A stretch of DNA of 64,000 bases from Bdellovibrio bacteriovorus (GTDB lineage Bacteria > Bdellovibrionota > Bdellovibrionia > Bdellovibrionales > Bdellovibrionaceae), in assembly GCF_002208115.1 (NCBI RefSeq), contig NZ_CP020946.1, positions 2,542,001 to 2,606,000 of the forward strand, read 5' to 3'. The notes below the pieces were generated by a model. That model saw only the letters and a program-made list of their open reading frames with translations. It did no database searches and was not told the DNA's origin. Each line of letters starts with the position of its first letter. Position 1 is the stretch's first letter. Both the position numbers and the translations under genes were made by a program. Of the stretch, positions 1 through 64,000 are shown piece after piece.

Positions 1-1585
1 CCACGTCATAAGAGCGACGCCCCAGGAATGAATCCAGGATGCGTCCCAAAATTTCAACGACCATCCATTTTTTCTCGGCACTGGTTGGATCCGCTGCGGT
101 TCCGTAAACGTATTCGCGGTATCCGATGTCCTGGAAGATCTGAACCATCTTCGCCCCCGGTGAAGACCCCACCTGGAAATCGAGGATGTTTTTCGGAAGG
201 TTTTCAACGAACATCATCAAATCATCAATGGCGGCGCCGGCCTTGTCCTGCACACCTGCCTCTTGCCAGAATCGGCAGGCGTCGACGAAGTTGATGCGTT
301 TTTTAAGAGCGAACTCACTCAGTTTTTCGATGGACGTGTCACCAATCCCACGTGAAGGCACATTGATGATACGACGAAGGGACACTTCATTCGGAGCCAA
401 TGCCTGCTTCAGGTAAGCCATCAGATCCTTGATCTCGCGACGGTCAAAGATCGAAGTGCCACCCGAGATATGATAAGGCACATTCGCACGACGCAAAGAG
501 GACTCAATCAAGCCGCCTTGTGTGTTGGAACGATAAAGCACGGCCATGTCCTTGTAGGTATAGCCCTGTCTTTGGAAATTCAGGATTTCACTGACGACGA
601 ATTCACATTCGTCCTCTTCACGATCCAGAATGAACAATTCCGGCAATTGGCCGGTGTCTTCCGCGACCTGCGGGCGCAGGATCTTGCCGTGACGGTTTTT
701 ATTCTTGGAAATCGCCGCATTCGCCACCGCCAGAATTTCTGCGGAAGAACGATAATTGCGTTCAAGCTTGATCACTTCACAAGGTGTGAATTCCTGCGGG
801 AAGTTTAAGATGTTCTTCACTTCCGCCCCACGCCAGCCATAGATCGACTGGTCATCGTCACCCACCACCGCGATGTTGTTGTGGCTTTGCACGATCTGCG
901 CAATCAGATCCATCTGCAAACGGTTGGTGTCCTGGAACTCATCGACCATCACTTGCGTGAACATGCCCTGCACTTTTTCCAGGATTTCAGGATTTTCTTT
1001 AAACAACGTGATGGGTTTGATCAAAAGGCCTTCAAAGTCCACCACCCCCAGATGCTCCAGGCGTTTGGTGAATTTCGGTGTCAGGACTTCGACCATCTCG
1101 TGATATTCGTCAAAGCCTTCCGTCTGCGGAGCCATGCCCGTGCGACGGTCATTGATCATGTTCAGGATCTTGTCGGCATCGAACTTGTCTTTGCCCGAGT
1201 TTTTGATGTCTTTGATCAGGTCTTTGACGATGGCATTGCAGTCACTTTGATCGACAATGCCGAAATACGGGGAAAGACCCGCATGTTTGTGGAACCGGCG
1301 CAAAATCTGCAGTCCGAACGAGTGGAAGGTCCCTGCCCACATTCCCGTTCCAGAGCTTCCCAGCTTTGCGCCCACGCGATGTTTCAACTCGCGCGCGGCT
1401 TTGTTGGTGAAAGTAAGCACGCAGATTTCCTGAGCCTGTGCCACACGCTCTGAAATCAGTCGTCCTGTTCTGGAAACCAGAACCGTTGTCTTGCCTGAAC
1501 CGGCACCCGCCAAAATCAACAAAGGCCCGAAGTTGTGCTTCACGGCCTTTTGTTGCTCGGGGTTGAGCCCCTTAAACCAATCCAT
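1..1585 (-). CDS. UvrD/PcrA-type superfamily 1 DNA helicase, 3' end outside the window
   Basis: ATP-dependent 3'-5' DNA helicase of the UvrD/Rep/PcrA family, acting in repair and in clearing proteins from DNA. About 528 N-terminal residues are present. The start MDWFKGLNPEQQKAV is followed by Walker A GAGSGKT, then motif Ia (VLTFTNKAA), a late VVGDDDQSIYGWRGA motif and LERNYRSS, all in helicase order. The minus-strand frame stays open to base 1, so the C-terminus is lost at the window edge. It is the last visible gene of a minus-strand run; the preceding gene stops 22 nt before its ATG. I cannot decide between UvrD and PcrA without the C-terminus. Confidence 0.93.
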   Translation of the reverse strand, partial: MDWFKGLNPEQQKAVKHNFGPLLILAGAGSGKTTVLVSRTGRLISERVAQAQEICVLTFTNKAARELKHRVGAKLGSSGTGMWAGTFHSFGLQILRRFHKHAGLSPYFGIVDQSDCNAIVKDLIKDIKNSGKDKFDADKILNMINDRRTGMAPQTEGFDEYHEMVEVLTPKFTKRLEHLGVVDFEGLLIKPITLFKENPEILEKVQGMFTQVMVDEFQDTNRLQMDLIAQIVQSHNNIAVVGDDDQSIYGWRGAEVKNILNFPQEFTPCEVIKLERNYRSSAEILAVANAAISKNKNRHGKILRPQVAEDTGQLPELFILDREEDECEFVVSEILNFQRQGYTYKDMAVLYRSNTQGGLIESSLRRANVPYHISGGTSIFDRREIKDLMAYLKQALAPNEVSLRRIINVPSRGIGDTSIEKLSEFALKKRINFVDACRFWQEAGVQDKAGAAIDDLMMFVENLPKNILDFQVGSSPGAKMVQIFQDIGYREYVYGTAADPTSAEKKWMVVEILGRILDSFLGRRSYDV

Positions 1586-1607
1586 TATTTTTCGATTCTA
1601 TAAAAAA

Positions 1608-2048
1608 TTACTGACGGTTGTGGATCAAAGTACGAACTTCGTCTTCGAACACAACTTCAATTTTATCGGTCAAAGCGTCTTTGATGAAGCCCAGGCCGAA
1701 CTTAGGGTGTTGCAGCTTGGTGTTCTTTTCGAACTTGCCCTTCATGTTGTAAGTCGCAGTTGCTGCCGAATCGTTGGCCATCAGCATGTCGTATTCATTG
1801 CGGTGGCTGGATTTGCGGGAGTTCATCGTCTGCTCACGTTTTTTCGCCGCAGCACCCGTCAAAGGCTTGCCGGTTTTAGTTTGAGCTTTAGGAAGAGAAT
1901 ATGTCTTCTGAGAACCGCAGATCTCGCATTTGATCTTTGCGGAAGTCGCCGAAGTGTGCGCCAGAACTACATGGTATCTGTCAGCATCACATTTTTTACA
2001 GAACGCAAAAAAGGACTTCGCGACCGGTGGCAGGGTATTCATGGACAT
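1608..2048 (-). CDS. Zinc-ribbon protein with a PcrA-tudor-like C-terminal motif
   Basis: Unknown protein of 146 aa. The N-terminus has a CxxC...CxxC zinc ribbon (CKKC near 17-20, CEIC near 41-44). A basic linker follows (near 55-80). The C-terminal 35 residues contain LQHPKFGLGFIKDA, a hydrophobic stretch and EVRTLIHNR. That layout resembles the small tudor-like domain at the C-terminus of PcrA/UvrD, which binds RNA polymerase. The start has a good AGGAAG ribosome-binding site. It sits 22 nt upstream of the helicase gene, so a shared transcript is likely. A role in helicase or transcription-repair coupling is inference only. Confidence 0.8.
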   Translation of the reverse strand: MSMNTLPPVAKSFFAFCKKCDADRYHVVLAHTSATSAKIKCEICGSQKTYSLPKAQTKTGKPLTGAAAKKREQTMNSRKSSHRNEYDMLMANDSAATATYNMKGKFEKNTKLQHPKFGLGFIKDALTDKIEVVFEDEVRTLIHNRQ

Positions 2049-2062
2049 TTGTATCTTCCTAT

Positions 2063-2995
2063 CTAGTATTGTTGTTTCAAACTATAAATCATCAATTGTT
2101 CGTCGAGCTTCTTTTGGGCAATCTCCCCTGCACTCAGGTAGAAAGGGCCCTCTCCGCGCTCAATGCGCTGCTGGAAGTTCAACATACTCATTTCCTGTTT
2201 CGGATCGATGAACGTGCCTGTCGGTCCGTAGTGTTCCAGGAAGGCCAGGTCCGGTTCCTTGTTAAAGAACTTTTCCCAGCACTGGGTATTTACCTGTACG
2301 CGGTAAGTAATAGTTTTAGCATGAGAATGCACCGGAGCGTAAGCCCCAATTACCTCTAAATGACCATAATGCGAGTGCAGCTTCAAAGCCGGACTTCCCC
2401 ACTGGGTCATCCCGGAGCATTGCTCCACGTTGGCATACCAAAGACCAAAGGCCTTGGACAGGAAACCCAGACCGTAGAACTGCTCTTCCTTTGGCAATAA
2501 CGAGTTCACGGAGCACAGATTGTGCGCCACCCACTCGCCCTTATGCATTGTCGGGATGATGATAAACAGGGACAACGGGACCCAGTCCATGTCGTCCAGG
2601 GACTCAACTTCTTTTAAAACCCCGGAGGATTTGATCGGAGAAAGGCTGGCCGGGAACTTTTTGGGGTCCAGCGCCTCACGCGCCGCCTTAGAAAGAGCCG
2701 ACGGACGAGCCGCAAAGCCCGCCACAAAACCCGGCATCACCGCGCAGTCATAAAAGACCCAGCGAGGCATCGCCATATTTGAAGGCCCGAAGGCACGCTC
2801 TTCCAAAGAATAAATGCGATCAGCAAAGGCCAGCTCTTTCACATCCAGAGGATTCTTAAATACCGGCGACTGGGTGAACCAGTCATTACGGTGCACAGAG
2901 CCCGGCTGAGCGATCTGATTTTCGGGACGAACAAAGACATAGGGTCTGATGTCGTCACGATTCATCCAGTCCGCTTTTGCCAAAAGAGAATTCAT
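2063..2995 (-). CDS. Unknown soluble protein, 310 aa
   Basis: I do not recognise this family. The product is 310 aa with no signal peptide or clear membrane segment, and is rich in Trp, His and Pro. A patch around residues 215-230 (KLHSHYGHLEV...PVHSHAKT) carries several His residues and could bind metal, but no catalytic motif can be named. GGAG lies in front of the ATG. The gene lies 45 nt after fumC and 14 nt before the zinc-ribbon gene, all on the minus strand, so it probably belongs to the same operon. Confidence 0.8.
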   Translation of the reverse strand: MNSLLAKADWMNRDDIRPYVFVRPENQIAQPGSVHRNDWFTQSPVFKNPLDVKELAFADRIYSLEERAFGPSNMAMPRWVFYDCAVMPGFVAGFAARPSALSKAAREALDPKKFPASLSPIKSSGVLKEVESLDDMDWVPLSLFIIIPTMHKGEWVAHNLCSVNSLLPKEEQFYGLGFLSKAFGLWYANVEQCSGMTQWGSPALKLHSHYGHLEVIGAYAPVHSHAKTITYRVQVNTQCWEKFFNKEPDLAFLEHYGPTGTFIDPKQEMSMLNFQQRIERGEGPFYLSAGEIAQKKLDEQLMIYSLKQQY

Positions 2996-3040
2996 GCAAG
3001 TTACTCCAGTACTGCTTCAGCTTACGCGGCTGCCGCCGCT

Positions 3041-4450
3041 TCAGCTCTGCCCGCTGTTGCGGACGCCGACCATCTGTTCCGGTTTTACTATCTTATCAAA
3101 TTCTTCGCCAGAGAGCAGTCCAAGATTGATGGCTTCTTCGCGCAGTGTTGTGCCGTTTTTATGGGCAGTTTTGGCAATTTTGGCTGCATTGTCATAGCCA
3201 ATATGAGGATTCAGTGCCGTCACCAGCATCAACGAGTGCTCCAGATGCTTCTGAATCTGTTTACGGTTGGCTTCAATACCCACCACACAGTGATCAGTGA
3301 AGGATTCTGCCGCATCTGCCAGCAGGCGCACGGAATTCAAAACGTTGAACACGATAACAGGCTTAAAGACGTTCAGCTCAAAATGCCCGGTGGCTCCGCC
3401 AATTGTGGCGGCCACGTGATTTCCCATCACCTGGGCACAGACCATGGTCATGGCTTCACTCTGGGTTGGATTCACCTTGCCCGGCATGATGGAGCTTCCC
3501 GGCTCATTTTCCGGCAAGTGAAGCTCCCCGATCCCGCAACGCGGCCCGGAACCCAGCAGACGAATATCGTTCGCAATTTTCATCAGGGACACCGCGACCG
3601 AGTTCAGCGCCCCGCTGACTTCCACCAACGCATCATGAGACGCCAGTGCTTCAAACTTGTTTTCCGCAGAAACAAAGGCAATCCCCGTCTCGCGGGCGAT
3701 TTCAGCAGCCGCTTCAACGGCAAATTTCGGGTGCGTATTCAAACCCGTCCCCACGGCCGTCCCACCCAACGCCAGCTCATACAGGTGCGGCAGGGTGTTT
3801 TTCACGCGCTGAATGGAATGCTTCACCTGAGTGCTGTAACCGGAAAACTCCTGCCCCAGGGTCAGGGGGGTTGCATCCATCAAATGAGTGCGACCGATTT
3901 TAACGATGTCTTTGAATTCTTTTTGTTTGTTTTCCAGAGCTTTATGCAGCTTTTCCAGCATCGGAATCAGACGGTGATGAATCTGCTCGCCCACCGCAAT
4001 ATGCATCGCCGTTGGGAACGTATCATTCGAAGACTGGCCTTTGTTCACATCATCATTGGGATGAACTTCCTTGCTGGGAAGCTTGATGCCCATCATGTCC
4101 ATCGCGCGGTTGGCGATAACTTCATTGGCATTCATGTTGGTCTGTGTGCCCGACCCCGTTTGCCACACCACCAGCGGGAAGTGTGCATCCAATTTGCCAG
4201 AGATCACCTCATCGGCGGCCTTCACGATGACCGTGGCTTTCTTCGGATCCAGCAGGCCTAATTTTTCGTTGGTGATGGCGGCGGACTTTTTCAAGATGCC
4301 CAGGGCCCGGATCATCTCGCGCGGGAACCTGTCGCCCCCGATGCGGAAGTTTTCCGTGGACCTTTGAGTCTGAGCCCCCCAGAACTTGTCTGCGGGAACC
4401 TTCACTTCACCCATGGTGTCTTTTTCGATTCTGAATCCGCCCTCTGCCAT
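3041..4450 (-). CDS. fumC: Fumarate hydratase class II
   Basis: Reversible hydration of fumarate to L-malate in the TCA cycle; oxygen-stable homotetrameric cytoplasmic enzyme. The 469-aa product starts [20 protein letters not shown] and has the family signature [11 protein letters not shown] plus the TGLN and NDxFPTA-type active-site segments. E. coli FumC has 467 aa. A longer reading from 4552 adds 34 residues of low-complexity Cys/Arg/Ser sequence that overlap the SDR gene, so I rejected it. The ATG at 4450 lies 2 nt after the SDR stop, which implies translational coupling. Confidence 0.97.
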
Positions 4451-4452
4451 CA

Positions 4453-5220
4453 CTACACTCCTTTGCGAGCGACCTGGCCGACATGGGCCTGGTCTGTGGG
4501 ATAAATCACGAGTTCTTGAATGTTCACATGAGCCGGTCTGGCTGCACACCAAGCAACTGTCTCGGCGATATCCTGAGCCGACAGCGGAGTCATGCCTTCA
4601 TAGACCTTGTCGGCCTTGGCCTGATCCCCCAGTCGCACCACAGAAAACTCGGTGTTCACCATGCCCGGTTCAATATTGGTGACACGCACCTTGGTGCCCA
4701 GTAAATCCATGCGCAATCCTTCGGAAAGCGCCCGCACTGCAAACTTGGTGGCGCAATAAACACCGCCGCCTGGATAGGTCCAGCGGCCCGCCACCGAGCC
4801 TAAATTTATAATATGACCGGAGTTCTTTTTCACCATGTGTTCCACCACGGCGCGGGTCATGAACAGCAGACCTTTGATGTTGGTGTCGATCATGATCTCC
4901 CAGTCATCCAGTGAGGCGTCCTGCATTTTTTCCACCCCGCGAGCCAGGCCCGCGTTGTTGACGAGGATCTCGACTTCGGCAATTTCGGCTTTGTGAGCTT
5001 TGACGAATTCACTGACCTCGAAACGGTCCGACACGTCAAAACAAGCCAGCTTCACTTGAGTTTTGGGGTGACGGGCTTTGATGGATTTTTCCAGCTCCTG
5101 CAGTTTTTCATAGCGTCGTCCGGTCACAAAAATATCAAACCCCTGCGCCGCCAGCGCCTCGGCCGTCGCCCAGCCAATTCCCGAACTTGCCCCCGTAATC
5201 AAAGCCCACTTAGCCATCAT
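4453..5220 (-). CDS. Short-chain dehydrogenase/reductase, YdfG-like
   Basis: NAD(P)-dependent oxidoreductase of the classical SDR family, 255 aa. Visible motifs are the cofactor loop GASSGIG near residue 10, NNAGLARG near 90, and the catalytic YCATK pair with an upstream Ser (NLGSVAGRW). The closest type I recognise is the YdfG group of 3-hydroxy-acid dehydrogenases acting on L-allo-threonine or serine; the substrate here is not certain. A GAGGTGAA ribosome-binding site precedes two adjacent ATG codons (5220 and 5217). First gene of the run leading into fumC. Confidence 0.92.
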
Positions 5221-5296
5221 TTCACCTCACCCCAAAACGATAGCAGCCCCCCTCTGGAAGGGCACCCCCACAAGCCAAATAACGCAATGCTTCGGA

Positions 5297-5317
5297 AAAA
5301 GTAAGCAGGTACCTTTT
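5297..5317. repeat. 21-bp dispersed repeat, copy 1
   Basis: A 21-bp sequence with core GTAAGCAGGTACC, flanked by AAAA and TTTT, that recurs exactly at 43597-43617. It contains a KpnI-like GGTACC palindrome and its A/T ends are complementary. It lies in the divergent gap between the SDR gene and ychJ, 28 bp before the ychJ start. An exact 21-mer is not expected twice in 64 kb by chance. Function unknown. Confidence 0.85.
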
Positions 5318-5345
5318 AGGGGGAATTCTGGTAGTTTCGCGGGCT

Positions 5346-5741
5346 ATGAAATGTCCTTGTGGTTCTGAGAAAAATTATTCTGAATGTTGTGGTGTTTATC
5401 ACTCTGGCAAAGCTTTGGCGCCGACGGCGGAAGCTTTGATGCGCTCTCGCTACAGCGCCTTTGCCAAGAATCAAATGGAGTACTTGCAGGATACGACAGA
5501 TCCTCAGACTCTGGATCAAATCGACGAAGAGGCCAACCGCGAGTGGGCGGAACGCGCGAAGTTCCTGAAGCTTGAGATCATTCACGCCGAAGAAAAAGAC
5601 ACCAAAGGAACCGTCGAATTCAAAGCCTACTATAACGTTGATGATGAGGACTTCATCCATCACGAAGTCAGCCTGTTCCGCAAACAAGCGGGCGAATGGT
5701 TCTTCAAATCCGGAAAAATCAAAGAGGAGAAATCCAAATGA
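5346..5741 (+). CDS. YchJ family protein with SEC-C zinc motif
   Basis: 131-aa protein of the YchJ/UPF0225 family. It opens with the SEC-C metal-binding motif MKCPCGSEKNYSECCG, the module found at the C-terminus of SecA, then an NTF2-like region with the family pattern ALMRSRYSAFAK and WVERA-like residues (EWAERAKFLKLEI). Biochemical function is not established. Its stop overlaps the next start (ATGA at 5738-5741), so it is coupled to the EVE gene and then dusC. Confidence 0.93.
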   Translation: MKCPCGSEKNYSECCGVYHSGKALAPTAEALMRSRYSAFAKNQMEYLQDTTDPQTLDQIDEEANREWAERAKFLKLEIIHAEEKDTKGTVEFKAYYNVDDEDFIHHEVSLFRKQAGEWFFKSGKIKEEKSK

Positions 5742-6196
5742 AGTACTGGCTGATGAAATCAGAACCGGACGTCTTTTCTTTGGATCAACTGAAGAAAGAC
5801 AAAACCACCTGGTGGACCGGTGTGCGCAACTATCAGGCGCGTAACTTTATGATGAAAGACATGCAAGTCGGCGACGAAGTGCTGTTCTATCATTCCAATG
5901 CGACTCCTCCGGGTATTGCGGGCATTGCTCGCATCAGCAAAGCTGCTGAGCCGGACAAAGAGCAGTTCGATAAAAAATCTGAATACTTCGACCCGAAAGC
6001 CACCAAAGAAAAACCCATCTGGTTCTGCGTGCAGGTGGAATACGTGGCGCACTTTAAAAACTATATCAGCCTGCCTGAGCTGCGCGACAACACGAAGCTT
6101 GCTGACATGCTGGTTTTGCAAAAAGGCTCCCGCCTTTCCATTCAGCCTGTTGAAAAAAAGCACTTTGATCTTCTGACCAAACTGGGCGGCGCTTAG
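5738..6196 (+). CDS. EVE-domain protein
   Basis: 152-aa protein almost entirely an EVE domain, a PUA-like fold related to YTH readers and to human THYN1. Typical sequence is seen from the start MKYWLMKSEPDVFSLDQL, through WTGVRNYQARNFM and GDEVLFYHSN. EVE domains are thought to bind modified bases in nucleic acid. I chose the ATG at 5738 over the in-frame start at 5696 because it matches the family N-terminus and gives an ATGA overlap with ychJ. It precedes dusC by 2 nt; the pairing with a tRNA-modifying enzyme is suggestive, not proof. Confidence 0.92.
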   Translation: MKYWLMKSEPDVFSLDQLKKDKTTWWTGVRNYQARNFMMKDMQVGDEVLFYHSNATPPGIAGIARISKAAEPDKEQFDKKSEYFDPKATKEKPIWFCVQVEYVAHFKNYISLPELRDNTKLADMLVLQKGSRLSIQPVEKKHFDLLTKLGGA

Positions 6197-6198
6197 GA

Positions 6199-7170
6199 AT
6201 GAAACTGTTTCTGGCTCCGATGGAAGGCGTTGTCGACTGGGTGATGCGTGATACTCTCACGCGCCTGGGAGGCATTGATCAGTGCGTGACCGAATTCTTG
6301 CGTGTCACCGACCGTCTGCATCCGGAAAGTGTTTTCTATAAAAACTGCCCCGAACTGAAAACCGGATCGCGCACCCGCTGGGGCACGCCGGTCTTTGTGC
6401 AGCTTTTGGGAGGCCAGGCCGAACCTTTGGCTTTGAACGCCCAGCGCGCGGTGAAACTGGGCGCCTTGGGTGTGGACCTTAATTTCGGCTGCCCGGCAAA
6501 AACCGTGAATCGTCATGATGGCGGCGCCAGTCTTTTAAAATCCTGCGATCGTGTGTTTAACATTGTCGATACCGTTCGCAAGGCCGTTCCCGCGGATGTT
6601 CCCGTGACGGCAAAAATCCGTTTGGGCTTTGATGATCCGACCAAGTGTCTGGAAATTGCCCAGGCTGTGGAAGAAGCCAATGCCACCTGGCTGACGGTTC
6701 ACTGCCGCACCAAAACTGATGGTTATAAACCACCGGCTTACTGGGACTGGATTCCAAAAATTAAAGAAAAGACCAAAATAAAGCTTATCGCCAACGGTGA
6801 AATCTGGAATGTCGCGGACTTCAACCGCTGCGTGGAAGTCACCCAGTGTGAAGACTATATGATCGGCCGCGGAGTCATGAGCAATCCGTTCATCTTCAGC
6901 CAGATCAAACAAAGCCTGAACCAGCAGCCCGTCGAAGACATGAGCTGGGAGCGCGCCCGTCCCCTGCTGCCGCAGTTCTTTGAATCGAGCACTTTGTACA
7001 TCAACGACTATTTTGCCGTGTCCCGCTCCAAACAATGGCTCAAAGCCCTGTCCCTGAAAAATCAGGAAGCCAAGGCGATCTTTGACGAAATCAAGGTTCT
7101 AAAAAAACCAACAGAGTTCAAAGCCAAGCTGCACGCCTTGTGCGGTGTTGATCACTTGAGCGACGGATAG
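6199..7170 (+). CDS. dusC: tRNA-dihydrouridine synthase, DusC type
   Basis: FMN-dependent reduction of uridine to 5,6-dihydrouridine in tRNA. The 323-aa product begins MKLFLAPMEGVVDWVMRD and carries CPAKTVNRHDGGASLL (catalytic Cys in GCPAKT), HCRTKTDGY and ANGEIW...MIGRG, matching the E. coli DusC pattern rather than DusA or DusB. Position-16 specificity is inherited from that assignment. Third gene of the ychJ-EVE-dusC operon. Its 3' end overlaps the convergent solute-binding gene by 19 nt. Confidence 0.93.
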   Translation: MKLFLAPMEGVVDWVMRDTLTRLGGIDQCVTEFLRVTDRLHPESVFYKNCPELKTGSRTRWGTPVFVQLLGGQAEPLALNAQRAVKLGALGVDLNFGCPAKTVNRHDGGASLLKSCDRVFNIVDTVRKAVPADVPVTAKIRLGFDDPTKCLEIAQAVEEANATWLTVHCRTKTDGYKPPAYWDWIPKIKEKTKIKLIANGEIWNVADFNRCVEVTQCEDYMIGRGVMSNPFIFSQIKQSLNQQPVEDMSWERARPLLPQFFESSTLYINDYFAVSRSKQWLKALSLKNQEAKAIFDEIKVLKKPTEFKAKLHALCGVDHLSDG

Positions 7171-8012
7171 TTCTTTCGATAAAATTCTTTACGGGCCGGA
7201 GCCAGCTTTTCCCGGTCCTCAGCACTGAGCCAACGATCCACACCTTTTTCAAATTTTTCCAGCAAGGCTTTGTTTTGAAGGGCCCGATCCACGTCGGCAA
7301 TGACTTTGGCTCCCCAAGGGGTTTTAGGGCAGGCCACAACCACTTCCACCCGGGCTGAGTTTTCTGTCACCGGAATATGCACTACAAAATCGCTCTTACT
7401 GTTCAGAAGCTCGTTGTAATAAACCGCCTCAAACGGATAGCCCAATGTGTACTGAATGCGATTGGAATGAAGCATCTTGTGAACCCGAAGGCTGGTGCTA
7501 ATGGTGATCACCTGTGGATTTTTCTGATAGTTGTTCTTGATCAGTACTTCGTCGATGCCCTCGCCGTAAAGACGACCGACCCCAAGCTTCCAGGATTTCT
7601 TTGAATCCAAAAACTTTTGCAATGAATAAGGGGCCAAATTTCGAACCTCGTCCAGTCGGCTTTTTGGCAGCAAGATTCCATTGGCGGGAATCACAAACAC
7701 GGGCGTTGAGAAATAAAACAGCTTGGACCACTCGGGCGTATCCAGCCACCCGGCGTTGCAGATCTGGCTTTTACCTTCAGCTTCCTTCAAAACCCGAGGC
7801 ACCGTGCCTTCCAAGGTCTTGTGCTGATACTGGGGAAGTTTCTTGCGAAGTTCGCCCTCCACGGTGTCCAACACTCCCTGCCCTTTGAACGGTCCGGAGA
7901 AAATAAAAATCGGCGGATCGTCCCACCGGATCCACGTGAGATCCTTGGCCCCTGCCAATGGGCAAAATATGTTCACAATAAGGAAGGACAATAACATCCG
8001 TCTTTTCATCAA
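7152..8012 (-). CDS. Periplasmic solute-binding-protein-like protein
   Basis: 286 aa with a signal peptide (MMKRRMLLSFLIVNIFCPLAGA). The mature region is like the SBP_bac_3-related conserved proteins: an early WIRWDDPPIF segment, ICNAGWLDTPEW, and a two-lobe-length chain ending about residue 285. No permease or ATPase gene is adjacent, so it may sense a ligand or act in the periplasm rather than feed a transporter here. Ligand unknown. Convergent with dusC, overlapping by 19 nt. Confidence 0.82.
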   Translation of the reverse strand: MMKRRMLLSFLIVNIFCPLAGAKDLTWIRWDDPPIFIFSGPFKGQGVLDTVEGELRKKLPQYQHKTLEGTVPRVLKEAEGKSQICNAGWLDTPEWSKLFYFSTPVFVIPANGILLPKSRLDEVRNLAPYSLQKFLDSKKSWKLGVGRLYGEGIDEVLIKNNYQKNPQVITISTSLRVHKMLHSNRIQYTLGYPFEAVYYNELLNSKSDFVVHIPVTENSARVEVVVACPKTPWGAKVIADVDRALQNKALLEKFEKGVDRWLSAEDREKLAPARKEFYRKNYPSLK

Positions 8013-8110
8013 CTCCTCAAGCCTTCACGATAGCTCAGTCCGAGTTGTCAGGATAAATGTATTTCAAACAAGATATTGCGCTGTAGCCAGAATTTTCAAC
8101 CAGGCACCTT

Positions 8111-10465
8111 TTAAGGAAGGGCGTTGTAATTGGTGGAGCTGGAGGCGTTGAATTTTTGGATGGCTGCTTTAAAGGCCTCTTGGATGCGTTTGCGTTCGTG
8201 GGCGGTCAGAGTGACGCCGTTGGCTTCGCCCATCAGCAATTTGACACTGCCCTCATTCAAATTCTGGGTCCGCATGTCCACACCGAAAGTCAGCCCTTTA
8301 AGTTTTCTTGGCTCCATCTCTGAGCCCAAGGACTGACGCAGGATTTTTTCAACGGATTCCCCGTGATTAGCCAAAGCATTGCGCGAAGACACGTTCTTCA
8401 CGCCATCAGGAATAAATGCCAAACGGTAGGTGCCCGAGTAATCTGTGTTGGCCAGGCCCTTCAGGATATCTTGCTTTTCCGCCTGATTGAGCGGCTTCAC
8501 CGCCACGGCCACGCAGTCATCCCCTGAACACAGGGACTTCAGCTTACCGGCTGGCACCGCCCGGGTCAGAACGTCCTCGAACTGCTTTTTCTGATCATTG
8601 AATTTTTTGGTGACCGCTTTTTCCGCGGCCCGAGTCGATTCAAGGGCCTTGTTCACATTGGATGAAGACGCCAACGCCTCGGCCGTGCCTTTTAAGTTGG
8701 CGGAACCAAGCCCGATGATATCCACCGACAAACCACCCTGCTCGGCAGCATTCAGATGTGCGATCTCGCGTTTGGCGATGTAAATCCCCGGAGAAAACTC
8801 ATCTGTCGCAGTCACATAGGACTGCAGTTTCTTGACCGTCCCCGTAGAGATGTCGCTTAAAGCGTAGCGATTCTTCAAAGCCTGCTGCACTTGGGCCGTG
8901 TCGCCTTTGCCTTTACGAACGATATCAAACACGTCCTGATCAAAGGTCCTTCCATCCACCATGCTGGTGCCCGCGACCTCCGTGCGCAGCTCTTGGCGTT
9001 GTTTTTCAAGGGACATGATTTTCTGCTGCATGGTGGTTTTCAGACCATCTTTACGGAAGCTTTGCACTTCGTTCTTGTCGAGTTGTCGGGAGTATCGGGC
9101 TGCCATATTGGCTTCATCGGCCGAATTCCCGATCCCCGCCCGAAACCAGTCTTCTGTTTTGGTTCCGGGTTTCAGGGCGTCGGACTCTTTCAGCTTTTTG
9201 TTGAATTCAGCATTCGTCTTGTCAAAAACCTTTTCAAGCTGCTCTTCAATATCCTTCGGAACCTTGCCGGAAAAGGCAAAGCGCGAGGATTTAAAATCAG
9301 AATACTTATCAATGACCAGCCCTGGATTTGCGGCTTCAAGCTCCTTGATGTTATCAAACAACAACTCCTTGTGATAGTTCGTCAGCCCCGTCACAAGATT
9401 TTTGTCTTTCAAACTGTCGTTCAGATATTTCATCTGGCTGTTTTCCACATCCAGGAAAGTGACCTTGGCATCCGCCCCTTTTTCAGCCCGGGCGATCCAG
9501 GCGGTGTTCTGCTCCACGCTGGTCGGAGAATAACTGATATACCGACCCGTCAGTTCACTGCGGGAAACCTTCGCAGATCCCGCCGCCACTTCGGCGCCGG
9601 CATGAACTTCTTTTTCAGCCTTTAGCAGTCGGCCTGCAGCGGTGGCCGCTCGCGCCCCTTTGACGAAATAGCCGGCCAGCAGCGTCGGGTCCACGACGGA
9701 GCCGATTGCATAACACTCCAGCTCTTCCCGGGCCAAAGCGTTGTAACACATGTAACGGCCGTACTGCTCTTTGATTTTAGAGCCGGCAATGGTCATCAGG
9801 CTTTCAAGTTTTTGACTCTGCTCCGGGGTCATTGTCGTGTCATCGCGAGCACGCTCCGCAATCGGCACATAGGGTTTTGGGCGCACGCGCTCCAACGAGG
9901 CCATGTAGGCTTTCATATCCTGGGCCTGCACATAAAGAAAAGTCGCCGGAAGTTTGTTGACCTCTTCATCAGAAAGTTTGTTGTACCGGTGATCGTCTTT
10001 CACCAGATCTTTTTTGCAGGACAAAGAGGTGTTGCATTGTTTGAGGAACGCCGCCCGCTCGCGGTTGTTTTTCTTGATGGATTCCCAGCTATCTTCAACC
10101 AGACCGGCCAATGAAACCGTCATGTCTTTTAAAGAAACTCCCAGATCCACCATCGCATTTTTATATCCACGCAAACAGGCCAGGGCTTTTTGTTGTGCAT
10201 ATTCTTTTTGCTGCTGGCACTGTGACGGCAAATCACACTTGCGCATCAGTGGCGCCCAGTCAGGATGCTCCTCAGCTAGCTTCGCACAGTTTTGGGATTT
10301 GATTTCAAGTTCACAGTTCCACTGCAGTTGAGTCTGCAGTTTTTTTACCTGGTCAGAACAATCAGCCGGTCTTAAGCAGGCCATGGCCAGCGCCACCTCA
10401 GAAGTGGCCCAGACGGGACTCGACCCAAAAACTGTTAAGAAGATGACAATTATGTGAAGACCCAA
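8111..10465 (-). CDS. Large exported protein of unknown function, TTG start
   Basis: 784 aa. The only in-frame start after an upstream stop is TTG at 10465, with GAGGA about 9 nt upstream; an ATG at 10470 is in another frame and stops after six codons. The N-terminal LGLHIIVIFLTVFGSSPVWA is a plausible but unusually charge-poor signal peptide. Residues 25-115 are Cys-rich, the middle is long helical charged sequence, and the C-terminal 230 residues run VDIIGLGSANLKGT ... CSGDDCVAVAV ... HGESVEKILRQSLG. That order faintly recalls a degenerate GGDEF fold. No function assigned. Confidence 0.8.
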   Translation of the reverse strand: MGLHIIVIFLTVFGSSPVWATSEVALAMACLRPADCSDQVKKLQTQLQWNCELEIKSQNCAKLAEEHPDWAPLMRKCDLPSQCQQQKEYAQQKALACLRGYKNAMVDLGVSLKDMTVSLAGLVEDSWESIKKNNRERAAFLKQCNTSLSCKKDLVKDDHRYNKLSDEEVNKLPATFLYVQAQDMKAYMASLERVRPKPYVPIAERARDDTTMTPEQSQKLESLMTIAGSKIKEQYGRYMCYNALAREELECYAIGSVVDPTLLAGYFVKGARAATAAGRLLKAEKEVHAGAEVAAGSAKVSRSELTGRYISYSPTSVEQNTAWIARAEKGADAKVTFLDVENSQMKYLNDSLKDKNLVTGLTNYHKELLFDNIKELEAANPGLVIDKYSDFKSSRFAFSGKVPKDIEEQLEKVFDKTNAEFNKKLKESDALKPGTKTEDWFRAGIGNSADEANMAARYSRQLDKNEVQSFRKDGLKTTMQQKIMSLEKQRQELRTEVAGTSMVDGRTFDQDVFDIVRKGKGDTAQVQQALKNRYALSDISTGTVKKLQSYVTATDEFSPGIYIAKREIAHLNAAEQGGLSVDIIGLGSANLKGTAEALASSSNVNKALESTRAAEKAVTKKFNDQKKQFEDVLTRAVPAGKLKSLCSGDDCVAVAVKPLNQAEKQDILKGLANTDYSGTYRLAFIPDGVKNVSSRNALANHGESVEKILRQSLGSEMEPRKLKGLTFGVDMRTQNLNEGSVKLLMGEANGVTLTAHERKRIQEAFKAAIQKFNASSSTNYNALP

Positions 10466-10503
10466 CTCATATTCCTCACCTATCTCTTCGGAATATGGGT
10501 CTT
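10457..10503 (-). promoter_or_regulatory. Inverted repeat hiding the ribosome-binding site and start of the 784-aa gene
   Basis: In the minus-strand transcript AAGACCCATATTCC pairs perfectly with GGAATAT plus GGGTCTT, giving a 14-bp stem with a 14-nt loop and a 5-nt bulge (GAGTT). The Shine-Dalgarno GGA is inside the 3' arm and the TTG start begins in the bulge. The hairpin would block ribosome access, so a thermosensor, a ligand- or protein-controlled switch, or a DNA operator are all possible. Confidence 0.7.
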
Positions 10504-10566
10504 AGGTCAAAAGGTGATCAAAAAATTCTCATTTGGAGTCGGCAGCTTTTGTATCACCCGTTAAGG

Positions 10567-11223
10567 CTAGAACAATTTCTGGAAAATCCAGTATGGGCTT
10601 CGACTTTTTATCAACTGCATTTTATAGGTCTGGGCAATCCACTGCATGGTCTGCTCTGAGAAAAATACGACGTGAGTCGTATCTCGGCGATAGTGCCAAT
10701 CGTGGAAGACAGCTTCCCCGCGATGACCGGAAGTCATCACTCCAAGCAGTCCTCCCGGCTTCAAAAGGCGCAACATGCGTTCGATTTCGGTACGGGGATT
10801 ATACAAGTGCTCCCACACTTCGGTGCTCGTCACCAAGTGATAGGTTTTGCGCAATTCATCCTGATTCGGATGATAGTACAAATCATAATCGTGAGTTTTA
10901 AATCCACGCAGATTCAAAAGCTGCGAAAGCATCGCCGTCGGACCACAGCCAAAATCCAAAGAAGTCAGTGAGGACCCCATCACTCCGGCAGCCTTGAAGT
11001 GTTCTTCAATGCTGTTAATAAGGGGCTCGAAGAATGCCAGATACCCGGCACCTCCCTGATTTTCGTGCTGGTCATAACGCTGTTTTTCTTCCTGCGGACC
11101 AAGACGCTCTGCGGGATCCATAAAGATCAAATCACACTCTGCGCAATGAAAATAGCTGCGAACGGGCTTTTTATCCACTTTGAAGGGCGCTGAATGAGGC
11201 GAATGACAGAGCAGGCAGTTCAT
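10567..11223 (-). CDS. Class I SAM-dependent methyltransferase with N-terminal zinc ribbon
   Basis: 218 aa. The N-terminus has paired Cys (CLLC near 3-6, CAEC near 26-29) forming a probable zinc ribbon. A Methyltransf_23-like domain follows: SLDFGCGPTAML is motif I and STEVWEHLYNP and LLKPGGLLGVMTS are later motifs. This architecture is common in enzymes acting on small molecules or sugars; the substrate is unknown. It is divergent from the glutaredoxin gene, with the two starts about 50 bp apart. Confidence 0.88.
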   Translation of the reverse strand: MNCLLCHSPHSAPFKVDKKPVRSYFHCAECDLIFMDPAERLGPQEEKQRYDQHENQGGAGYLAFFEPLINSIEEHFKAAGVMGSSLTSLDFGCGPTAMLSQLLNLRGFKTHDYDLYYHPNQDELRKTYHLVTSTEVWEHLYNPRTEIERMLRLLKPGGLLGVMTSGHRGEAVFHDWHYRRDTTHVVFFSEQTMQWIAQTYKMQLIKSRSPYWIFQKLF

Positions 11224-11270
11224 CTTAGATGAAACCTTGTCTCCCCCTCTTAGCTATGTCAAAAAGAATT

Positions 11271-11525
11271 ATGGCAAAAGTATTAATCTACAAGAAAAAC
11301 CCATGTCCCTACTGCGATCGCGCGATTCACTTCATGGAAGACAAAGGCATCGCCTTTGACATCATCGATCTGACCGACAAACCTGAAGAAATTGAAAAAA
11401 TCAAAAATGAAACCGGCTGGAGAACCGTTCCTATCATCATGATCAATGGCAAACTGATCGGTGGTTACACGGATTTAAAAGCATTGGATGAAGAAGGCAA
11501 ACTGATGCCTCTGCTGCAGGAATAA
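11271..11525 (+). CDS. grxC: Glutaredoxin 3-like
   Basis: 84-aa dithiol glutaredoxin reducing disulfides with glutathione. The active site CPYC is at residues 11-14 of MAKVLIYKKNPCPYC, with the conserved TVP cis-proline loop (RTVPIIMING) and GGYTDLKAL. Upstream in-frame starts at 11229 and 11256 are possible, but the family begins at the MAKVL start and none has a strong ribosome-binding site. The gene ends 2 nt before the convergent dus gene. Confidence 0.93.
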   Translation: MAKVLIYKKNPCPYCDRAIHFMEDKGIAFDIIDLTDKPEEIEKIKNETGWRTVPIIMINGKLIGGYTDLKALDEEGKLMPLLQE

Positions 11526-11527
11526 GA

Positions 11528-12586
11528 TTACTGCCGAAGCTCCGTGCGCAGACTCATCTCCACGGGGCCTTCGAAGAATTTCGTCACACCCTCGATCATT
11601 TCATCGACAGTGCGGGCTTTCGCACAGACTCCCACCAACGTGTTACCAAATGGCAACCACACACTTGTGGTGCGAACATAGAAGCGCACTTTGCGCATCG
11701 CCAGGTCGTCCCCGAAATAGAACCGACAACGCTCGATCAATTTGAGTAAACATTTGCCGTACTCTGCACCCTCTTCTTCTGACGTGCGCGGAGCCTTCAG
11801 GCCTTCTTTCCCCGCAGGGGGTGCAAAGCCCAGTTCTTCACCCAACTGCCACATCATCCACGGACGAGCGGCAAGGCCACGGCCCGCCATCGCCATGTCA
11901 CAGCCGGTTTCTTTCAGCATGTTGATGGCATCATCATAAGTTTGTACGTCGCCATTTCCAATGACCGGGAAATCGACCGCTTTATGAAGTTGTTTGATCT
12001 GCTCCCAGTCAGCATTGCCACGGCGTTTTTGCGCTGCTGTTCTTGGGTGCAGGCACACCCAAGCGGCGCCCGACTGACGAAGCCCAGACACGAACGTCAA
12101 AAGTTCGTCGAACTCTTTCGTGCTGCCAACCGCGCGCAATTTCACACTGACCGGCACCGTGGAATTTTTGACGGTCATGCGCACCACTTCGGCGGCATAG
12201 GCCGGATCCCCCATCAGCGCCACACCGTAATTGTGTTTCAGTGCTTTTTGCACCGGGCAGCCCATGTTAATGTCGATGGCTTCAGCGCCCCACTCCACCA
12301 GACGTTTCACGCTTTCAGCGATGGCGTCTTCCTCGTTGCCCAGGATCTGTGGCACCAAGCCCGGCTCGTGGGCCGCGCGCATGGTTTCAGGGGTCTTTTC
12401 AAGATTTTCGCCAGGAATACGGCGGGAGTTTAACATCTCGGTCGGCCAGATGGTGTAAGCCTCGGCCGGAAGATAGTCGCGCATGACTTCGCGCAAAGCC
12501 ACGTGAGTCAGGCCCACCATCGGAGCCAGACACAACGGGAAGTTCACTTTACCGTCCAGAACCGGACGATGGAGACCCAGTTTCAC
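11528..12586 (-). CDS. tRNA-dihydrouridine synthase, second paralogue
   Basis: 352 aa with the Dus fold: LCLAPMVGLTHVALREVM at the FMN site, DINMGCPVQKALKHNYGVALM with the catalytic Cys, HPRTAAQKRRGNADW and GNGDVQTYDDA...MAGRGLAARPW. It is distinct from the DusC-type enzyme at 6199 and looks closer to the DusB group, with an extended C-terminal helical part. Together they would supply two dihydrouridine sites. The gene lies 4 nt after the DUF6580-like gene on the same strand. Confidence 0.92.
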   Translation of the reverse strand: MKLGLHRPVLDGKVNFPLCLAPMVGLTHVALREVMRDYLPAEAYTIWPTEMLNSRRIPGENLEKTPETMRAAHEPGLVPQILGNEEDAIAESVKRLVEWGAEAIDINMGCPVQKALKHNYGVALMGDPAYAAEVVRMTVKNSTVPVSVKLRAVGSTKEFDELLTFVSGLRQSGAAWVCLHPRTAAQKRRGNADWEQIKQLHKAVDFPVIGNGDVQTYDDAINMLKETGCDMAMAGRGLAARPWMMWQLGEELGFAPPAGKEGLKAPRTSEEEGAEYGKCLLKLIERCRFYFGDDLAMRKVRFYVRTTSVWLPFGNTLVGVCAKARTVDEMIEGVTKFFEGPVEMSLRTELRQ

Positions 12587-12590
12587 TGTC

Positions 12591-13109
12591 TTATTTTACA
12601 GTCGCGCCAAGGAATTCAGGCGCGTATTTTTTTACAGCTTCATAGCCACCGAACAACAAACCAGAGAAGAACAAGTCTCCGTAAATCTGGTTGTCAAAGA
12701 ACGGGATGCCCGCAACCAAGCACTGCACCAGACCATTGAAAGTCGGCGCGTACATTGTGCCCATCGCCCAAACACCAAAGTTAGAGACCAGGAAGAACAC
12801 CGAGCTTGTCACCAAAGCGGAAGTGCCCACTTTGAAAACACTTCTTTGATCGCGCAAAGCCCAACCCAGCATCACCACCAAAGTGAAGCCCAGGTACACA
12901 AACAACATGGTGTTATGGAAACCCAAAGCCAGATCGCTGATGAACAGCGCTGCCAACGGGATCAACAAAGATTGTTTTTTGGACGGGAAATAAGCCCCAC
13001 CAAACAAAGCCATCGCACCAATCGCGGTGAAGTTCCAAGGATGAGGGATCAAACGGCTGAAAGCCGCTGCAACTACCATCAAAATCAGGGTCATCATACG
13101 TGTGTTCAT
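12591..13109 (-). CDS. DUF6580-like integral membrane protein
   Basis: About 172 aa with five or so hydrophobic segments. The N-terminal pattern RLIPHPWNFTAIGAMALFGGAYF and then ISDLALGFHNTM matches the family I know as DUF6580, resembling ECF-transporter substrate-binding components. The track of starts is unclear: TTG at 13118 or ATG at 13109; I prefer the ATG, though no good ribosome-binding site is visible. It lies between acs and dus, close to both. Substrate unknown. Confidence 0.8.
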   Translation of the reverse strand: MNTRMMTLILMVVAAAFSRLIPHPWNFTAIGAMALFGGAYFPSKKQSLLIPLAALFISDLALGFHNTMLFVYLGFTLVVMLGWALRDQRSVFKVGTSALVTSSVFFLVSNFGVWAMGTMYAPTFNGLVQCLVAGIPFFDNQIYGDLFFSGLLFGGYEAVKKYAPEFLGATVK

Positions 13110-13122
13110 GACGCGCAAGCTA

Positions 13123-15060
13123 TCACCGGTTCATTCGGTTGTCCACCAGTTCTTGGACCACCGCAGGCTCTGACAAAGTTGTCGTATCCCCCAGTTGATC
13201 CGGGTGGTTCTCGGCGATTTTACGCAGGATTCGGCGCATAATCTTGCCTGAACGGGTCTTTGGCAGGCGGGGCGCCCACTGAATCAGATCCGGAGTCGCA
13301 ATAGGACCGATCTCTTTACGCACGGTCTGGATCAGCTCTTTACGCAAATCCTCGCTGGCAGTTTCACCGGACTTGAGAGTCACAAAGGCATAGATCCCCT
13401 GCCCTTTGATGTCATGGGGATACCCCACCACAGCGGCTTCCGCCACTTTATGATGAGCCACGAGCGCCGATTCAATTTCTGCCGTCCCCAGACGGTGACC
13501 GGAAACGTTGATCACGTCATCCACACGGCCCGTGATCCAATAGTACCCGTCCTGATCGCGGCGACAGCCGTCACCCGTGAAATAGTATCCCGGATAGTTC
13601 GAGAAGTAAGTGTCTTCGAAACGTTCGTGATTGCGATACACCGTGCGCATCTGACCCGGCCAGGAATCAGCAATCACCAGCACACCTTCACCCGGTCCTT
13701 GAATTTCCTGACCTTCGTTGGTCAGAAGTTTCGGCTGCACCCCAAAGAACGGCAACGTTGCCGACCCCGGCTTTTGCGCAATCGCGCCCGGAAGCGGAGT
13801 GATCAAAATGCCACCCGTTTCTGTCTGCCACCACGTGTCCACGATAGGACAGCGTCCTTCTCCAACCACGTCGTGATACCACGCCCAGGCTTCAGGATTG
13901 ATCGGCTCCCCGACTGAACCCAACAGGCGCAGAGTTTTTCTTGAGGTTGCTTTGACCGGACCTTCCCCTTCACGCATCAGGGAGCGAATCGCCGTTGGCG
14001 AGGTATAGAATATCGTGACTTTGTGTTTGTCGACCACTTCCCAGAATCGCGATGGTGTCGGATAGTTCGGCACCCCTTCAAAGAACAAAGTGGTCGCACC
14101 ATTCGCCAAGGGTCCATAGACAATGTAGCTATGGCCCGTCACCCAACCCACGTCGGCCGAGCACCAGTAAATGTCATTTTCGTGATAATCAAAGACATAC
14201 TGATGGGTCATGCTGGCATAAACCAGATATCCCCCTGTGGTGTGCATCACGCCTTTGGGTTTTCCGGTGGAGCCGGAGGTGTACAGAATAAACAAGGGAT
14301 CTTCCGCGTCCATCGGCTCTGGTTCGCACTGGTCGCTGACGGTTTTGACTTCTTCGTGATACCAAAGATCGCGGCCCGGCTTCATGTCGACAGAGCTGCC
14401 TGCGTATTTCACCACCAGAACTTTCTGCACATCCGGTGTTTTCAAAAGTGCTTTGTCGATGTTTTCTTTTAGTGCTACCACTTTGCTGCCGCGATAACCG
14501 GCATCACCGGTGATCACAAACTTGCACTGCCCGTCCAAAATACGATCAGAAATAGAATCCGGAGAGAATCCGGCAAACACCACAGAATGAACCGCCCCGA
14601 TGCGCGCACAAGCCAGCATCGCCACGGCCGTATCCGGAATCATCGGCATATAGATCGTCACCACGTCGCCTTTTTTTACACCCATTTTTTTCAGGACATT
14701 GGCAAAACGGCACACTTCCAGATGCAGTTCTTTGTATGTGATTTTACGAGAAGGGGTGGAGGGATTGTCCGCTTCCCACAACAAAGCGGTTTTATCGCCG
14801 CGGGTTTTTAGGTGACGGTCCACGCAGTTGACGGACACATTCAGTTTTCCACCCAGGTACCACTTGATGCTGACAGGTTTTTTGAAGCTGACTTCTTTGA
14901 CCTTGTCCCACTTTTTGATCCAATCCAGTCGCTCGGCTTGTTCGGCCCAGAAGGTTTCATTGTCCTTGATCGAACGCTCATACATTTCTTTGTATTTTGC
15001 TTCATTGATCAGGGCGTTTTTGGCCACCTCTGCGTCTACGGGATAAAGATCTTTGTGCAT
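13123..15060 (-). CDS. acs: Acetyl-CoA synthetase
   Basis: AMP-forming ligase making acetyl-CoA from acetate, ATP and CoA. The 645-aa product has the ACAS N-terminal region, [20 protein letters not shown] (A3 core motif), [10 protein letters not shown] and the C-terminal catalytic Lys in [17 protein letters not shown], which is the acetylation-controlled Lys in the family. I chose ATG 15060 because AGAGGTGAGT precedes it; GTG 15066 is an alternative. Acetate use fits an organism that oxidises prey-derived amino acids and lipids. Confidence 0.97.
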
Positions 15061-15139
15061 ACTCACCTCTTATGGATTTAATCGTAAATCAACTGAGAAT
15101 GAGGTCAAACGTTAACGCCCAGGAAAGTATTTAAAAGTG

Positions 15140-15919
15140 TTAATTAAGCATCTGTTGCACAATGATAATTCCACCCAAAAGCAAAACAAAGATCCCGAAG
15201 GCCGGCTTTAAGCGGGCCTCGGATGTATGCTGCGACCAGTAGGAGCCAACAAAAATTCCCGCCACGGCCAGAGCACCGACCCGCAAGAGCAAACCGAAGT
15301 CCATCGGTGTCCGGGCCCAAAGATCGCCAAAGAAACCCAGCAGTGAATTGGCGGCAATCACCCCCAAAGATGTACCAACGGCCACTTTCATTCCAAGCCC
15401 CGACATGCGCACCAAGGACGGCACGATCAGAAATCCACCACCAGCCCCCACAAAGCCCGTCACCGCCCCGACACCCAGTGCTTTCAGAGCAAACACTCCT
15501 GGCGCGGCAGGATCCTTCACTGCAGATGCACGAGGCAGCAACATCGCCAAGGCAGCCATCACCATGACCACGGCAAAAGAGCTTAAGATCACAACTTCTT
15601 TGTTAAATAGAACCGGTCCCCAAACCCACTGATCCGGAATTATCGGCAGCAACCAGCGACGCACCAACAACACCCCAAGAAAAGATGGCACTGCAAAATA
15701 AAATCCTGCTCGGAGATCCACCTGCCCTTGACGAAAATTCCGGACAAAGCCGATCAGGCTCGACACCCCCACCACAAACAATGAATAAGTCGTGGCCAAA
15801 GACGGCGGCAGCGAAAAGAAGTATACAAACAAAGGAACTGCCAGAATTGCACCGCCTCCGCCCAGAAGGCCTAAAGAAATCCCGACAAGACTGGCACCGA
15901 AATAACCCAACAGTTCCAT
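15140..15919 (-). CDS. TauE/SafE family sulfite or sulfur-anion exporter
   Basis: 259-aa membrane protein with the two family repeats: LGLLGGGGAILAVPLFVY near residue 15 and TGFVGAGGGFLIVPSLVRMS in the second half, each followed by hydrophobic helices. The family exports sulfite or related organosulfur anions. The longer frame from 16054 overlaps the upstream gene and is not needed; ATG 15919 gives the canonical N-terminus. Last gene of the minus-strand sulfur unit (rhodanese, two YeeE/YedE genes, tauE). Confidence 0.92.
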   Translation of the reverse strand: MELLGYFGASLVGISLGLLGGGGAILAVPLFVYFFSLPPSLATTYSLFVVGVSSLIGFVRNFRQGQVDLRAGFYFAVPSFLGVLLVRRWLLPIIPDQWVWGPVLFNKEVVILSSFAVVMVMAALAMLLPRASAVKDPAAPGVFALKALGVGAVTGFVGAGGGFLIVPSLVRMSGLGMKVAVGTSLGVIAANSLLGFFGDLWARTPMDFGLLLRVGALAVAGIFVGSYWSQHTSEARLKPAFGIFVLLLGGIIIVQQMLN

Positions 15920-15930
15920 AAAAAAACACC

Positions 15931-16371
15931 TCACCCTTTCACAGTGAAGCGGGCGTACAGACGATAAAGTCCCATTCCCGCAAGCATCGCAATCACAAAG
16001 TAGATCGCCATCTCCTGACCGGCTCCAGCAGAAGTCAGTGCCGGCCCCGGGCAAAATCCGCCCAAGCCCCAGCCCAAACCGAACAAAGCACTTCCGACCA
16101 CCAGGGGCCGGGTGACTTCCTTAGACACCGGCACATGCCACTGAGTGTCCAACAAAGGTGTGCGATGCCCTTTCATCCAACGATAACTCAGCATATGAAC
16201 CGGGATGGCGCCGATCATGACAAACATAAGTGACGGATCCCAGCCCTCACCCAACTGCAGAAAGCCGATGACCTTCTGGGGCTGAGTCATACCCGAAACT
16301 CCCAGTCCGATCGCAAATATCAGTCCCACCACAAAAGCCGCCGCAGTCTGTTTCATAGATGTTTTATTCAT
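15931..16371 (-). CDS. YeeE/YedE-type sulfur transport half-protein (DUF6691-like)
   Basis: 146-aa membrane protein, one half of the split YeeE/YedE pair that imports thiosulfate or related sulfur compounds. Family features are GLGVSGMTQPQKVIGFL near the N-terminus and FGLGWGLGGFCPGPAL with a conserved Cys near residue 100. ATG 16371 follows the upstream stop by 1 nt, while the in-frame start at 16392 would overlap it. Acts with the gene immediately upstream. Confidence 0.92.
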   Translation of the reverse strand: MNKTSMKQTAAAFVVGLIFAIGLGVSGMTQPQKVIGFLQLGEGWDPSLMFVMIGAIPVHMLSYRWMKGHRTPLLDTQWHVPVSKEVTRPLVVGSALFGLGWGLGGFCPGPALTSAGAGQEMAIYFVIAMLAGMGLYRLYARFTVKG

Positions 16372-16372
16372 A

Positions 16373-16792
16373 TCAGCCTCCCACCAATGCATTAAAGAGT
16401 GTGGCCGTCAGCATTCCTATCACCATGAATGTCGCGGTCGCCACCAGCGAGCGCACGGAAAAGCGCGCAATGCCGCACACACCATGACCACTGGTGCACC
16501 CACTGCCCATCACCGTGCCAAAGCCCACGATCAAACCGGCAATCAGAACCACGCCCACGGATCGGCCTGAGGTGTTCACGAACATATCCGGCTGCAAAGC
16601 ACCCAACGCCAGTCCTCCGATCAACAGCCCCAGGATAAAGGCACCTCGCCACAGATCCTTGCGAACATCGCCGATAAATCCATTCACAATGCCACTGATA
16701 CCCGTGACCCGGCCGTTCAGAATCAACATCAACGAGGCCGCAAGGCCGATCAAAGCGCCGCCCGTCAAAGCCATCAAAATACTGTTCATCAT
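16373..16792 (-). CDS. YeeE/YedE-type sulfur transport half-protein
   Basis: 139-aa membrane protein, the partner half. It has GALIGLAASLMLILNGRVTGISGI and then GFGTVMGSGCTSGHGVCGIARFS, whose GCTSGHGVCG segment carries the conserved Cys residues that bind sulfur compounds in this family. Four to five hydrophobic segments. Its start overlaps the rhodanese stop (ATGA). The split pair plus rhodanese suggests uptake of thiosulfate and transfer of its sulfane sulfur. Confidence 0.92.
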   Translation of the reverse strand: MMNSILMALTGGALIGLAASLMLILNGRVTGISGIVNGFIGDVRKDLWRGAFILGLLIGGLALGALQPDMFVNTSGRSVGVVLIAGLIVGFGTVMGSGCTSGHGVCGIARFSVRSLVATATFMVIGMLTATLFNALVGG

Positions 16793-17112
16793 TTTCCTGC
16801 TCCTTTAGTCACTGCATATCCCATTTCATTCCAGCGTAGCATTCCACCCACCATGTTGTAGGTGCTGGTGAATCCCATCTCTTCACTGAGAAGTGTGGTC
16901 TGTCCTGATCTTGCCCCACTCCGACAAACAAAGACAATGTTCTCGGACGGGTTCAGGGTTTTCAAAAATTCCAGCAGTGCAGGGCCGAGCGGACGCAGCT
17001 CGGTGCCCGCAATATGCCCCAGCTCCCCGGTGTATTCTTCGGGGGTGCGCACATCCACCAGACGGAATTCGTTCATTCTTTCTTTGAGTTGTTCACAGCT
17101 TATTTCACGCAT
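16789..17112 (-). CDS. Single-domain rhodanese
   Basis: 107-aa sulfurtransferase that moves sulfane sulfur to thiol acceptors. The active-site loop CRSGARS follows IVFV, and VDVRTPEEYTGELGHIAG is the CDC25/rhodanese entry motif. No signal peptide, so cytoplasmic. GAGGA precedes the ATG. First gene of the minus-strand sulfur unit and directly downstream of operator 1. In similar clusters it works with persulfide dioxygenase by making glutathione persulfide. Confidence 0.94.
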   Translation of the reverse strand: MREISCEQLKERMNEFRLVDVRTPEEYTGELGHIAGTELRPLGPALLEFLKTLNPSENIVFVCRSGARSGQTTLLSEEMGFTSTYNMVGGMLRWNEMGYAVTKGAGK

Positions 17113-17173
17113 AGCAGTCCTCGCTTATTTGGCTTCACAGGACTTCATCCTAAGGCTATCCTCGGTCTGGGTG

Positions 17174-17191
17174 TTATGCCCGGGGACATAA
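17174..17191. promoter_or_regulatory. Operator 1, palindrome of the TTATGTCC-N2-GGACATAA type
   Basis: An 18-bp imperfect palindrome; the half-sites match at 7 of 9 positions. Its centre (about 17182.5) is 32 bp, about three helical turns, from operator 2. A TAGGAT -10-like hexamer on the minus strand at 17152-17147 would put the centre near -42 for the rhodanese unit, the class II activation position of Crp/Fnr proteins. A Crp/Fnr gene lies 1 kb away. Confidence 0.65.
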
Positions 17192-17205
17192 AGAAAAACC
17201 TTCTC

Positions 17206-17223
17206 TGATGTCCCAGGACATAA
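17206..17223. promoter_or_regulatory. Operator 2, palindrome of the TTATGTCC-N2-GGACATAA type
   Basis: Second copy, including a perfect inner palindrome ATGTCC-CA-GGACAT; half-sites match at 7 of 9. The centre (about 17214.5) lies near -42 relative to a start site inferred from the TATAAT at 17245-17250, so it fits activation of the metallo-hydrolase gene. Confidence 0.68.
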
Positions 17224-17244
17224 CTCAGGGGCCGGTCTTTGTTC

Positions 17245-17250
17245 TATAAT
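17245..17250 (+). promoter_or_regulatory. -10 element TATAAT of the persulfide dioxygenase gene
   Basis: Consensus TATAAT 48 bp before the ATG. No good -35 hexamer is seen at 16-18 bp spacing (AACTCA/TAACTC), as expected of a promoter that needs an activator bound at operator 2. Confidence 0.6.
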
Positions 17251-17297
17251 GAACCATAGCCAGAAACCTGAGACAGGCTTTCAGCAGGAGGTTTTCC

Positions 17298-18158
17298 ATG
17301 AAACTGCAAATTCAGCACTTCTTTGACAGCGTCACTTCGACGCTGACCTATGTGGTTTATGACCAGGACACACGGGATGCCGTGGTGATTGACCCCGTAT
17401 GGGACTATGATCCGGCATCGGGTAAACTCTCAACAAAATCAATGGATCCGGTGGTGGCGTTTGTGAAAGAGATGAACCTGCATCCTCACTATGTCATGGA
17501 AACCCATGCCCATGCGGATCACCTGTCCAGCTCTCAACTTTTTAAAAACTTCTTCCCGGACATCAAGGTCGCCATCGGCGAACGCATCACCGAAGTGCAA
17601 AAGGTGTTTAAGAAGGTCTTCAATATGAACGACCTGAACACATCCGGTTCTGACTTTGACATCCTGCTAAAAGAAGGCGAAGTCCTGCAGGCGGGATCGT
17701 TGAAAATTAAAACCCTGTTCACACCGGGCCACACTCCGGCGTGCGCGTCTTATCTGATTGAGGATGCGATCTTTACCGGGGATGCGCTGTTTATGCCTGA
17801 TTCCGGCACGGGCCGCTGCGACTTCCCGGCAGGAAGTGCTGAAAATCTTTACGACTCGGTCACTGGAAAAATTTATTCCCTTCCGGAAAACACCCGGATT
17901 TTTGTCGGTCATGACTATCAGCCCAATGGCCGGGCGTTGATGTATCAAACAACCGTCAATGAAGAAAAAAACCAGAACATCCAACTGAAAGGTCACACCC
18001 GCAAGGAAGACTTTGTGAAGTTTCGCCAAGAGCGTGATGCCACGCTGGCAGCCCCTAAACTGCTTCTGCCAAGCATTCAGGTGAATATCCGCGCGGGCCA
18101 GCTTCCGGCGGCGGAGGAAAACGGCACCCGGTATTTGAAGTTACCCCTGCGCCAGTAA
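17298..18158 (+). CDS. Persulfide dioxygenase-like metallo-beta-lactamase-fold hydrolase
   Basis: 286-aa MBL-fold protein. Metal ligands are visible in THAHADHLSS (HxHxDH), GHTPACAS, the Asp of FTGDALFMPDSGTGRCDF and VGHDYQPNGR. The GTGRCDF and GHDYQ patterns are those of ETHE1/Blh-type persulfide dioxygenases, which oxidise glutathione persulfide to sulfite. An AGGAGG ribosome-binding site precedes the ATG. Sulfite made here could leave through the TauE exporter of the divergent unit. The last 18 nt overlap the convergent Crp/Fnr gene. Confidence 0.9.
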   Translation: MKLQIQHFFDSVTSTLTYVVYDQDTRDAVVIDPVWDYDPASGKLSTKSMDPVVAFVKEMNLHPHYVMETHAHADHLSSSQLFKNFFPDIKVAIGERITEVQKVFKKVFNMNDLNTSGSDFDILLKEGEVLQAGSLKIKTLFTPGHTPACASYLIEDAIFTGDALFMPDSGTGRCDFPAGSAENLYDSVTGKIYSLPENTRIFVGHDYQPNGRALMYQTTVNEEKNQNIQLKGHTRKEDFVKFRQERDATLAAPKLLLPSIQVNIRAGQLPAAEENGTRYLKLPLRQ

Positions 18159-18737
18159 TTTCTTTTTGTCGAGAATGATGATTTCCCGCCCACGCTGCTC
18201 AATCAGCCCGTCTTCCACGAAGCGGGCCAGGGTGCGGATCACGGTGGGCGTGGTGGTCCCGCAGAAATCGGCGATCTCTTGCCGGGTCCACGAGTATTCA
18301 GGATGAAGTTCTTTTAAGTACACCACCGCTTCAGCAATACGCGCCGGGGCGTCTTTTTCACTCAACGTCAGTTGCTTGGCCTCGGCCCGGCGCAGTTCAA
18401 TCGCCAAAGTCTCCAAAAGCTTTTCCGCGAGGTCACAGTTGCCCTTCATCTGCTGGCGCATTTCGTTTTTGCTCATAACACGAAGGACGCTGTCATCAAT
18501 CACCGTGGCGGTGGCATGATAGGGTTCATTGGCAAACAGGCTGCGATGTCCAAAGATCTGGCCCTCACGAAACAGGCGCACCAGATGGTCCTTACCCGAC
18601 TCGCCCCACAACCCCAGACCCACCAGGCCTGATTCGACAAAATAAATATTCTGGGGTGTTTCACCAGCACGATACACCACGTCCCCGCGGCGGAAGTTTT
18701 TTGCGACGGCTTGAGAAAACAGATCTTTGAATTCCAT
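18141..18737 (-). CDS. Crp/Fnr-family transcription regulator
   Basis: 198 aa: a cyclic-nucleotide-binding-type beta-roll (FRRGDVVYRAGETPQNIYFV, EGQIFGHRSLF) then a winged helix with recognition segment RQEIADFCGTTTPTVIRTLARF. The Fnr iron-sulfur Cys cluster is absent; the only Cys are near 102 and 159, so a thiol or persulfide sensing mode is conceivable but unproved. Placed beside the sulfur genes, it is the best candidate to bind the two operators. A single half-site GGACATAA lies at 18767-18774 upstream of its own start, allowing autoregulation. Confidence 0.9.
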   Translation of the reverse strand: MEFKDLFSQAVAKNFRRGDVVYRAGETPQNIYFVESGLVGLGLWGESGKDHLVRLFREGQIFGHRSLFANEPYHATATVIDDSVLRVMSKNEMRQQMKGNCDLAEKLLETLAIELRRAEAKQLTLSEKDAPARIAEAVVYLKELHPEYSWTRQEIADFCGTTTPTVIRTLARFVEDGLIEQRGREIIILDKKKLLAQG

Positions 18738-18775
18738 ACTGTCATTAAATCACAAAACCGGGTTTTGGACATAAA

Positions 18776-18805
18776 AAAAGCCGGGCTGTTTCCAACCCGG
18801 CTTTT
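18776..18805 (-). terminator. Rho-independent terminator after dnaK
   Basis: Perfect AAAAGCCGGG / CCCGGCTTTT stem with a 10-nt loop and a T-run on the minus strand, 21 bp after the dnaK stop and before the Crp/Fnr gene. Confidence 0.9.
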
Positions 18806-18826
18806 AGTTTCAGGAATGACCCCTGA

Positions 18827-20740
18827 TTAGTTTACGTCTTTGTAGTCAGCGTCGATCACATCGTCGCCGCCTTTATTCGCAGAAGCATCGCCGCCGTCAG
18901 CTGCGTCAGCCTGCTGACCTTCAGCACCTGGCTGAGCCCCTTGCTTTTTGTAAAGCTCGGAAGTCAGTTTGTGCGTCAGGTTCTGAAGTCTTTCGAAGGC
19001 CCCTTTCAACTCATCGCCAGAGGCAGACTTGTTTTCAAGGATCTTCTTGGCTTCAGCAACCGCTTCGTTCGCAGACTTCACTTCAGATTCTGGCAACTGA
19101 GCACCGGAATCCTTGATCAGTTTTTCAGTCTGATAAACCAGGTTGTCGAGGTTGTTTCTTTGTGTTGCCGCCTCGGCCTTGCGTTTATCTTCCTCTGCGT
19201 GACCTTCAGCGTCCGCGACCGCACGTTTGATCTCGTCCTCAGACATACCGGACTGAGCCGTGATCTTGATCTGCTGGGACTTGCCGGAAGACATGTCTTT
19301 AGCAGATACGTGCAAGATACCGTTGGCGTCGATGTCGAATGTCACTTCAACTTGCGGAACACCACGTGGAGCTGGTGGGATGCCTACCAGTTCGAAACGG
19401 CCCAGCGTTTTGTTATCGCCAGCCATTTTACGCTCACCCTGAAGGACGTGGATGTCCACAGCAGGTTGATTGTCAGCGGCAGTCGAGAACACCTGGGATT
19501 TCTTGGAAGGAATCGCCGTGTTTCTTTCGATCAAAGTCGTCATCACGCCACCCAAGGTCTCAATACCCAGGCTTAGTGGAGTCACGTCCAGCAGAAGGAC
19601 GTCTTTCACGTCACCCGCAAGAACGCCACCCTGAACTGCGGCACCGATCGCCACAACTTCATCCGGATTCACAGAGCGGTTTGGCTCTTTACCGAAGAAG
19701 TCTTTAACGGCTTTCTGGATCGCAGGGATACGAGTGGAACCACCCACCAGGACAACCTCGTCGATTTCAGAAGCTTTCAAACCGGAATCGGCCAAAGCTT
19801 TACGGCAAGGTTCCATAGAGCGTTTCACAAGATCTTCAGTCATCTGGTCAAACTTCGCGCGAGACAGACGAGTCTGCAAGTGCTTAGGACCGGACTGGTC
19901 CGCCGTGATGAACGGAAGATTGATTTCTGTTTCCTGAGCGGAAGAAAGTTCGATCTTCGCTTTTTCAGCCGCCTCTTTCAGACGCTGCAAAGCCATTTTG
20001 TCGTTCTTAAGATCAATACCCTGATCTTTTTTGAACTCCGTAATCAACCACTCAAGGATCACTGTATCGAAGTTATCACCACCCAGGTGAGTGTCACCGT
20101 TGGTTGCGCGAACTTCAACAACACCATCACCCACTTCAAGGATGGAAACGTCGAACGTACCACCACCGAAGTCGTAGATAACGATTTTTTCGTCTTTCTT
20201 TTTATCCATGCCGTAGGCCAATGCCGCCGCTGTCGGCTCATTGATGATACGTTTTACTTCCAAACCAGCGATACGACCGGCGTCTTTTGTCGCCTGTCTT
20301 TGCGCATCGTTGAAGTAAGCTGGAACGGTGACAACCGCTTCTGTTACGGGTTCACCCAAATAGTCTTCTGCCACTTTTTTCAGCTTCGCAAGAACCGCAG
20401 CACCGATCTCTTCTGGAGAAGCGGTTTTGCCCTGAACCTTGAACGCACAGTCATTGCCTTTGGCAACAACAGTGTAAGGAACCAGTTTGATCTCTTCTTG
20501 AATCTCTTCAAATCTGCGGCCGATGAAACGTTTCGCAGAATAGATCGTGTTCTCAGGATTGGTTACAGCCTGACGTTTGGCAATTTGGCCAACCAAGCGG
20601 TCACCATCTTTGGTGTACGCGACAACTGAAGGAGTGGTACGAGCGCCCTCTTCGTTCACGAGTACTTTAGGCTCTCCGCCTTCCATAATCGCGACGCATG
20701 AGTTCGTCGTTCCTAAGTCGATACCAATAATTTTACCCAT
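18827..20740 (-). CDS. dnaK: Chaperone DnaK (Hsp70)
   Basis: 637-aa Hsp70. Nucleotide-binding signatures [30 protein letters not shown] and [14 protein letters not shown] are present, followed by the substrate-binding domain, a helical lid and a Gly/Asp-rich tail ending [12 protein letters not shown]. It folds proteins with DnaJ and GrpE. AAGGAG precedes the ATG. A TTGACG element about 60 bp upstream on the minus strand (near 20807) may be a -35. dnaJ lies upstream, reversed from the usual dnaK-dnaJ order. Confidence 0.98.
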
Positions 20741-20950
20741 ACCTAAATCTCCTTAAAATTAGCTGTTTTCAGCAATTTAAATGTGTGTCCGACCCTGATT
20801 TCGTCAAGCCGGTGGGCTCACTTTTTTATGACAATTATTTAACGAATAATTTCAATATCTTACAGGGTTTTAACTCGTGTTATGAGGCAGCTGAAGGCAT
20901 GATGTGACCTCGCTCCTCTCTTAAAACAAAACAAAAACAAGACCCCTCTA

Positions 20951-20981
20951 GGCCCTGGCGTAACCCTTCTGCGCCGGGGCC
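20951..20981 (-). terminator. Probable terminator between dnaJ and dnaK
   Basis: GGCCCTGGCG and CGCCGGGGCC pair at 9 of 10 positions across an 11-nt loop, 19 bp after the dnaJ stop. The minus-strand T-run begins only after a short GC stretch, so termination may be partial. It suggests dnaK has its own promoter in the 259-bp gap. Confidence 0.55.
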
Positions 20982-20999
20982 GCAATTTTTTGCGGGATC

Positions 21000-22115
21000 C
21001 TATTTCTTCTTGCCGAAGAAGCCACCTTCCGAGGTCACATTCAGACCGCGTGCCTTAGCAATTTCTCGCAAAAGCTTCTCTTCGTCTTTATGTAATTTTT
21101 CCGGGAACTGCACGTTCACAGTGAAGTAGATATCACCGCGGCGGTTGCCTCTGAGCGAAGGCAATCCTTCACCCGCAAGTTTCACGTTGTCACCATGGTG
21201 AGTGCCTTTAGGGACTTCCAGTTTGGCTTTGCCTGTGACGGTCGGCACTTCGATTTCTGCACCCAGAAGCATCTGCACGTAAGGCAGTGACAGCTCGGCG
21301 AAAAGATCTTCGTTGCGACGTTCGAAGTTGTTGTGTTGTTTAACGCGGATTTCAACATACAGGTCACCCGGAGGCCCCCCCATGTAACCGCCCTCACCTT
21401 CCGTCGCCACACGCAGACGTGTGCCCGTGTCCACCCCTGCCGGGATGTTCAGACGGATCTTGCGGTGTTCAGCCACGCGGCCTTTGCCTTTGCACGGCTT
21501 GCATGGATTTTTGATCACTGTGCCCTGACCATGACAGGTTGGGCATGTGGATGCCATCGCGAAAAAGCCCTGCTGGCGCACGACCTGGCCGGAACCTCCA
21601 CACGTGCCGCAAGTGCTGACTTGCGAGCCTTTTTCGGCGCCGGTGCCTTTGCACTCTTCACAGTTTTTGTCGGTATCAAATTCGATTTCTTTTTCAATGC
21701 CCGTGATAACGTCTTTCAACGTGATCTCGGTCACGTAGCGCAAATCAGAGCCGCGGCGCGGTTCATTGCGGTTTCTGCGCTGTCTTTGCTGGCCGCCCAT
21801 GCCACCACCAAAGAAGTCGCCAAAGATATCCCCGAAGTGCGAGAAGATGTCTTCTGCATCCGTGAAGCCACCACCGCCACCACCACGAGTGAAGGCGTCA
21901 TGACCAAAACGATCGTACTGCGCGCGTTTTTGTGCGTCGCTCAGAACTTCATAAGCCCCTGCAGCTTCCTTGAACTTTTCCTCGGCCTCTTTGTTGCCGG
22001 GGTTTTTGTCCGGATGGAACTGCATCGCCAGTTTGCGATAAGCTTTTTTGATGGTGTCCTGATCAGCGCCTTTTTCGACGCCCAGAATTTCGTAGTAATC
22101 TCTTTTGCCAGCCAT
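21000..22115 (-). CDS. dnaJ: Chaperone DnaJ (Hsp40)
   Basis: 371-aa class A J-protein. The J-domain has the HPD triad in FHPDKNPGN near residue 34, a Gly/Phe region (FGGGMGG) follows, and four CxxCxGxG zinc repeats are seen ([32 protein letters not shown]) before the C-terminal substrate-binding beta domains. It activates DnaK ATPase and delivers clients. Length is normal for the class. Confidence 0.98.
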
Positions 22116-22228
22116 AGTTTATGGAACCTAACGTTGTGCGCTATTTTTCGTGATGAATATGACAAAATAGGGTGTCAAAACCACGCCCGTCAAGGCTTCC
22201 TCGAAAAAACCTTGTGCGACACGGCCCC

Positions 22229-22307
22229 GGGGAGGGCTTCCCTGCTGCCCGCTTCGGACAGTCCTCGCTTCGCTGCGGAACTTGCAGGCAGCAGGGAAGC
22301 CCTCTCC
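22229..22307. repeat. Long intergenic inverted repeat
   Basis: Arms at 22229-22249 and 22287-22307 are reverse complements at 20 of 21 positions (core GGGCTTCCCTGCTGCC), with a 37-bp loop. It lies in the 297-bp gap between dnaJ and the small Cys-rich gene, about 110 bp from either. No T-run follows, so it is not a simple terminator. Apart from this I see only the ribosome-binding site GGGAGGTGGT before 22413 in this gap. Confidence 0.8.
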
Positions 22308-22412
22308 GTGAGCTGACGGTGGCTTTTCGGGTGCGCATAGCGTCTAAGGGCGGAGATAGGGTTAACTAAAGAATGTTTACATTATTCCGATGAGTACTAC
22401 TCGGGAGGTGGT

Positions 22413-22655
22413 ATGCGTGGGGTGATACTGATTTTTACTTTGATCTTTGGCGTTTGTTCTATCAGTTCTGCACAGATGGCTTCGTCTTCTTCGACTGTTT
22501 TCAATATCGCGAAACTTACTGAAGCTCAACCGTTGAGGTCTCCGGCTCAGCACTGCTGCAAGATCTGCAGAAAAGGGAAAGCTTGTGGAGATTCATGTAT
22601 TGCCAATTACAAAACCTGCCACGTTGGGCCAGGCTGTGCTTGCGATAGTCGCTGA
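22413..22655 (+). CDS. Small exported Cys-rich protein
   Basis: 80 aa with a signal peptide cleaved near residue 20 (ISSAQ). The C-terminal 35 residues have HCCKICRKGKACGDSCI and then CHVGPGCACDS, nine Cys in a spacing I have seen in small exported proteins of diverse bacteria and some eukaryotes. The pattern suggests disulfides or metal binding. GGGAGGTGGT precedes the ATG. Function unknown. It ends 1 nt before the convergent TPR gene. Confidence 0.8.
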   Translation: MRGVILIFTLIFGVCSISSAQMASSSSTVFNIAKLTEAQPLRSPAQHCCKICRKGKACGDSCIANYKTCHVGPGCACDSR

Positions 22656-22656
22656 A

Positions 22657-23355
22657 TTATTTGGTTGGTTTTGCCTTCTTCATGGATTCGATTTTATCCT
22701 GAAGGCGCTTGATCAGAACCGGATCTTGCTCGGTGTTGATCATGTCCTGAAGGACAGACTCTGCAAGCTCTAGATTGCCTGCATCTGAATACAAACGACC
22801 GGCTAGAGTAAGAAACCAAGGAGGGCCGCCATTCTTCCCTGCTTGAACCAAAAGATCGGCTGCTCTTTTATTGTCTTTTACTTCATACATGTAATGATAA
22901 GCTGCACGATAGGCAATTGGCCAATCTTGGGGAAGCTCCTTAACCCCTTTCTCAAAAATCTTGGTAGCGCCGTCGATATCACTAATAATAACTGTTAGAG
23001 CCAATCCACCAGCCGCATAGGCAATTCGGAACTTCGGAGACAACTCAGTTATAGTATCGAGCATCTTGTACAACCAAGAGTCTCCCACACAAATATTTTC
23101 CCCGACACTTTTTTCACAATAATCCAGATCCTGAATCGTTCGTATCCATAGCACATCGGCGATCACTTCAGAATATCCGAAAGACATCCGCTCAAGCATC
23201 GGCGGCGGGGCAATGTAAGCACCTTGATTTAGAGATTGAGGCGGAAAATTCCGCAAAGAAATCACAAGAAGAGAAAAAGAAAAGATCCCAAGCACAAGAC
23301 TTGGGATCTTCCTAAAAGACAAAAAAGAATACTTCGTAGAATTACAAGATACCAT
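22657..23355 (-). CDS. Membrane-anchored TPR-like protein downstream of the pilin
   Basis: About 232 aa. One N-terminal membrane segment (IPSLVLGIFSFSLLVISL), then helical repeats of TPR character (near WPIAYRAAYHYMYEVKDNKRAADLLVQAG and LAGRLYSDAGNLELAESVLQDM). The start is uncertain: ATG 23355 overlaps the pilin stop by 14 nt, and 23385 or 23406 are alternatives. Overlap with pilA implies a shared transcript and a link to pilus assembly or secretion, which is inference. Confidence 0.78.
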   Translation of the reverse strand: MVSCNSTKYSFLSFRKIPSLVLGIFSFSLLVISLRNFPPQSLNQGAYIAPPPMLERMSFGYSEVIADVLWIRTIQDLDYCEKSVGENICVGDSWLYKMLDTITELSPKFRIAYAAGGLALTVIISDIDGATKIFEKGVKELPQDWPIAYRAAYHYMYEVKDNKRAADLLVQAGKNGGPPWFLTLAGRLYSDAGNLELAESVLQDMINTEQDPVLIKRLQDKIESMKKAKPTK

Positions 23356-23956
23356 TTCTAGTATTTCTAATAACTTTAGAGTCATCAATGGACCAGTGGT
23401 CTTCACCTACAGCACCCGATTGAATTACTGCAGCAGCTCCAGCTCGGAACGTTGCTGCTGCCGTCGTACAAGCCGCAGGATGAGCAGAGCCACCACCTGC
23501 TGTACAGATACCTGCTGCGATATCAGGGTTATTCGCCCCAGTCGCTCCACGCAATACTGTACAACCATTTTGGAAGGCACCATTTACTCCGCAATAAGCA
23601 GCAGCACCAGCACCAGCGGCTTTAAAGTTGGCATTGGTAATTGTTGTATTGAAACCATTACCGGCATTCGCAATTGTACCAGCAGCATTGAATCCGATAT
23701 TATATCTCAACTGCCCTTCTGGAGTGTAAGCAACCGCAGAGAAACGGCTATCAAACGTATTGTATTCAGCATAGAAAGCCTTCTCTGCAGTGTAAAGAGA
23801 AGACAAATTTGTCTTCGCCTCAGACTGACGAGCTTTCGCCATGTACTTGTTGATAGACGGAATGGCGATGGACGCCAGGATACCAATGATCGCAACAACG
23901 ACCATCAACTCTACAAGCGAGAAACCGCTTTGAGATTTTCTTTTAACTGAAAACAT
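23342..23956 (-). CDS. pilA: Type IV pilus major pilin
   Basis: 204-aa prepilin. A short leader MFSVKRKSQSG is cleaved before Phe12 by PilD-type peptidase; the mature FSLVELMVVVAIIGILASIA helix has the conserved Glu5. The globular part is Ala/Gly-rich with Cys residues (YCGVNGAFQNGC, GICTAGG) for disulfides. In B. bacteriovorus the major pilin is needed for prey entry. GGAGG lies 8 nt before the ATG, and a TTGACA element lies about 50 bp upstream on the minus strand. Divergent from clpS. Confidence 0.95.
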   Translation of the reverse strand: MFSVKRKSQSGFSLVELMVVVAIIGILASIAIPSINKYMAKARQSEAKTNLSSLYTAEKAFYAEYNTFDSRFSAVAYTPEGQLRYNIGFNAAGTIANAGNGFNTTITNANFKAAGAGAAAYCGVNGAFQNGCTVLRGATGANNPDIAAGICTAGGGSAHPAACTTAAATFRAGAAAVIQSGAVGEDHWSIDDSKVIRNTRNGIL

Positions 23957-24180
23957 TTAAAGACCTCCATGGTTCTTTTACTAACTGTTTACCCACATAA
24001 GTGTGTCAAAAGTGAATTGTTATTGCAAGGTCCTGTCTCGAATAAGACTGGGTAATTTGTTTCATGTTTATTATGTAAGGGACACGCAGTACTCTCGACC
24101 TATAGCCAGCTTTTTTCACTCTGCTAGACTTGCCAGACACGAAAGAGTGCTCAAATTGAGTCATAAGGTAGAATAAACAC

Positions 24181-24525
24181 ATGGGTAACAATAAAAAAGA
24201 CAGCAACAGCAACTATCCTTTTGCATCTCCCGAGGGGGAAGCGGGCGTCCAGCTTGTCCCAAAACTAGACACTCCGAAGATGTACAAGGTGATCCTACTC
24301 AACGATGACTACACGCCCATGGACTTTGTCGTCCTTGTATTGCGTCGCTTTTTTGCGAAAACAGAAGAGCAAGCCACTGAAATAATGTTAGATGTTCATA
24401 AGAAGGGTGCAGGTGTCGCAGGGGTTTTCAGCCTTGAGATTGCCGAGATGAAGGTGATGCAGGTCAACCAATTCGCGCAACTCAATCAGTACCCCCTAAA
24501 GAGCACACTGGAGGAGGAAGCATGA
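24181..24525 (+). CDS. clpS: ClpAP adaptor ClpS
   Basis: 114 aa. Adaptor that brings N-degron substrates to ClpAP. Family sequence [17 protein letters not shown] and the [18 protein letters not shown] segment hold the N-degron pocket (Asn, Asp and the Met/His region). A flexible N-terminal tail of about 30 residues precedes it. Stop and clpA start overlap (24522-24525), so the two are coupled. Confidence 0.97.
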
Positions 24526-26852
24526 TGAGCCGAGAACTTGAGCGCAAGCTCGCCGAAGCCACGGAACTCGCCAAACGCAACCGACACGAATTTGTGACTC
24601 TGGAGCACATACTCCTCATCCTGTCCGAATCCCCCGTGATGGTGGAAATTCTGGAAGCCTGTGCAGTCAATGTGCAGAAACTAAAACAGGATCTGCGCGA
24701 TCACCTGAAGGTCGGCATCCCCCAAATTACCGATGAACAATTGGGATCCTATGGAGGCTTTGAATCCTGGACCCCTGAGTTCACCCTCGCCTGCCATCGA
24801 CTGATTCAGCGTGCGGCAATTCAAATGAAAAGCGCTGGACGCAATCAGATTTCCGAAGGAAGCCTGTTGGTGTCTTTGTTCTATGAACAAGATTCCCACG
24901 CCGCTTTTGCACTGGCTCGCCAAGGGTTGACCCAGTTTGACATCATCAACTTTATCTCTCACGGGATCACCAAAGACGGGAAAGATCACGACATCCCTTC
25001 GGCCTCCGCACCAAGATCAGCAGAATACCAAGCTGAAGGCGCAGATGAAACCCGCGGCTCCCCGCTTGAAAGTTTCTGCGTGAACTTGAACGAACGCGCC
25101 AAACAAGGAAAGTTAGACCCTTTGATTGGCCGTGAGGACATCATTGAAAGAACCATTCAGGTCCTTTGCCGTCGCACCAAAAACAATCCGCTTTTGATCG
25201 GTGAACCCGGCGTGGGTAAAACCGCGATCGCGGAAGGTTTGGCGCAAAAAATCGTGCAAAACCAAGTTCCTGAAAAACTGAAAAATGCCGTTATTTACTC
25301 TTTGGATCTGGGCGGCCTGCTTGCGGGCACCAAATTCCGTGGGGATTTCGAAGGACGCCTGAAAGCCGTCGTCAAAGAAATCGAAAAACACCCGAACGCC
25401 ATCTTGTTCATCGATGAGATCCACACAATTGTGGGTGCCGGTGCGACCAGTGGGGGTTCGATGGATGCTTCGAATCTTTTGAAGCCCGCCTTGGCCAGCG
25501 GAGATATCAGCTGTATTGGCTCCACCACCCACACGGAATACCGCCAGTACTTTGAAAAGGACCGCGCGCTGAATCGCCGATTCCAAAAAATCGACATCCA
25601 CGAACCGTCCAAAGAAGACTGCGTGAAAATCCTTAAAGGCTTGCGCAAATCCTATGAAGAGTTCCACCAGGTCTCTTACTCGGATGAAGCCATTCAGGCT
25701 TCTGTGGAACTTTCCCAGAAGCATATTCACGGAAAACTGCTTCCTGACAAAGCCATCGATGTTCTGGACGAAGCCGGGGCTTACTTCCGCCTGAAGTATG
25801 AAAATGCGGAAGACATCAAAATTGGCGTCCCAGAAATCGAAGAAGTCATTGCCAAAATGACCGGCCTTCCGGTGGCAAGCATTTCTTCCAGTGAAAAAAC
25901 GCAGTTGCGTGATCTGGATAAAAAACTGAAAGCCCTTATCTTTGGTCAGGACGAAGCCATCGACCGCCTGGTCGCGAACATCAAGTACGCGCGCAGCGGC
26001 CTGGGCCGTCCGAACAAACCTATCGGAAGCTTCCTGTTCACCGGCCCTACGGGTGTCGGTAAAACGGAAGTCTGCCGACAGCTCGCGACCATCATGGGTG
26101 TTCACTTTGAACGCTTTGACATGAGTGAGTACATGGAAAAGCACGCCGTCGCCCGTATGGTCGGCGCGCCTCCGGGATACGTGGGGTATGAAGAAGGTGG
26201 TTTGTTGACGGAAGCCGTGAACAAACATCCTTATTGTGTTCTGTTGCTGGACGAAATTGAAAAAGCGCACCCGGACATCACCAATATTTTGTTGCAAGTG
26301 ATGGATGCGGGTCGCTTGACCGACAGCAATGGTCGCGTGGCTGACTTCAAGAACGTGGTTCTGGTGATGACTTCCAACGCCGGCGCCCTTGAAACATCCC
26401 GCGGCACCATTGGTTTGATCGATGAAAACCGTGGGTCTTTGTCCATGGATGCGATCAAAAAAGCGTTTGCGCCAGAATTCATCAACCGCCTGGATGCCGT
26501 GGTGGCCTTCCGCGATCTTTCTGAAGATATGGTCATCCGTATCACTCAGAAATTTGTGGACGAGCTGAAAATGACTTTGCTTGAGAAAAAAGTGGAACTG
26601 AACGTTTCTCAAGATGTGATTAAGTGGCTAATGAAAAAGGGCTATGACAAGGTTTACGGAGCGCGTCCTTTGGCTCGTTGCGTGGACGAAAATCTGAAGA
26701 AAGCCTTGGTGGACGAACTTCTTTTCGGCCGTCTTGTTGACGGTGGACGCGTAAGTGTTGAACTCGAAAAGGATTTGCTCAAGTTCCATTTTAGCACCAC
26801 CCCCACTGGCGGAAGCGGTCAAAAAAATCAAAAACAACCTGTCACAACGTGA
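24522..26852 (+). CDS. clpA: ATP-dependent Clp protease ATPase ClpA
   Basis: 776-aa Hsp100 unfoldase. N-terminal Clp repeat domain ([20 protein letters not shown]), first AAA+ module with Walker A GEPGVGKT near residue 227 and Walker B VLFIDE-like ILFIDEIHT, second module GPTGVGKTE near 510 and the C-terminal IGL-type loop GTIGLI for ClpP contact. No ClpB-like long middle domain. clpP is not in the window. Confidence 0.97.
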
Positions 26853-26911
26853 TGGCATTGACATTCCTTTTAGAGTTATCATTATTAAATGACTCTAGAA
26901 GGAGTGCATAA

Positions 26912-27808
26912 ATGGCATTTTTGAAACGTATTGGTCTATTTGTTCTAACGAACGTCCTTGTGATCGTCACGATCGGGATTGTTTGGTCTATCGTCAGCCG
27001 CTTTCTGGGCATGGCGGGACTTAACTCTTATATTCCGTTCCTGATGGCCTTCTGTGCCGTTTGGGGTATGGGTGGCGCGTTCATCTCCCTGTTCATGTCC
27101 AAGTGGATGGCGAAGATGTTCCATGGCGTGAAAATTATCGACGCCAACAATCCAAATCCGGAACTGCGCAACTTGGTAAACAAAGTTCATGAGTTCGCTA
27201 GACGCGCTCAGCTTCCTAAAATGCCAGAGGTTGGTATCTACGAATCCGTGGACATCAACGCTTTCGCGACAGGTCCTTCCAAAAAGAATTCTCTGGTTGC
27301 AGTTTCCACCGGACTTTTGCAGAGAATGAATGAAAAAGAAGTCGACGGCGTTCTGGCGCACGAAGTGGCCCACATCGCCAACGGTGACATGGTGACCATG
27401 ACTCTGATCCAGGGTATCGTGAATGCCTTTGCGATGTTCTTCTCCCGAATCCTGGCCGGCCTTGTGGCTGCCAACGTGGACGAGAAATACCGTGAGATCG
27501 TGCGCTTTGCCGTGACGATCCTGGGCGATATCGCCTTCACAATGCTGGGTTCTATCGTGGTGAACTACTTCTCCCGTCAGCGCGAATTCCGTGCGGATGC
27601 CGGTGGTGCGAAGTATTCCTCCCGCGACAGCATGGTCGCAGCTTTGCAAAAACTGCGCTCGGTGTATGATCTGCCAATTCCACCGGAAGAAGGTCAGACT
27701 GCGACTTTGATGATTTCCAACCGCGACAAAGGTGGAATCGCCAAATTGTTCATGACTCACCCTCCTCTGGAAGTTCGCATCGAAGCTCTTCAGCGCGGTC
27801 GCTTCTAA
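26912..27808 (+). CDS. htpX: Membrane zinc protease HtpX
   Basis: 298 aa. M48 family endoprotease of the inner membrane that removes damaged membrane proteins. Two N-terminal membrane segments, zinc motif HEVAHIANGD near residue 148, two further hydrophobic segments and the third ligand Glu in REFRADAGGA. AGAAGGAG precedes the ATG. Monocistronic spacing of 59 bp after clpA. Confidence 0.95.
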   Translation: MAFLKRIGLFVLTNVLVIVTIGIVWSIVSRFLGMAGLNSYIPFLMAFCAVWGMGGAFISLFMSKWMAKMFHGVKIIDANNPNPELRNLVNKVHEFARRAQLPKMPEVGIYESVDINAFATGPSKKNSLVAVSTGLLQRMNEKEVDGVLAHEVAHIANGDMVTMTLIQGIVNAFAMFFSRILAGLVAANVDEKYREIVRFAVTILGDIAFTMLGSIVVNYFSRQREFRADAGGAKYSSRDSMVAALQKLRSVYDLPIPPEEGQTATLMISNRDKGGIAKLFMTHPPLEVRIEALQRGRF

Positions 27809-27907
27809 GACGACCTGCAAGACCGCGCGCAGCGGAAAGCCAACTTTAGAATGGCTTTCCGCCCTGCGGGGTTGTTTCTTCCTCTGAATGGGCATACCCT
27901 TACTGGT

Positions 27908-30070
27908 ATGCCTCGTATAGTACTAGCCCTGACATTCTTCTCTGTGATTCTTGGTTGCGCGACCACCTCGCGTTTTGATTCCCGTATTGACAAGCGCCTG
28001 ACTCCGCCGTTGCCAAACTTTATAGCAAAGTGGAGATCTGCTCCTATTTCTGATCTGGAAAAACTGGAAGTCGGTTCTAACGAAAATAACATTCTGTGGT
28101 GGAAGACCTACACCGTTTCCATGGCAAAAAAAGAAAAGCAGCCCCAAGAGGCCTGCGCAGGCTTCACCCGCCTTTCCCTGATCCCCGAGTTCCCGCTGCA
28201 TGATCTGGCTTTGCTGCGTGCTTACGAATCCTGTGAGCGCATTAACACCCTGGCAGAGCTGCCAGCAAACGTGGCGCCGTGGTACCGCGAGCTTTATATC
28301 GACATCAAACTGAAAGAGGCTTTGGCTTCTGAAGAGCTTCAGGACGACCTGCCGGCGTACATTGAAAAAGCCCGCGCTGAATCCAATAAAAAGAAAAAAG
28401 AAGAATACTACATGAAAGCCCTTTTGATCGCGCAAAAGCTCGAATTGAAAGAGGACATTCAAAGCATTCAGACCCAGCTTTATAAAAACTCTCCGCGCCT
28501 GAACCCGCTTCCGGCGTACAAAGACCTGAGTGCTGTGGCCTCGGACTATCGTTTCCATCGTGAATTTGATCAGGCTCTTGCGACCTATAAGAAAATTCTG
28601 GCGGCAAAAGAAGCCACGGCGGATGAACAGTTCCAGGCTTTGAAAAACATCCGTCAGACTTACAAAGTGGCGCAGCGTCGCACGGAATACATCAATGCGA
28701 CCGCCGATGTCGTGAACTGGTCCAAAACTCAGTTCCAGAAAAACAAAAAAGACCGCCGTTCGATTGCCCGCTTCCATGATTCTCAAGTTCTGTTTGCAAA
28801 AACTTTGTGGACGGAGGACCAAACGTCCCGTGCGGTGAAAGTATTGAATGAAACTCACCGCCTGCTTCGTGGGTCCTATCCGATGGATGAGGTTTATTTC
28901 ATTCTGGGTCGCATCGACGAAGAAAAAGGAGATTTCAAGAAAGCCTTGGAATACTTTGAAGCCAGCTATCAGCAGCCTGTCAGCTTTGCGGGCTTACGTG
29001 ACAAGATCGCGTGGCTGAAATCCTGGAACTACTACAAGCTTTCCCAATGGCCCGAGGCGAAAAGCAGCCTTGAGCAGATGAAGGATCTGGTGAAGGATTC
29101 TTCCGACAAGGCGCGCGCCCGTTTCTGGCTGGCGCGCACGCTGAAGAAGCTGGATCAAGCTCCCGAGGCGCAAGTTGAACTGCAAACCCTGATCAAAGAA
29201 GATCCTCTCGGTTACTATGGCGTATTGGCCTACCGCGAACTGGGCTGGGAATTCCCGCCACTGAAAGTGGATGTGAACGAACTGCAGGGATTGAGCCTGT
29301 TTTCAGTTGAAGAACTGGATGCACAAACCCGTTTGACGACGGAGTGGCTAATTGCCGTGAACGAAAAACCGTTCGCGGAAAAAATCCTGAACATCGCCGT
29401 GGATGATCTGAAAAAACGCAATGTCACTTCTGAAAAGACCTGGCTTGCAGTGTCTTCCGGCTATGCCCGTTCCGGTCTTTACCTGCCGCTGTTCTCGGCG
29501 ATTGGGGCGCTGGAACCTCAGGTGAAGGATCGTTTGCTAAATGACCATCCGGATCTGCTGTTCCCGCAGGCGTATGGCGACATCATTGCTGCTGCTTCCA
29601 AAAAAAGCGGCATTCCGCAGGAATTCATTTTCTCGATCATCCGTCAGGAATCCGCCTTCAACCCAGAAGCGCGCAGCCCCGTGGATGCCTTCGGCCTGAT
29701 GCAGCTTCTGCCCAGCGTAGCAAAGCAGCTAGCCAAACAAAACGGTCTGCCTTATGGCGAGGCTCTGGACCTGTACAAGCCTGAAATCAACGTCCCGCTG
29801 GGGGCCTTTGAATTGAAGAATCTGATGCGCAAGTACAAGGATCAGTACATTTTGGCAGTGTCCGGTTACAATGCCAACGACAGCGCCATCCGCGGCTGGT
29901 TGAAAACCCGCTACCGTGATGATTCCGTGGAATTCATTGAAGAGGTTCCGTACGAAGAGACCCGATCTTACATCAAACTGACAATGCGAAATTACGTCTT
30001 CTATCAAAGACTGCTTCATCAGGACAAAGGCTCGCTGTTCCCGGAAGAATTGCTAAAGCTTTCCAGATAA
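27908..30070 (+). CDS. Lytic murein transglycosylase lipoprotein, Slt type
   Basis: 720 aa. Lipoprotein signal MPRIVLALTFFSVILGC with lipobox LGC at residues 16-18, a long helical alpha-solenoid with TPR-like repeats, then a C-terminal SLT domain: EFIFSIIRQESAFNPEARS (catalytic Glu in RQES), DAFGLMQLLPSVA and AVSGYNANDSAI. It cleaves glycan strands, leaving 1,6-anhydro ends. I chose ATG 27908 because it gives the lipoprotein signal. The family is plausible for cell-wall turnover or prey-wall work. Confidence 0.93.
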   Translation: MPRIVLALTFFSVILGCATTSRFDSRIDKRLTPPLPNFIAKWRSAPISDLEKLEVGSNENNILWWKTYTVSMAKKEKQPQEACAGFTRLSLIPEFPLHDLALLRAYESCERINTLAELPANVAPWYRELYIDIKLKEALASEELQDDLPAYIEKARAESNKKKKEEYYMKALLIAQKLELKEDIQSIQTQLYKNSPRLNPLPAYKDLSAVASDYRFHREFDQALATYKKILAAKEATADEQFQALKNIRQTYKVAQRRTEYINATADVVNWSKTQFQKNKKDRRSIARFHDSQVLFAKTLWTEDQTSRAVKVLNETHRLLRGSYPMDEVYFILGRIDEEKGDFKKALEYFEASYQQPVSFAGLRDKIAWLKSWNYYKLSQWPEAKSSLEQMKDLVKDSSDKARARFWLARTLKKLDQAPEAQVELQTLIKEDPLGYYGVLAYRELGWEFPPLKVDVNELQGLSLFSVEELDAQTRLTTEWLIAVNEKPFAEKILNIAVDDLKKRNVTSEKTWLAVSSGYARSGLYLPLFSAIGALEPQVKDRLLNDHPDLLFPQAYGDIIAAASKKSGIPQEFIFSIIRQESAFNPEARSPVDAFGLMQLLPSVAKQLAKQNGLPYGEALDLYKPEINVPLGAFELKNLMRKYKDQYILAVSGYNANDSAIRGWLKTRYRDDSVEFIEEVPYEETRSYIKLTMRNYVFYQRLLHQDKGSLFPEELLKLSR

Positions 30071-30078
30071 TCTCAAAC

Positions 30079-30108
30079 AAAAAAGCCACCCGACAAGGTG
30101 GCTTTTTT
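30079..30108. terminator. Bidirectional terminator
   Basis: AAAAAAGCCACC and GGTGGCTTTTTT form a perfect stem with a 6-nt loop. It ends both the slt gene (plus) and the convergent GNAT operon (minus). Confidence 0.93.
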
Positions 30109-30111
30109 TAT

Positions 30112-30657
30112 TTAGATATCCAGTCCCAAACTCCGACAGAACAGCTTTCTGCGCTCAGGGTTATAAATGTATTTCAGCTCTATCAACGAACGAAAGCGTT
30201 CATGAAACTGCATCCCCGTAACGATAAACCCAGCCTTTAACTTCGGAATCAAGACCGACGGGTTGTTAGGGTGATGAATGCTGGTAACAACCTGGAATCC
30301 TTCTTCCTGAAGCTTTTGAAGCGTGCAGGTCAGGAGTTTGGCATAAAGGCCTATGCCGCGAAAGGATGGCAGTACCGCTGAGTTTTGCATATAATAGGTT
30401 TCAGCATCCGTTGCATGACCATAGTGCCACCCAACGATACTGCCCTCGAAAAACACAGCCAGTCTCAGCCGGTATCTCTGCTCCTGCTTACGACGTTCAT
30501 CAATTTTCGCCTGCGCTTGAGGGTCATCGAACGGAACTGCCTCAGCCTCATGCCTGTTTGAATATACAGATGCGAAGTGTTCATCTAAGCAGGCATTGAG
30601 CTCTACCGCAGATACCTCTTTCACCGTAAAGCCACTTCCAAGGTCTTTTGAATACAT
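30112..30657 (-). CDS. GNAT-family acetyltransferase
   Basis: 181 aa. Acyl-CoA-dependent N-acyltransferase fold: core motif AVLPSFRGIGLYAKLLTCTLQKL is the family motif A (R-G-x-G-x-Y/A), preceded by VFFEGSIVGWHYGHA. The acceptor is unknown. ATG 30657 has GGAG 6-8 nt upstream, and the 30675 start lies inside the previous gene. Third gene of a three-gene operon with the GRDP-like and exported-peptide genes, so its acceptor may be the peptide or a cell-envelope molecule. Confidence 0.85.
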   Translation of the reverse strand: MYSKDLGSGFTVKEVSAVELNACLDEHFASVYSNRHEAEAVPFDDPQAQAKIDERRKQEQRYRLRLAVFFEGSIVGWHYGHATDAETYYMQNSAVLPSFRGIGLYAKLLTCTLQKLQEEGFQVVTSIHHPNNPSVLIPKLKAGFIVTGMQFHERFRSLIELKYIYNPERRKLFCRSLGLDI

Positions 30658-30667
30658 GTACGATCTC

Positions 30668-31081
30668 CTAAACACCGAGCAGTTCTGGATAAAGAAAGAA
30701 TATCCTATTCACAAAATCAACACCCATTTTAGACTCTAACAAATTCATTTGCTGCTCAAGAGCTATTGCAACCATCTGACCATCTACCTCCCCTTCGTTA
30801 TCACAAACAGTCTCAGGGGAATGGTGCAGGTACTCACCAAACTCTCGGTCACAAAAATCACTGTAAAACTTCGTATGCAGGATAAAGTGATGCCAAGTTT
30901 TATCAAGGTAATCGATCTGATTTGTGAAAAAGAACGGGCCACTTAAAGACCCGCTCTTTTCAGCTTCATGAATAAAACGTAGTAGCAGAATCAAATCATC
31001 AAAGATCATCTCCAGCAGCACAGGAGATTTCAAGCTTGAGAACTCTTTTCCATTTACATGCTTAGCGATGATACTTTTCAT
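30668..31081 (-). CDS. Small GRDP-like protein of unknown function
   Basis: 137 aa, no signal peptide. The central segment KTWHHFILHTKFYSDFCDREFG followed by EYLHHSP resembles the pattern WHxHIL-T-Y-dFC-x-FG-x-iHHxP of glycine-rich-domain-containing proteins (DUF1399-like). The conserved His and Cys could bind metal. GAGGAA precedes ATG 31081; the TTG at 31093 is a worse start. It sits between the exported-peptide gene (17 nt) and the GNAT gene (10 nt). Role unknown. Confidence 0.75.
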   Translation of the reverse strand: MKSIIAKHVNGKEFSSLKSPVLLEMIFDDLILLLRFIHEAEKSGSLSGPFFFTNQIDYLDKTWHHFILHTKFYSDFCDREFGEYLHHSPETVCDNEGEVDGQMVAIALEQQMNLLESKMGVDFVNRIFFLYPELLGV

Positions 31082-31098
31082 GATATTCCTCAATCAAA

Positions 31099-31398
31099 TT
31101 AAACAGGGTCGCCGCTTCCACCATGAGATCCCGCGCCACAGGTTCTATAAATTGAACCATCTTTAGCATCTTCTAGCAGATCGGCTTTGGACTTTTCATA
31201 AGAGCGGATTTCACTCCCCCGCTGACGAAGCGCTTCAATCTCCTCATTGGATAACTGCGATTCATCGATATTCATGGCGCGAAGAACGCCTCTGACAGAA
31301 TTGAGCTCGGAACCAGTGAGAGAGCTCGCTTGTGCGAATGGCGCAGCCGCCACTACGATAGCCATAACCAATACTTTGTTAAAATTCTGAACTTTCAT
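31099..31398 (-). CDS. Small exported protein with Gly/Ser/His-rich C-terminus
   Basis: 99 aa. Signal peptide MKVQNFNKVLVMAIVVAAAPFAQA, a charged helical middle (residues 30-75) and a compositionally odd tail IYRTCGAGSHGGSGDPV with the only Cys. The layout, a leader plus short Cys/Gly tail encoded before two potential modifying enzymes, recalls precursors of modified peptides, but the evidence is only architectural. AAGGAG precedes the ATG. First gene of the three-gene operon. Confidence 0.75.
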   Translation of the reverse strand: MKVQNFNKVLVMAIVVAAAPFAQASSLTGSELNSVRGVLRAMNIDESQLSNEEIEALRQRGSEIRSYEKSKADLLEDAKDGSIYRTCGAGSHGGSGDPV

Positions 31399-31550
31399 TT
31401 TTGTCTCCTTTTCCGTTAATCGGATGCAGAGACGTAATGCGAACGAAGTGCCGCCATAAGATCAAATATATGCAATCTGAGGAGGCATTCTTAAAAGAAT
31501 CCCCCAGCCGTGGTCCAAGATCCGAGACTGGGGATAAGAATTCGAAAGCT

Positions 31551-32060
31551 TTAGCGGTTGCAGAAGGTGTCCGCGACAAGACCGGCTTGAGCGGCTGTGT
31601 ATTCGGGATAGTCTGCATACAAGGTGTTGGTCAGATCCAACAGGTCCAAATTTTCGTTCCATTTGTATTTCAGGCTCTGATAGCTCAGCTCACGCAGGTC
31701 GTAACGCTTTTCAAGCGCCACAGCGCTGCCATTCAGCTCTGTCACCGTCACGACAAGCTCGTTGCCAACTTCCGAATCCACGGTGCCCGGCTCAACGGCC
31801 CAAGTACCTTTAAGAAGGCAACTGGTTCCAGACCCTGTCTGGTCAAACAAAGCTTCGGTTTGCTCGAAGTCCCCGTTGGCTTTCAGATCCATTTTAACGT
31901 AATGAAATTCGCTGCCGGAGGAAGTTCCGGTTTCGGTTTGATTGTGGAAGGTGGCGTCTTCGCTCAAGCTTCCCAAATCCAGCTCACCTGACCCCACAGT
32001 CTGATTGCACGAGATCAGGAACAAAGCGCTGAAGGTCAGAAACATTCTAAACTTTTTCAT
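31551..32060 (-). CDS. Exported lipoprotein, unknown
   Basis: 169 aa. Lipobox LISC at residues 15-18 of MKKFRMFLTFSALFLISC, then an acidic, Ser/Thr/Gly-rich beta-type mature region and a C-terminal Cys (DTFCNR) that could pair with Cys at residue 82. No family recognised. It is followed on the plus side by the subtilase promoter region; the 152 bp between it and the exported-peptide gene hold nothing I can name. Confidence 0.75.
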   Translation of the reverse strand: MKKFRMFLTFSALFLISCNQTVGSGELDLGSLSEDATFHNQTETGTSSGSEFHYVKMDLKANGDFEQTEALFDQTGSGTSCLLKGTWAVEPGTVDSEVGNELVVTVTELNGSAVALEKRYDLRELSYQSLKYKWNENLDLLDLTNTLYADYPEYTAAQAGLVADTFCNR

Positions 32061-32231
32061 GTTCTTCTCTTCGGTTAGGGGCCTCCAGGCTTTAGTTTAA
32101 ACCATTCCGGCAATATCTATATAATGTATGCCCACACTGGCCCGACCGTCTCAAGATGAGATCAAACCCTTTCGTGCTTATGCTGGCCCTTTAAATTCCG
32201 ATAAGTGTTTGTGGAGAAAGGGGAATACTTC

Positions 32232-33608
32232 ATGTTTTCTCGCAAGATGATTGTTGCAGCTGGCTGTACCGGTTTGGTGTTTTTTGGTGGACTGGGTCTA
32301 TACCTGTATTCCACAGAAGAACATTCCCCTTCCCGTTCTCAAAGCTCTAAAAAAGACAGCACACGTGCTCTGGAAAAATCATTCATCACCTCTCAGACGG
32401 ACAAAGTCATTGATGAACCGAGTGCGCTTTTCAACGACCCCGCCATCAGTCAGGCCTGGGGACTGAAAAAATCCGATGCGGCTCGAGCGTGGTCCGTCAC
32501 CAAGGGCAGTCGTGACATCGTGATTGCCGTGATCGACACCGGCATCGACATCAAACACGAAGACTTGGCGGGCAACCTTTGGCGCAACCCGGGTGAAACC
32601 GGCAAAGATGCCATGGGCCGCGACAAAGCCACCAATGGCATTGACGATGACGGCAATGGTTTTGTGGATGACGTCTATGGCTGGAACTTTGTTTCCAACA
32701 ATCCAAAACTGGATGACAATCACGGACACGGCACGCATATCGCCGGCATCATCGGCGCAGAGGCCGGAAACGGCAAAGGCATCACCGGGATCGCCCCGGA
32801 AGTCAGCCTGATGATTCTAAAATACTATGACCCGAAAGTTCCGGGCACGGATAACTTGAAAAACACCGTGGCTTCCATCCGCTACGCAGTGAAGATGGGC
32901 GCACACATCATCAACTATTCAGGTGGTGGTACTGAGTTTTCACAAGAAGAGCATGATGCCATCGCCGAAGCCGAGAAAAAGGGCATCCTTTTTGTCGCGG
33001 CGGCGGGGAATGAAAGATCCAACTCGGATCAACATCACTACTATCCGGCCGATTATAAACTGAGCAACATCATCTCAGTCACGGCGATCGATCCAAGCAC
33101 GCAAGTTTTGGCATCGTCCAATTATGGTGTCGAGACTGTGGATATCGCAGCTCCGGGCCAGAACATTCTGTCCTGCCTTCCGGGGAACTCTTACGGTTAT
33201 ATGACGGGCACATCGCAAGCCACCGCATTTGTGACAGGTGCAGCTGCTTTGGTGATGGCACACAAACAGTCTTTCTCTGCCAGTGACGTGAAAAAATACA
33301 TCTTGGCTACGGGGGATGCCCAGTCACAACTGGCTTCCAAAACCCGCACATCCCGTCAGTTGAATCTGTATAAAGCACTGACCATCCTGGATCAGGGCGT
33401 GGGCGCCACGGGTGTGATCGCGGTGAACACGGCCAATATGAAAAGCTTCAGTGGGGATCCTAATGACAAAAATTCCCGCGCCGCCGAAGACGGCGTTGAT
33501 GCCACCGCCAAAGAGATGAGCCACTTTGGCCGGTCTCTGATCGATGCCATGGGCACCAAAGTTCGCCCAAGCAAACTCGGTACAAAACAGGAAAACGAAG
33601 GGTTCTAA
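32232..33608 (+). CDS. Exported subtilisin-like serine protease
   Basis: 458-aa S8 peptidase. N-terminal signal or anchor (MIVAAGCTGLVFFGGLGLYL), short propeptide-like stretch, then the triad: Asp102 in VIDTGIDIKHED, His166 in HGHGTHIAG and Ser328 in GTSQATAFVTG; the oxyanion Asn is in AAAGNER. ATG 32232 follows AAAGGGG. Bdellovibrio encodes many exported proteases for digesting prey, and this fits that role. Confidence 0.92.
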   Translation: MFSRKMIVAAGCTGLVFFGGLGLYLYSTEEHSPSRSQSSKKDSTRALEKSFITSQTDKVIDEPSALFNDPAISQAWGLKKSDAARAWSVTKGSRDIVIAVIDTGIDIKHEDLAGNLWRNPGETGKDAMGRDKATNGIDDDGNGFVDDVYGWNFVSNNPKLDDNHGHGTHIAGIIGAEAGNGKGITGIAPEVSLMILKYYDPKVPGTDNLKNTVASIRYAVKMGAHIINYSGGGTEFSQEEHDAIAEAEKKGILFVAAAGNERSNSDQHHYYPADYKLSNIISVTAIDPSTQVLASSNYGVETVDIAAPGQNILSCLPGNSYGYMTGTSQATAFVTGAAALVMAHKQSFSASDVKKYILATGDAQSQLASKTRTSRQLNLYKALTILDQGVGATGVIAVNTANMKSFSGDPNDKNSRAAEDGVDATAKEMSHFGRSLIDAMGTKVRPSKLGTKQENEGF

Positions 33609-33625
33609 TATCTCCCTTCCCGCCT

Positions 33626-33653
33626 AAAAAGGAGCCCACGAGGCTCCTTTTTT
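33626..33653 (+). terminator. Terminator after the subtilase
   Basis: AAAAAGGAGCC and GGCTCCTTTTTT stem with a 5-nt loop, 18 bp after the protease stop. Confidence 0.9.
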
Positions 33654-33766
33654 ACGTCTTTCACTGTCAACAATCTGGACAGGCCTATCGGTTTTTCCCA
33701 GGTCCCATCCACCACTGGGAATCAGCCCCACCCTGTGGCACACTTGCCTCCATTCGGGGGCATTCC

Positions 33767-34339
33767 ATGAATAAGTTTGTTGTCGTTCTGTTGTTGTTGC
33801 TTTCATCGGCGTCTGCATTTGCGGGTATGGATGAGACTTTCGAGAAAATCCGCAATCAAGCCCGTCATTATCGTGATCCCGGTGCAGTGTGCGAAGAGGT
33901 CGCCCGCGCTGAGTTTTCTGAAAAATACCCTGCTCCCCAATATGAAGTGATCGTGGGCATTGCCTACAACCTGAAAGGTCGCACCGTAGGTGAACTGGAC
34001 ATGGTTTTGATGGATCACAACACTCAGAAAGTTGCGATGGTGGGCGAAGTAAAGTGTTACAGCAACCTGAAAAACGGTCTGACCAAAGCCAAACAACAGC
34101 GCAAACGCTTCCTGACCCACCTGGGTTCGGGCGCTCCTTTGGAGTTCATCAACACCTCCACCGGGGAAAAGTACGCTTATGACAAATTCCAGTATGTGCG
34201 TGAGTTCATCTCGGTATCGCAAAAAGGCGGAAAAGCTGTGGGCTTTGATGTCGAGCTTGAGCACAACTTGGATGAAATGACCCAGTTGCGCGACAGAATC
34301 ATCCACTGCCAAAAAGACAATCTGTGCCCTGTGCCGTAA
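33767..34339 (+). CDS. Secreted PD-(D/E)XK nuclease-like protein
   Basis: 190 aa with a clear signal peptide (MNKFVVVLLLLLSSASAFAG). The mature part has VGELDMVLMD with Asp78, and 16 residues later VGEVKCYSN with Glu94 and Lys96, then KAKQQRKRF. The spacing D-x15-E-x-K with an upstream Glu fits the PD-(D/E)XK nuclease fold seen in restriction and repair enzymes. Export suggests prey or environmental nucleic acid as substrate. Catalytic activity is untested. Confidence 0.72.
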   Translation: MNKFVVVLLLLLSSASAFAGMDETFEKIRNQARHYRDPGAVCEEVARAEFSEKYPAPQYEVIVGIAYNLKGRTVGELDMVLMDHNTQKVAMVGEVKCYSNLKNGLTKAKQQRKRFLTHLGSGAPLEFINTSTGEKYAYDKFQYVREFISVSQKGGKAVGFDVELEHNLDEMTQLRDRIIHCQKDNLCPVP

Positions 34340-34404
34340 AAGTCGCTCCTGTGTTGCAATTCAAGTCTGGATCGTGCCAGACTTGATTGCACAGGGGGAA
34401 CTTT

Positions 34405-34974
34405 ATGAAATCGGTATTTTCAGTATTCATTTTCTTGCTAGGTCTGTCTGCCCACGCCGAAGTCGGCTTCAAAAACGGAAATCAAAAAACAGCTGTTCTT
34501 GCTCAAGGAAGAATCGTCGTCCACTGCTTCGGGAACAACCCAGGCGGTCCATCCCACGGCTCGTTCATCTGCCGCGAAGAAATTCTGACGGCGGGCGAGT
34601 ACGACTACTTCGTCGGCCCGAAGGGTGTTAAGGGTGACTCGGTCACGCTGACCGCCCTGCACCAGGACGGATCACAAAGAACCAAAACTGTTGATTACGA
34701 CAGCGCCAAAAGCCAAAGCAAGAAATCCATCAACCTGTGGATCGCCACCTTGCTGCAACGCCCGCTTCTGGATCCAGGTATCAACACTGTCAGATACAAA
34801 ATCACATCCAACGGCAAAGTCACAGCCTCTGGCGAATTCGTGGCTGAGGTCAAAGACGGCGGCACCAAAAACTGCTCCCGCACAGGATCCTACACATCCA
34901 ACACGCCATCGGACTGCCAAAACGGCACATCACTGTGCCGCCGCTACTTCAACGAAAACAACTACTGTCTTTAA
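34405..34974 (+). CDS. Exported Cys-containing protein, unknown
   Basis: 189 aa with a signal peptide (MKSVFSVFIFLLGLSAHA). An N-terminal beta-rich domain (CFGNNPGGPSHGSFIC) is followed by a C-terminal Cys-rich tail (NCSRTGSYTSN...CQNGTSLCRRYF). AGGGGG precedes ATG 34405; the earlier TTG at 34387 is less likely. No family recognised. It is 66 nt after the nuclease-like gene on the same strand. Confidence 0.75.
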   Translation: MKSVFSVFIFLLGLSAHAEVGFKNGNQKTAVLAQGRIVVHCFGNNPGGPSHGSFICREEILTAGEYDYFVGPKGVKGDSVTLTALHQDGSQRTKTVDYDSAKSQSKKSINLWIATLLQRPLLDPGINTVRYKITSNGKVTASGEFVAEVKDGGTKNCSRTGSYTSNTPSDCQNGTSLCRRYFNENNYCL

Positions 34975-34995
34975 TTAATTGATAACGAAAAACTA

Positions 34996-35020
34996 AAAAG
35001 GCTCCCGATGGGAGCCTTTT
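34996..35020. terminator. Bidirectional terminator
   Basis: Perfect AAAAGGCTCCC / GGGAGCCTTTT stem with a 3-nt loop between convergent genes. Confidence 0.92.
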
Positions 35021-35025
35021 GTTTT

Positions 35026-35847
35026 TTAATCCAGGAAATCGGAGGCGGAGATTTTGCCTTTGATCATGACGATCAGTCCGGCCGCCATACACGCTAGCGC
35101 CACACCCACACCGATCAGATTGCGGTGACCCAGGTTGATCATACCCAACAAAATCAACAGCGCACTCAGACCAAACGGACCCCAGTACATGTACTTGTTC
35201 CATTTTGGCTTCACCGTCGGATCTTTCGCCGTAGGTTTTTGGCTCAGTCCCACCATCATCAAAGAGTTGATACGTGCGATCATCTGATCACACTGTGGAT
35301 CGCCACCTTGAGCGGTTTTAAGGTCTTCATACTTCAAGATAGCAAAGCGCAAAGCATCCAGTTCATGACAAGAACGGATAAACTCGTCATGCAGATCTTC
35401 GTTGTCAAAGTTTTCAACCAGGTTCTTCCACTTGCGCACAAGGCTTGGCTGCGCTTTCAAAGAAGGATCCTTTGGCAGACCTTCCAGCTTTTCAAAGATC
35501 ACGTGGCAAGAGTAACACTCTTTCGCACGGCGACCGTTCAAAGCCCCGCACTTCGGGCAGGATTTCATTTCCTGAGCGCCCGGCTCGATCGCATGATCCT
35601 CTTGTCGCTTAGCAGCAAGAACAAGCTCGCTTTTCTCCAGCTCAGGAGCGGATTCAGCAGGTGAGCTCTCTTCAGCTTCAAGAGAAACTGCAAAACAGAT
35701 CACATTCGCCGGATCTTGAGGAGGATATTCGAAACTGAATCGGCCCTCGCAGGAAATGCACTGAAACAGCGGCGACTCCGTCTGGATGTCGTCACTTTCA
35801 ACCTCGTACAATTTCGCGCATGATGGGCATCTGATCTTCAATTTCAC
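35026..35847 (-). CDS. Double zinc-ribbon protein with two C-terminal membrane segments
   Basis: 273 aa. N-terminal MJ0042-type zinc ribbon (IRCPSCAKLYEV ... FQCISCEGRF), a second ribbon near 95-115 (SCPKCGALN ... CYSCHVIFE), a charged middle and two C-terminal membrane helices (YWGPFGLSALLILLGMI and IGVGVALACMAAGLIVMI). Such proteins are frequent in delta-proteobacterial lineages and may act as membrane adaptors. The start is GTG at 35847, abutting the divergent lnt region; no strong ribosome-binding site is seen. Confidence 0.82.
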   Translation of the reverse strand: MKLKIRCPSCAKLYEVESDDIQTESPLFQCISCEGRFSFEYPPQDPANVICFAVSLEAEESSPAESAPELEKSELVLAAKRQEDHAIEPGAQEMKSCPKCGALNGRRAKECYSCHVIFEKLEGLPKDPSLKAQPSLVRKWKNLVENFDNEDLHDEFIRSCHELDALRFAILKYEDLKTAQGGDPQCDQMIARINSLMMVGLSQKPTAKDPTVKPKWNKYMYWGPFGLSALLILLGMINLGHRNLIGVGVALACMAAGLIVMIKGKISASDFLD

Positions 35848-35880
35848 GTGGACTCACTCACTCTTTATGTTACTAATACC

Positions 35881-37491
35881 ATGATGAAGAGATGGTTTCA
35901 ATTTTTCAAGCATAAAGCCTACGATTTTCGTTGGGCGATTCTCTCCGGAATTCTCGTCGGCACAAGTTACATTCCGTTTCCACCTTGGGCGCTGATCTTC
36001 TGCTACACGCCGCTGTGGATTTACGTGACGGAAGAATCCTCGTCGGTGAAGAAATCTTTCTGGGCCGGATGGGTCACGCAGTTCATTCTGACCTTGATTG
36101 GTTTTCACTGGATCGCCTACACCGCACATGAATTCGGTCAGCTTCCGTGGGCCGTGTCCTATTTGGCGCTGCTGCTTTTTTGTGCGTTTATGCATCTCTA
36201 TATCCCGGTGGCCGTGGCGGCAGCAACCTGGCTGCGCCTCAGATTCAAGCTTTCCGGCGGACAGACACTGTTTACGATCGCTCTTTTGCACGCGCTTTTG
36301 GAGCGAACCTGGCCGGTCATCTTTGAATGGCACTTGGGTTACACTCTGATCTGGTCGAAAATTCCGATGTATCATCTGGCGGATCTGGTCGGTTTCCACG
36401 GGCTTTCCACGGTGGTATTGCTTTTCAACGCCTGGATGGGTTACGTGTGGCTGAAACAAAGCTTTGTCAAAAAAGCCTTAAGTCACCTGTCATTGCTGGC
36501 GCTGACTTTTGCTGCTTTGGTGGGCTGGGGCTTCTGGCATGGGAAAGCCTGGAACAAGTTTGACGGCGAAACCAAGGCCACCGTGGTTCAGGCCAATATC
36601 GGCAATCTGGAAAAGATCTACGCCGAACAGGGCCGCGCTTATCAGGAAGTCATCACCCGCAAGTTCCTGGATCTGTCTTTTGCTGCTATGCAAAAGTATC
36701 CGCAGACCGACATCCTGATCTGGCCCGAAACGGCCTTCCCGGATTATCTGGATCAGCATCTTTTGGACCGCAAACACACCCAGATCCTGATTTCCGGTCT
36801 TCAACCCCTGGGCCGCCCGCTGATCACCGGGGCTTATTCCAAAGATCCCAAGGCCGACGAAAAGCAGGACACCTCCACTTACAACGCGCTTTTCCTGGTA
36901 GATCAGTTGGGTAACAACCTGGACAAACCTTACCGCAAGACGGAGCTTCTGGCGTTTGGTGAATACCTGCCTCTGAGTGAGCAGTTCCCGTTCCTGCTGA
37001 AGCTTTTGCCGTTTGTTTCAAACTTCGGCCGCGGCCATGGACCGGAAGTGATGAAGTGGGAAACCCCGCAAGGAGTCATCAAATGGGGCGGCCAGATCTG
37101 CTATGAAGGTCTTTACCCGTCCTTCACCCGTGGGCTTGCCGAAAAAGGCGCAGATATTCTGGTGAACGTGACCAATGACTCTTGGTTTGGAAAAACCTTT
37201 GAGCCGCAACAGCACCTGTACATGACTCTGGCCCGGGCCATTGAAGTGCGCCGTCCGCTGGTGCGTTCAACCAACACTGGCGTCAGCACCGCTGTTTTGG
37301 CAAACGGTGACGTTCTACAAAAATCGCCACTCCATGAAGAATGGAGCGGACAGTTCGTGATAAAGTATCTTAAAAACGCTCCCCTTACTTTCTTTGTCCA
37401 ATGGGGTCATTGGGACTGGATTGTTATTATACTTGTGCTGGGAGCAGTGATTGGCCGAGGAGCCCTCAATGCAAGATCTCGTCGTTCTTGA
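35881..37491 (+). CDS. lnt: Apolipoprotein N-acyltransferase
   Basis: 536 aa. Adds the third acyl chain to the N-terminal Cys of lipoproteins in the inner membrane. Several N-terminal membrane helices, then a nitrilase-type domain with the Glu-Lys-Cys triad: WPETAFPDYL (Glu), YRKTELLAFGEYLP (Lys) and GGQICYEGLYP (Cys), and NVTNDSWFG. I prefer ATG 35881 or 35884 to the GTG at 35848 because the family begins with a short cytoplasmic segment before helix one. Its 3' end overlaps mutS2 by 23 nt. Confidence 0.93.
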   Translation: MMKRWFQFFKHKAYDFRWAILSGILVGTSYIPFPPWALIFCYTPLWIYVTEESSSVKKSFWAGWVTQFILTLIGFHWIAYTAHEFGQLPWAVSYLALLLFCAFMHLYIPVAVAAATWLRLRFKLSGGQTLFTIALLHALLERTWPVIFEWHLGYTLIWSKIPMYHLADLVGFHGLSTVVLLFNAWMGYVWLKQSFVKKALSHLSLLALTFAALVGWGFWHGKAWNKFDGETKATVVQANIGNLEKIYAEQGRAYQEVITRKFLDLSFAAMQKYPQTDILIWPETAFPDYLDQHLLDRKHTQILISGLQPLGRPLITGAYSKDPKADEKQDTSTYNALFLVDQLGNNLDKPYRKTELLAFGEYLPLSEQFPFLLKLLPFVSNFGRGHGPEVMKWETPQGVIKWGGQICYEGLYPSFTRGLAEKGADILVNVTNDSWFGKTFEPQQHLYMTLARAIEVRRPLVRSTNTGVSTAVLANGDVLQKSPLHEEWSGQFVIKYLKNAPLTFFVQWGHWDWIVIILVLGAVIGRGALNARSRRS

Positions 37492-39799
37492 CTGGATAGA
37501 AATTCTAGAAAAAATCAAATCCCACGCCACCAGTGACATGGGTCGTGAAGCCATTATGCAAACGGAGCCATTGAAAACTCCGCAAGAGGCGCACGCAAGC
37601 TTTCAGGAAATCAAGAACGCCACGGAAGTCTTAAACCAAGGCGTCCGCCCGTTCATGACCAGCCTGGATCTTTATTCAACCTGGATTCTGCGCCTGAAAA
37701 AAAACGCGGTTCTGAAAACTTTGGAAATGAAAGATGTCAGAAGCTTCTGCCTGGAAGCTTTGGCGCTGAAAGAAGCCCTGCACCCGGTACAAAACGACTG
37801 GGCCCAGCGCATTCACCAAAGCCTGATGAAGGCCGAGGAACCCGTCTCTGCGATTGACCAGATCCTGACTCCCAGCGGGGACATCAGATCGGACGCCAGC
37901 GAAACCCTGTTCCGACTTTTCCGCGAAAAAGAGCGTCTGGCGCGTGAAGTGCAAAACACCCTGGATCGTCTGGTAAAAGATCATCAGATGGAAAACGTCC
38001 TTCAGGACAAGTACGTCACCACCCGTGACGGTCGCTGGGTCTTGCCGGTTCGAAGCGGCATGCAACACCACTTGCCAGGTGTGATTCACGGATCTTCCCA
38101 GACCAAACAGACCGTGTTCATTGAACCGGAAAAAGTGATCCCGTCCAACAACCGCCTGCGGCAGATCGAGGTGGAGATTGAAGACGAGATCGAAAGACTT
38201 CTGACCGAGCTTTCCCGTTATCTGTCTTCCAAGTCTTTGGACATTGAAAGCTCGCAAGTGCTGATGAAAGACGCCGACGTGCGTTTTGCCCAAGCCCAGT
38301 TTGCCAATCAGGTGGAAGCCCACCCGATTGAGTTTTCTGATGACAGCATGGAGCTGATCGAGGTTCGCCATCCGTTGCTGCAACTGTCCGGAAAAAAAGT
38401 CATCGCCAACACCGTGCTGCTGGAAGGTCACAAAAGTATTTTGCTTTTAAGTGGTCCCAATGCCGGTGGTAAAACCGTGCTTTTGAAATCCATCGGCCTG
38501 GCGGCGCAAATGGCCCGCTGTGGTCTGCCGATCTGTGCCAGCGAAACCTCCAAGCTGCCGTTCTTTAAGAATGTCCTGATCGGCATTGGAGATGCACAAA
38601 GTGTGGATGAAGAACTTTCCACTTTTGCCGCTCATTTGAAAATTCTAGGTAAAGCCGCATCTGTCAAAGGCCGCGACAACCTGATTCTAATCGACGAGAT
38701 CTGCGGATCCACCGATCCGGAAGAAGGCAGCGCTTTGGGCCGTGCCTTTATCGAAGAATTCTCGAACAACGACGTCTTTGCCGTGATCACGTCCCACTTG
38801 GGCCCGTTGAAATCAGGCTGGGACGAACAAAGCCGCGTCTATAACGGAAGCCTGGAGTACGACCCGAAAACCGGCCGCCCGACTTATCAGTTTCTGGCTG
38901 GTATTCCCGGGGATTCCATGGCGATTCAAACAGCCAAACGCGTGGGCGTTGCGCAAAATATCGTTCAGCGCGCTTTGGATGTGCTGGCTCCGGCCACACG
39001 CGCCCGCCTGGAAGGTCTTGAGCAGATCGAGCAACTGAAGGCGGATATCAATCTTTTGCAGGAACACCTGAAAAAAGAAACCAAGAAAGCCACCGAGATG
39101 AAGCGCAAGTATGAAGGCATGCTTGAGCAGTTCAACAAGGACAAGGACGAATGGTTGCAGCGCACGCTGAAAAAAGCCGAGCGCAAAGTGGAAGAAGCCA
39201 TTGCCCACGCCAAAGCCGATGAGACCTTCAAACGTCACACCGCTTTGCAGGAAATCAAATACAAGCTGCCAGAAATCGTGAAAGCCAAACCGATCACGCA
39301 GCCGGGAGCACCGGAAACCGCCGAAGAGTTTGGTAAGAAGTTCCCACCGGGATCCAAGGTGTATGTTCCGACCTTGAATCAGGATGGCATCATCCAGAGC
39401 ACGCCAAACTCCAAGGGTGAAGTCATGATTTTGTCAGGCTCTGTGCGCCTGCAACTGCCATGGACTATTTTGAAACCTGCGGGGAAACCGTCCAATCCGA
39501 CGTCCCAACTGGTCCGTCAAAGCTCCAACATCACCGTGGCTTTGGCTGACGATGATCGCACTTTGGATCTGCGCGGCCGCACGGTCGAAGATGCCTTGCA
39601 GGAACTGGAATTGGCATTGGACAAAGCCGCCCAAGCCCGCGAAGATCGTATTAAGGTCATCCACGGCCATGGCACGGAAGCTTTGAAGAAAGCCGTGCGC
39701 ACCTACCTGTCCCGCTCCATTTACGTGAAAAAATGGAAAGCCGGATCACCGGAAGGTGGCGGCGATGGCATTACATGGGTTGAGATCGGCGAAGCATAA
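37469..39799 (+). CDS. mutS2: MutS2 family protein
   Basis: 776 aa. Walker A GPNAGGKTVLLK near residue 336, Walker B region LILIDEICGSTDPEEG, long coiled coil (QLKADINLLQEHLKKET), and a C-terminal Smr endonuclease domain with LDLRGRTVEDAL and VIHGHGTEALKKAVR. MutS2 acts on branched DNA and, in some bacteria, on collided ribosomes. The ATG at 37469 follows GAGGAG and lies inside the end of lnt. No MutS mismatch-recognition domain. Confidence 0.94.
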   Translation: MQDLVVLDWIEILEKIKSHATSDMGREAIMQTEPLKTPQEAHASFQEIKNATEVLNQGVRPFMTSLDLYSTWILRLKKNAVLKTLEMKDVRSFCLEALALKEALHPVQNDWAQRIHQSLMKAEEPVSAIDQILTPSGDIRSDASETLFRLFREKERLAREVQNTLDRLVKDHQMENVLQDKYVTTRDGRWVLPVRSGMQHHLPGVIHGSSQTKQTVFIEPEKVIPSNNRLRQIEVEIEDEIERLLTELSRYLSSKSLDIESSQVLMKDADVRFAQAQFANQVEAHPIEFSDDSMELIEVRHPLLQLSGKKVIANTVLLEGHKSILLLSGPNAGGKTVLLKSIGLAAQMARCGLPICASETSKLPFFKNVLIGIGDAQSVDEELSTFAAHLKILGKAASVKGRDNLILIDEICGSTDPEEGSALGRAFIEEFSNNDVFAVITSHLGPLKSGWDEQSRVYNGSLEYDPKTGRPTYQFLAGIPGDSMAIQTAKRVGVAQNIVQRALDVLAPATRARLEGLEQIEQLKADINLLQEHLKKETKKATEMKRKYEGMLEQFNKDKDEWLQRTLKKAERKVEEAIAHAKADETFKRHTALQEIKYKLPEIVKAKPITQPGAPETAEEFGKKFPPGSKVYVPTLNQDGIIQSTPNSKGEVMILSGSVRLQLPWTILKPAGKPSNPTSQLVRQSSNITVALADDDRTLDLRGRTVEDALQELELALDKAAQAREDRIKVIHGHGTEALKKAVRTYLSRSIYVKKWKAGSPEGGGDGITWVEIGEA

Positions 39800-39807
39800 G
39801 GAACTTT

Positions 39808-40101
39808 ATGACGTACGTGAATATGGTTTTGAATCATCCTTGGTTTAATCAGTTTGTGCTTTGGTCCCTGCTGGGACTGGGCGTGGGCGTGGTTGCGAAG
39901 ATCATCATCCCCGGCAGCGAAAACATGGGATGGATTCGAACGATTCTTTTGGGCCTTGCGGGATCTTTCATTGGAAACTTCCTGACGCCCCGGGTGTTTC
40001 ACTGGCCCAAGTACAACGCATTCAGTTGGGAGGGCATTGCCATCGGTATTGGTGGCGCGGTGATTCTGGTTCTGGTGAACCGGGTGGTCACAAGATCCTA
40101 G
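39808..40101 (+). CDS. GlsB/YeaQ/YmgE family small membrane protein
   Basis: 97 aa, three hydrophobic segments with the family pattern LLGLGVGVVAKIIIPGSENMGWI and ILLGLAGSFIGNFL. These are stress-associated inner-membrane proteins of unclear role. It starts 8 nt after mutS2 and is probably cotranscribed. Confidence 0.85.
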   Translation: MTYVNMVLNHPWFNQFVLWSLLGLGVGVVAKIIIPGSENMGWIRTILLGLAGSFIGNFLTPRVFHWPKYNAFSWEGIAIGIGGAVILVLVNRVVTRS

Positions 40102-40110
40102 AGCGAACTC

Positions 40111-40140
40111 AAAAGCGCGCCCCTTAAAAGGCGCGCTTTT
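40111..40140. terminator. Bidirectional terminator
   Basis: AAAAGCGCGCC and GGCGCGCTTTT stem with an 8-nt loop between convergent genes; T-run on both strands. Confidence 0.93.
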
Positions 40141-40145
40141 TTTAT

Positions 40146-40421
40146 TTATTCAACAAAGTTAGGCTCCGGAACAGGTGGCGGAGTTTCACGCTTCGGATGG
40201 CAGACCACTCCGCATTTCACGAAACACCCGCGTCCCGTGTTCCAGCAATACTTCGCAATGGGCATCATGTCGGAAGGACAACTAAGGCGATTGGCCTCAA
40301 AAACAGGTTCCACTACGAAGTTTTCTTGAATTTCCTGAAGATTGACCACTTCCTCAGCAGCAAAAGACGTGGCACTTGACAAGGCCACCACTGCAAAGAG
40401 AGATAGAACGAATGCTTTCAT
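40146..40421 (-). CDS. Small exported Cys-rich protein
   Basis: 91 aa with a signal peptide (MKAFVLSLFAVVALSSATSFA). The mature part has five Cys (LSCPSDM, KYCWN, GCFVKCGVVCHP) and a Pro-rich tail (PPPVPEPNFVE). AGGAGA precedes the ATG. The Cys pattern suggests disulfides. Function unknown. Confidence 0.75.
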   Translation of the reverse strand: MKAFVLSLFAVVALSSATSFAAEEVVNLQEIQENFVVEPVFEANRLSCPSDMMPIAKYCWNTGRGCFVKCGVVCHPKRETPPPVPEPNFVE

Positions 40422-40533
40422 ATATTCTCCTGGGTTATGATTGATGTATGCGACCCGGGATCAGGCTAAAAGGAAGCACCTTGGACTTGCTATTGATTTC
40501 AGATAAGCGTGCCGGAAATCAGCGACAGAAAGA

Positions 40534-41991
40534 ATGGATATGTTAATTGAAGACTACAACATCGCAAGCTGGATCATTTCAAAGACACTGGCGCTGGCTT
40601 ACTTTGTCGCCTTTTTGTCTTTGTTGCCACAGGTATTGGGTCTTTATGGATCTCAAGGCATCTTGTCGATTGATCATCTGCTGAATCTTCTGGATAAAGA
40701 GCTTAAAGCGGAGCGCTTCTATCACGTTCCCAGTCTGTTCTGGTTTTCTTCCGGCGATTTAACTTTGAAACTTTTCTGCTTTATCGGCATGACCGCTTCT
40801 TCTCTGGCATTTCTGGGGTTTTCTCAGAGCTTTATGTTTTTGACGTGTTTCATCTGCTACCTTTCTTTTGTCAGTTGCGGGCAGATCTTTTTAAGTTATC
40901 AGTGGGACAGCTTGCTTCTTGAGCTGGGCTTTTTGGGATTGTTCTTCGCCCCTTGGCAGTGGGAGTGGATTCCACTGGCGGCGCACAACCTGCATCCGAT
41001 CATGCTGGGGCTGGTGATTTTCCTGTTGTTCAAACTGATGTTCTTATCCGGCATCGTAAAACTTACGCACAAAGATGGCAGTTGGAAGGACCTGACGGCC
41101 CTGACTTATCACTACTGGACACAGCCGCTGCCCACGCCAGTGGCTTACTTCGCGCACAAGATGCCCCGCTGGTTCCAGAAAATGAGCACCGTGATCATGT
41201 TCTTTATTGAACTGGTGTGTCCGTTCCTGATGCTGGTTCCCGGAAAAATCCAGGTCGTTGCCGTGGCGCTGCTTTTGACTTTGCAATTCCTGATCATCCT
41301 GACTGGCAACTATGGCTTCTTTAATCTGCTGACCATCGGACTTTGCCTGGCCGTGCTGCCGGATTCGGCGTGGGGTTTCAAAATCAACTGGGTTGAAGCC
41401 ACCACTCTGCCTACTGCGGTGATGCTGATTCCGGCATTGATTCTGGTTCCGTCGTCCCTGTTTTGGATTCTGAAAACGCTTTCTGAAAACAGCACGAAAT
41501 TAAATTTCATGTTGCCGTACATGCGCTTCTTCTATCCGTTCCGCATCAATAATCCCTATGGGCTGTTTGCGGTGATGACGAAGACCCGCCCGGAAGTGGT
41601 TTTACAGGGAAGCAACGACGGATTGAACTGGGAAGATTATGAGTTCCAATTTAAGCCTGGCAGCCTGAAGAAAGCTCCTCCGGTGTGTGCTCCCCACCAG
41701 CCGCGCATGGACTGGCAGATGTGGTTTGCGGCTCTAGAGAACTTCAACGAAAACATGTGGCTGCAAAACCTCGCAACCCGCGTATTTGAACAATCCCCCG
41801 ACGTGATGACCCTGTTCAGCAAGGATCCGTTCAAAGGAACCTCGCCAAGATTCCTGCGTTTTGAACGCTACGAATACCGCTTCAGTGACTTCAAGGATCT
41901 GCGCCAAAACGGCCAGTGGTGGGAACGTGTTCATTCAGGTTCTTACGGCCCCGTGTTCGGCAGAGACGACGGGAACGGCGAACCTGCTTAG
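40534..41991 (+). CDS. Lipase maturation factor-like membrane protein
   Basis: 485 aa. Multiple membrane helices, with the LMF1-type core: LSYQWDSLLLELGFLGLFFAP, FLSGIVKLTHKDGSWKDLTAL and HYWTQPLPTPVAYFAHKMP. The soluble C-terminus (NPYGLFAVMTKTRPEVV ... APHQPRMDWQMWFAA) is also conserved in the family. In animals LMF1 aids lipase folding; bacterial relatives are of unknown role, and HTTM-type proteins are the alternative. ATG 40534 or 40540. Confidence 0.87.
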   Translation: MDMLIEDYNIASWIISKTLALAYFVAFLSLLPQVLGLYGSQGILSIDHLLNLLDKELKAERFYHVPSLFWFSSGDLTLKLFCFIGMTASSLAFLGFSQSFMFLTCFICYLSFVSCGQIFLSYQWDSLLLELGFLGLFFAPWQWEWIPLAAHNLHPIMLGLVIFLLFKLMFLSGIVKLTHKDGSWKDLTALTYHYWTQPLPTPVAYFAHKMPRWFQKMSTVIMFFIELVCPFLMLVPGKIQVVAVALLLTLQFLIILTGNYGFFNLLTIGLCLAVLPDSAWGFKINWVEATTLPTAVMLIPALILVPSSLFWILKTLSENSTKLNFMLPYMRFFYPFRINNPYGLFAVMTKTRPEVVLQGSNDGLNWEDYEFQFKPGSLKKAPPVCAPHQPRMDWQMWFAALENFNENMWLQNLATRVFEQSPDVMTLFSKDPFKGTSPRFLRFERYEYRFSDFKDLRQNGQWWERVHSGSYGPVFGRDDGNGEPA

Positions 41992-42136
41992 AAGATTTTT
42001 CAGCCTGTCTTAAGTGTAATCCACCATAAACAAACAATGAGATTTCAGACTTAAACGCGCCGGTGACGAAACTGGCGCTCTTTTATTTTTTGCATTCTTT
42101 CATTAGAACATCTCCATTCACAATCAAGGAGTTTTT

Positions 42137-42577
42137 ATGAAAGCCCTCTTGTTCCTTCTGATCGCTGGTCTTCTGCTTGGCACTGTTCCTTCCCACGCCA
42201 AACTTCAACCTCTGACAGACGACGAGATGTCGAAAGTCTACGGCTCGGCCGATTTGGCCAGCAGCCTGCTTTTTATGTTTGAAGTAAGACGGGTTTCCGG
42301 TCAACCCATGACCGGGGTTGAAGTCATGAACCACCTTCAGGCGGTCAGCAAAGCTTTCGGTATCACCCTGGAAAACATCACAGTTGTAGGAGAAAGATAT
42401 GGCTCATTGCAAATGACGGTGATCAAGGATGGAAAAACCATTTCTACCACTCAGCTTCCGTCTCACTTTGATCGCATTCACATCGGCGCCATTCGCGCGG
42501 GCAACGGACCTTCCATGGGTTCTATGACGATTGAGGGTTTAAGTATCTCCGGACACATCACCGTGACACTGCACTAG
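42137..42577 (+). CDS. Exported protein with a DUF6160-like N-terminal motif
   Basis: 146 aa with a signal peptide (MKALLFLLIAGLLLGTVPSHA). The mature start LQPLTDDEMSKVYGSADLA resembles the short LxxLxDxELSxVxGQ-type motif seen after signal peptides in some exported proteobacterial proteins. The C-terminus has short beta repeats (HIGAIRAGNG, SMTIEGLSISGHI). AAGGAG precedes the ATG. Role unknown. Confidence 0.7.
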   Translation: MKALLFLLIAGLLLGTVPSHAKLQPLTDDEMSKVYGSADLASSLLFMFEVRRVSGQPMTGVEVMNHLQAVSKAFGITLENITVVGERYGSLQMTVIKDGKTISTTQLPSHFDRIHIGAIRAGNGPSMGSMTIEGLSISGHITVTLH

Positions 42578-42680
42578 AATGAGAAACCTGCGCGCAAAGT
42601 GACACGCCTTGCGCGGCACCCTCTTAGAAGTTTGACGTTTCACTCTGGGAACGTATCACCCTGAGAATGATGGAATTTGC

Positions 42681-42706
42681 AACCACCTGAAATCAGGTGG
42701 TTTTTT
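42681..42706 (+). terminator. Terminator upstream of the 42769 lipoprotein
   Basis: AACCACCTGA / TCAGGTGGTT stem with an AA loop and T-run. It probably ends the 42137 transcript. Confidence 0.88.
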
Positions 42707-42768
42707 ATTTTGTCTCAGTCTGACCTATGGCACCGCTGTTGCTTTATAGATTGGCATTAGGGGGCTTT

Positions 42769-43518
42769 ATGAAAAATGCGAAACAAATCTTCACAACTCT
42801 TCTGACACTCGGTGCACTGTCCATGTTGACAGCTTGCGGATCCAGCCAGCAGGTAGCAGGCTCTACGGATTCTTCCAGCCGCACACCAGTCACAGACATT
42901 GGTTCTGCTTCTTCTAAAGCTCTGGCTTATTGCAATCAGGCTTCCGGCAACGAGATCACCGGTAAAATGAAGGTCTTCGTTGATTCCAGCAACTATGTTC
43001 GCATGGAATACGTTTACCTGCGCCTGACTTCACTTCCAGCGACTTTCAAAACCGGCGGTTCTTATATCTCTTTGTGGAAATGGCTGGCAAACCCATCCGG
43101 TTACACCAACCTGGACACTTCCGCTTTGAACTTCGCTTTGATGAACCCGGCGAACGGTCAATACCTGACTGGCTGGAAGACGACTTTGAAATGGTCTGAT
43201 GTTGTGACTGTTGCTTCCGGCATGGGTTACACAGATCCACAGACTTTCTTCAACAACGTCAACATCCTGGTTGATCTGAAAGATCCAAATGGTGAATACG
43301 ATGCATTGAAGATCTCCAACTACGATGCCTCCACCAACAAAGCGATCAACACGGTCGACGGTCTGTTGCCACTGTTCTCTGCAAACCCAGCAGACTACGC
43401 TAACGACAACGGCTCAACCCGCGCCGGTGTCCTGCAGAAGCTGCACCCGTTCTATGGCAAGTCTGGTCAGTTCACAACTTCCCAGTTCCAGTCCATGGCG
43501 AACAACTACTGCTTCTAA
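42769..43518 (+). CDS. Exported lipoprotein, unknown
   Basis: 249 aa. Lipobox LTAC in MKNAKQIFTTLLTLGALSMLTAC... followed by a Ser-rich linker and a Tyr/Asn/Trp-rich globular domain that ends in a Cys (NNYCF); a second Cys at YCNQ may pair with it. GGGGGC precedes ATG 42769, which gives the lipobox, so the earlier frame start is rejected. No family recognised. Confidence 0.78.
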   Translation: MKNAKQIFTTLLTLGALSMLTACGSSQQVAGSTDSSSRTPVTDIGSASSKALAYCNQASGNEITGKMKVFVDSSNYVRMEYVYLRLTSLPATFKTGGSYISLWKWLANPSGYTNLDTSALNFALMNPANGQYLTGWKTTLKWSDVVTVASGMGYTDPQTFFNNVNILVDLKDPNGEYDALKISNYDASTNKAINTVDGLLPLFSANPADYANDNGSTRAGVLQKLHPFYGKSGQFTTSQFQSMANNYCF

Positions 43519-43540
43519 ATAAGTCCCAACCCCCAAACGC

Positions 43541-43574
43541 AAAAAAGCCACTCTTCCCCCAGAGTGGCTTTTTT
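43541..43574 (+). terminator. Terminator after the 42769 lipoprotein
   Basis: AAAAAAGCCACTCT / AGAGTGGCTTTTTT, a perfect 14-bp stem with a 6-nt loop. Confidence 0.94.
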
Positions 43575-43596
43575 CATTTTTACGCGGTGTTTATGC

Positions 43597-43617
43597 AAAA
43601 GTAAGCAGGTACCTTTT
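43597..43617. repeat. 21-bp dispersed repeat, copy 2
   Basis: Exact copy of the 21-mer at 5297-5317. Here it sits between the terminator and the outer arm of the 43625-43746 inverted repeat. Confidence 0.85.
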
Positions 43618-43624
43618 GCGACCA

Positions 43625-43746
43625 CGGCCGTTCAAAACGGCCCAGATGCAAGGCGGAGTAGACCCTCGCAGCGCAGGCGTGCTCCTGCACGTCGGAGCGA
43701 GAAGGTCGCCCGACAACGCAGTCAGATGGGCCGTTTTCAACGGCCG
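43625..43746. repeat. Intergenic inverted repeat next to the acidic-protein gene
   Basis: Arms CGGCCGTTCAAAACGGCCCA (43625-43644) and 43727-43746 are reverse complements at 19 of 20 positions; the 82-bp interior is GC-rich with a small hairpin around CTCCTGCACGTCGGAG. The right arm ends 1 nt before the TAG of the next gene on the minus strand. Without a T-run it is not a standard terminator. Confidence 0.8.
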
Positions 43747-43747
43747 C

Positions 43748-44617
43748 CTAGTGGGCGGATTCCTGGCTGACTTCTTCGGCCTGCAAGTTTTCGCCTTGTC
43801 GGTAGCGATCTGCCAGCGTCTTGTCGGTCGTTGGGAACGAGAACAGCAACGAATGAACGTTGGAGTCTTCGTCTTCCTGAGTGACCGCGATATAGATCAG
43901 GTCCTTGGTGGTTTCGTGATCCGGGAATTCGCGGATGAAGCTGACCAGGATGTTTCCGTCCAAATCGTTTTTGCGCCAGATTTCATCGGCACTTTCGATA
44001 GTTTCTTCACGAAGGTCGGCGTAGTCTTTGAACTTTTCCTGTGGAATGTCCTTTTCCCCACGCACTTTCAGCATCGCCTGATAAAGACCCATGGCCAAAG
44101 GATCCCCTTCGCCCATGGCATCACCTTCCACCGAGCCTGCGGATACTTCTTCGAAGGTCTTATCATAGACCATTTCACCGCGCTGATAGTTCTGCCACAC
44201 GCGACTGTCTTTGGATGGGAAATGGATGAACACGAATGAAGGGTACTCGTCTTCACTGGACACGTACGCGACCGCGACGTATTTGAAGGCTTCATTGCCC
44301 TCTTCGAAACTTTTAATGAAGTGATAGATGGCAAATTCTTCGAAGGTTTTGTCATCCATCCAGACTTCATCTGGTTCGTCCAATGTGGACTCCAAATAAT
44401 GCTCGCGTTCAATTTGCTCTTCGTCAGTGAAATCCTCAGCCGAACGCAGAGCGATATACTCTTCTTCCAGCTTATCGATGGCGCTTTGGAAATAGCCAAA
44501 AAGGTCTTTTTCATTCTCAAAAATAAGTCCAGCCGCCTCATCAACCAGAATGAGTTCTTTTTCGGAGGAGGTGCTTGGTTTCTTCTTTGCGCGGGTCCTT
44601 GTTTTCGCCTCCTTCAC
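43748..44617 (-). CDS. Acidic protein with two tandem copies of one domain
   Basis: 289 aa, no signal peptide, basic first 20 residues then strongly acidic. Residues 77-148 and 205-266 align: each has a (T/E)-(L/I)-x-(E/S)-x-DE(V/I)W start, an F-I-(K/R)-x-F strand, a (V/I)AV strand, and an (H/S)FP-(S/T)-x-D ending in (Q/Y)-R-x-G-E. The DEVW pattern recalls PBECR-type nuclease-like domains, but I cannot confirm this. Function unknown. Its start is divergent from 44761. Confidence 0.78.
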   Translation of the reverse strand: MKEAKTRTRAKKKPSTSSEKELILVDEAAGLIFENEKDLFGYFQSAIDKLEEEYIALRSAEDFTDEEQIEREHYLESTLDEPDEVWMDDKTFEEFAIYHFIKSFEEGNEAFKYVAVAYVSSEDEYPSFVFIHFPSKDSRVWQNYQRGEMVYDKTFEEVSAGSVEGDAMGEGDPLAMGLYQAMLKVRGEKDIPQEKFKDYADLREETIESADEIWRKNDLDGNILVSFIREFPDHETTKDLIYIAVTQEDEDSNVHSLLFSFPTTDKTLADRYRQGENLQAEEVSQESAH

Positions 44618-44760
44618 CTTTTTATTATTGAGACAATCCCTTCAGCCAACAACTAGAAAAAAGACACTCTCGACGGCCCCTGTCATAGACGCATTTTTGG
44701 TCTTGCAAGTGTGGACAATATTCCTCACCATTCAACTTAAGACGTCAGCAGGAGGCGCTC

Positions 44761-45078
44761 TTGGTCAACTTAGAAGAAACAAGTCTGGAACGAATGGAAG
44801 CTTTGCTGTCTCATTCCGCCATGGGTGTTCATGTTCTTTTTGACAACAAGTCGATCGCCACGGTCCTTAAGGAAGTGGCAGACGATAAGGACTTCTACAG
44901 CTTCGATAAGATGAAGAAGGTCCAGGATGTCATGACAGAACTGATCGCGAAAAAGACCTACTTTGAAAAAATGGCGTACTTGCAGGCACTGGATCAGGAT
45001 TCCTACCAGATGCTGGTCAGGGCCTACTTCCACATCGTGGAAAACACGGTCCGCGCCAATCACGAACACGCACACTAA
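44761..45078 (+). CDS. Small cytoplasmic protein, TTG start
   Basis: 105 aa. TTG at 44761 follows a near-perfect AGCAGGAGG, which decides the start over the internal ATG at 44794. Mostly helical and charged, with a FYSFDKMKKVQDVMTEL segment and a His-rich end (NHEHAH). No family recognised. The TTG start with a strong ribosome-binding site suggests tuned translation. Confidence 0.78.
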   Translation: MVNLEETSLERMEALLSHSAMGVHVLFDNKSIATVLKEVADDKDFYSFDKMKKVQDVMTELIAKKTYFEKMAYLQALDQDSYQMLVRAYFHIVENTVRANHEHAH

Positions 45079-45080
45079 AG

Positions 45081-45109
45081 AAAACGGGAACTAATAATTC
45101 CCGTTTTTT
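45081..45109 (+). terminator. Terminator after the 44761 gene
   Basis: AAAACGGGAA / TTCCCGTTTT stem with a 7-nt loop and T6. Confidence 0.92.
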
Positions 45110-45300
45110 CGTTTAAAGTTTGCACACTTTCCCCGACTTGCTTCAGCCAATATGGGATCTTCGATATTTCGTCTAAAGCTTAGAGTATTAATTCGACATC
45201 ACCGCGCTTATTTAATGCGATGTGCCGACAGAGTGTTATTCTGAAGAGGTCGGATTTGGTGTCTTTCAAGATTCCCACCGCAAAGCCGATAGGAAGAACT

Positions 45301-45618
45301 GTGAAATATCGGATCTTCTTATCGGCTTTCTTATTTGTTCTGCTGCCGGCCTTTGCACAGGCCGAGTACCGGGTCTTTCTTTTGAAGATCACAAAAAAGA
45401 CCGCCGCCCCCCAGGCACAACAACCCGAGACGCAAGACTTCCGTCTAGTCGAAAGCACGTTGGATCACGTCCAATACCGCTATTACTATCCCGTGGCCGC
45501 CGATGAAGAGGTTACCTACATTGATACCTGGCGCTGTTATGGGCGCACCAGTGATTTCCAACCTCACTGCCCCAACCCGAAAGGCCAGATTCCTGCCGAG
45601 CCCGCCCCGGCACCTTAA
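45301..45618 (+). CDS. Small exported protein, GTG start
   Basis: 105 aa. GTG at 45301 follows AGGAAG and opens a signal peptide (KYRIFLSAFLFVLLPAFAQA). The mature part has two Cys (WRCYGR, PHCPN), many Tyr (YRYYYPV) and a Pro-rich tail. The longer frame from 45220 lacks a ribosome-binding site. Unknown function. Confidence 0.75.
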   Translation: MKYRIFLSAFLFVLLPAFAQAEYRVFLLKITKKTAAPQAQQPETQDFRLVESTLDHVQYRYYYPVAADEEVTYIDTWRCYGRTSDFQPHCPNPKGQIPAEPAPAP

Positions 45619-45649
45619 AACCTGTGTGTCGATTTGATACACTGGTTTC

Positions 45650-46933
45650 ATGTCGTCAATTGACAATTCCACGAGAAAAGCCCAGCAAGCGGATTTGAGT
45701 GAACTTCAAGCCGATCACGCGCGCAAAAAAAAGCAGCTCGTGAAAGAGAACGAAGCACAACTTTCTGATCTCAAGGACTATTATAACGATAAGAAGGCCG
45801 GACTTCAGGAGCAGAATGAAGCCGCCATCAATCACATCCGCAAAAGCCAGCAACAGGCCGCCTCCGAAGCTCATGAGGACCGTCAGCGTCTGACTGAGAA
45901 ATACAATTCCCGCACCCAGGCTATTGCCAAAGGCTATGACGAAAAGCTGACCACCACCCGTCAAAAACGCGCTGAACAGATTGCGCAGGCCCAGACAGAT
46001 TCCCGCGAAAAAGTGGCCAGCATTGAAAAAGACGCCGCCGAACGAGTGGAATACGTGCGCACCAAAAGTGCCGATGACATCAAGGGCGCCAAAGAAAAAT
46101 ACAACAAGGACATGTCCCAACTGAATGAGTTCAGCGATCGACGCCTGGAACAGCAACGCACGCAAAACGATGCCAGCCTGAAAAGCGAAGTTGAGCGCGG
46201 CCGCAACGTGCAGGAGCGCGTGCGTGCACGCAATGAAAAAGAATATGGCGAATTGCGCGAACGCGGCGAAAAAGTTCTGGTTCAGGAAAATGAAAAGCAG
46301 CAAAAACAACTGGCTCGTCAGGACAGTGATTTTGCAAAACGCTATGACCAGCAGCAGACGCAGTGGGAATCCCGCGAACAGAATCTGAACAAACAGTACT
46401 CTTCCCGCCTGCAGGATCAGAAAGTGGCTTATGAAAACCAGCTGGACAACCAGCATGACCGTTTCCAAAGCACTTACATGAAAACCGAGGATGCCAACCG
46501 CGAATCTTTGAACATTCAGAAGAAACGCTATGTGCGTGAACTGGCTGAAACCCGCAAGGACTTTGTAAAAGCCGCCGGCAAATACGCCACCAAAGAAGCC
46601 GATCCGTTTTACAAGGTTGAAGACCGCGGCAGTCAGCTAAAGGAAAATCCGGATTTCTATATTCTGCGTGCCTATGTGCCCGAGCATGAAAAGGATTCCG
46701 TAAAGGTGACGATTCAAAACGATCGCGCCACCGTTTCCGGTCAGCGTTCTTTCAAAGACAAGATTGAGGAAGACGGAAAAAGCGTCAGCAGTTCCAATTT
46801 CCAGACATTCCGTGAAGAGTTTGCTTTCGACAAACCCGTCATCACAGACGGCATGACCCGCCAGCGCGATGGCGACTGGGTTGTCTATCACATTCCTAAA
46901 GGGATTCCGAGCCGCTTTGAGCGAAAGGCTTAA
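45650..46933 (+). CDS. Long coiled-coil protein with C-terminal Hsp20-like domain
   Basis: 427 aa. Residues 1-320 are a nearly unbroken charged coiled coil rich in Glu, Lys, Gln and Arg. Residues 335-425 (DFYILRAYVPEHEKDSVKVTI, NDRATVSGQRSF, FREEFAFDKPV, WVVYHIPKG) have the strand order of an alpha-crystallin/Hsp20 domain. Small heat-shock proteins normally have short N-terminal regions, so this fusion is unusual. It could tether a chaperone to a filament. The 3' end overlaps the convergent LuxR-type gene by 38 nt. Confidence 0.85.
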   Translation: MSSIDNSTRKAQQADLSELQADHARKKKQLVKENEAQLSDLKDYYNDKKAGLQEQNEAAINHIRKSQQQAASEAHEDRQRLTEKYNSRTQAIAKGYDEKLTTTRQKRAEQIAQAQTDSREKVASIEKDAAERVEYVRTKSADDIKGAKEKYNKDMSQLNEFSDRRLEQQRTQNDASLKSEVERGRNVQERVRARNEKEYGELRERGEKVLVQENEKQQKQLARQDSDFAKRYDQQQTQWESREQNLNKQYSSRLQDQKVAYENQLDNQHDRFQSTYMKTEDANRESLNIQKKRYVRELAETRKDFVKAAGKYATKEADPFYKVEDRGSQLKENPDFYILRAYVPEHEKDSVKVTIQNDRATVSGQRSFKDKIEEDGKSVSSSNFQTFREEFAFDKPVITDGMTRQRDGDWVVYHIPKGIPSRFERKA

Positions 46934-47189
46934 GGCTCGTTTGCGCGGCCAGCAGATTTTCCAGGAAATAAGCCGACAACTGATGACGTCCCTCCACTGA
47001 GGCTTTTTTGTAAAGGCTCAGGGCTTGCTGACGAGTTGTCGTTTCAGAAGTGCCCCGCCTGTCCGCGATCTCGCGCAGACTGAGGCCAAGAAGAATCAGG
47101 CTACCCACTTCACATTCAGTTTTAGTTAGTCCCCATTTGTCGAAATGAGTTTGAAAGTAAGCTTGAAATTCTTCAGGATTTTGTTTCAT
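46896..47189 (-). CDS. Small LuxR/GerE-type DNA-binding protein
   Basis: 97 aa. The HTH region LTKTECEVGSLILLGLSLREIADRRGTSETTTRQQALSLYKKA matches the GerE-type HTH (LTxxExEVxxLxxxGxSxxEIA). There is no receiver domain and no PAS or autoinducer domain, so regulation must be by partner or expression level. Target genes unknown. Confidence 0.88.
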   Translation of the reverse strand: MKQNPEEFQAYFQTHFDKWGLTKTECEVGSLILLGLSLREIADRRGTSETTTRQQALSLYKKASVEGRHQLSAYFLENLLAAQTSLKPFAQSGSESL

Positions 47190-47297
47190 ATCCGAAATTT
47201 AATCGGAATTTGTTTAAACTGTCATCATACAGAAGTACGCAGTAAGAAAATATTCTTCCCCGGGTGGAGAAAAAGAACTCTCCGGAACGGGTGTTCC

Positions 47298-47528
47298 TTA
47301 GACTTTCATCAAATAACGAACTTCACGCATTACAAACGCCAGACGAGTTTGCAGATCCTGAAGCATCTCAAGATTGGCGTGCAACTGAGCCAAAGCATCC
47401 ACTTCCACAACAGGTTTGTCGGCCATCTCGTGGTAAGCTTTGTGAGCCACAGGAGAAAAGGATTCAACAACAGACTCGGTCACCACCGCTTCAACTTGTG
47501 CGTTTTTATCCAAAGTGATCACTCTCAT
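47298..47528 (-). CDS. Small protein, unknown
   Basis: 76 aa. AGGAGAACAAG precedes ATG 47528. Mostly helical: a VVTESVVESF stretch and a C-terminal amphipathic helix (QLHANLEMLQDLQTRLAFVMREV). No signal or family recognised. It stands alone with about 110 bp on each side. Confidence 0.68.
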   Translation of the reverse strand: MRVITLDKNAQVEAVVTESVVESFSPVAHKAYHEMADKPVVEVDALAQLHANLEMLQDLQTRLAFVMREVRYLMKV

Positions 47529-47636
47529 CTTGTTCTCCTTCACCTGCGTTCTCAGGCGCGAAATCAAAGTCTAGTTAGCTTTTTTCAGTTCCAACAACTT
47601 AAATAAACTTACATGGACATTTTACACTGCTAGGCG

Positions 47637-48278
47637 CTAGTACTCGCACTGCAGGGCTGAGCTGTCTGTCTCTGCCAGCACCACTCGGTCATCACCGCTG
47701 GACAGATAGGTCGCCATCACGGAACCCGCGCCATCCTTGTGTTTCAGGCCGAGCACGTGACCCATTTCATGAAGCACCAAAGCCTCAATATTCACCGGGC
47801 CGGAGCTTTTGCGGGACGGATTCACCGCCGTCGTCAAAGTGGCACCATTCCAATAGAAATTAAAGTCATAGCCGTTCAAACGGATGTCGGCTTCCTTAAT
47901 AAGGTCCCCGATCCAGTAAACACTTGTTCGCCCCTGTTCCGAAGCGCGGTTGCTTTCCCAGGCATCCATCAAATAGATGATATTCTGCCCGTCTTTGTGA
48001 GGAACGATCGGTCCGCTATAACGTGGATATTGAATGATATTGATCAGTTTGCGTCCGGCGGTGCGTTCCCAGGTTTCTGCTGCTCGCATGATTGCTGGCA
48101 CCATGGAATCCGGAATCGAGGTATGCAGTTGCATGGTCACTGGAGCATCGCTTTTCCAGGAGATTCGTTCGCCATACACGTTTTGCACGAAACCACAGTC
48201 TTCCTGGGATTTCGGCGCGCAGGCTTGAACAACTAATGCTATTGATAGGACCAACGCGGTCCCAAGCCACTTCCACAT
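47637..48278 (-). CDS. Matrixin-like zinc metalloprotease lipoprotein
   Basis: 213 aa. Lipobox VQAC near residue 20 and a metzincin zinc motif HEMGHVLGLKH followed by a Met-turn candidate GSVM, as in M10 peptidases. The domain is short (about 190 residues) and no propeptide Cys switch is visible. Surface-anchored protease, plausible for prey digestion. Confidence 0.88.
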   Translation of the reverse strand: MWKWLGTALVLSIALVVQACAPKSQEDCGFVQNVYGERISWKSDAPVTMQLHTSIPDSMVPAIMRAAETWERTAGRKLINIIQYPRYSGPIVPHKDGQNIIYLMDAWESNRASEQGRTSVYWIGDLIKEADIRLNGYDFNFYWNGATLTTAVNPSRKSSGPVNIEALVLHEMGHVLGLKHKDGAGSVMATYLSSGDDRVVLAETDSSALQCEY

Positions 48279-48773
48279 GAGAGCGACCTCCTCTGCCTTG
48301 GTGTATTACAAGGAAAGGGCCACCTTGGCCCGCGCGAATGTTTTGTCCTAACTGATTGCTTTTATTGGTCTATTCAAGGGCCTCGTGATTCAGCCCTAAA
48401 ACCGCCCAGCGCCAAGGAAAAGCCGTCAGGTTTAGCGACAGCCCCTTAAAATCGCCCTAAGTAATTGATTTTACATGAGGTTTTACGTGTAAAAGCTTTG
48501 AACACCCCTTCGCCGCAAAGTGTGGTGCAAAAGGATCCCAAACAAACTGGCCCGCCGATTGCTTTAGTAGGAAGTATGTCTCAAATAGAGACAATCGGAC
48601 CCCACCCCAATCGGGGAAACCTTAGCGGTCCACACAACACATCCCACATCCTACCTTCCCTGGTGGTGAGCTGAAGAAAAGCTCCTCCCGCCAGCCGCGC
48701 GCGCGACGTTCAATCCTTGGAAAAAGACCGCAATTTTGATAAGTAAAAACCTTTCAACCAGAAAGGTCCCCTC
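48279..48773. other. Long gene-free region before icd
   Basis: 495 bp without a convincing gene. It holds GGGCC ACCTT GGCCC near 48315, a TTTTACA ... TGTAAAA inverted pair (48469-48494), the structured block at 48555-48631 and the icd ribosome-binding site AGAAAGG. I see no riboswitch I can name; GEMM c-di-GMP core motifs were not found. Confidence 0.6.
48555..48631 (+). ncRNA. Candidate structured RNA element
   Basis: Nested pairings: CCGATTG (48555-48561) with CAATCGG (48592-48598); within it GTCTC-AAATA-GAGAC (48578-48592), competing at one base; then GGACC (48597-48601) with GGTCC (48627-48631) enclosing CCCC-AATC-GGGG (48605-48616). Several stems in 77 nt of an oversized intergenic gap suggest an RNA leader or sRNA, or a DNA element. 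Strand and function are unproved. Confidence 0.4.
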
Positions 48774-49775
48774 ATGATGAAACTGACAGTGATTCCCGGC
48801 GATGGTATCGGCCCAGAGATTATGACTCAGGTCGTTCGCGTTCTTAAACACGTACACGCTCCTTTCGAATACGAAGAGCATCAGGCCGGTGAAGTGGCCC
48901 TGAACTCTGTGGGCGAACTTTTGCCTCAGACCACCATTGACTCCATCAACAAAACCAAGCTGGCAATCAAAGGCCCGACAACCACTCCAGTGGGTGGCGG
49001 TCATAAATCCATCAACGTGACCATGAGACAAAAGTTCGATCTGTACGCCAACGTGCGCCCAGTTCGTTCTTTGCCTGGTGTTCACTGTGTTTGTTCTGAC
49101 GTGGATTTGACCATCGTGCGCGAAAACACCGAAGACCTTTATGCGGGCATCGAACGCATGGTCGATGAGGACACTGCTGAAAGCATCAAGCGCATCACCC
49201 GCAAAGGTTCTGAGCGCATTGCCCGTTATGCTTACGATCTGGCTCAGAAAACCGGCAAGCCTCGCATGGCGATCGTGCACAAGGCCAACATCATGAAGCT
49301 TTCCGACGGTCTGTTCCTGAAAGTGGCACAGGAAGTGGGCTGGCAGTATCCAACCATCACCACCAAAGACGTTATCGTTGATAATGCCTGCATGCAGTTG
49401 GTGACCAAACCTCAGCAGTTTGACGTGATCGTGACTGAAAACCTTTACGGCGACATTCTTTCGGACCTGTGCGCGGGTCTGGTGGGCGGTCTGGGTGTGG
49501 TTCCAGGCGCAAACATCGGCGCAAATCACGCGATCTTTGAAGCGGTTCACGGTTCTGCTCCGGATATCGCAGGTCAAAACAAAGCCAATCCAACAGCCTT
49601 GCTGCAATCTGCAGTGATGATGCTTCAGCACGTGGGCGAAAACGCCAAAGCCGATGCGATCATGAAGGCCTTGATTGCCGCACTTTCTGACGTCAACGCA
49701 AGAACTGGTGACTTGGGTGGTAAAGGCACAACAGTGTCCTTCACCGACGCCATCATCCAGCGCCTGGGTCACTAA
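48774..49775 (+). CDS. icd: Isocitrate dehydrogenase, NAD-dependent type
   Basis: 333 aa. Oxidative decarboxylation of isocitrate in the TCA cycle. Family motifs are VIPGDGIGPEIM, the substrate loop VRENTEDLYAG, and NLYGDILSDLCAGLVGGLGVVP. Length and sequence fit the short NAD-type or isopropylmalate-dehydrogenase-like group, related to mitochondrial IDH3, rather than the 416-aa NADP enzyme. Coenzyme assignment is inference. It heads a four-gene plus-strand run. Confidence 0.9.
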   Translation: MMKLTVIPGDGIGPEIMTQVVRVLKHVHAPFEYEEHQAGEVALNSVGELLPQTTIDSINKTKLAIKGPTTTPVGGGHKSINVTMRQKFDLYANVRPVRSLPGVHCVCSDVDLTIVRENTEDLYAGIERMVDEDTAESIKRITRKGSERIARYAYDLAQKTGKPRMAIVHKANIMKLSDGLFLKVAQEVGWQYPTITTKDVIVDNACMQLVTKPQQFDVIVTENLYGDILSDLCAGLVGGLGVVPGANIGANHAIFEAVHGSAPDIAGQNKANPTALLQSAVMMLQHVGENAKADAIMKALIAALSDVNARTGDLGGKGTTVSFTDAIIQRLGH

Positions 49776-49777
49776 TT

Positions 49778-50503
49778 ATGACAAAGCCACTGATGATCTC
49801 TCCGGTTCGCACAGCGATCTTCCATCAAGGTGGGGATCTGGTGGATTTCATCCTGGCTCATGTCGAAAAATCCCAATGGCAGGAAGGAGTCCTTCTTGCC
49901 ATCACCTCCAAAGTGATCTCTCTGGCGGAAAACCGCCTGGTTCCTTTAAACAGCATCGACAAAAAAGACCTGATCCGCCGCGAGGCTGATCACTACCTGG
50001 GTGAAATCGGTCACGGCGTGTCCTTGACGATCAAAGAAGGTCTGCTGTTGCCTGCGGCCGGGATTGATGAATCCAATTCTGAAAACGGCGACTATATCCT
50101 GTACCCGCAGGATCCCTATCTTTCTGCGGAAAAACTGCGCCGGTCCCTTTGCGAGCGCACAGGACTTAAAAACCTGGGTATCATCGTAACGGATTCCCAC
50201 ACCAGTCCTTTGCGCAACGGTGTGACCGGTATTGCCCTGTCCTTTGCAGGCTTTGATCCAGTTCGCAATATGGTGGGTGAAAAGGACATCTTTGGCCGTG
50301 AACTGAAGATGACCAAGATCAATCTCGCCGACAGTCTGGCTGTCTCGGCAGTTTTGATGATGGGTGAAGCGGCGGAACGCTGTCCGCTGGCCCTGATCCT
50401 GAATGCACCGGTGACTTTCAATGAAAATCCCCGACGTGAGGATCTGCAGTTTGCTCCCGAAGACGACATGTACCTGCCTCTTTACAAACATCTCATGAAG
50501 TAG
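49778..50503 (+). CDS. CofE-like gamma-glutamyl ligase family protein
   Basis: 241 aa, matching the F420-0:gamma-glutamyl ligase fold: AITSKVISLAENR near residue 42, IIVTDSHTSPLRNGVTGIALSFAGFDPVRNM, GEKDIFGRELKMTKINLADSLA and GEAAERCPLALI. In F420 producers CofE adds glutamate; many bacteria without F420 keep a relative of unknown substrate. It starts 2 nt after icd. F420 genes are not seen nearby. Confidence 0.86.
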   Translation: MTKPLMISPVRTAIFHQGGDLVDFILAHVEKSQWQEGVLLAITSKVISLAENRLVPLNSIDKKDLIRREADHYLGEIGHGVSLTIKEGLLLPAAGIDESNSENGDYILYPQDPYLSAEKLRRSLCERTGLKNLGIIVTDSHTSPLRNGVTGIALSFAGFDPVRNMVGEKDIFGRELKMTKINLADSLAVSAVLMMGEAAERCPLALILNAPVTFNENPRREDLQFAPEDDMYLPLYKHLMK

Positions 50504-50542
50504 AGTTTGCCTGATCCCGGTTTTAAACTTAACATTGGTTAC

Positions 50543-51007
50543 ATGAAATCAATGTGTTTGCTTCTTGGATTCTGCCTGCTGATGTCTGCCTGTGCCACCA
50601 ACCAAAAAAGCCGTCTGGCTGCCACCGGAATCGGTATCGGTGTGGGGGCTGCGATTGGTGCTGCCACCGCCCCTGAAGATGAACGTCCTGAACTGCATGC
50701 CCTGTACTGGGGTGGCATTCTGGGGGTCGTTTCTGCTGTGGCTGCCAATTACTATTATAACGACGAAAAAGACATGGAACTGATGCGCCTGGAAACTGAA
50801 AAAATGAAGGCTCAGTTGGATTTCTTCCAGAATGGCCCTGCCACTTTGCTGAAAGAAACCACTGGCAAAGCGGACAAAAAATACTTCCAAAGCGGCAAAG
50901 CCAAAATCAAACTTTACAAAATTGACCAGTGGGTTGATGAAGGCCCGAACAAAAAATACCACCGCGATCAGATGATAGAAATTCTGCCTTTGGAAAAAGG
51001 TGAATAA
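50543..51007 (+). CDS. Lipoprotein with a Gly-rich membrane-like segment
   Basis: 154 aa. Lipobox MSAC in MKSMCLLLGFCLLMSAC, then a Gly/Ala helix (TGIGIGVGAAIGAATA), a second hydrophobic helix (YWGGILGVVSAVAAN) and a charged C-terminal half. ATG 50543 gives the lipobox and is preferred to 50507. Its TAA shares one base with the next ATG. Function unknown; the pairing suggests an envelope complex. Confidence 0.8.
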   Translation: MKSMCLLLGFCLLMSACATNQKSRLAATGIGIGVGAAIGAATAPEDERPELHALYWGGILGVVSAVAANYYYNDEKDMELMRLETEKMKAQLDFFQNGPATLLKETTGKADKKYFQSGKAKIKLYKIDQWVDEGPNKKYHRDQMIEILPLEKGE

Positions 51008-51912
51008 TGAAAACGCGGGTTTTGTCGGTCCTGCTGGCAGCGTCGGTGATTTGGGCTTCGGTCGTCACTTACCTGTACTGGCAGCTTAAGAACAATCCGC
51101 GTGTGGTCGCCGTGACCATTGATGCCGGGAAAGAATCCCTGCAAAACATCCAGATGGGCGAAATGGAGCGCATGACCTTCCTGCGCCAGTATCTGGAGCG
51201 TTTCTTTAACTATGACTCCAACAACTTCTGGCAGTCGCAAACCTCGCTGGCATTTTTGATGGCGCCCAAGCTGGGTGAAGAGCGCATCCGCGAAGTCAGC
51301 CGCCTGCGTGAAAAAGTGCAGCAGAAAAACATGTCCCAGATCGGACGCCTGATCAGCTTAAAGCTTCTTTCCGATGGCAGCTATAAGGCCCTGCTGCAAC
51401 TTCAAATCACCGAAGACACACAAAAGAACCAACTGTTCGCCACCACACAAATCCGTCTGAACACCACCGAGCGCAGCCTGGAAAACCCCTGGGGTCTGGT
51501 GGTCAGTGAAATGAAGTTCACCGGCACAACTCCGCAGGAACCGGCATTCCCCGCCCAGGTGTTCGCAAGTCATCAGAATCCGACATTGCTGACTTTCCCG
51601 TGTGCCATTGAAAATATTGAAAATCCGCGCGAGCAGGATCTGAAAATCAAGATCACCACCCTGAATATCAGCGAACTGCAAATCACGACGGCCAAATCCT
51701 TCAGTGGCACGGCAGCTTTGATCGCGATTTGCAAGGACCGCGAGTTCAAGTTTGAAATCAGTGCTGATGGCAAAGAGCGCGATCTGTTTGCCGCCTTCCC
51801 AGCCGCTGCTGGCAGCGAGCGCCGTCGCGAGACGGCCCCGGTCAAAGCCAAGAAAAAAGACATCTATGAAAAGACCATCGAAAACGTTCTGGGAATTGAG
51901 ATCGACAACTAG
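51007..51912 (+). CDS. VirB8/TraE-like membrane protein
   Basis: 301 aa. Short cytoplasmic start, one membrane helix (VLSVLLAASVIWASVVTYLYW), then a periplasmic domain. The segment MTFLRQYLERFFNYDSNNFWQS ... LMAPKLGEER ... IRLNTTERSLENPWGLVVSEMKF has the order of TraE/VirB8 scaffold proteins of type IV secretion and conjugation. A C-terminal extension of about 100 residues may be a second beta domain. No other conjugation gene is in the window. Assignment is by pattern only. Confidence 0.7.
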   Translation: MKTRVLSVLLAASVIWASVVTYLYWQLKNNPRVVAVTIDAGKESLQNIQMGEMERMTFLRQYLERFFNYDSNNFWQSQTSLAFLMAPKLGEERIREVSRLREKVQQKNMSQIGRLISLKLLSDGSYKALLQLQITEDTQKNQLFATTQIRLNTTERSLENPWGLVVSEMKFTGTTPQEPAFPAQVFASHQNPTLLTFPCAIENIENPREQDLKIKITTLNISELQITTAKSFSGTAALIAICKDREFKFEISADGKERDLFAAFPAAAGSERRRETAPVKAKKKDIYEKTIENVLGIEIDN

Positions 51913-52574
51913 ACCGTCTTCATGTCACTGCGCTTAAGGGCATCATTCAACAACGCCTGATCGATGCCCACCATCACCCCGATTTTTGGATCTTTCGCTT
52001 CACAGACAAAATAGGCCGGCACCGGCAGCGTTCGGCGCTTTCCTTTCAGGTCATACCAGTCATCATCTTTTTGGATCTGACGGTCGCCTTCCTCTGTGGT
52101 GAAGGGCCAGATGTCGGCATCAAAGAATTCCCCCACAAACAACGACTGCCCCTGCGGCCCTTCCGCTTCACCTTCCACGAAATAGCGGGAAAGCTTGCGG
52201 CTGTCGCCCGCAACGTAATTAAATGACGTCAGCTTCCCGACAACAAAGCATCCACTTTCCGGGTGACGCAAAAATTTTCTTAATACGTCCAGACGTCGTT
52301 CCCGCAAAAACACGCGGGAACCAAAAACAAAAGTCCCCGCCAAAAGCAACATCGCCAGTGCACTGCCCACGGAGGACCACATCGGAAGCTGATGGGAATA
52401 AGCCATTTGCAAGAAGAAACCGGCAAGCCCCAGGCTGATCAGGGCACATGCGGCGAAAACAAAGATCATCAAAAAGCCCGGAAGCCCGCGATGCCTTGCC
52501 AGTCTTTGCAGGCGTTCGCGGTTCTTCAGGTCCTGTTCATTTTTTACAACCAGATATTTCCATGAGCGGTACAT
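51909..52574 (-). CDS. Membrane protein downstream of the histidine kinase
   Basis: 221 aa. Two membrane helices near residues 33-55 and 66-87, then a beta-rich soluble domain (VVGKLTSFNYVAGDSRKLSRYFVEGE). No family recognised. It starts 3 nt after the kinase stop, so it is cotranscribed, and its stop overlaps the convergent VirB8-like gene by 4 nt. Confidence 0.78.
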   Translation of the reverse strand: MYRSWKYLVVKNEQDLKNRERLQRLARHRGLPGFLMIFVFAACALISLGLAGFFLQMAYSHQLPMWSSVGSALAMLLLAGTFVFGSRVFLRERRLDVLRKFLRHPESGCFVVGKLTSFNYVAGDSRKLSRYFVEGEAEGPQGQSLFVGEFFDADIWPFTTEEGDRQIQKDDDWYDLKGKRRTLPVPAYFVCEAKDPKIGVMVGIDQALLNDALKRSDMKTV

Positions 52575-52577
52575 GGA

Positions 52578-53831
52578 TTAAGGATGATGAGTCGCCACCG
52601 CGCGGTCAAGCCCCGCCTCGACCGGCTTGGGGAATCGCAGAACCACCTGAGTCCCCACACCGACGCGGGAACGAATCTGCAGGTCACCGCCCACCGATTC
52701 CAGAGTTTTCTTGGCATCATACAGACCCAAACCGTTGCCGTTGTCTTTGCCGTAGCTCACGCCCTCTTGCGCCAGTTTTGGCAAAATGTCCTCAGGGATA
52801 CCGCTGCCATTATCCATAATCTGAAGCAGCCAGTGATCCTGACGCTCCATCAAAGTCAGATTGATCGAAGCCTCTGATTCCGGCAGCGCTTCCAGGGCAT
52901 TGTTCAGCAGATTGCTGACCACACGCTGGATTTTCACTGATTCCAGATTCACCTTCACCGCATCAGAATGAATGTGTTTATGCCATGTGAAGTTCACCGC
53001 AGGGTGTGAGAAACGATACTCTTTCAACAAAGAATCCATCAAATCCGTCAAATCAGGTTGCACGGTCTTCACAACCGGCAAGCTGCTTTGCGTATTTTGC
53101 TTGCGACCCTTCGCCAGCAGATCTTCGGCGATGCCTTTGATACGGGCTACGGCGTGATCAAACAGCTCTTTCTTTTCTGTGCTCATATCATGGGACAACT
53201 GACTTAAAGTGGTCAATGCCATCAACGGACCACGGATATCATGGGCCACCTGGAGGAGACTTAAAGTGGTCAATGCCATCAACGGACCACGGATATCATG
53301 GGCCACCTGGCGGGAAATTTCTGAGATTTCTTTGTTGCGAGCAAGTTCAGATTCAAGTTTTTGTTCGTGCAGACGCGCCAAAAATTCACGACGATAGCCG
53401 AACCCCAACAGAATCAAACCCAATACCACACCCAACATAAACACCGGTGAAGTCAGAGCTTTAACCGCCAACTCGGATAGACCGAAGCACACCGCCATTT
53501 TACCGGCTGGCAAAGAGTTCAGGGTGATTGGCACTTCCGTGGAAATCAGGCACTGCAGGGATTCAGGGTTCTGAACTTCGCTTTTTACAACGGCCGTGTG
53601 GACTTCTTTAAGCTGTTTCAGAATTTTATTTTGCAATGTTGGGTCGCCCTGGAAAAGTTTAGCGCGGGCAATATCGTCTTCCCAAATCCCGACGTATTGA
53701 CGAACAGAATCCTGGGCGCGGTGAACTTCGTAGCCGAAACTAAGTACGGCGACCACCAGACTTACGATCGCAAAGACCGACAGCCATTTCACGGGGATCT
53801 CATTTTGAGACGAAGATCTTGTGTTTTCCAT
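52578..53831 (-). CDS. Sensor histidine kinase with a duplicated phosphoacceptor box
   Basis: 417 aa. Membrane helix near 16-35, a periplasmic domain of about 90 residues with two Cys, a second helix near 129-145, then the DHp domain. The H-box VAHDIRGPLMALTTLS occurs twice, with candidate phosphorylated His178 and His197, exactly 19 residues apart. The ATPase domain is intact: VSNLLNNALEALP (N box), DNGSGIP (G1) and GNGLGLYDAKK (G2). No response regulator is adjacent. A 19-residue insert in a dimerisation helix would shift the coiled-coil register by about 100 degrees, so activity may be altered. Confidence 0.92.
   Translation of the reverse strand: MENTRSSSQNEIPVKWLSVFAIVSLVVAVLSFGYEVHRAQDSVRQYVGIWEDDIARAKLFQGDPTLQNKILKQLKEVHTAVVKSEVQNPESLQCLISTEVPITLNSLPAGKMAVCFGLSELAVKALTSPVFMLGVVLGLILLGFGYRREFLARLHEQKLESELARNKEISEISRQVAHDIRGPLMALTTLSLLQVAHDIRGPLMALTTLSQLSHDMSTEKKELFDHAVARIKGIAEDLLAKGRKQNTQSSLPVVKTVQPDLTDLMDSLLKEYRFSHPAVNFTWHKHIHSDAVKVNLESVKIQRVVSNLLNNALEALPESEASINLTLMERQDHWLLQIMDNGSGIPEDILPKLAQEGVSYGKDNGNGLGLYDAKKTLESVGGDLQIRSRVGVGTQVVLRFPKPVEAGLDRAVATHHP
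53201..53310. repeat. In-frame tandem duplication inside the kinase gene
   Basis: 53201-53253 and 53258-53310 are identical over 53 bases with a 57-bp period, so the unit is exactly 19 codons. The four bases between are not identical, placing the boundary. Perfect identity means a recent event, or one kept by selection or recombination. Confidence 0.93.
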
Positions 53832-53993
53832 ACCTTAAACACAAGCAAAGCCCGGTCCGCCCTGCCCTCAACCAAGACCCCGAAAGAGGTGTCTAAAGAT
53901 TGTTCAGGCGACGAAACAGGGTGATGTTAATTTTTGGAAATTTCTTAAAGAAAATCGTTAACTTTTCCCTCTGAGCAGCCGTTTTAGTATCTG

Positions 53994-56186
53994 ATGAACA
54001 AGCATTTGGGAGGCCTTTTACTGGCCATCACATTACTGACTTCATGCACGGGCCCGCAGCGCGCACCGAGCTCTGTGATGTATGACGATGAACGCGCCAA
54101 CCGCATTCAGGAAATCGACGTCGAACTTTCCCGTTATTGGAACAAAGACTGGAAGTACAATCAGGAGCTATTCCAAAAAGGACAGGAAAACGCAAAGTTT
54201 CGAAAAGACCTCGATCATGCCCATGAAAACTGGCCCTATGTTGAAGCCTTGCTGAAAGAGCGCAACGCCGAGATCAACCAGCTGTCCTCGAAGCTTTACT
54301 TGCGTGAATGGTCGGGCCTGGGTCCGTGGTTTGAGGCCACCTTCCGCCCCCGCCTGTTTGAAAAAGAAGAAGTGCTTAGAATCCGTTCAATGGATGACTT
54401 CAAATTCGGCTCCCAACAGGGCTCCTTCCCGATTGAACATATGTTTTATGGCACCTACATTCTGCGCTTTGAAAACGACTTGCCGGTTGAAAACAGTCCT
54501 TTCCGTGACGAAAGAAGCAACCAGCAGAAAAAATACCTGAAAGCACGACTGGAGTGTGATGGCGACATCATTCATCCTGGCTCATGGATTTTCTCGGGCG
54601 AAAAGCAAAGCCGTGTGTATGAATTCAACTGGTACTACAACCGTGAAAACGGTCAGAAAATAAGAGTGAAATTCACTCCACGTGTGAACTATTGTAAGTT
54701 CTCGTTCCGTGATCCCGACAAGTCCTCAACATGGACCAACGGTCTGCAGCTGGTGGATCTGGGCCGCGTGTCCCAGGAGTGGATCAAGTTGACCAACCAA
54801 ATCGACATCTGCGCCCGTCCCGATGGGAACTTCGGCAACGACGTGACCGCGTTCTTCTGGAAGCAGGACTTCAACTATACAACCTGCCCGCAGACCTTCG
54901 ACAAACTGGTGAATCTGCGTGACCCTTACGTGTCGATCAATCAAAAGATCCTGGCGCTAACGGGCTCACCACTAAGCCGCAGGGACTTCAACAAAAAGAA
55001 TCCACTGGCCGAGCTGGATTTTTCCAAAGCTCCGAAGTTTGACATCATCTGGGTTTCTTCTTTGAACTTCTCGGCGGACTTTTATGGCATGGTGCTGTCC
55101 AGTGCTCTTCGCTATCATGGTCAGCAAGGAACACAGATTCGCATTCTGGTCCCGGAAGTCACTATGACTAAAAAGGACAAGGCGATTCTGGATCGCTTGC
55201 AACAGGGTCTTCCGAACATCAAAGTGCAGTACTATAAATACGTACTGTCTGATGAAAACAACGGCGGCTGGTTTGACAAGTTCCACCGGGTGAATCACAC
55301 GAAACTGATTGTTGGTCATTCCAGCACCAACACCAAAGACAGCTTCCTGATCACCGGGGGCCGCAACATTCGCGATTCTTATATATTTAGTGATACACCT
55401 TTCTATAAGGCGTACAAATACCTGAAGAACTACGGCGATGGCGAAGAGGCTTATGTTTATTATGACGATTTCGAAATCGAAATCCGTGGTTATGCCTTCG
55501 TAAAATCCGTGATGGCCCAGATGCTGTCCTTCTGGATGCGTGATCCAGAAACCCAGCGCCACCGGTCCACAAACATCAACGTGCCTAAAGAAGCCACAGC
55601 AGATCAGGTCATGCGCCTGCGCTCACTTCCTTATGCCGCACCACTGGTTCGTCACATCACTTCGATGCCTTACTTTGACGGCTATCAGTTGGAAAAGTTC
55701 TATATCGACATGATTGATTCAGCCCAATCAGAACTGCTGCTGACCACACCGTACTTCCGCCCGTCCGTGGCAATCAGTGCAGCGTTGGATCGCGCTGTTC
55801 AGCGCAAAGTCAAAGTGAAGATCATCACCCGTATTCATCTGGCTGGTGACGGCACGCCAAAGATCGCCGAAGACGTGAACAAACAAGGCATCAACCGCCA
55901 CCTGAAAAATGTCGAAATTTACGAATGGACCCAACCCAATTCGATCATGCATTCGAAAATTCTGGTGATCGACAAAAAGTTGAGTTTCATCAGCAGCGTT
56001 AACATGAACCGCCGAAGCTTCATCCACGACACTGAAAGCGGCGTATTGATTTTGCACGGCCCCACCGCGCTAGAAATGCGCAAAGAGGCCTTAGACTACA
56101 TCAGCAAAGGCCGCCGCATCACAGCCCAAGAAAAAGTAGGCTGGATCAACTCGACCCTAATCGACTGGGGAGATTCGCTCTTCTAA
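53994..56186 (+). CDS. Phospholipase D-like lipoprotein
   Basis: 730 aa. Lipobox LTSC in MNKHLGGLLLAITLLTSC. A long unknown N-terminal domain (about 340 residues) precedes two PLD halves. The second HKD motif is canonical (HSKILVID, His653). The first reads HTKLIVGHSS (His435) with His instead of the expected Asp, then ITGGRNI. Related enzymes are cardiolipin synthases and nucleases. Surface lipoprotein, perhaps acting on prey phospholipid. Substrate unknown. Confidence 0.9.
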   Translation: MNKHLGGLLLAITLLTSCTGPQRAPSSVMYDDERANRIQEIDVELSRYWNKDWKYNQELFQKGQENAKFRKDLDHAHENWPYVEALLKERNAEINQLSSKLYLREWSGLGPWFEATFRPRLFEKEEVLRIRSMDDFKFGSQQGSFPIEHMFYGTYILRFENDLPVENSPFRDERSNQQKKYLKARLECDGDIIHPGSWIFSGEKQSRVYEFNWYYNRENGQKIRVKFTPRVNYCKFSFRDPDKSSTWTNGLQLVDLGRVSQEWIKLTNQIDICARPDGNFGNDVTAFFWKQDFNYTTCPQTFDKLVNLRDPYVSINQKILALTGSPLSRRDFNKKNPLAELDFSKAPKFDIIWVSSLNFSADFYGMVLSSALRYHGQQGTQIRILVPEVTMTKKDKAILDRLQQGLPNIKVQYYKYVLSDENNGGWFDKFHRVNHTKLIVGHSSTNTKDSFLITGGRNIRDSYIFSDTPFYKAYKYLKNYGDGEEAYVYYDDFEIEIRGYAFVKSVMAQMLSFWMRDPETQRHRSTNINVPKEATADQVMRLRSLPYAAPLVRHITSMPYFDGYQLEKFYIDMIDSAQSELLLTTPYFRPSVAISAALDRAVQRKVKVKIITRIHLAGDGTPKIAEDVNKQGINRHLKNVEIYEWTQPNSIMHSKILVIDKKLSFISSVNMNRRSFIHDTESGVLILHGPTALEMRKEALDYISKGRRITAQEKVGWINSTLIDWGDSLF

Positions 56187-56225
56187 TTCTTTTTTTGAAA
56201 TCGGGATTTGGTTTGAACACGGGGG

Positions 56226-56364
56226 GATTGGGGAAGTCACCGGGCTTTCCCGACACTCCGTCGGCACGGCGTCGTGCCTCGTCGCTTCCCACCTGCGGTG
56301 GGAGGGCCATCCAGGCCCCGCGAAGGCCGACTGCGGTCGGGAAAGCCCGGTGACCTCCCCAATC
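56226..56364. repeat. Large intergenic inverted repeat
   Basis: Arms 56226-56254 and 56336-56364 pair at 28 of 29 positions (core GGTCACCGGGCTTTCC on the right complement). The interior (about 56260-56330) is GC-rich and recurs in reverse complement at 56641-56703. No coding is seen. The whole gap, 56187-56763, is 577 bp without a supported gene. Confidence 0.82.
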
Positions 56365-56640
56365 CGTCTTCGAACGAAATGACTTAAAAAGAAATTAGAG
56401 GAGACGACTGCTCACGCGCGCGAAGTTCCAGGTTCTTACGAATGAAATTGTCGACACATTTCTTTTGACGACGCTTTTACGACGGACTTCCGTTTATCTC
56501 GCGCAGACGTTGATTGTCAGGTTTGGTATTGCCTGCGCTGTCTTTATTTCTGTGGATGAGCTTAGAGACCATTCCAAAGATCCCTACTCTAGAAATTCGA
56601 AGATGATTGCAGGACAGGAAGGACTTGGCTGGCCGAAGGG

Positions 56641-56703
56641 AGACCTTCGCGGGGCCTGGATGGCCCTCCGCCGCAGGCGGAAGCGACGAGGCAGGATGCC
56701 GTG
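56641..56703. repeat. Inverted second copy of the 56.3-kb repeat interior
   Basis: Reverse complement of about 56267-56332 with roughly 90% identity by eye, for example CTTCGCGGGGCCTGGATGGC. The long arms are not shared, so only the loop region is conserved between copies. Confidence 0.72.
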
Positions 56704-56763
56704 TCTCCCGCAGCGCCGGGCAAGGCCTTGCTGGCCTGCAAACCTCGCGCTACGAAGAACTAA

Positions 56764-57663
56764 CTAGTGAAGGGACTCTTTGTGAAGCTTGTCTTTAAGC
56801 TCCTGAACCTCAGGAATGGAAACTTCGTAAGGACGACCACAAACCTGACAAGTCACGTGGACTGGTTCGGATTTTTTGATCATGTCTTCGAAATCTTCCA
56901 CCGTCAAAAGTTCCAAAGCTCGCATCACGCGGTCTTTGGTGCATGGGCAGAAATATTCAACTTCCGGTTTGTGTTCGATTTCTTCAAACGGGATGCCATC
57001 CATGAATGGGGCCACCAATTGTTCGGCAGTGGCGCCGTCCAAAAGCATTTGTGAGATGTTTGGTTTTTTGTCTTCGTAATTTTTCTGGATTCTTTCCACG
57101 ACCGCTTCGTCCACGCCAGGCATGACTTCAATCAGTACGCCGCCGGCAGAACGGACTTTGCCGTAAGTGTCCAGATATACACCCAAAGAAACCAATGATC
57201 GGATTTGGTGGGACTGGTGCAGATAGTGGGCGATGTCCTGCCCGATTTCACCGCTGACCAGTTCAACAGTTCCTTGGAACGGTTGTTTTTGGAATGGCTG
57301 ATGTCGAGCCACACTCAACAAACCGATGCCGATGGCGTCTTTCAAAGACAAACCATTGTCATAATTGGCTGGTTGGTATTGTGGGTTTGCGGTGTAACCA
57401 CGCACGTGTCCGTTGTAGGACGCCTCTGCATAAACACTTCCCAGCGGGCCGTTACCACGGAAAAGCAGGCCGACCATTTGATCGTCCTTCAATTGAGCCG
57501 CCATCAAAAGGGCGCCCACCATGCTGCGGCCCACGGCTACCGTGGCCAAGGGATAAGTGTTTTGCAGACCCTGCATATGTCGAACGACTTCAGTCGCATT
57601 CACTGCGGCAATACGCACAGTCAGATCTTTGGATACGAAGCGATGAACTCGTTCTTTACTCAT
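56764..57663 (-). CDS. hslO: Redox-regulated chaperone Hsp33
   Basis: 299 aa. Holdase turned on by oxidation. The C-terminal zinc switch has CPC (YFCPCTKDR) and CQVC (VTCQVCGRPYEV), as in the family. The N-terminal MSKERVHRFVSKDLTVRIAAV start at 57663 is the family start; the longer 57702 frame overlaps nothing but has no good ribosome-binding site. Fits oxidative stress protection. Confidence 0.95.
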   Translation of the reverse strand: MSKERVHRFVSKDLTVRIAAVNATEVVRHMQGLQNTYPLATVAVGRSMVGALLMAAQLKDDQMVGLLFRGNGPLGSVYAEASYNGHVRGYTANPQYQPANYDNGLSLKDAIGIGLLSVARHQPFQKQPFQGTVELVSGEIGQDIAHYLHQSHQIRSLVSLGVYLDTYGKVRSAGGVLIEVMPGVDEAVVERIQKNYEDKKPNISQMLLDGATAEQLVAPFMDGIPFEEIEHKPEVEYFCPCTKDRVMRALELLTVEDFEDMIKKSEPVHVTCQVCGRPYEVSIPEVQELKDKLHKESLH

Positions 57664-57741
57664 GACAAACTCCCGGACTTTATGGAAAAATGAACCTAAC
57701 AAAGCAAGACCCTAATTTCAAGCAGAAGAGAGCCCCCCGCA

Positions 57742-58233
57742 ATGAAGATCTACGTCTTTAGACACGCCCAGAAAGCCATGGATTTTTCCGGAGACCCCGA
57801 TCTCACGGCCGAGGGACATGCGCAAGCCTCCAAACTGCTCGACAAGGTGCTTAAAGAGGAATTGCCGCGACCGACGGAGCTTTGGGTGTCCCCTAAAAAG
57901 CGCACGCATAGCACCTTCCGCCCCCTGTCCCAGCATCTGGGTCTGCCGCTGATCACCCAGGACGCGCTGCTAGAACAAAAAGGCGACGAAACCCTGAGTG
58001 ATTTTCGTAAACGCATCAGCAAGCTTCTGGAAAATGCCGCCACCAAAACAGATGCGACAATTTTCATGTGCTCCCACTATGACTGGGTGGTTGAAGCCAT
58101 GGGTGTGGCCCCTGCTGATAAAGATCTCTCTGATGCTGAGTTTTCCCACTGGAGTCCCTGCCAGCACGTCGGTTTTCATGTGAATTCCGACGGCGTTTTT
58201 GAATTCATCGAACTAAAAAGGATTCAACTATGA
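57742..58233 (+). CDS. SixA-like histidine phosphatase
   Basis: 163 aa. Histidine phosphatase superfamily: catalytic RHA in FRHAQKAMDF, LTAEGHAQASKLL, an Arg-containing KKRTHSTF segment and late SHYDWVVEA (second His). SixA acts on phospho-His proteins; the substrate here is unknown. Its stop overlaps the FAH gene start (ATGA). Confidence 0.9.
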   Translation: MKIYVFRHAQKAMDFSGDPDLTAEGHAQASKLLDKVLKEELPRPTELWVSPKKRTHSTFRPLSQHLGLPLITQDALLEQKGDETLSDFRKRISKLLENAATKTDATIFMCSHYDWVVEAMGVAPADKDLSDAEFSHWSPCQHVGFHVNSDGVFEFIELKRIQL

Positions 58234-58817
58234 TTCGCAATATCTGGGCTGTCGGCCGTAATTACGCTGAACACGCAAAAGAACTGGGTAACGAGGTTCC
58301 CACCGAACCGATGATCTTTTTGAAGGCCGGAAGCACCGCCACTTTGGCCGCCAAAGAACTGGTTGTGCCGGCTTGGATGAAAGAGGTTCACCACGAGGTG
58401 GAACTGGCGCTGCAGTTTGATGAAAACCTGCAGATTGACGAAGCCTGCATTGCCCTGGATCTGACCGACCGGGACAAGCAAAATCAGTTGAAATCCAAAG
58501 GCCATCCCTGGACGCTGGCCAAAAGCTTCAAGGGCGCCACTCCTCTTTCGGCGTTCTTCCCGGTGGACGATCTGGAAGAGCTGAAGAACCTTGAAATTAT
58601 TCTAAAAATCAACGGGGAAACCCGCCAGATGGGGAACACCAACCAGATGATTTTTTCTCTGGAAAACCTGATCGAATTCGTGCGCCAGCACTTCCCGGTT
58701 GAACCCGGCGACCTGCTTTTGACCGGCACTCCGGCCGGGGTCGGCCCTATTCGCCGTGGCGACGCTCTGGAAGCCGAAATCGTGGGCAAAATGAAACACC
58801 AATGGCTGGCTCGCTAG
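58230..58817 (+). CDS. Fumarylacetoacetate hydrolase family protein
   Basis: 195 aa, the short YcgM/FAHD1-like form. Metal-site and substrate residues are seen in AVGRNYAEHAKEL, EVHHEVELALQF (Glu), GHPWTLAKSFKGATPLS and LLLTGTPAGVGPI. Such enzymes are acylpyruvases or oxaloacetate decarboxylases. Translationally coupled to the phosphatase; no metabolic link is obvious. Confidence 0.93.
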   Translation: MIRNIWAVGRNYAEHAKELGNEVPTEPMIFLKAGSTATLAAKELVVPAWMKEVHHEVELALQFDENLQIDEACIALDLTDRDKQNQLKSKGHPWTLAKSFKGATPLSAFFPVDDLEELKNLEIILKINGETRQMGNTNQMIFSLENLIEFVRQHFPVEPGDLLLTGTPAGVGPIRRGDALEAEIVGKMKHQWLAR

Positions 58818-58923
58818 CCATTTGCGTCAATACCCTGTTTCCACCCCTATTCCCGGAACACTAATCGCTTGAATTTTTATATCCCCGTGAGAATATGCGG
58901 CCCTTCTGTAGAGGTAAAAGCAT

Positions 58924-61872
58924 ATGAACGACATTCAGTCGCAAATTGTCTCCCGTGGTGAAGAGATTCTGAAACGCATGGAAAGCCAATCCAAGGCTTC
59001 CATTTTCTCCAAAGACTTCTGGTATGGCTCCATCATGGAATGGAGCATGAAAAACGAAAAATTCAAAACCAACATGTTCCGTTTCGTGGACGTGCTTCCT
59101 TCCATCAACTCGGGTGATGAAGTCGCGCGCCACTTGAAAGAATACTTCTCTGAAGACGGTGGCACTCTGCCTCCGGTATTCAACGTGGGACTGGGCTTGG
59201 GCTCTTTGGCTCCGGGCCTGATGGCTGGTGCTATCAAAAAGAACGTTATGGGTATGGCAAAAATGTTCATCACTGGTGAAAGCCCGGATGAAGCTTTGCC
59301 GGTTCTTAAAAAAGCCCGCAAAAACAAAATGACCTTCACTGTCGACATTTTGGGTGAAGCGACGCTGTCTGAAAAAGAGGCGCAAGATTACAGCAACAAG
59401 TACATGGAGCTTATCTCCTGGCTGGCGAAAGACGCCGAGAAATGGGACGAAGTTCCGCAAATCGACCGCGATCACGAAGGCGCTTTGCCGAAGGTGAACG
59501 TGTCCGTGAAAATGACGGCACTTTATTCCCAGATCAAAGATGCGGCTTGGGATGAATCCAAAAAAATCCTGAAAGACCGTCTGCGCCCGGTGTTCCGTCT
59601 GGGCATGGAAAAAGGCGTGTTCGTGAATCTGGACATGGAACAGTACTCTGTCAAACACCTGACACTGGAAGTGTTCACAGAGCTGATCAACGAACCTGAA
59701 TTCAAAAATTACAAGTTTTTTGGCATCGTGATTCAGGCTTACCTGCGCGATTCCTTCGAAGACGTCAAATCCCTGACAGAGTTCGCGCAAAAACGCGGCA
59801 CTCCGTTCTGGGTTCGACTTGTTAAGGGAGCCTACTGGGATTACGAAACCATCGAAGCTGAACAGCGTGGCTGGCCGGTGCCGGTTTACACCAACAAGGC
59901 TGAATCCGACGCCAACTACGAGTTGTGCGCGAAGTACCTTCTGGAAAACATCAAATCCATCCGCCCTGCTTTTGCATCCCACAACGTCAGAACTTTGGCG
60001 GCGTGCATGCTTTACGCAGAGAAACTGAACATCCCGAAAGAGGCTTTGGAATTCCAAATGCTTTACGGAATGGCAGAACCCATCAAAAAAACCATCGTGG
60101 ACATGGGCTACCGTATGCGTGAATACGCTCCGGTGGGGGAACTGATCCCAGGCATGGCGTACCTGGTGCGCCGTCTTCTGGAAAACACGTCCAACGAATC
60201 CTGGCTGCGTGGCAAATTCGCCGACAACAAATCCATGGCGGAGCTTTTGAAAGATCCGGCGCAAGGATTGACTCCGACGTCTCCGGTTATTCCGAAAAAA
60301 CCTGGCAAGTTCTATAACGAACCGCTGTTGGATTTCGCAGTGAAGGCTGATCGCGAAAAAATGCAAAAAGCACTGGCTGATGCGAAAGCCTCTTTGCCAG
60401 TGAACGTGAACATCGTGATCAACAACAAAGAACTTCAATCCGGCAAAGTCTTTGACCGTGTGAATCCATCCCAGTCCGATCAGATCGTGGGTAAGATCCA
60501 GATGGCAACAACGGAGCAGGCTGAACAAGCCATGCAAGCAGCGCAAACTGCTTACAAAACCTGGAAGAACGTTCCTTGCGAACAGCGCGCCGCTTTGGTT
60601 GATAAACTTGCTGACATCATGACCCGTGACCGCTTCAAACTGATTGCGACGCAAGTCCTTGAAGTAGGTAAACCATGGGCGGAAGCTGACGGCGATATCG
60701 GCGAAGCGATCGACTTCTGCCGTTACTATGCCCGCCACATGCGCGAGCTGCAAAAACCACTTCGCGTGGGTGGCTTGCCGGGTGAACTGTCCCACTACAT
60801 CTACAAATCCCGTGGTGTGACGGCGGTGATTGCTCCTTGGAACTTCCCTCTGGCGATTCTGGCCGGCATGGTGACTGCGGCGGCTGTTGCGGGCAACACC
60901 GTGGTGATGAAACCTGCAGAGCAGTCCACAGTGGTTGCCTGGGGCTTGATGAAAATGATCCAGGAAGCCGGATTCCCACAAGGCGTGATCAACTTCCTTC
61001 CGGGTTACGGTGAAGAGGTCGGCGAGTACATCGTGAACCACAAGTACACGACCACGATCGCCTTCACAGGTTCCAAAGCCGTGGGCCTGCACATCATGAA
61101 CCGCGCAGCGGTGGTTCAGCCAGGCCAGCAGCACGTCAAACGTTGCATCATCGAGATGGGCGGTAAAAACGCCGTGATCATCGACAACGATGCGGATCTG
61201 GATGAAGCAGTTGATGGCGTGATCTATTCTGCGTTTGGTTTCAGCGGTCAGAAATGTTCTGCTGCCAGCCGCGTGATCGTGCTGGATGAAGTTTACGACC
61301 GTTTCGTGGACCGTCTAGTGGAAACAGCGAAATCCATCGAAATCCACCCGGCTGAAAATCCAAAAGCTTACATGGGTCCAGTTGTCGACAAAGAAGCTTA
61401 CGACCGCATCCTGGGAACGATTGCGGAAGCAGAAAAAAATCACAAACTGCTGTTCAAGGGCTCGGTTCCTGGCGGCGGATTCTTTGCCCCGCCGACAATC
61501 TTTGGTGATGTTCCAGGCGACGCGAAGCTGGCTCAGGCTGAAATCTTCGGCCCGGTGGTGGCTGTGATCCGCGCGAAAAATCTGGATCAGGCGTTGGAAA
61601 TCGCCAACAGCACCGAGTACGCGCTGACGGGCGGTATGTTCTCTAGAAGCCCGGCAAACATCGCTCGCGTGAAAGAAGAACTGGAAGTCGGAAACCTTTA
61701 TGTCAACCGTGGCATCACCGGCGCAATGGTCGACCGTCATCCGTTCGGTGGCTTCAAGATGTCTGGTGTTGGTTCTAAAACCGGCGGCCCGGATTACTTG
61801 AAACAGTACATGGAGCCAGCGTGCGTGACCGAGAACACTCTTCGTCGCGGCTTTGCTCCGGCGGAAGAATAG
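58924..61872 (+). CDS. putA: Bifunctional proline dehydrogenase/P5C dehydrogenase
   Basis: 982 aa. FAD-dependent PRODH barrel in the first 470 residues (TVDILGEA, VNVSVKMTALYSQ, RLVKGAYWDYE, YGMAEPIKK), then an aldehyde dehydrogenase domain with APWNFPLAIL, FTGSKAVGL, EMGGKNAVII and the catalytic Cys in GQKCSAASR. There is no N-terminal ribbon-helix-helix DNA-binding domain, so it is enzymatic only. It oxidises proline to glutamate, fitting growth on prey protein. Confidence 0.96.
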   Translation: MNDIQSQIVSRGEEILKRMESQSKASIFSKDFWYGSIMEWSMKNEKFKTNMFRFVDVLPSINSGDEVARHLKEYFSEDGGTLPPVFNVGLGLGSLAPGLMAGAIKKNVMGMAKMFITGESPDEALPVLKKARKNKMTFTVDILGEATLSEKEAQDYSNKYMELISWLAKDAEKWDEVPQIDRDHEGALPKVNVSVKMTALYSQIKDAAWDESKKILKDRLRPVFRLGMEKGVFVNLDMEQYSVKHLTLEVFTELINEPEFKNYKFFGIVIQAYLRDSFEDVKSLTEFAQKRGTPFWVRLVKGAYWDYETIEAEQRGWPVPVYTNKAESDANYELCAKYLLENIKSIRPAFASHNVRTLAACMLYAEKLNIPKEALEFQMLYGMAEPIKKTIVDMGYRMREYAPVGELIPGMAYLVRRLLENTSNESWLRGKFADNKSMAELLKDPAQGLTPTSPVIPKKPGKFYNEPLLDFAVKADREKMQKALADAKASLPVNVNIVINNKELQSGKVFDRVNPSQSDQIVGKIQMATTEQAEQAMQAAQTAYKTWKNVPCEQRAALVDKLADIMTRDRFKLIATQVLEVGKPWAEADGDIGEAIDFCRYYARHMRELQKPLRVGGLPGELSHYIYKSRGVTAVIAPWNFPLAILAGMVTAAAVAGNTVVMKPAEQSTVVAWGLMKMIQEAGFPQGVINFLPGYGEEVGEYIVNHKYTTTIAFTGSKAVGLHIMNRAAVVQPGQQHVKRCIIEMGGKNAVIIDNDADLDEAVDGVIYSAFGFSGQKCSAASRVIVLDEVYDRFVDRLVETAKSIEIHPAENPKAYMGPVVDKEAYDRILGTIAEAEKNHKLLFKGSVPGGGFFAPPTIFGDVPGDAKLAQAEIFGPVVAVIRAKNLDQALEIANSTEYALTGGMFSRSPANIARVKEELEVGNLYVNRGITGAMVDRHPFGGFKMSGVGSKTGGPDYLKQYMEPACVTENTLRRGFAPAEE

Positions 61873-61899
61873 TTTCCCTTCAATTCAAGAAAACCACCC

Positions 61900-61928
61900 A
61901 AAAGCCCCTGGTCACCCCAGGGGCTTTT
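61900..61928 (+). terminator. Terminator after putA
   Basis: AAAAGCCCCTGG / CCAGGGGCTTTT, a 12-bp perfect stem with a 5-nt loop and a T-run. Confidence 0.95.
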
Positions 61929-62093
61929 TGTTTTTTCCCTTTAGCCCAGCCAGGGAACGCCCATTCTTTAAACACCTTCTGGCAAAGACTTCACGCCCCC
62001 CAGCCTCAATCCCATTCTAAATTTAATAGAGCTGGCCCGGCCCCTGCATTGTTTGCGGTATTGATTTTTAATCCCTCACCACTAAGGATTTAT

Positions 62094-62549
62094 ATGAAGC
62101 ACCTTCTGCTTTTCGCCATCGCTCTCATGCTGACTGTCCCCGCTCAGGCCGTGACATCGGACCGTTTTATTTTTGATTTTCTTGAGCAGACCCAGCGCTC
62201 TTTGAACGTTATCAACAAAGAACGGGCGGCAGAAGGCAAGCGACTGTACTGTGAAGCTCTGAACCAGGAGCAGGTTCTGCTGATTGCAGCCACGGCTTCG
62301 GTCCCCGACATCACCGTCGCGGAGTTCACCAAAACCGTTACCGAAAATCTGAAGTGCTACCCGGTCTTTTTCCCACCGTGGGGCCGCAAGGGTGTTGGTG
62401 GTACACTTTTGAATACCAAAGCTTATGTCATGGATGTTCTGCTTGTTCAGAATGTTCTAAAGTGGATGAACGAAGGCAAAATGCCTTCTCCCGAAACTCC
62501 CCTGATGGAAAGCTATAATCCCGATTTTTTCAAACAGTTCGAACAATAG
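62094..62549 (+). CDS. Small exported protein with Rap1a-like features
   Basis: 151 aa with a signal peptide (MKHLLLFAIALMLTVPAQA). The mature region has two Cys (YCEAL, KCYPV), a helical core and a long TFxDVL-like region (VMDVLLVQNVLKWMNEG). It loosely recalls Tai4/Rap1a-type small periplasmic proteins, but I am not confident. AAGGAT precedes the ATG. Role unknown. Confidence 0.7.
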   Translation: MKHLLLFAIALMLTVPAQAVTSDRFIFDFLEQTQRSLNVINKERAAEGKRLYCEALNQEQVLLIAATASVPDITVAEFTKTVTENLKCYPVFFPPWGRKGVGGTLLNTKAYVMDVLLVQNVLKWMNEGKMPSPETPLMESYNPDFFKQFEQ

Positions 62550-62551
62550 AC

Positions 62552-62580
62552 AAAAAGCCGGCACTCAACGCCGGCTTTTT
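62552..62580. terminator. Bidirectional terminator
   Basis: AAAAAGCCGGC / GCCGGCTTTTT stem with a 7-nt loop, ending the 62094 gene and the minus-strand remnant. Confidence 0.93.
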
Positions 62581-62655
62581 TTATTTAAAGCGGATGTCTT
62601 CTTCAATGCTGTAAGCCGGACTGTAAAAGCAGCTATCGGCGGACGCCGCAAACAC
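62581..62655 (-). pseudogene. Possible 3' remnant of a minus-strand gene
   Basis: A 24-codon open stretch reading VFAASADSCFYSPAYSIEED and ending RFK before TAA, directly against the terminator. An in-frame stop precedes it. It looks like the tail of a deleted gene rather than a full one. The rest of the gap to 62829 shows nothing else. Confidence 0.35.
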
Positions 62656-62829
62656 CTTAAATCAATTTTAATTTACACACGAACTCCAGCCTATCTCAAA
62701 TCAAGACAAGAACCTCCACCCGGGAGCTACCAGATGCGATAAATTGAAGATGAAATTTCTGCGGAGAAAATCGAACACTTCTCGAGAAAGAAAACTCACA
62801 AAAAAGTCCGTGGTTTCCGATAAGAAATC

Positions 62830-64000
62830 ATGATCTCTTACGGTACGTTGCCACCAAATCCAATTAAAGCGATCTCAAGGGGTTTCCTTGTTCTGCTGAC
62901 CTGTCTTTTGACGGGATGTACCTTGGATTCCGTCATTCAGGCTCTGACCAAAGAAGACTTCAAACTGCTCACCGATCCGGCCACAGACTATGTGGACCTG
63001 AGCACTTCAACACTGAATCTTCAAGGGCATTGTGATGCCACTGAAGGTACTGTGACCCTGAAGCTGGGCTCGGTGGAAAAAGAAACACTCACCTGCCCAG
63101 AAACAGGCCTATGGCAATACCAACTTGATGTGACTTCTTTGGGGGACGGCGAAGTTGATCTGACCGTTGAACAAGCCGAGTTGAAGGATGCCACCAAAAA
63201 CGTCAAGTCCGCCACTGTCACGCTGAACAAAGATACGACCCCGCCGCAACTTTTGGCGATGCCCGATATCATCCTGAATGATAAAGGCTATATCAGTTGG
63301 GACTGTCAGAATCTGAATGACAAGTGTACGTTCCGCTCATTCGTCTCGACAACGGACCTGTTTACCTTTGCTGCTGAACCTTACACAAATCTGAAAAGCA
63401 ACGTGACCTTCCCCGACGGAAAGTCATATCTGTTCCTGCAGGCCAAAGACGCTGCCGGGAATCTTTCGGCCGTTAAAAAAATTGAAGTCTACTCCGGCGC
63501 TATGGGGATTTTGCTGAATCCCATGCAAATGAAACTCGCGATGGATCAGTCTGTGACTCTGCGATTTTATATTCCTCAGGTTTTCGCCAGCTACACTCTG
63601 TTTAATAATGCTGATTGCACGGGTGCTGAAAACTGGCAGGCCCGTGTCGCCGGGGCCCACCTCTGGAGTCTGCCGTCAGCCACACCGGCTCTTTATTCAG
63701 TTTCCGCAAAGTTCAGAACAGCCACTGGAATTGTCAGCCAGTGTTTTACTGACAAAATTCCCATTGTCGACGTAAGCACCGACTATGACATCTGCTCGGG
63801 GGGCTCTTCCAGCGCGGCCTTCGGTATGGTTCGAGCCAGCCTCTACCCACAATCCCCCGGCTATAATAACAATGAAAACTGCGCCTTCACTGTCAATACA
63901 ACCGATGCAATGGATATCGTTCCGGCCACCACTATCCAAACCGAAACAGACAAAGATATTCTGTCCGTCAAACAACAAGGTCAGACTATCTATTCTTTCT
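62830..64000 (+). CDS. Large exported lipoprotein with a CUB-like segment, 3' end outside the window
   Basis: 390 residues are visible and the frame runs off the window. Signal and lipobox LLTGC at residues 26-30. A beta-sandwich region with ATEGTVTLKLG and TVTLNKDTTPPQ is followed by Ig-like or FN3-like repeats. The last 75 residues (DICSGGSSSAAFGMVRASLYP, GYNNNENCAFTVN, TETDKDILSV) follow a CUB domain pattern: Cys, G-x-SP-like, YP, nYxxNxxC, D-x-L-x-V. Surface binding or adhesion is likely, unproved. Confidence 0.82.
   Translation, partial: MISYGTLPPNPIKAISRGFLVLLTCLLTGCTLDSVIQALTKEDFKLLTDPATDYVDLSTSTLNLQGHCDATEGTVTLKLGSVEKETLTCPETGLWQYQLDVTSLGDGEVDLTVEQAELKDATKNVKSATVTLNKDTTPPQLLAMPDIILNDKGYISWDCQNLNDKCTFRSFVSTTDLFTFAAEPYTNLKSNVTFPDGKSYLFLQAKDAAGNLSAVKKIEVYSGAMGILLNPMQMKLAMDQSVTLRFYIPQVFASYTLFNNADCTGAENWQARVAGAHLWSLPSATPALYSVSAKFRTATGIVSQCFTDKIPIVDVSTDYDICSGGSSSAAFGMVRASLYPQSPGYNNNENCAFTVNTTDAMDIVPATTIQTETDKDILSVKQQGQTIYSF

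Follow-up and report, generated by a model that had tools for sequence, protein, structure and literature searches.

The Crp/Fnr-family protein encoded at 18141-18737 on the minus strand is predicted from sequence comparisons, with a probability of roughly 80%, to be a dedicated class II activator of the sulfur module beside which its gene lies in the window, that is, in the whole 64,000-nucleotide stretch of Bdellovibrio bacteriovorus DNA analysed here. This probability applies to the dedicated activator and does not extend to its signal. The observation behind this reading, two palindromes in the divergent promoter of the module, is real, and the main regulatory reading is well supported; a half-site upstream of the regulator gene as a regulatory element, and persulfide as the signal, are not. 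The genes follow each other in the order TauE (−), YeeE halves (−), rhodanese (−), PDO (+), Crp/Fnr (−) and DnaK (−). Leftwards, all on the minus strand, are found a single-domain rhodanese with a CRSGAR loop (16789-17112, PF00581), a YeeE/TsuA-type half transporter (16373-16792, PF04143, under the cut-off of the TsuA model NF052577), a second YeeE/YedE half (DUF6691, 15931-16392, PF20398) and a TauE/SafE sulfite exporter family protein (15140-15934, PF01925). Rightwards, the persulfide dioxygenase (PDO; 17298-18158, plus strand, PF00753) is an ETHE1/Blh-type MBL protein that scores 344 bits against NF040641, under the cut-off of 625, and aligns with the C-terminal portion of that Blh model. 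Its gene and that of the Crp/Fnr protein overlap tail to tail.

Both palindromes, TTATGCCCGGGGACATAA (operator 1, 17174-17191) and TGATGTCCCAGGACATAA (operator 2, 17206-17223), are unstranded and 18 bp long, and each differs from TTATGTCC-N2-GGACATAA by one mismatch. They lie inside the intergenic region 17113-17297, and their starts are 32 bp apart; the coordinates and the pattern match were verified, as was the original prediction that they stand between rhodanese/YeeE/TauE and PDO. On the grounds of uniqueness, presence in relatives and −10 spacing, operator 1 was assigned to the rhodanese/YeeE/TauE promoter and operator 2 to the PDO promoter. With up to 3 mismatches allowed, the two palindromes were the sole matches in the 64-kb window, and shuffled windows gave a mean of 0.07 matches at the same threshold (at least 2 matches in 1 shuffle of 100). 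In the complete 3.77-Mb genome, a search at 1 mismatch or less returned the two palindromes and no others. The third-best match, a single one with 2 mismatches, is within a coding sequence, and matches at up to 3 mismatches showed no excess over a reversed-pattern control (8 versus 9 per strand). A wider regulon in the window's genome is therefore unsupported, the 2-mismatch match being intra-ORF and the 3-mismatch matches at control level; throughout the genus as well, pattern matches outside the module were no commoner than with the reversed control. That the genome has no further sites is consistent with the module being self-contained, as had been proposed.

The inferred −10 of PDO, TATAAT (17245-17250, plus strand), is 21 bp from operator 2, and the inferred −10 of the rhodanese operon, TAGGAT (17147-17152, minus strand), an element kept in relatives, is 21 bp from operator 1. 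Reckoned from this spacing, each palindrome of the window is centred at about −42.5 of its own promoter, and no −35/−10 pair was reported by a promoter scan at either of them. The spacing recurs in relatives. Among 50 site-gene pairs, a count from which the near-copies L040 and L047 were excluded, a TAnnnT hexamer starts 20 bp from the palindrome edge in 16 and 21 bp in 15 (31/50 together), and each of the remaining offsets between 8 and 39 bp is found in 0 to 5 pairs. With spacers of 20 and 21 bp, the palindrome is centred at −41.5 or −42.5, where class II activators bind. Judged by −10 spacing alone, these operators are thus placed like those of class II promoters, centred at about −41.5, and the earlier placement near −42 is borne out as an inference. 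The number of palindromes varies among the regulator-bearing congeneric loci: G000 (the window's own genome), G006, G016 and G021 have a separate palindrome for each promoter, and the other six a single palindrome between the promoters, which in G017 has a 20-bp spacer to either −10 box. The rhodanese/YeeE promoter also contains a ATAGCNTTAGGAT-like element (17147-17162), a similar form of which is present in L043, L049, L050 and L052, from genomes without the regulator and the palindromes.

Absence of the palindromes at orthologous loci had been named beforehand as an outcome that would speak against them. Within the genus, the sites follow the presence or absence of the regulator. The genus set comprised 24 genomes, the window's own included, 19 of which have an informative locus. 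The regulator lies beside PDO in 10 of these 19 loci, and in each of the 10 the divergent promoter contains a palindrome, scoring 12 to 16 of 16 positions with a shuffle p ≤ 0.04 each; it is absent from the other 9, none of which reaches 12/16. G003, G004, G008, G013 and G015 were uninformative, with a diverged regulator or this PDO missing; a site is present in L074 (G004), and none at p ≤ 0.05 in L059 (G013), L073 (G008) and L101 (G003). On a genus tree built from three proteins (PDO, DnaK and acetyl-CoA synthetase), parsimony gives 5 changes of the regulator label, at least 3 of them across well-supported branches. G002, which is nested between G016 and G000/G006 on this tree and is 98% identical in DnaK and acetyl-CoA synthetase, has lost the two sites along with the regulator, rhodanese and TauE. 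In G011 (L051), the regulator and a palindrome accompany one of two PDO-YeeE modules that lie about 4 kb from each other, and both are missing from the second. The PDO frame of G007 (L016/L054) is interrupted by one internal TAG stop and may be a pseudogene.

Outside the genus, a scan of genome contigs based on an alignment of the regulator recovered 38 loci, with PDO, YeeE or TauE within 6 kb in 30 of them. A phylum search found regulator matches in 143 of 290 genomes. Forty matches were fetched, mostly the highest-scoring among those listed and from outside the genomes already examined; those resembling FNR in known genomes were left out. Module genes are present in 37 of these 40 loci (22/24 among the newly met loci) and in 0 of 8 FNR-type loci. 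The module-linked regulators form one clade apart from the FNR-type paralogs (SH-aLRT 96). The window-derived pattern was found at p ≤ 0.04 in 23 of 38 regulator-bearing loci (one of which gave 0.05 on a rerun) and at 13/16 or better in 14. Among 25 loci scored as regulator-less, none reaches 13/16 and 6 have p ≤ 0.05: L126 contains a truncated regulator copy, the genome of L063 has an unlinked regulator, and the other four score 11/16. L127 and L128, in the same group, hold truncated regulators. In L063 (G029), the palindrome TTATAACCTGGGTTATAA is located 21 bp from the −10 upstream of PDO, and a regulator of the same clade is encoded on another contig. A motif-free search for any 5-mer dyad returned TGTGC-N2-GCACA in 10 of 29 distant loci and 0 of 21 controls, with a shuffle maximum of 3. 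We conclude that the palindromes are kept at regulator-bearing orthologous loci, the check that had been called for in related genomes.

The regulator belongs to the Crp/Fnr superfamily, PF00027 (cNMP-binding-type beta roll) and PF13545 (helix-turn-helix) both scoring above cut-off. Its AF2 model has a pLDDT of 88, and a fold search with this model gave CRP/GlxR as the best PDB folds (TM 0.85-0.9 by query length), generic neighbours that yield no specific name; NCBIfam equivalogs all scored far under cut-off on the protein (FixK, 59 bits of 300). Domain and fold searches did not recover the ArsR winged-helix fold, and an ArsR-family SqrR/BigR identity was rejected. As first proposed, the Crp/Fnr gene beside the palindromes encodes no N-terminal Fe-S Cys cluster: C101 and C159 are the only cysteines, which rejects a [4Fe-4S] FNR oxygen sensor. 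FNR-type DNA specificity was rejected in the window as well, the recognition helix (TTTPTVIRTL) having P164 and R168 and the best FNR box scoring 6/10. The place of the CRP cAMP phosphate cassette is occupied in the alignment by FGHR..YH. Eleven matches to the regulator were found in the window's genome. The best other match (G000:C1:1294138-1294701), at 43% identity, is likely FNR, because it has the Cys cluster and adjoins nrdD and nrdG. FNR paralogs in the alignment retain the cluster Cys columns, with the exceptions of G012 and G022, each without Cys. In L086 (5960-7316), two tandem Crp/Fnr genes are found beside nrdD/nrdG, and the one with the Cys cluster is likely FNR.

A second type of operator emerged in one family of the phylum. 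The Glu of the recognition helix reads the FNR half-site, and 18 regulators of this family, a Halobacteriovoraceae record included, have it (E164; support 98), in a clade nested within that of the module-linked regulators. Their module promoters have a TTGAT-N4-ATCAA box at 9/10 or better in 17 of 18 cases, and a palindrome at 13/16 or better in none of the 18. For the 44 regulators without this Glu (non-E), from which the truncated L122 and L126 were excluded, the palindrome reaches at least 13/16 in 21 loci, and the FNR box at least 9/10 in 4. By shuffle test at p ≤ 0.05, the FNR box was detected in 13/18 E164 versus 3/44 non-E loci, and the window pattern in 0/18 versus 24/44. Neither the FNR box nor the window pattern was chosen after viewing relatives, unlike a generalised pattern containing S. 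At p ≤ 0.05, 20 of the 44 non-E loci are without a site by the window pattern and 17 by the generalised one, mostly diverged members such as L073, L101, L108, L114, L115, L117, L123 and L124. One locus with a 16/16 site by the generalised pattern, together with the regulator, TauE and PDO, is L120, a MAG labelled Gammaproteobacteria, either a transfer or a mislabelled contig.

The E164 branch thus has FNR-type specificity, helix Glu and TTGAT-N4-ATCAA operator together, and on the Bdellovibrio side E164 is lost and the operator is TTATGTSC-N2-GSACATAA. The distance to the promoter is the same on both sides: the −10 starts 22 bp downstream of the FNR box in 19 of 28 box-bearing promoters (other offsets at most 4), which is 29 bp from centre to −10 and matches the palindrome type, so that for both operator types the centre is 29-30 bp from the −10. 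Because the Glu was lost once on the tree (support for the non-Glu side 69), the association of helix and operator counts as a single change. Operator and recognition helix look, from these sequences, as if they had co-evolved through one event.

Upstream of the crp gene itself, the half-site TTATGTCC that had been noted is present (minus strand, 18774-18767), but it is neither conserved nor compatible with the operator geometry. An exact copy is found in only 2 of the 10 congeneric loci, those of G000 and G006, which are nearly identical. The half-site shares bases with the T-tail of the dnaK terminator, and its distance does not fit. Autoregulation through this half-site was rejected for these reasons of conservation and geometry. 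The dnaK terminator (18776-18805) precedes the crp gene. A −10-like box, TTTAAT, stands six bases ahead of the ATG of crp (18735-18749, minus strand), and the mRNA may be leaderless.

Which signal the regulator would sense was approached through its residues. No Cys is invariant in the alignment of the regulator family. C159 is present in 36 of 44 non-Glu and 4 of 18 Glu regulators, and C101 and C159 are both found in 10/10 close orthologs. E164 regulators have C93 in 12/18 and C97 in 13/18, and in many of them (L186-L203) these two positions make a C-x3-C pair that immediately precedes the dimer helix and might serve as a dithiol sensor. Of the candidate residues, H64 and H74 vary least, each being present in 61 of 62 regulators; the constancy of H64 may be favoured in part by the search pattern of the contig scan, and the matches in the 290 genomes were obtained without that pattern. 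A two-Cys persulfide switch conserved in the whole family was rejected, no Cys being kept throughout. With no Cys kept across the whole family, the gene content of the module is what points to the signal: it is somewhat better than an even bet that it is a sulfane-sulfur species, and direct Cys persulfidation of the regulator is unlikely, without being negligible.

Operator conservation, the tracking of the regulator, promoter geometry and the coupled helix and operator types were computed; from these we infer a protein that would bind the sites, activate and sense sulfane-sulfur species. The regulator would belong to a clade of Bdellovibrionota, related to FNR, without Fe-S Cys cluster and dedicated to the sulfur module. 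The 18141-18737 protein would bind both palindromes as a dimer at about −41.5/−42.5 and, once bound, replace the −35 element and activate both divergent promoters, the leftward one driving rhodanese, the two YeeE/YedE halves and TauE, the rightward one PDO. One family would have kept the FNR-type helix Glu with TTGAT-N4-ATCAA boxes; on the Bdellovibrio branch the Glu would have gone and the operator become TTATGTSC-N2-GSACATAA, at unchanged distance to the −10. A bolder version, which we put forward tentatively and give less than even odds, is that in Bdellovibrionota a clusterless FNR relative was made into a sulfane-sulfur-responsive class II activator of PDO/YeeE/TauE, the first such Crp/Fnr member, and that operator and helix of the Bdellovibrio branch then switched together, Glu being lost and the TTGAT box turned into the TTATGTSC palindrome with the spacing kept, one palindrome serving two back-to-back promoters in some species and being doubled in others. 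If true, the helix/operator switch would keep FNR from acting on the sulfur module.

Short inverted repeats are by no means rare, and a repeat search listed several, yet the idea that the palindromes arose by chance is refuted by conservation and co-occurrence, as well as by genome-wide uniqueness, the motif-free dyad search and the spacing, and retains practically no probability. Another Crp/Fnr protein might bind them, for instance the Fe-S FNR paralog, which would place the island under oxygen control. A search of the genome does give 11 matches to the regulator, the operators of the E164 branch are textbook FNR boxes, and the TTGAT boxes of that branch could be bound by a genuine Fe-S FNR. 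However, an FNR-type paralog is also present in congeneric genomes that have no adjacent regulator and whose loci have no palindromes, and the paralog helix keeps E164 (TTPETVIR), yet the module promoters of the window score at most 6/10 for the FNR box; we consider binding by such a protein very improbable.

A repressor whose sites overlap the promoter and which is released by sulfur species, in the manner of BigR/SqrR, has somewhat more in its favour and is still improbable. Known PDO modules are often controlled by repressors (CstR, SqrR/BigR), according to the available excerpts of PMC9774590 and PMC12170894, but the sites here are in the class II activating position, no −35/−10 pair was reported at the inferred promoters, and 29-30 bp to the −10 are held in two operator types. 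The alternative that comes closest to even odds, while staying below them, keeps regulator and sites as proposed and changes the signal, to nitric oxide, redox state, a thiol such as glutathione, or another ligand of the beta-roll pocket. The lack of an invariant Cys, the constancy of H64 and H74, and the activation of the Crp relatives Vfr and PrfA by glutathione (PMC7315123, in the part available) all favour it; against it stand the sulfur-specific content of the module in nearly all loci, the presence of at least 2 Cys in 49 of 64 regulators, and the pair C101 and C159 in all close orthologs.

Among the members of the phylum are predators, which would have to deal with sulfur set free from their prey. 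If a PDO module does have its own Crp/Fnr activator, this would be another evolutionary solution to the control of sulfide and persulfide. The larger result is a dedicated regulator found phylum-wide, whose operator and helix seem to have changed in step while the geometry was fixed; with two operator types on one regulator tree, it offers a natural case of transcription factor specificity and promoters changing jointly while the geometry stays constant.

Searches of the open-licence literature, which could miss a paper available by subscription, turned up no publication on control of a PDO module by a Crp/Fnr protein. The excerpts of two reviews name CstR, SqrR/BigR, PigS and FisR as sulfide/persulfide regulators, which are of the ArsR, CsoR and sigma-54 (Fis) types (PMC9774590, PMC12170894); the terms 'Crp' and 'Fnr' yielded no such regulator in these excerpts. 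The nearest modules are those of BigR, which, in the parts of the papers available, controls the yeeE-yedE-pdo2 operon in Acinetobacter (PMC7315123) and is encoded in a bigR-blh-TauE operon in Xylella and Agrobacterium (PMC5823870). These operons resemble the window module in having PDO or Blh, YeeE/YedE, TauE and a rhodanese function (PMC7315123, PMC5823870), but BigR is a Cys-pair repressor of the ArsR family, whereas the window has a Crp/Fnr protein whose sites are placed as for activation. FisR of Cupriavidus and Acinetobacter, as described in the excerpts at hand, responds to sulfide and shares the activation of a PDO gene; it is a sigma-54 activator, unrelated in fold and promoter type to the window system. 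The CRP of Acinetobacter baumannii is a Crp protein reported to be persulfidated in sulfide-treated cells (PMC7315123), but it is of the cAMP type and, in the portion of that paper available, no link between it and a PDO module is described. FNR, FixK and FnrN belong to the same superfamily. The FixK/FnrN consensus is TTGANCNNGATCAANG (PMC4999443, available text), and FixK2 is controlled by the oxidation of a lone Cys near its DNA-binding domain (PMC9104804, available text). The E164 branch shares with these proteins the TTGAT-N4-ATCAA operators and the class II spacing. The regulator studied here differs in having no Fe-S Cys cluster and a sulfur module as its target, and in the Bdellovibrio branch it also has a different operator and no helix Glu.
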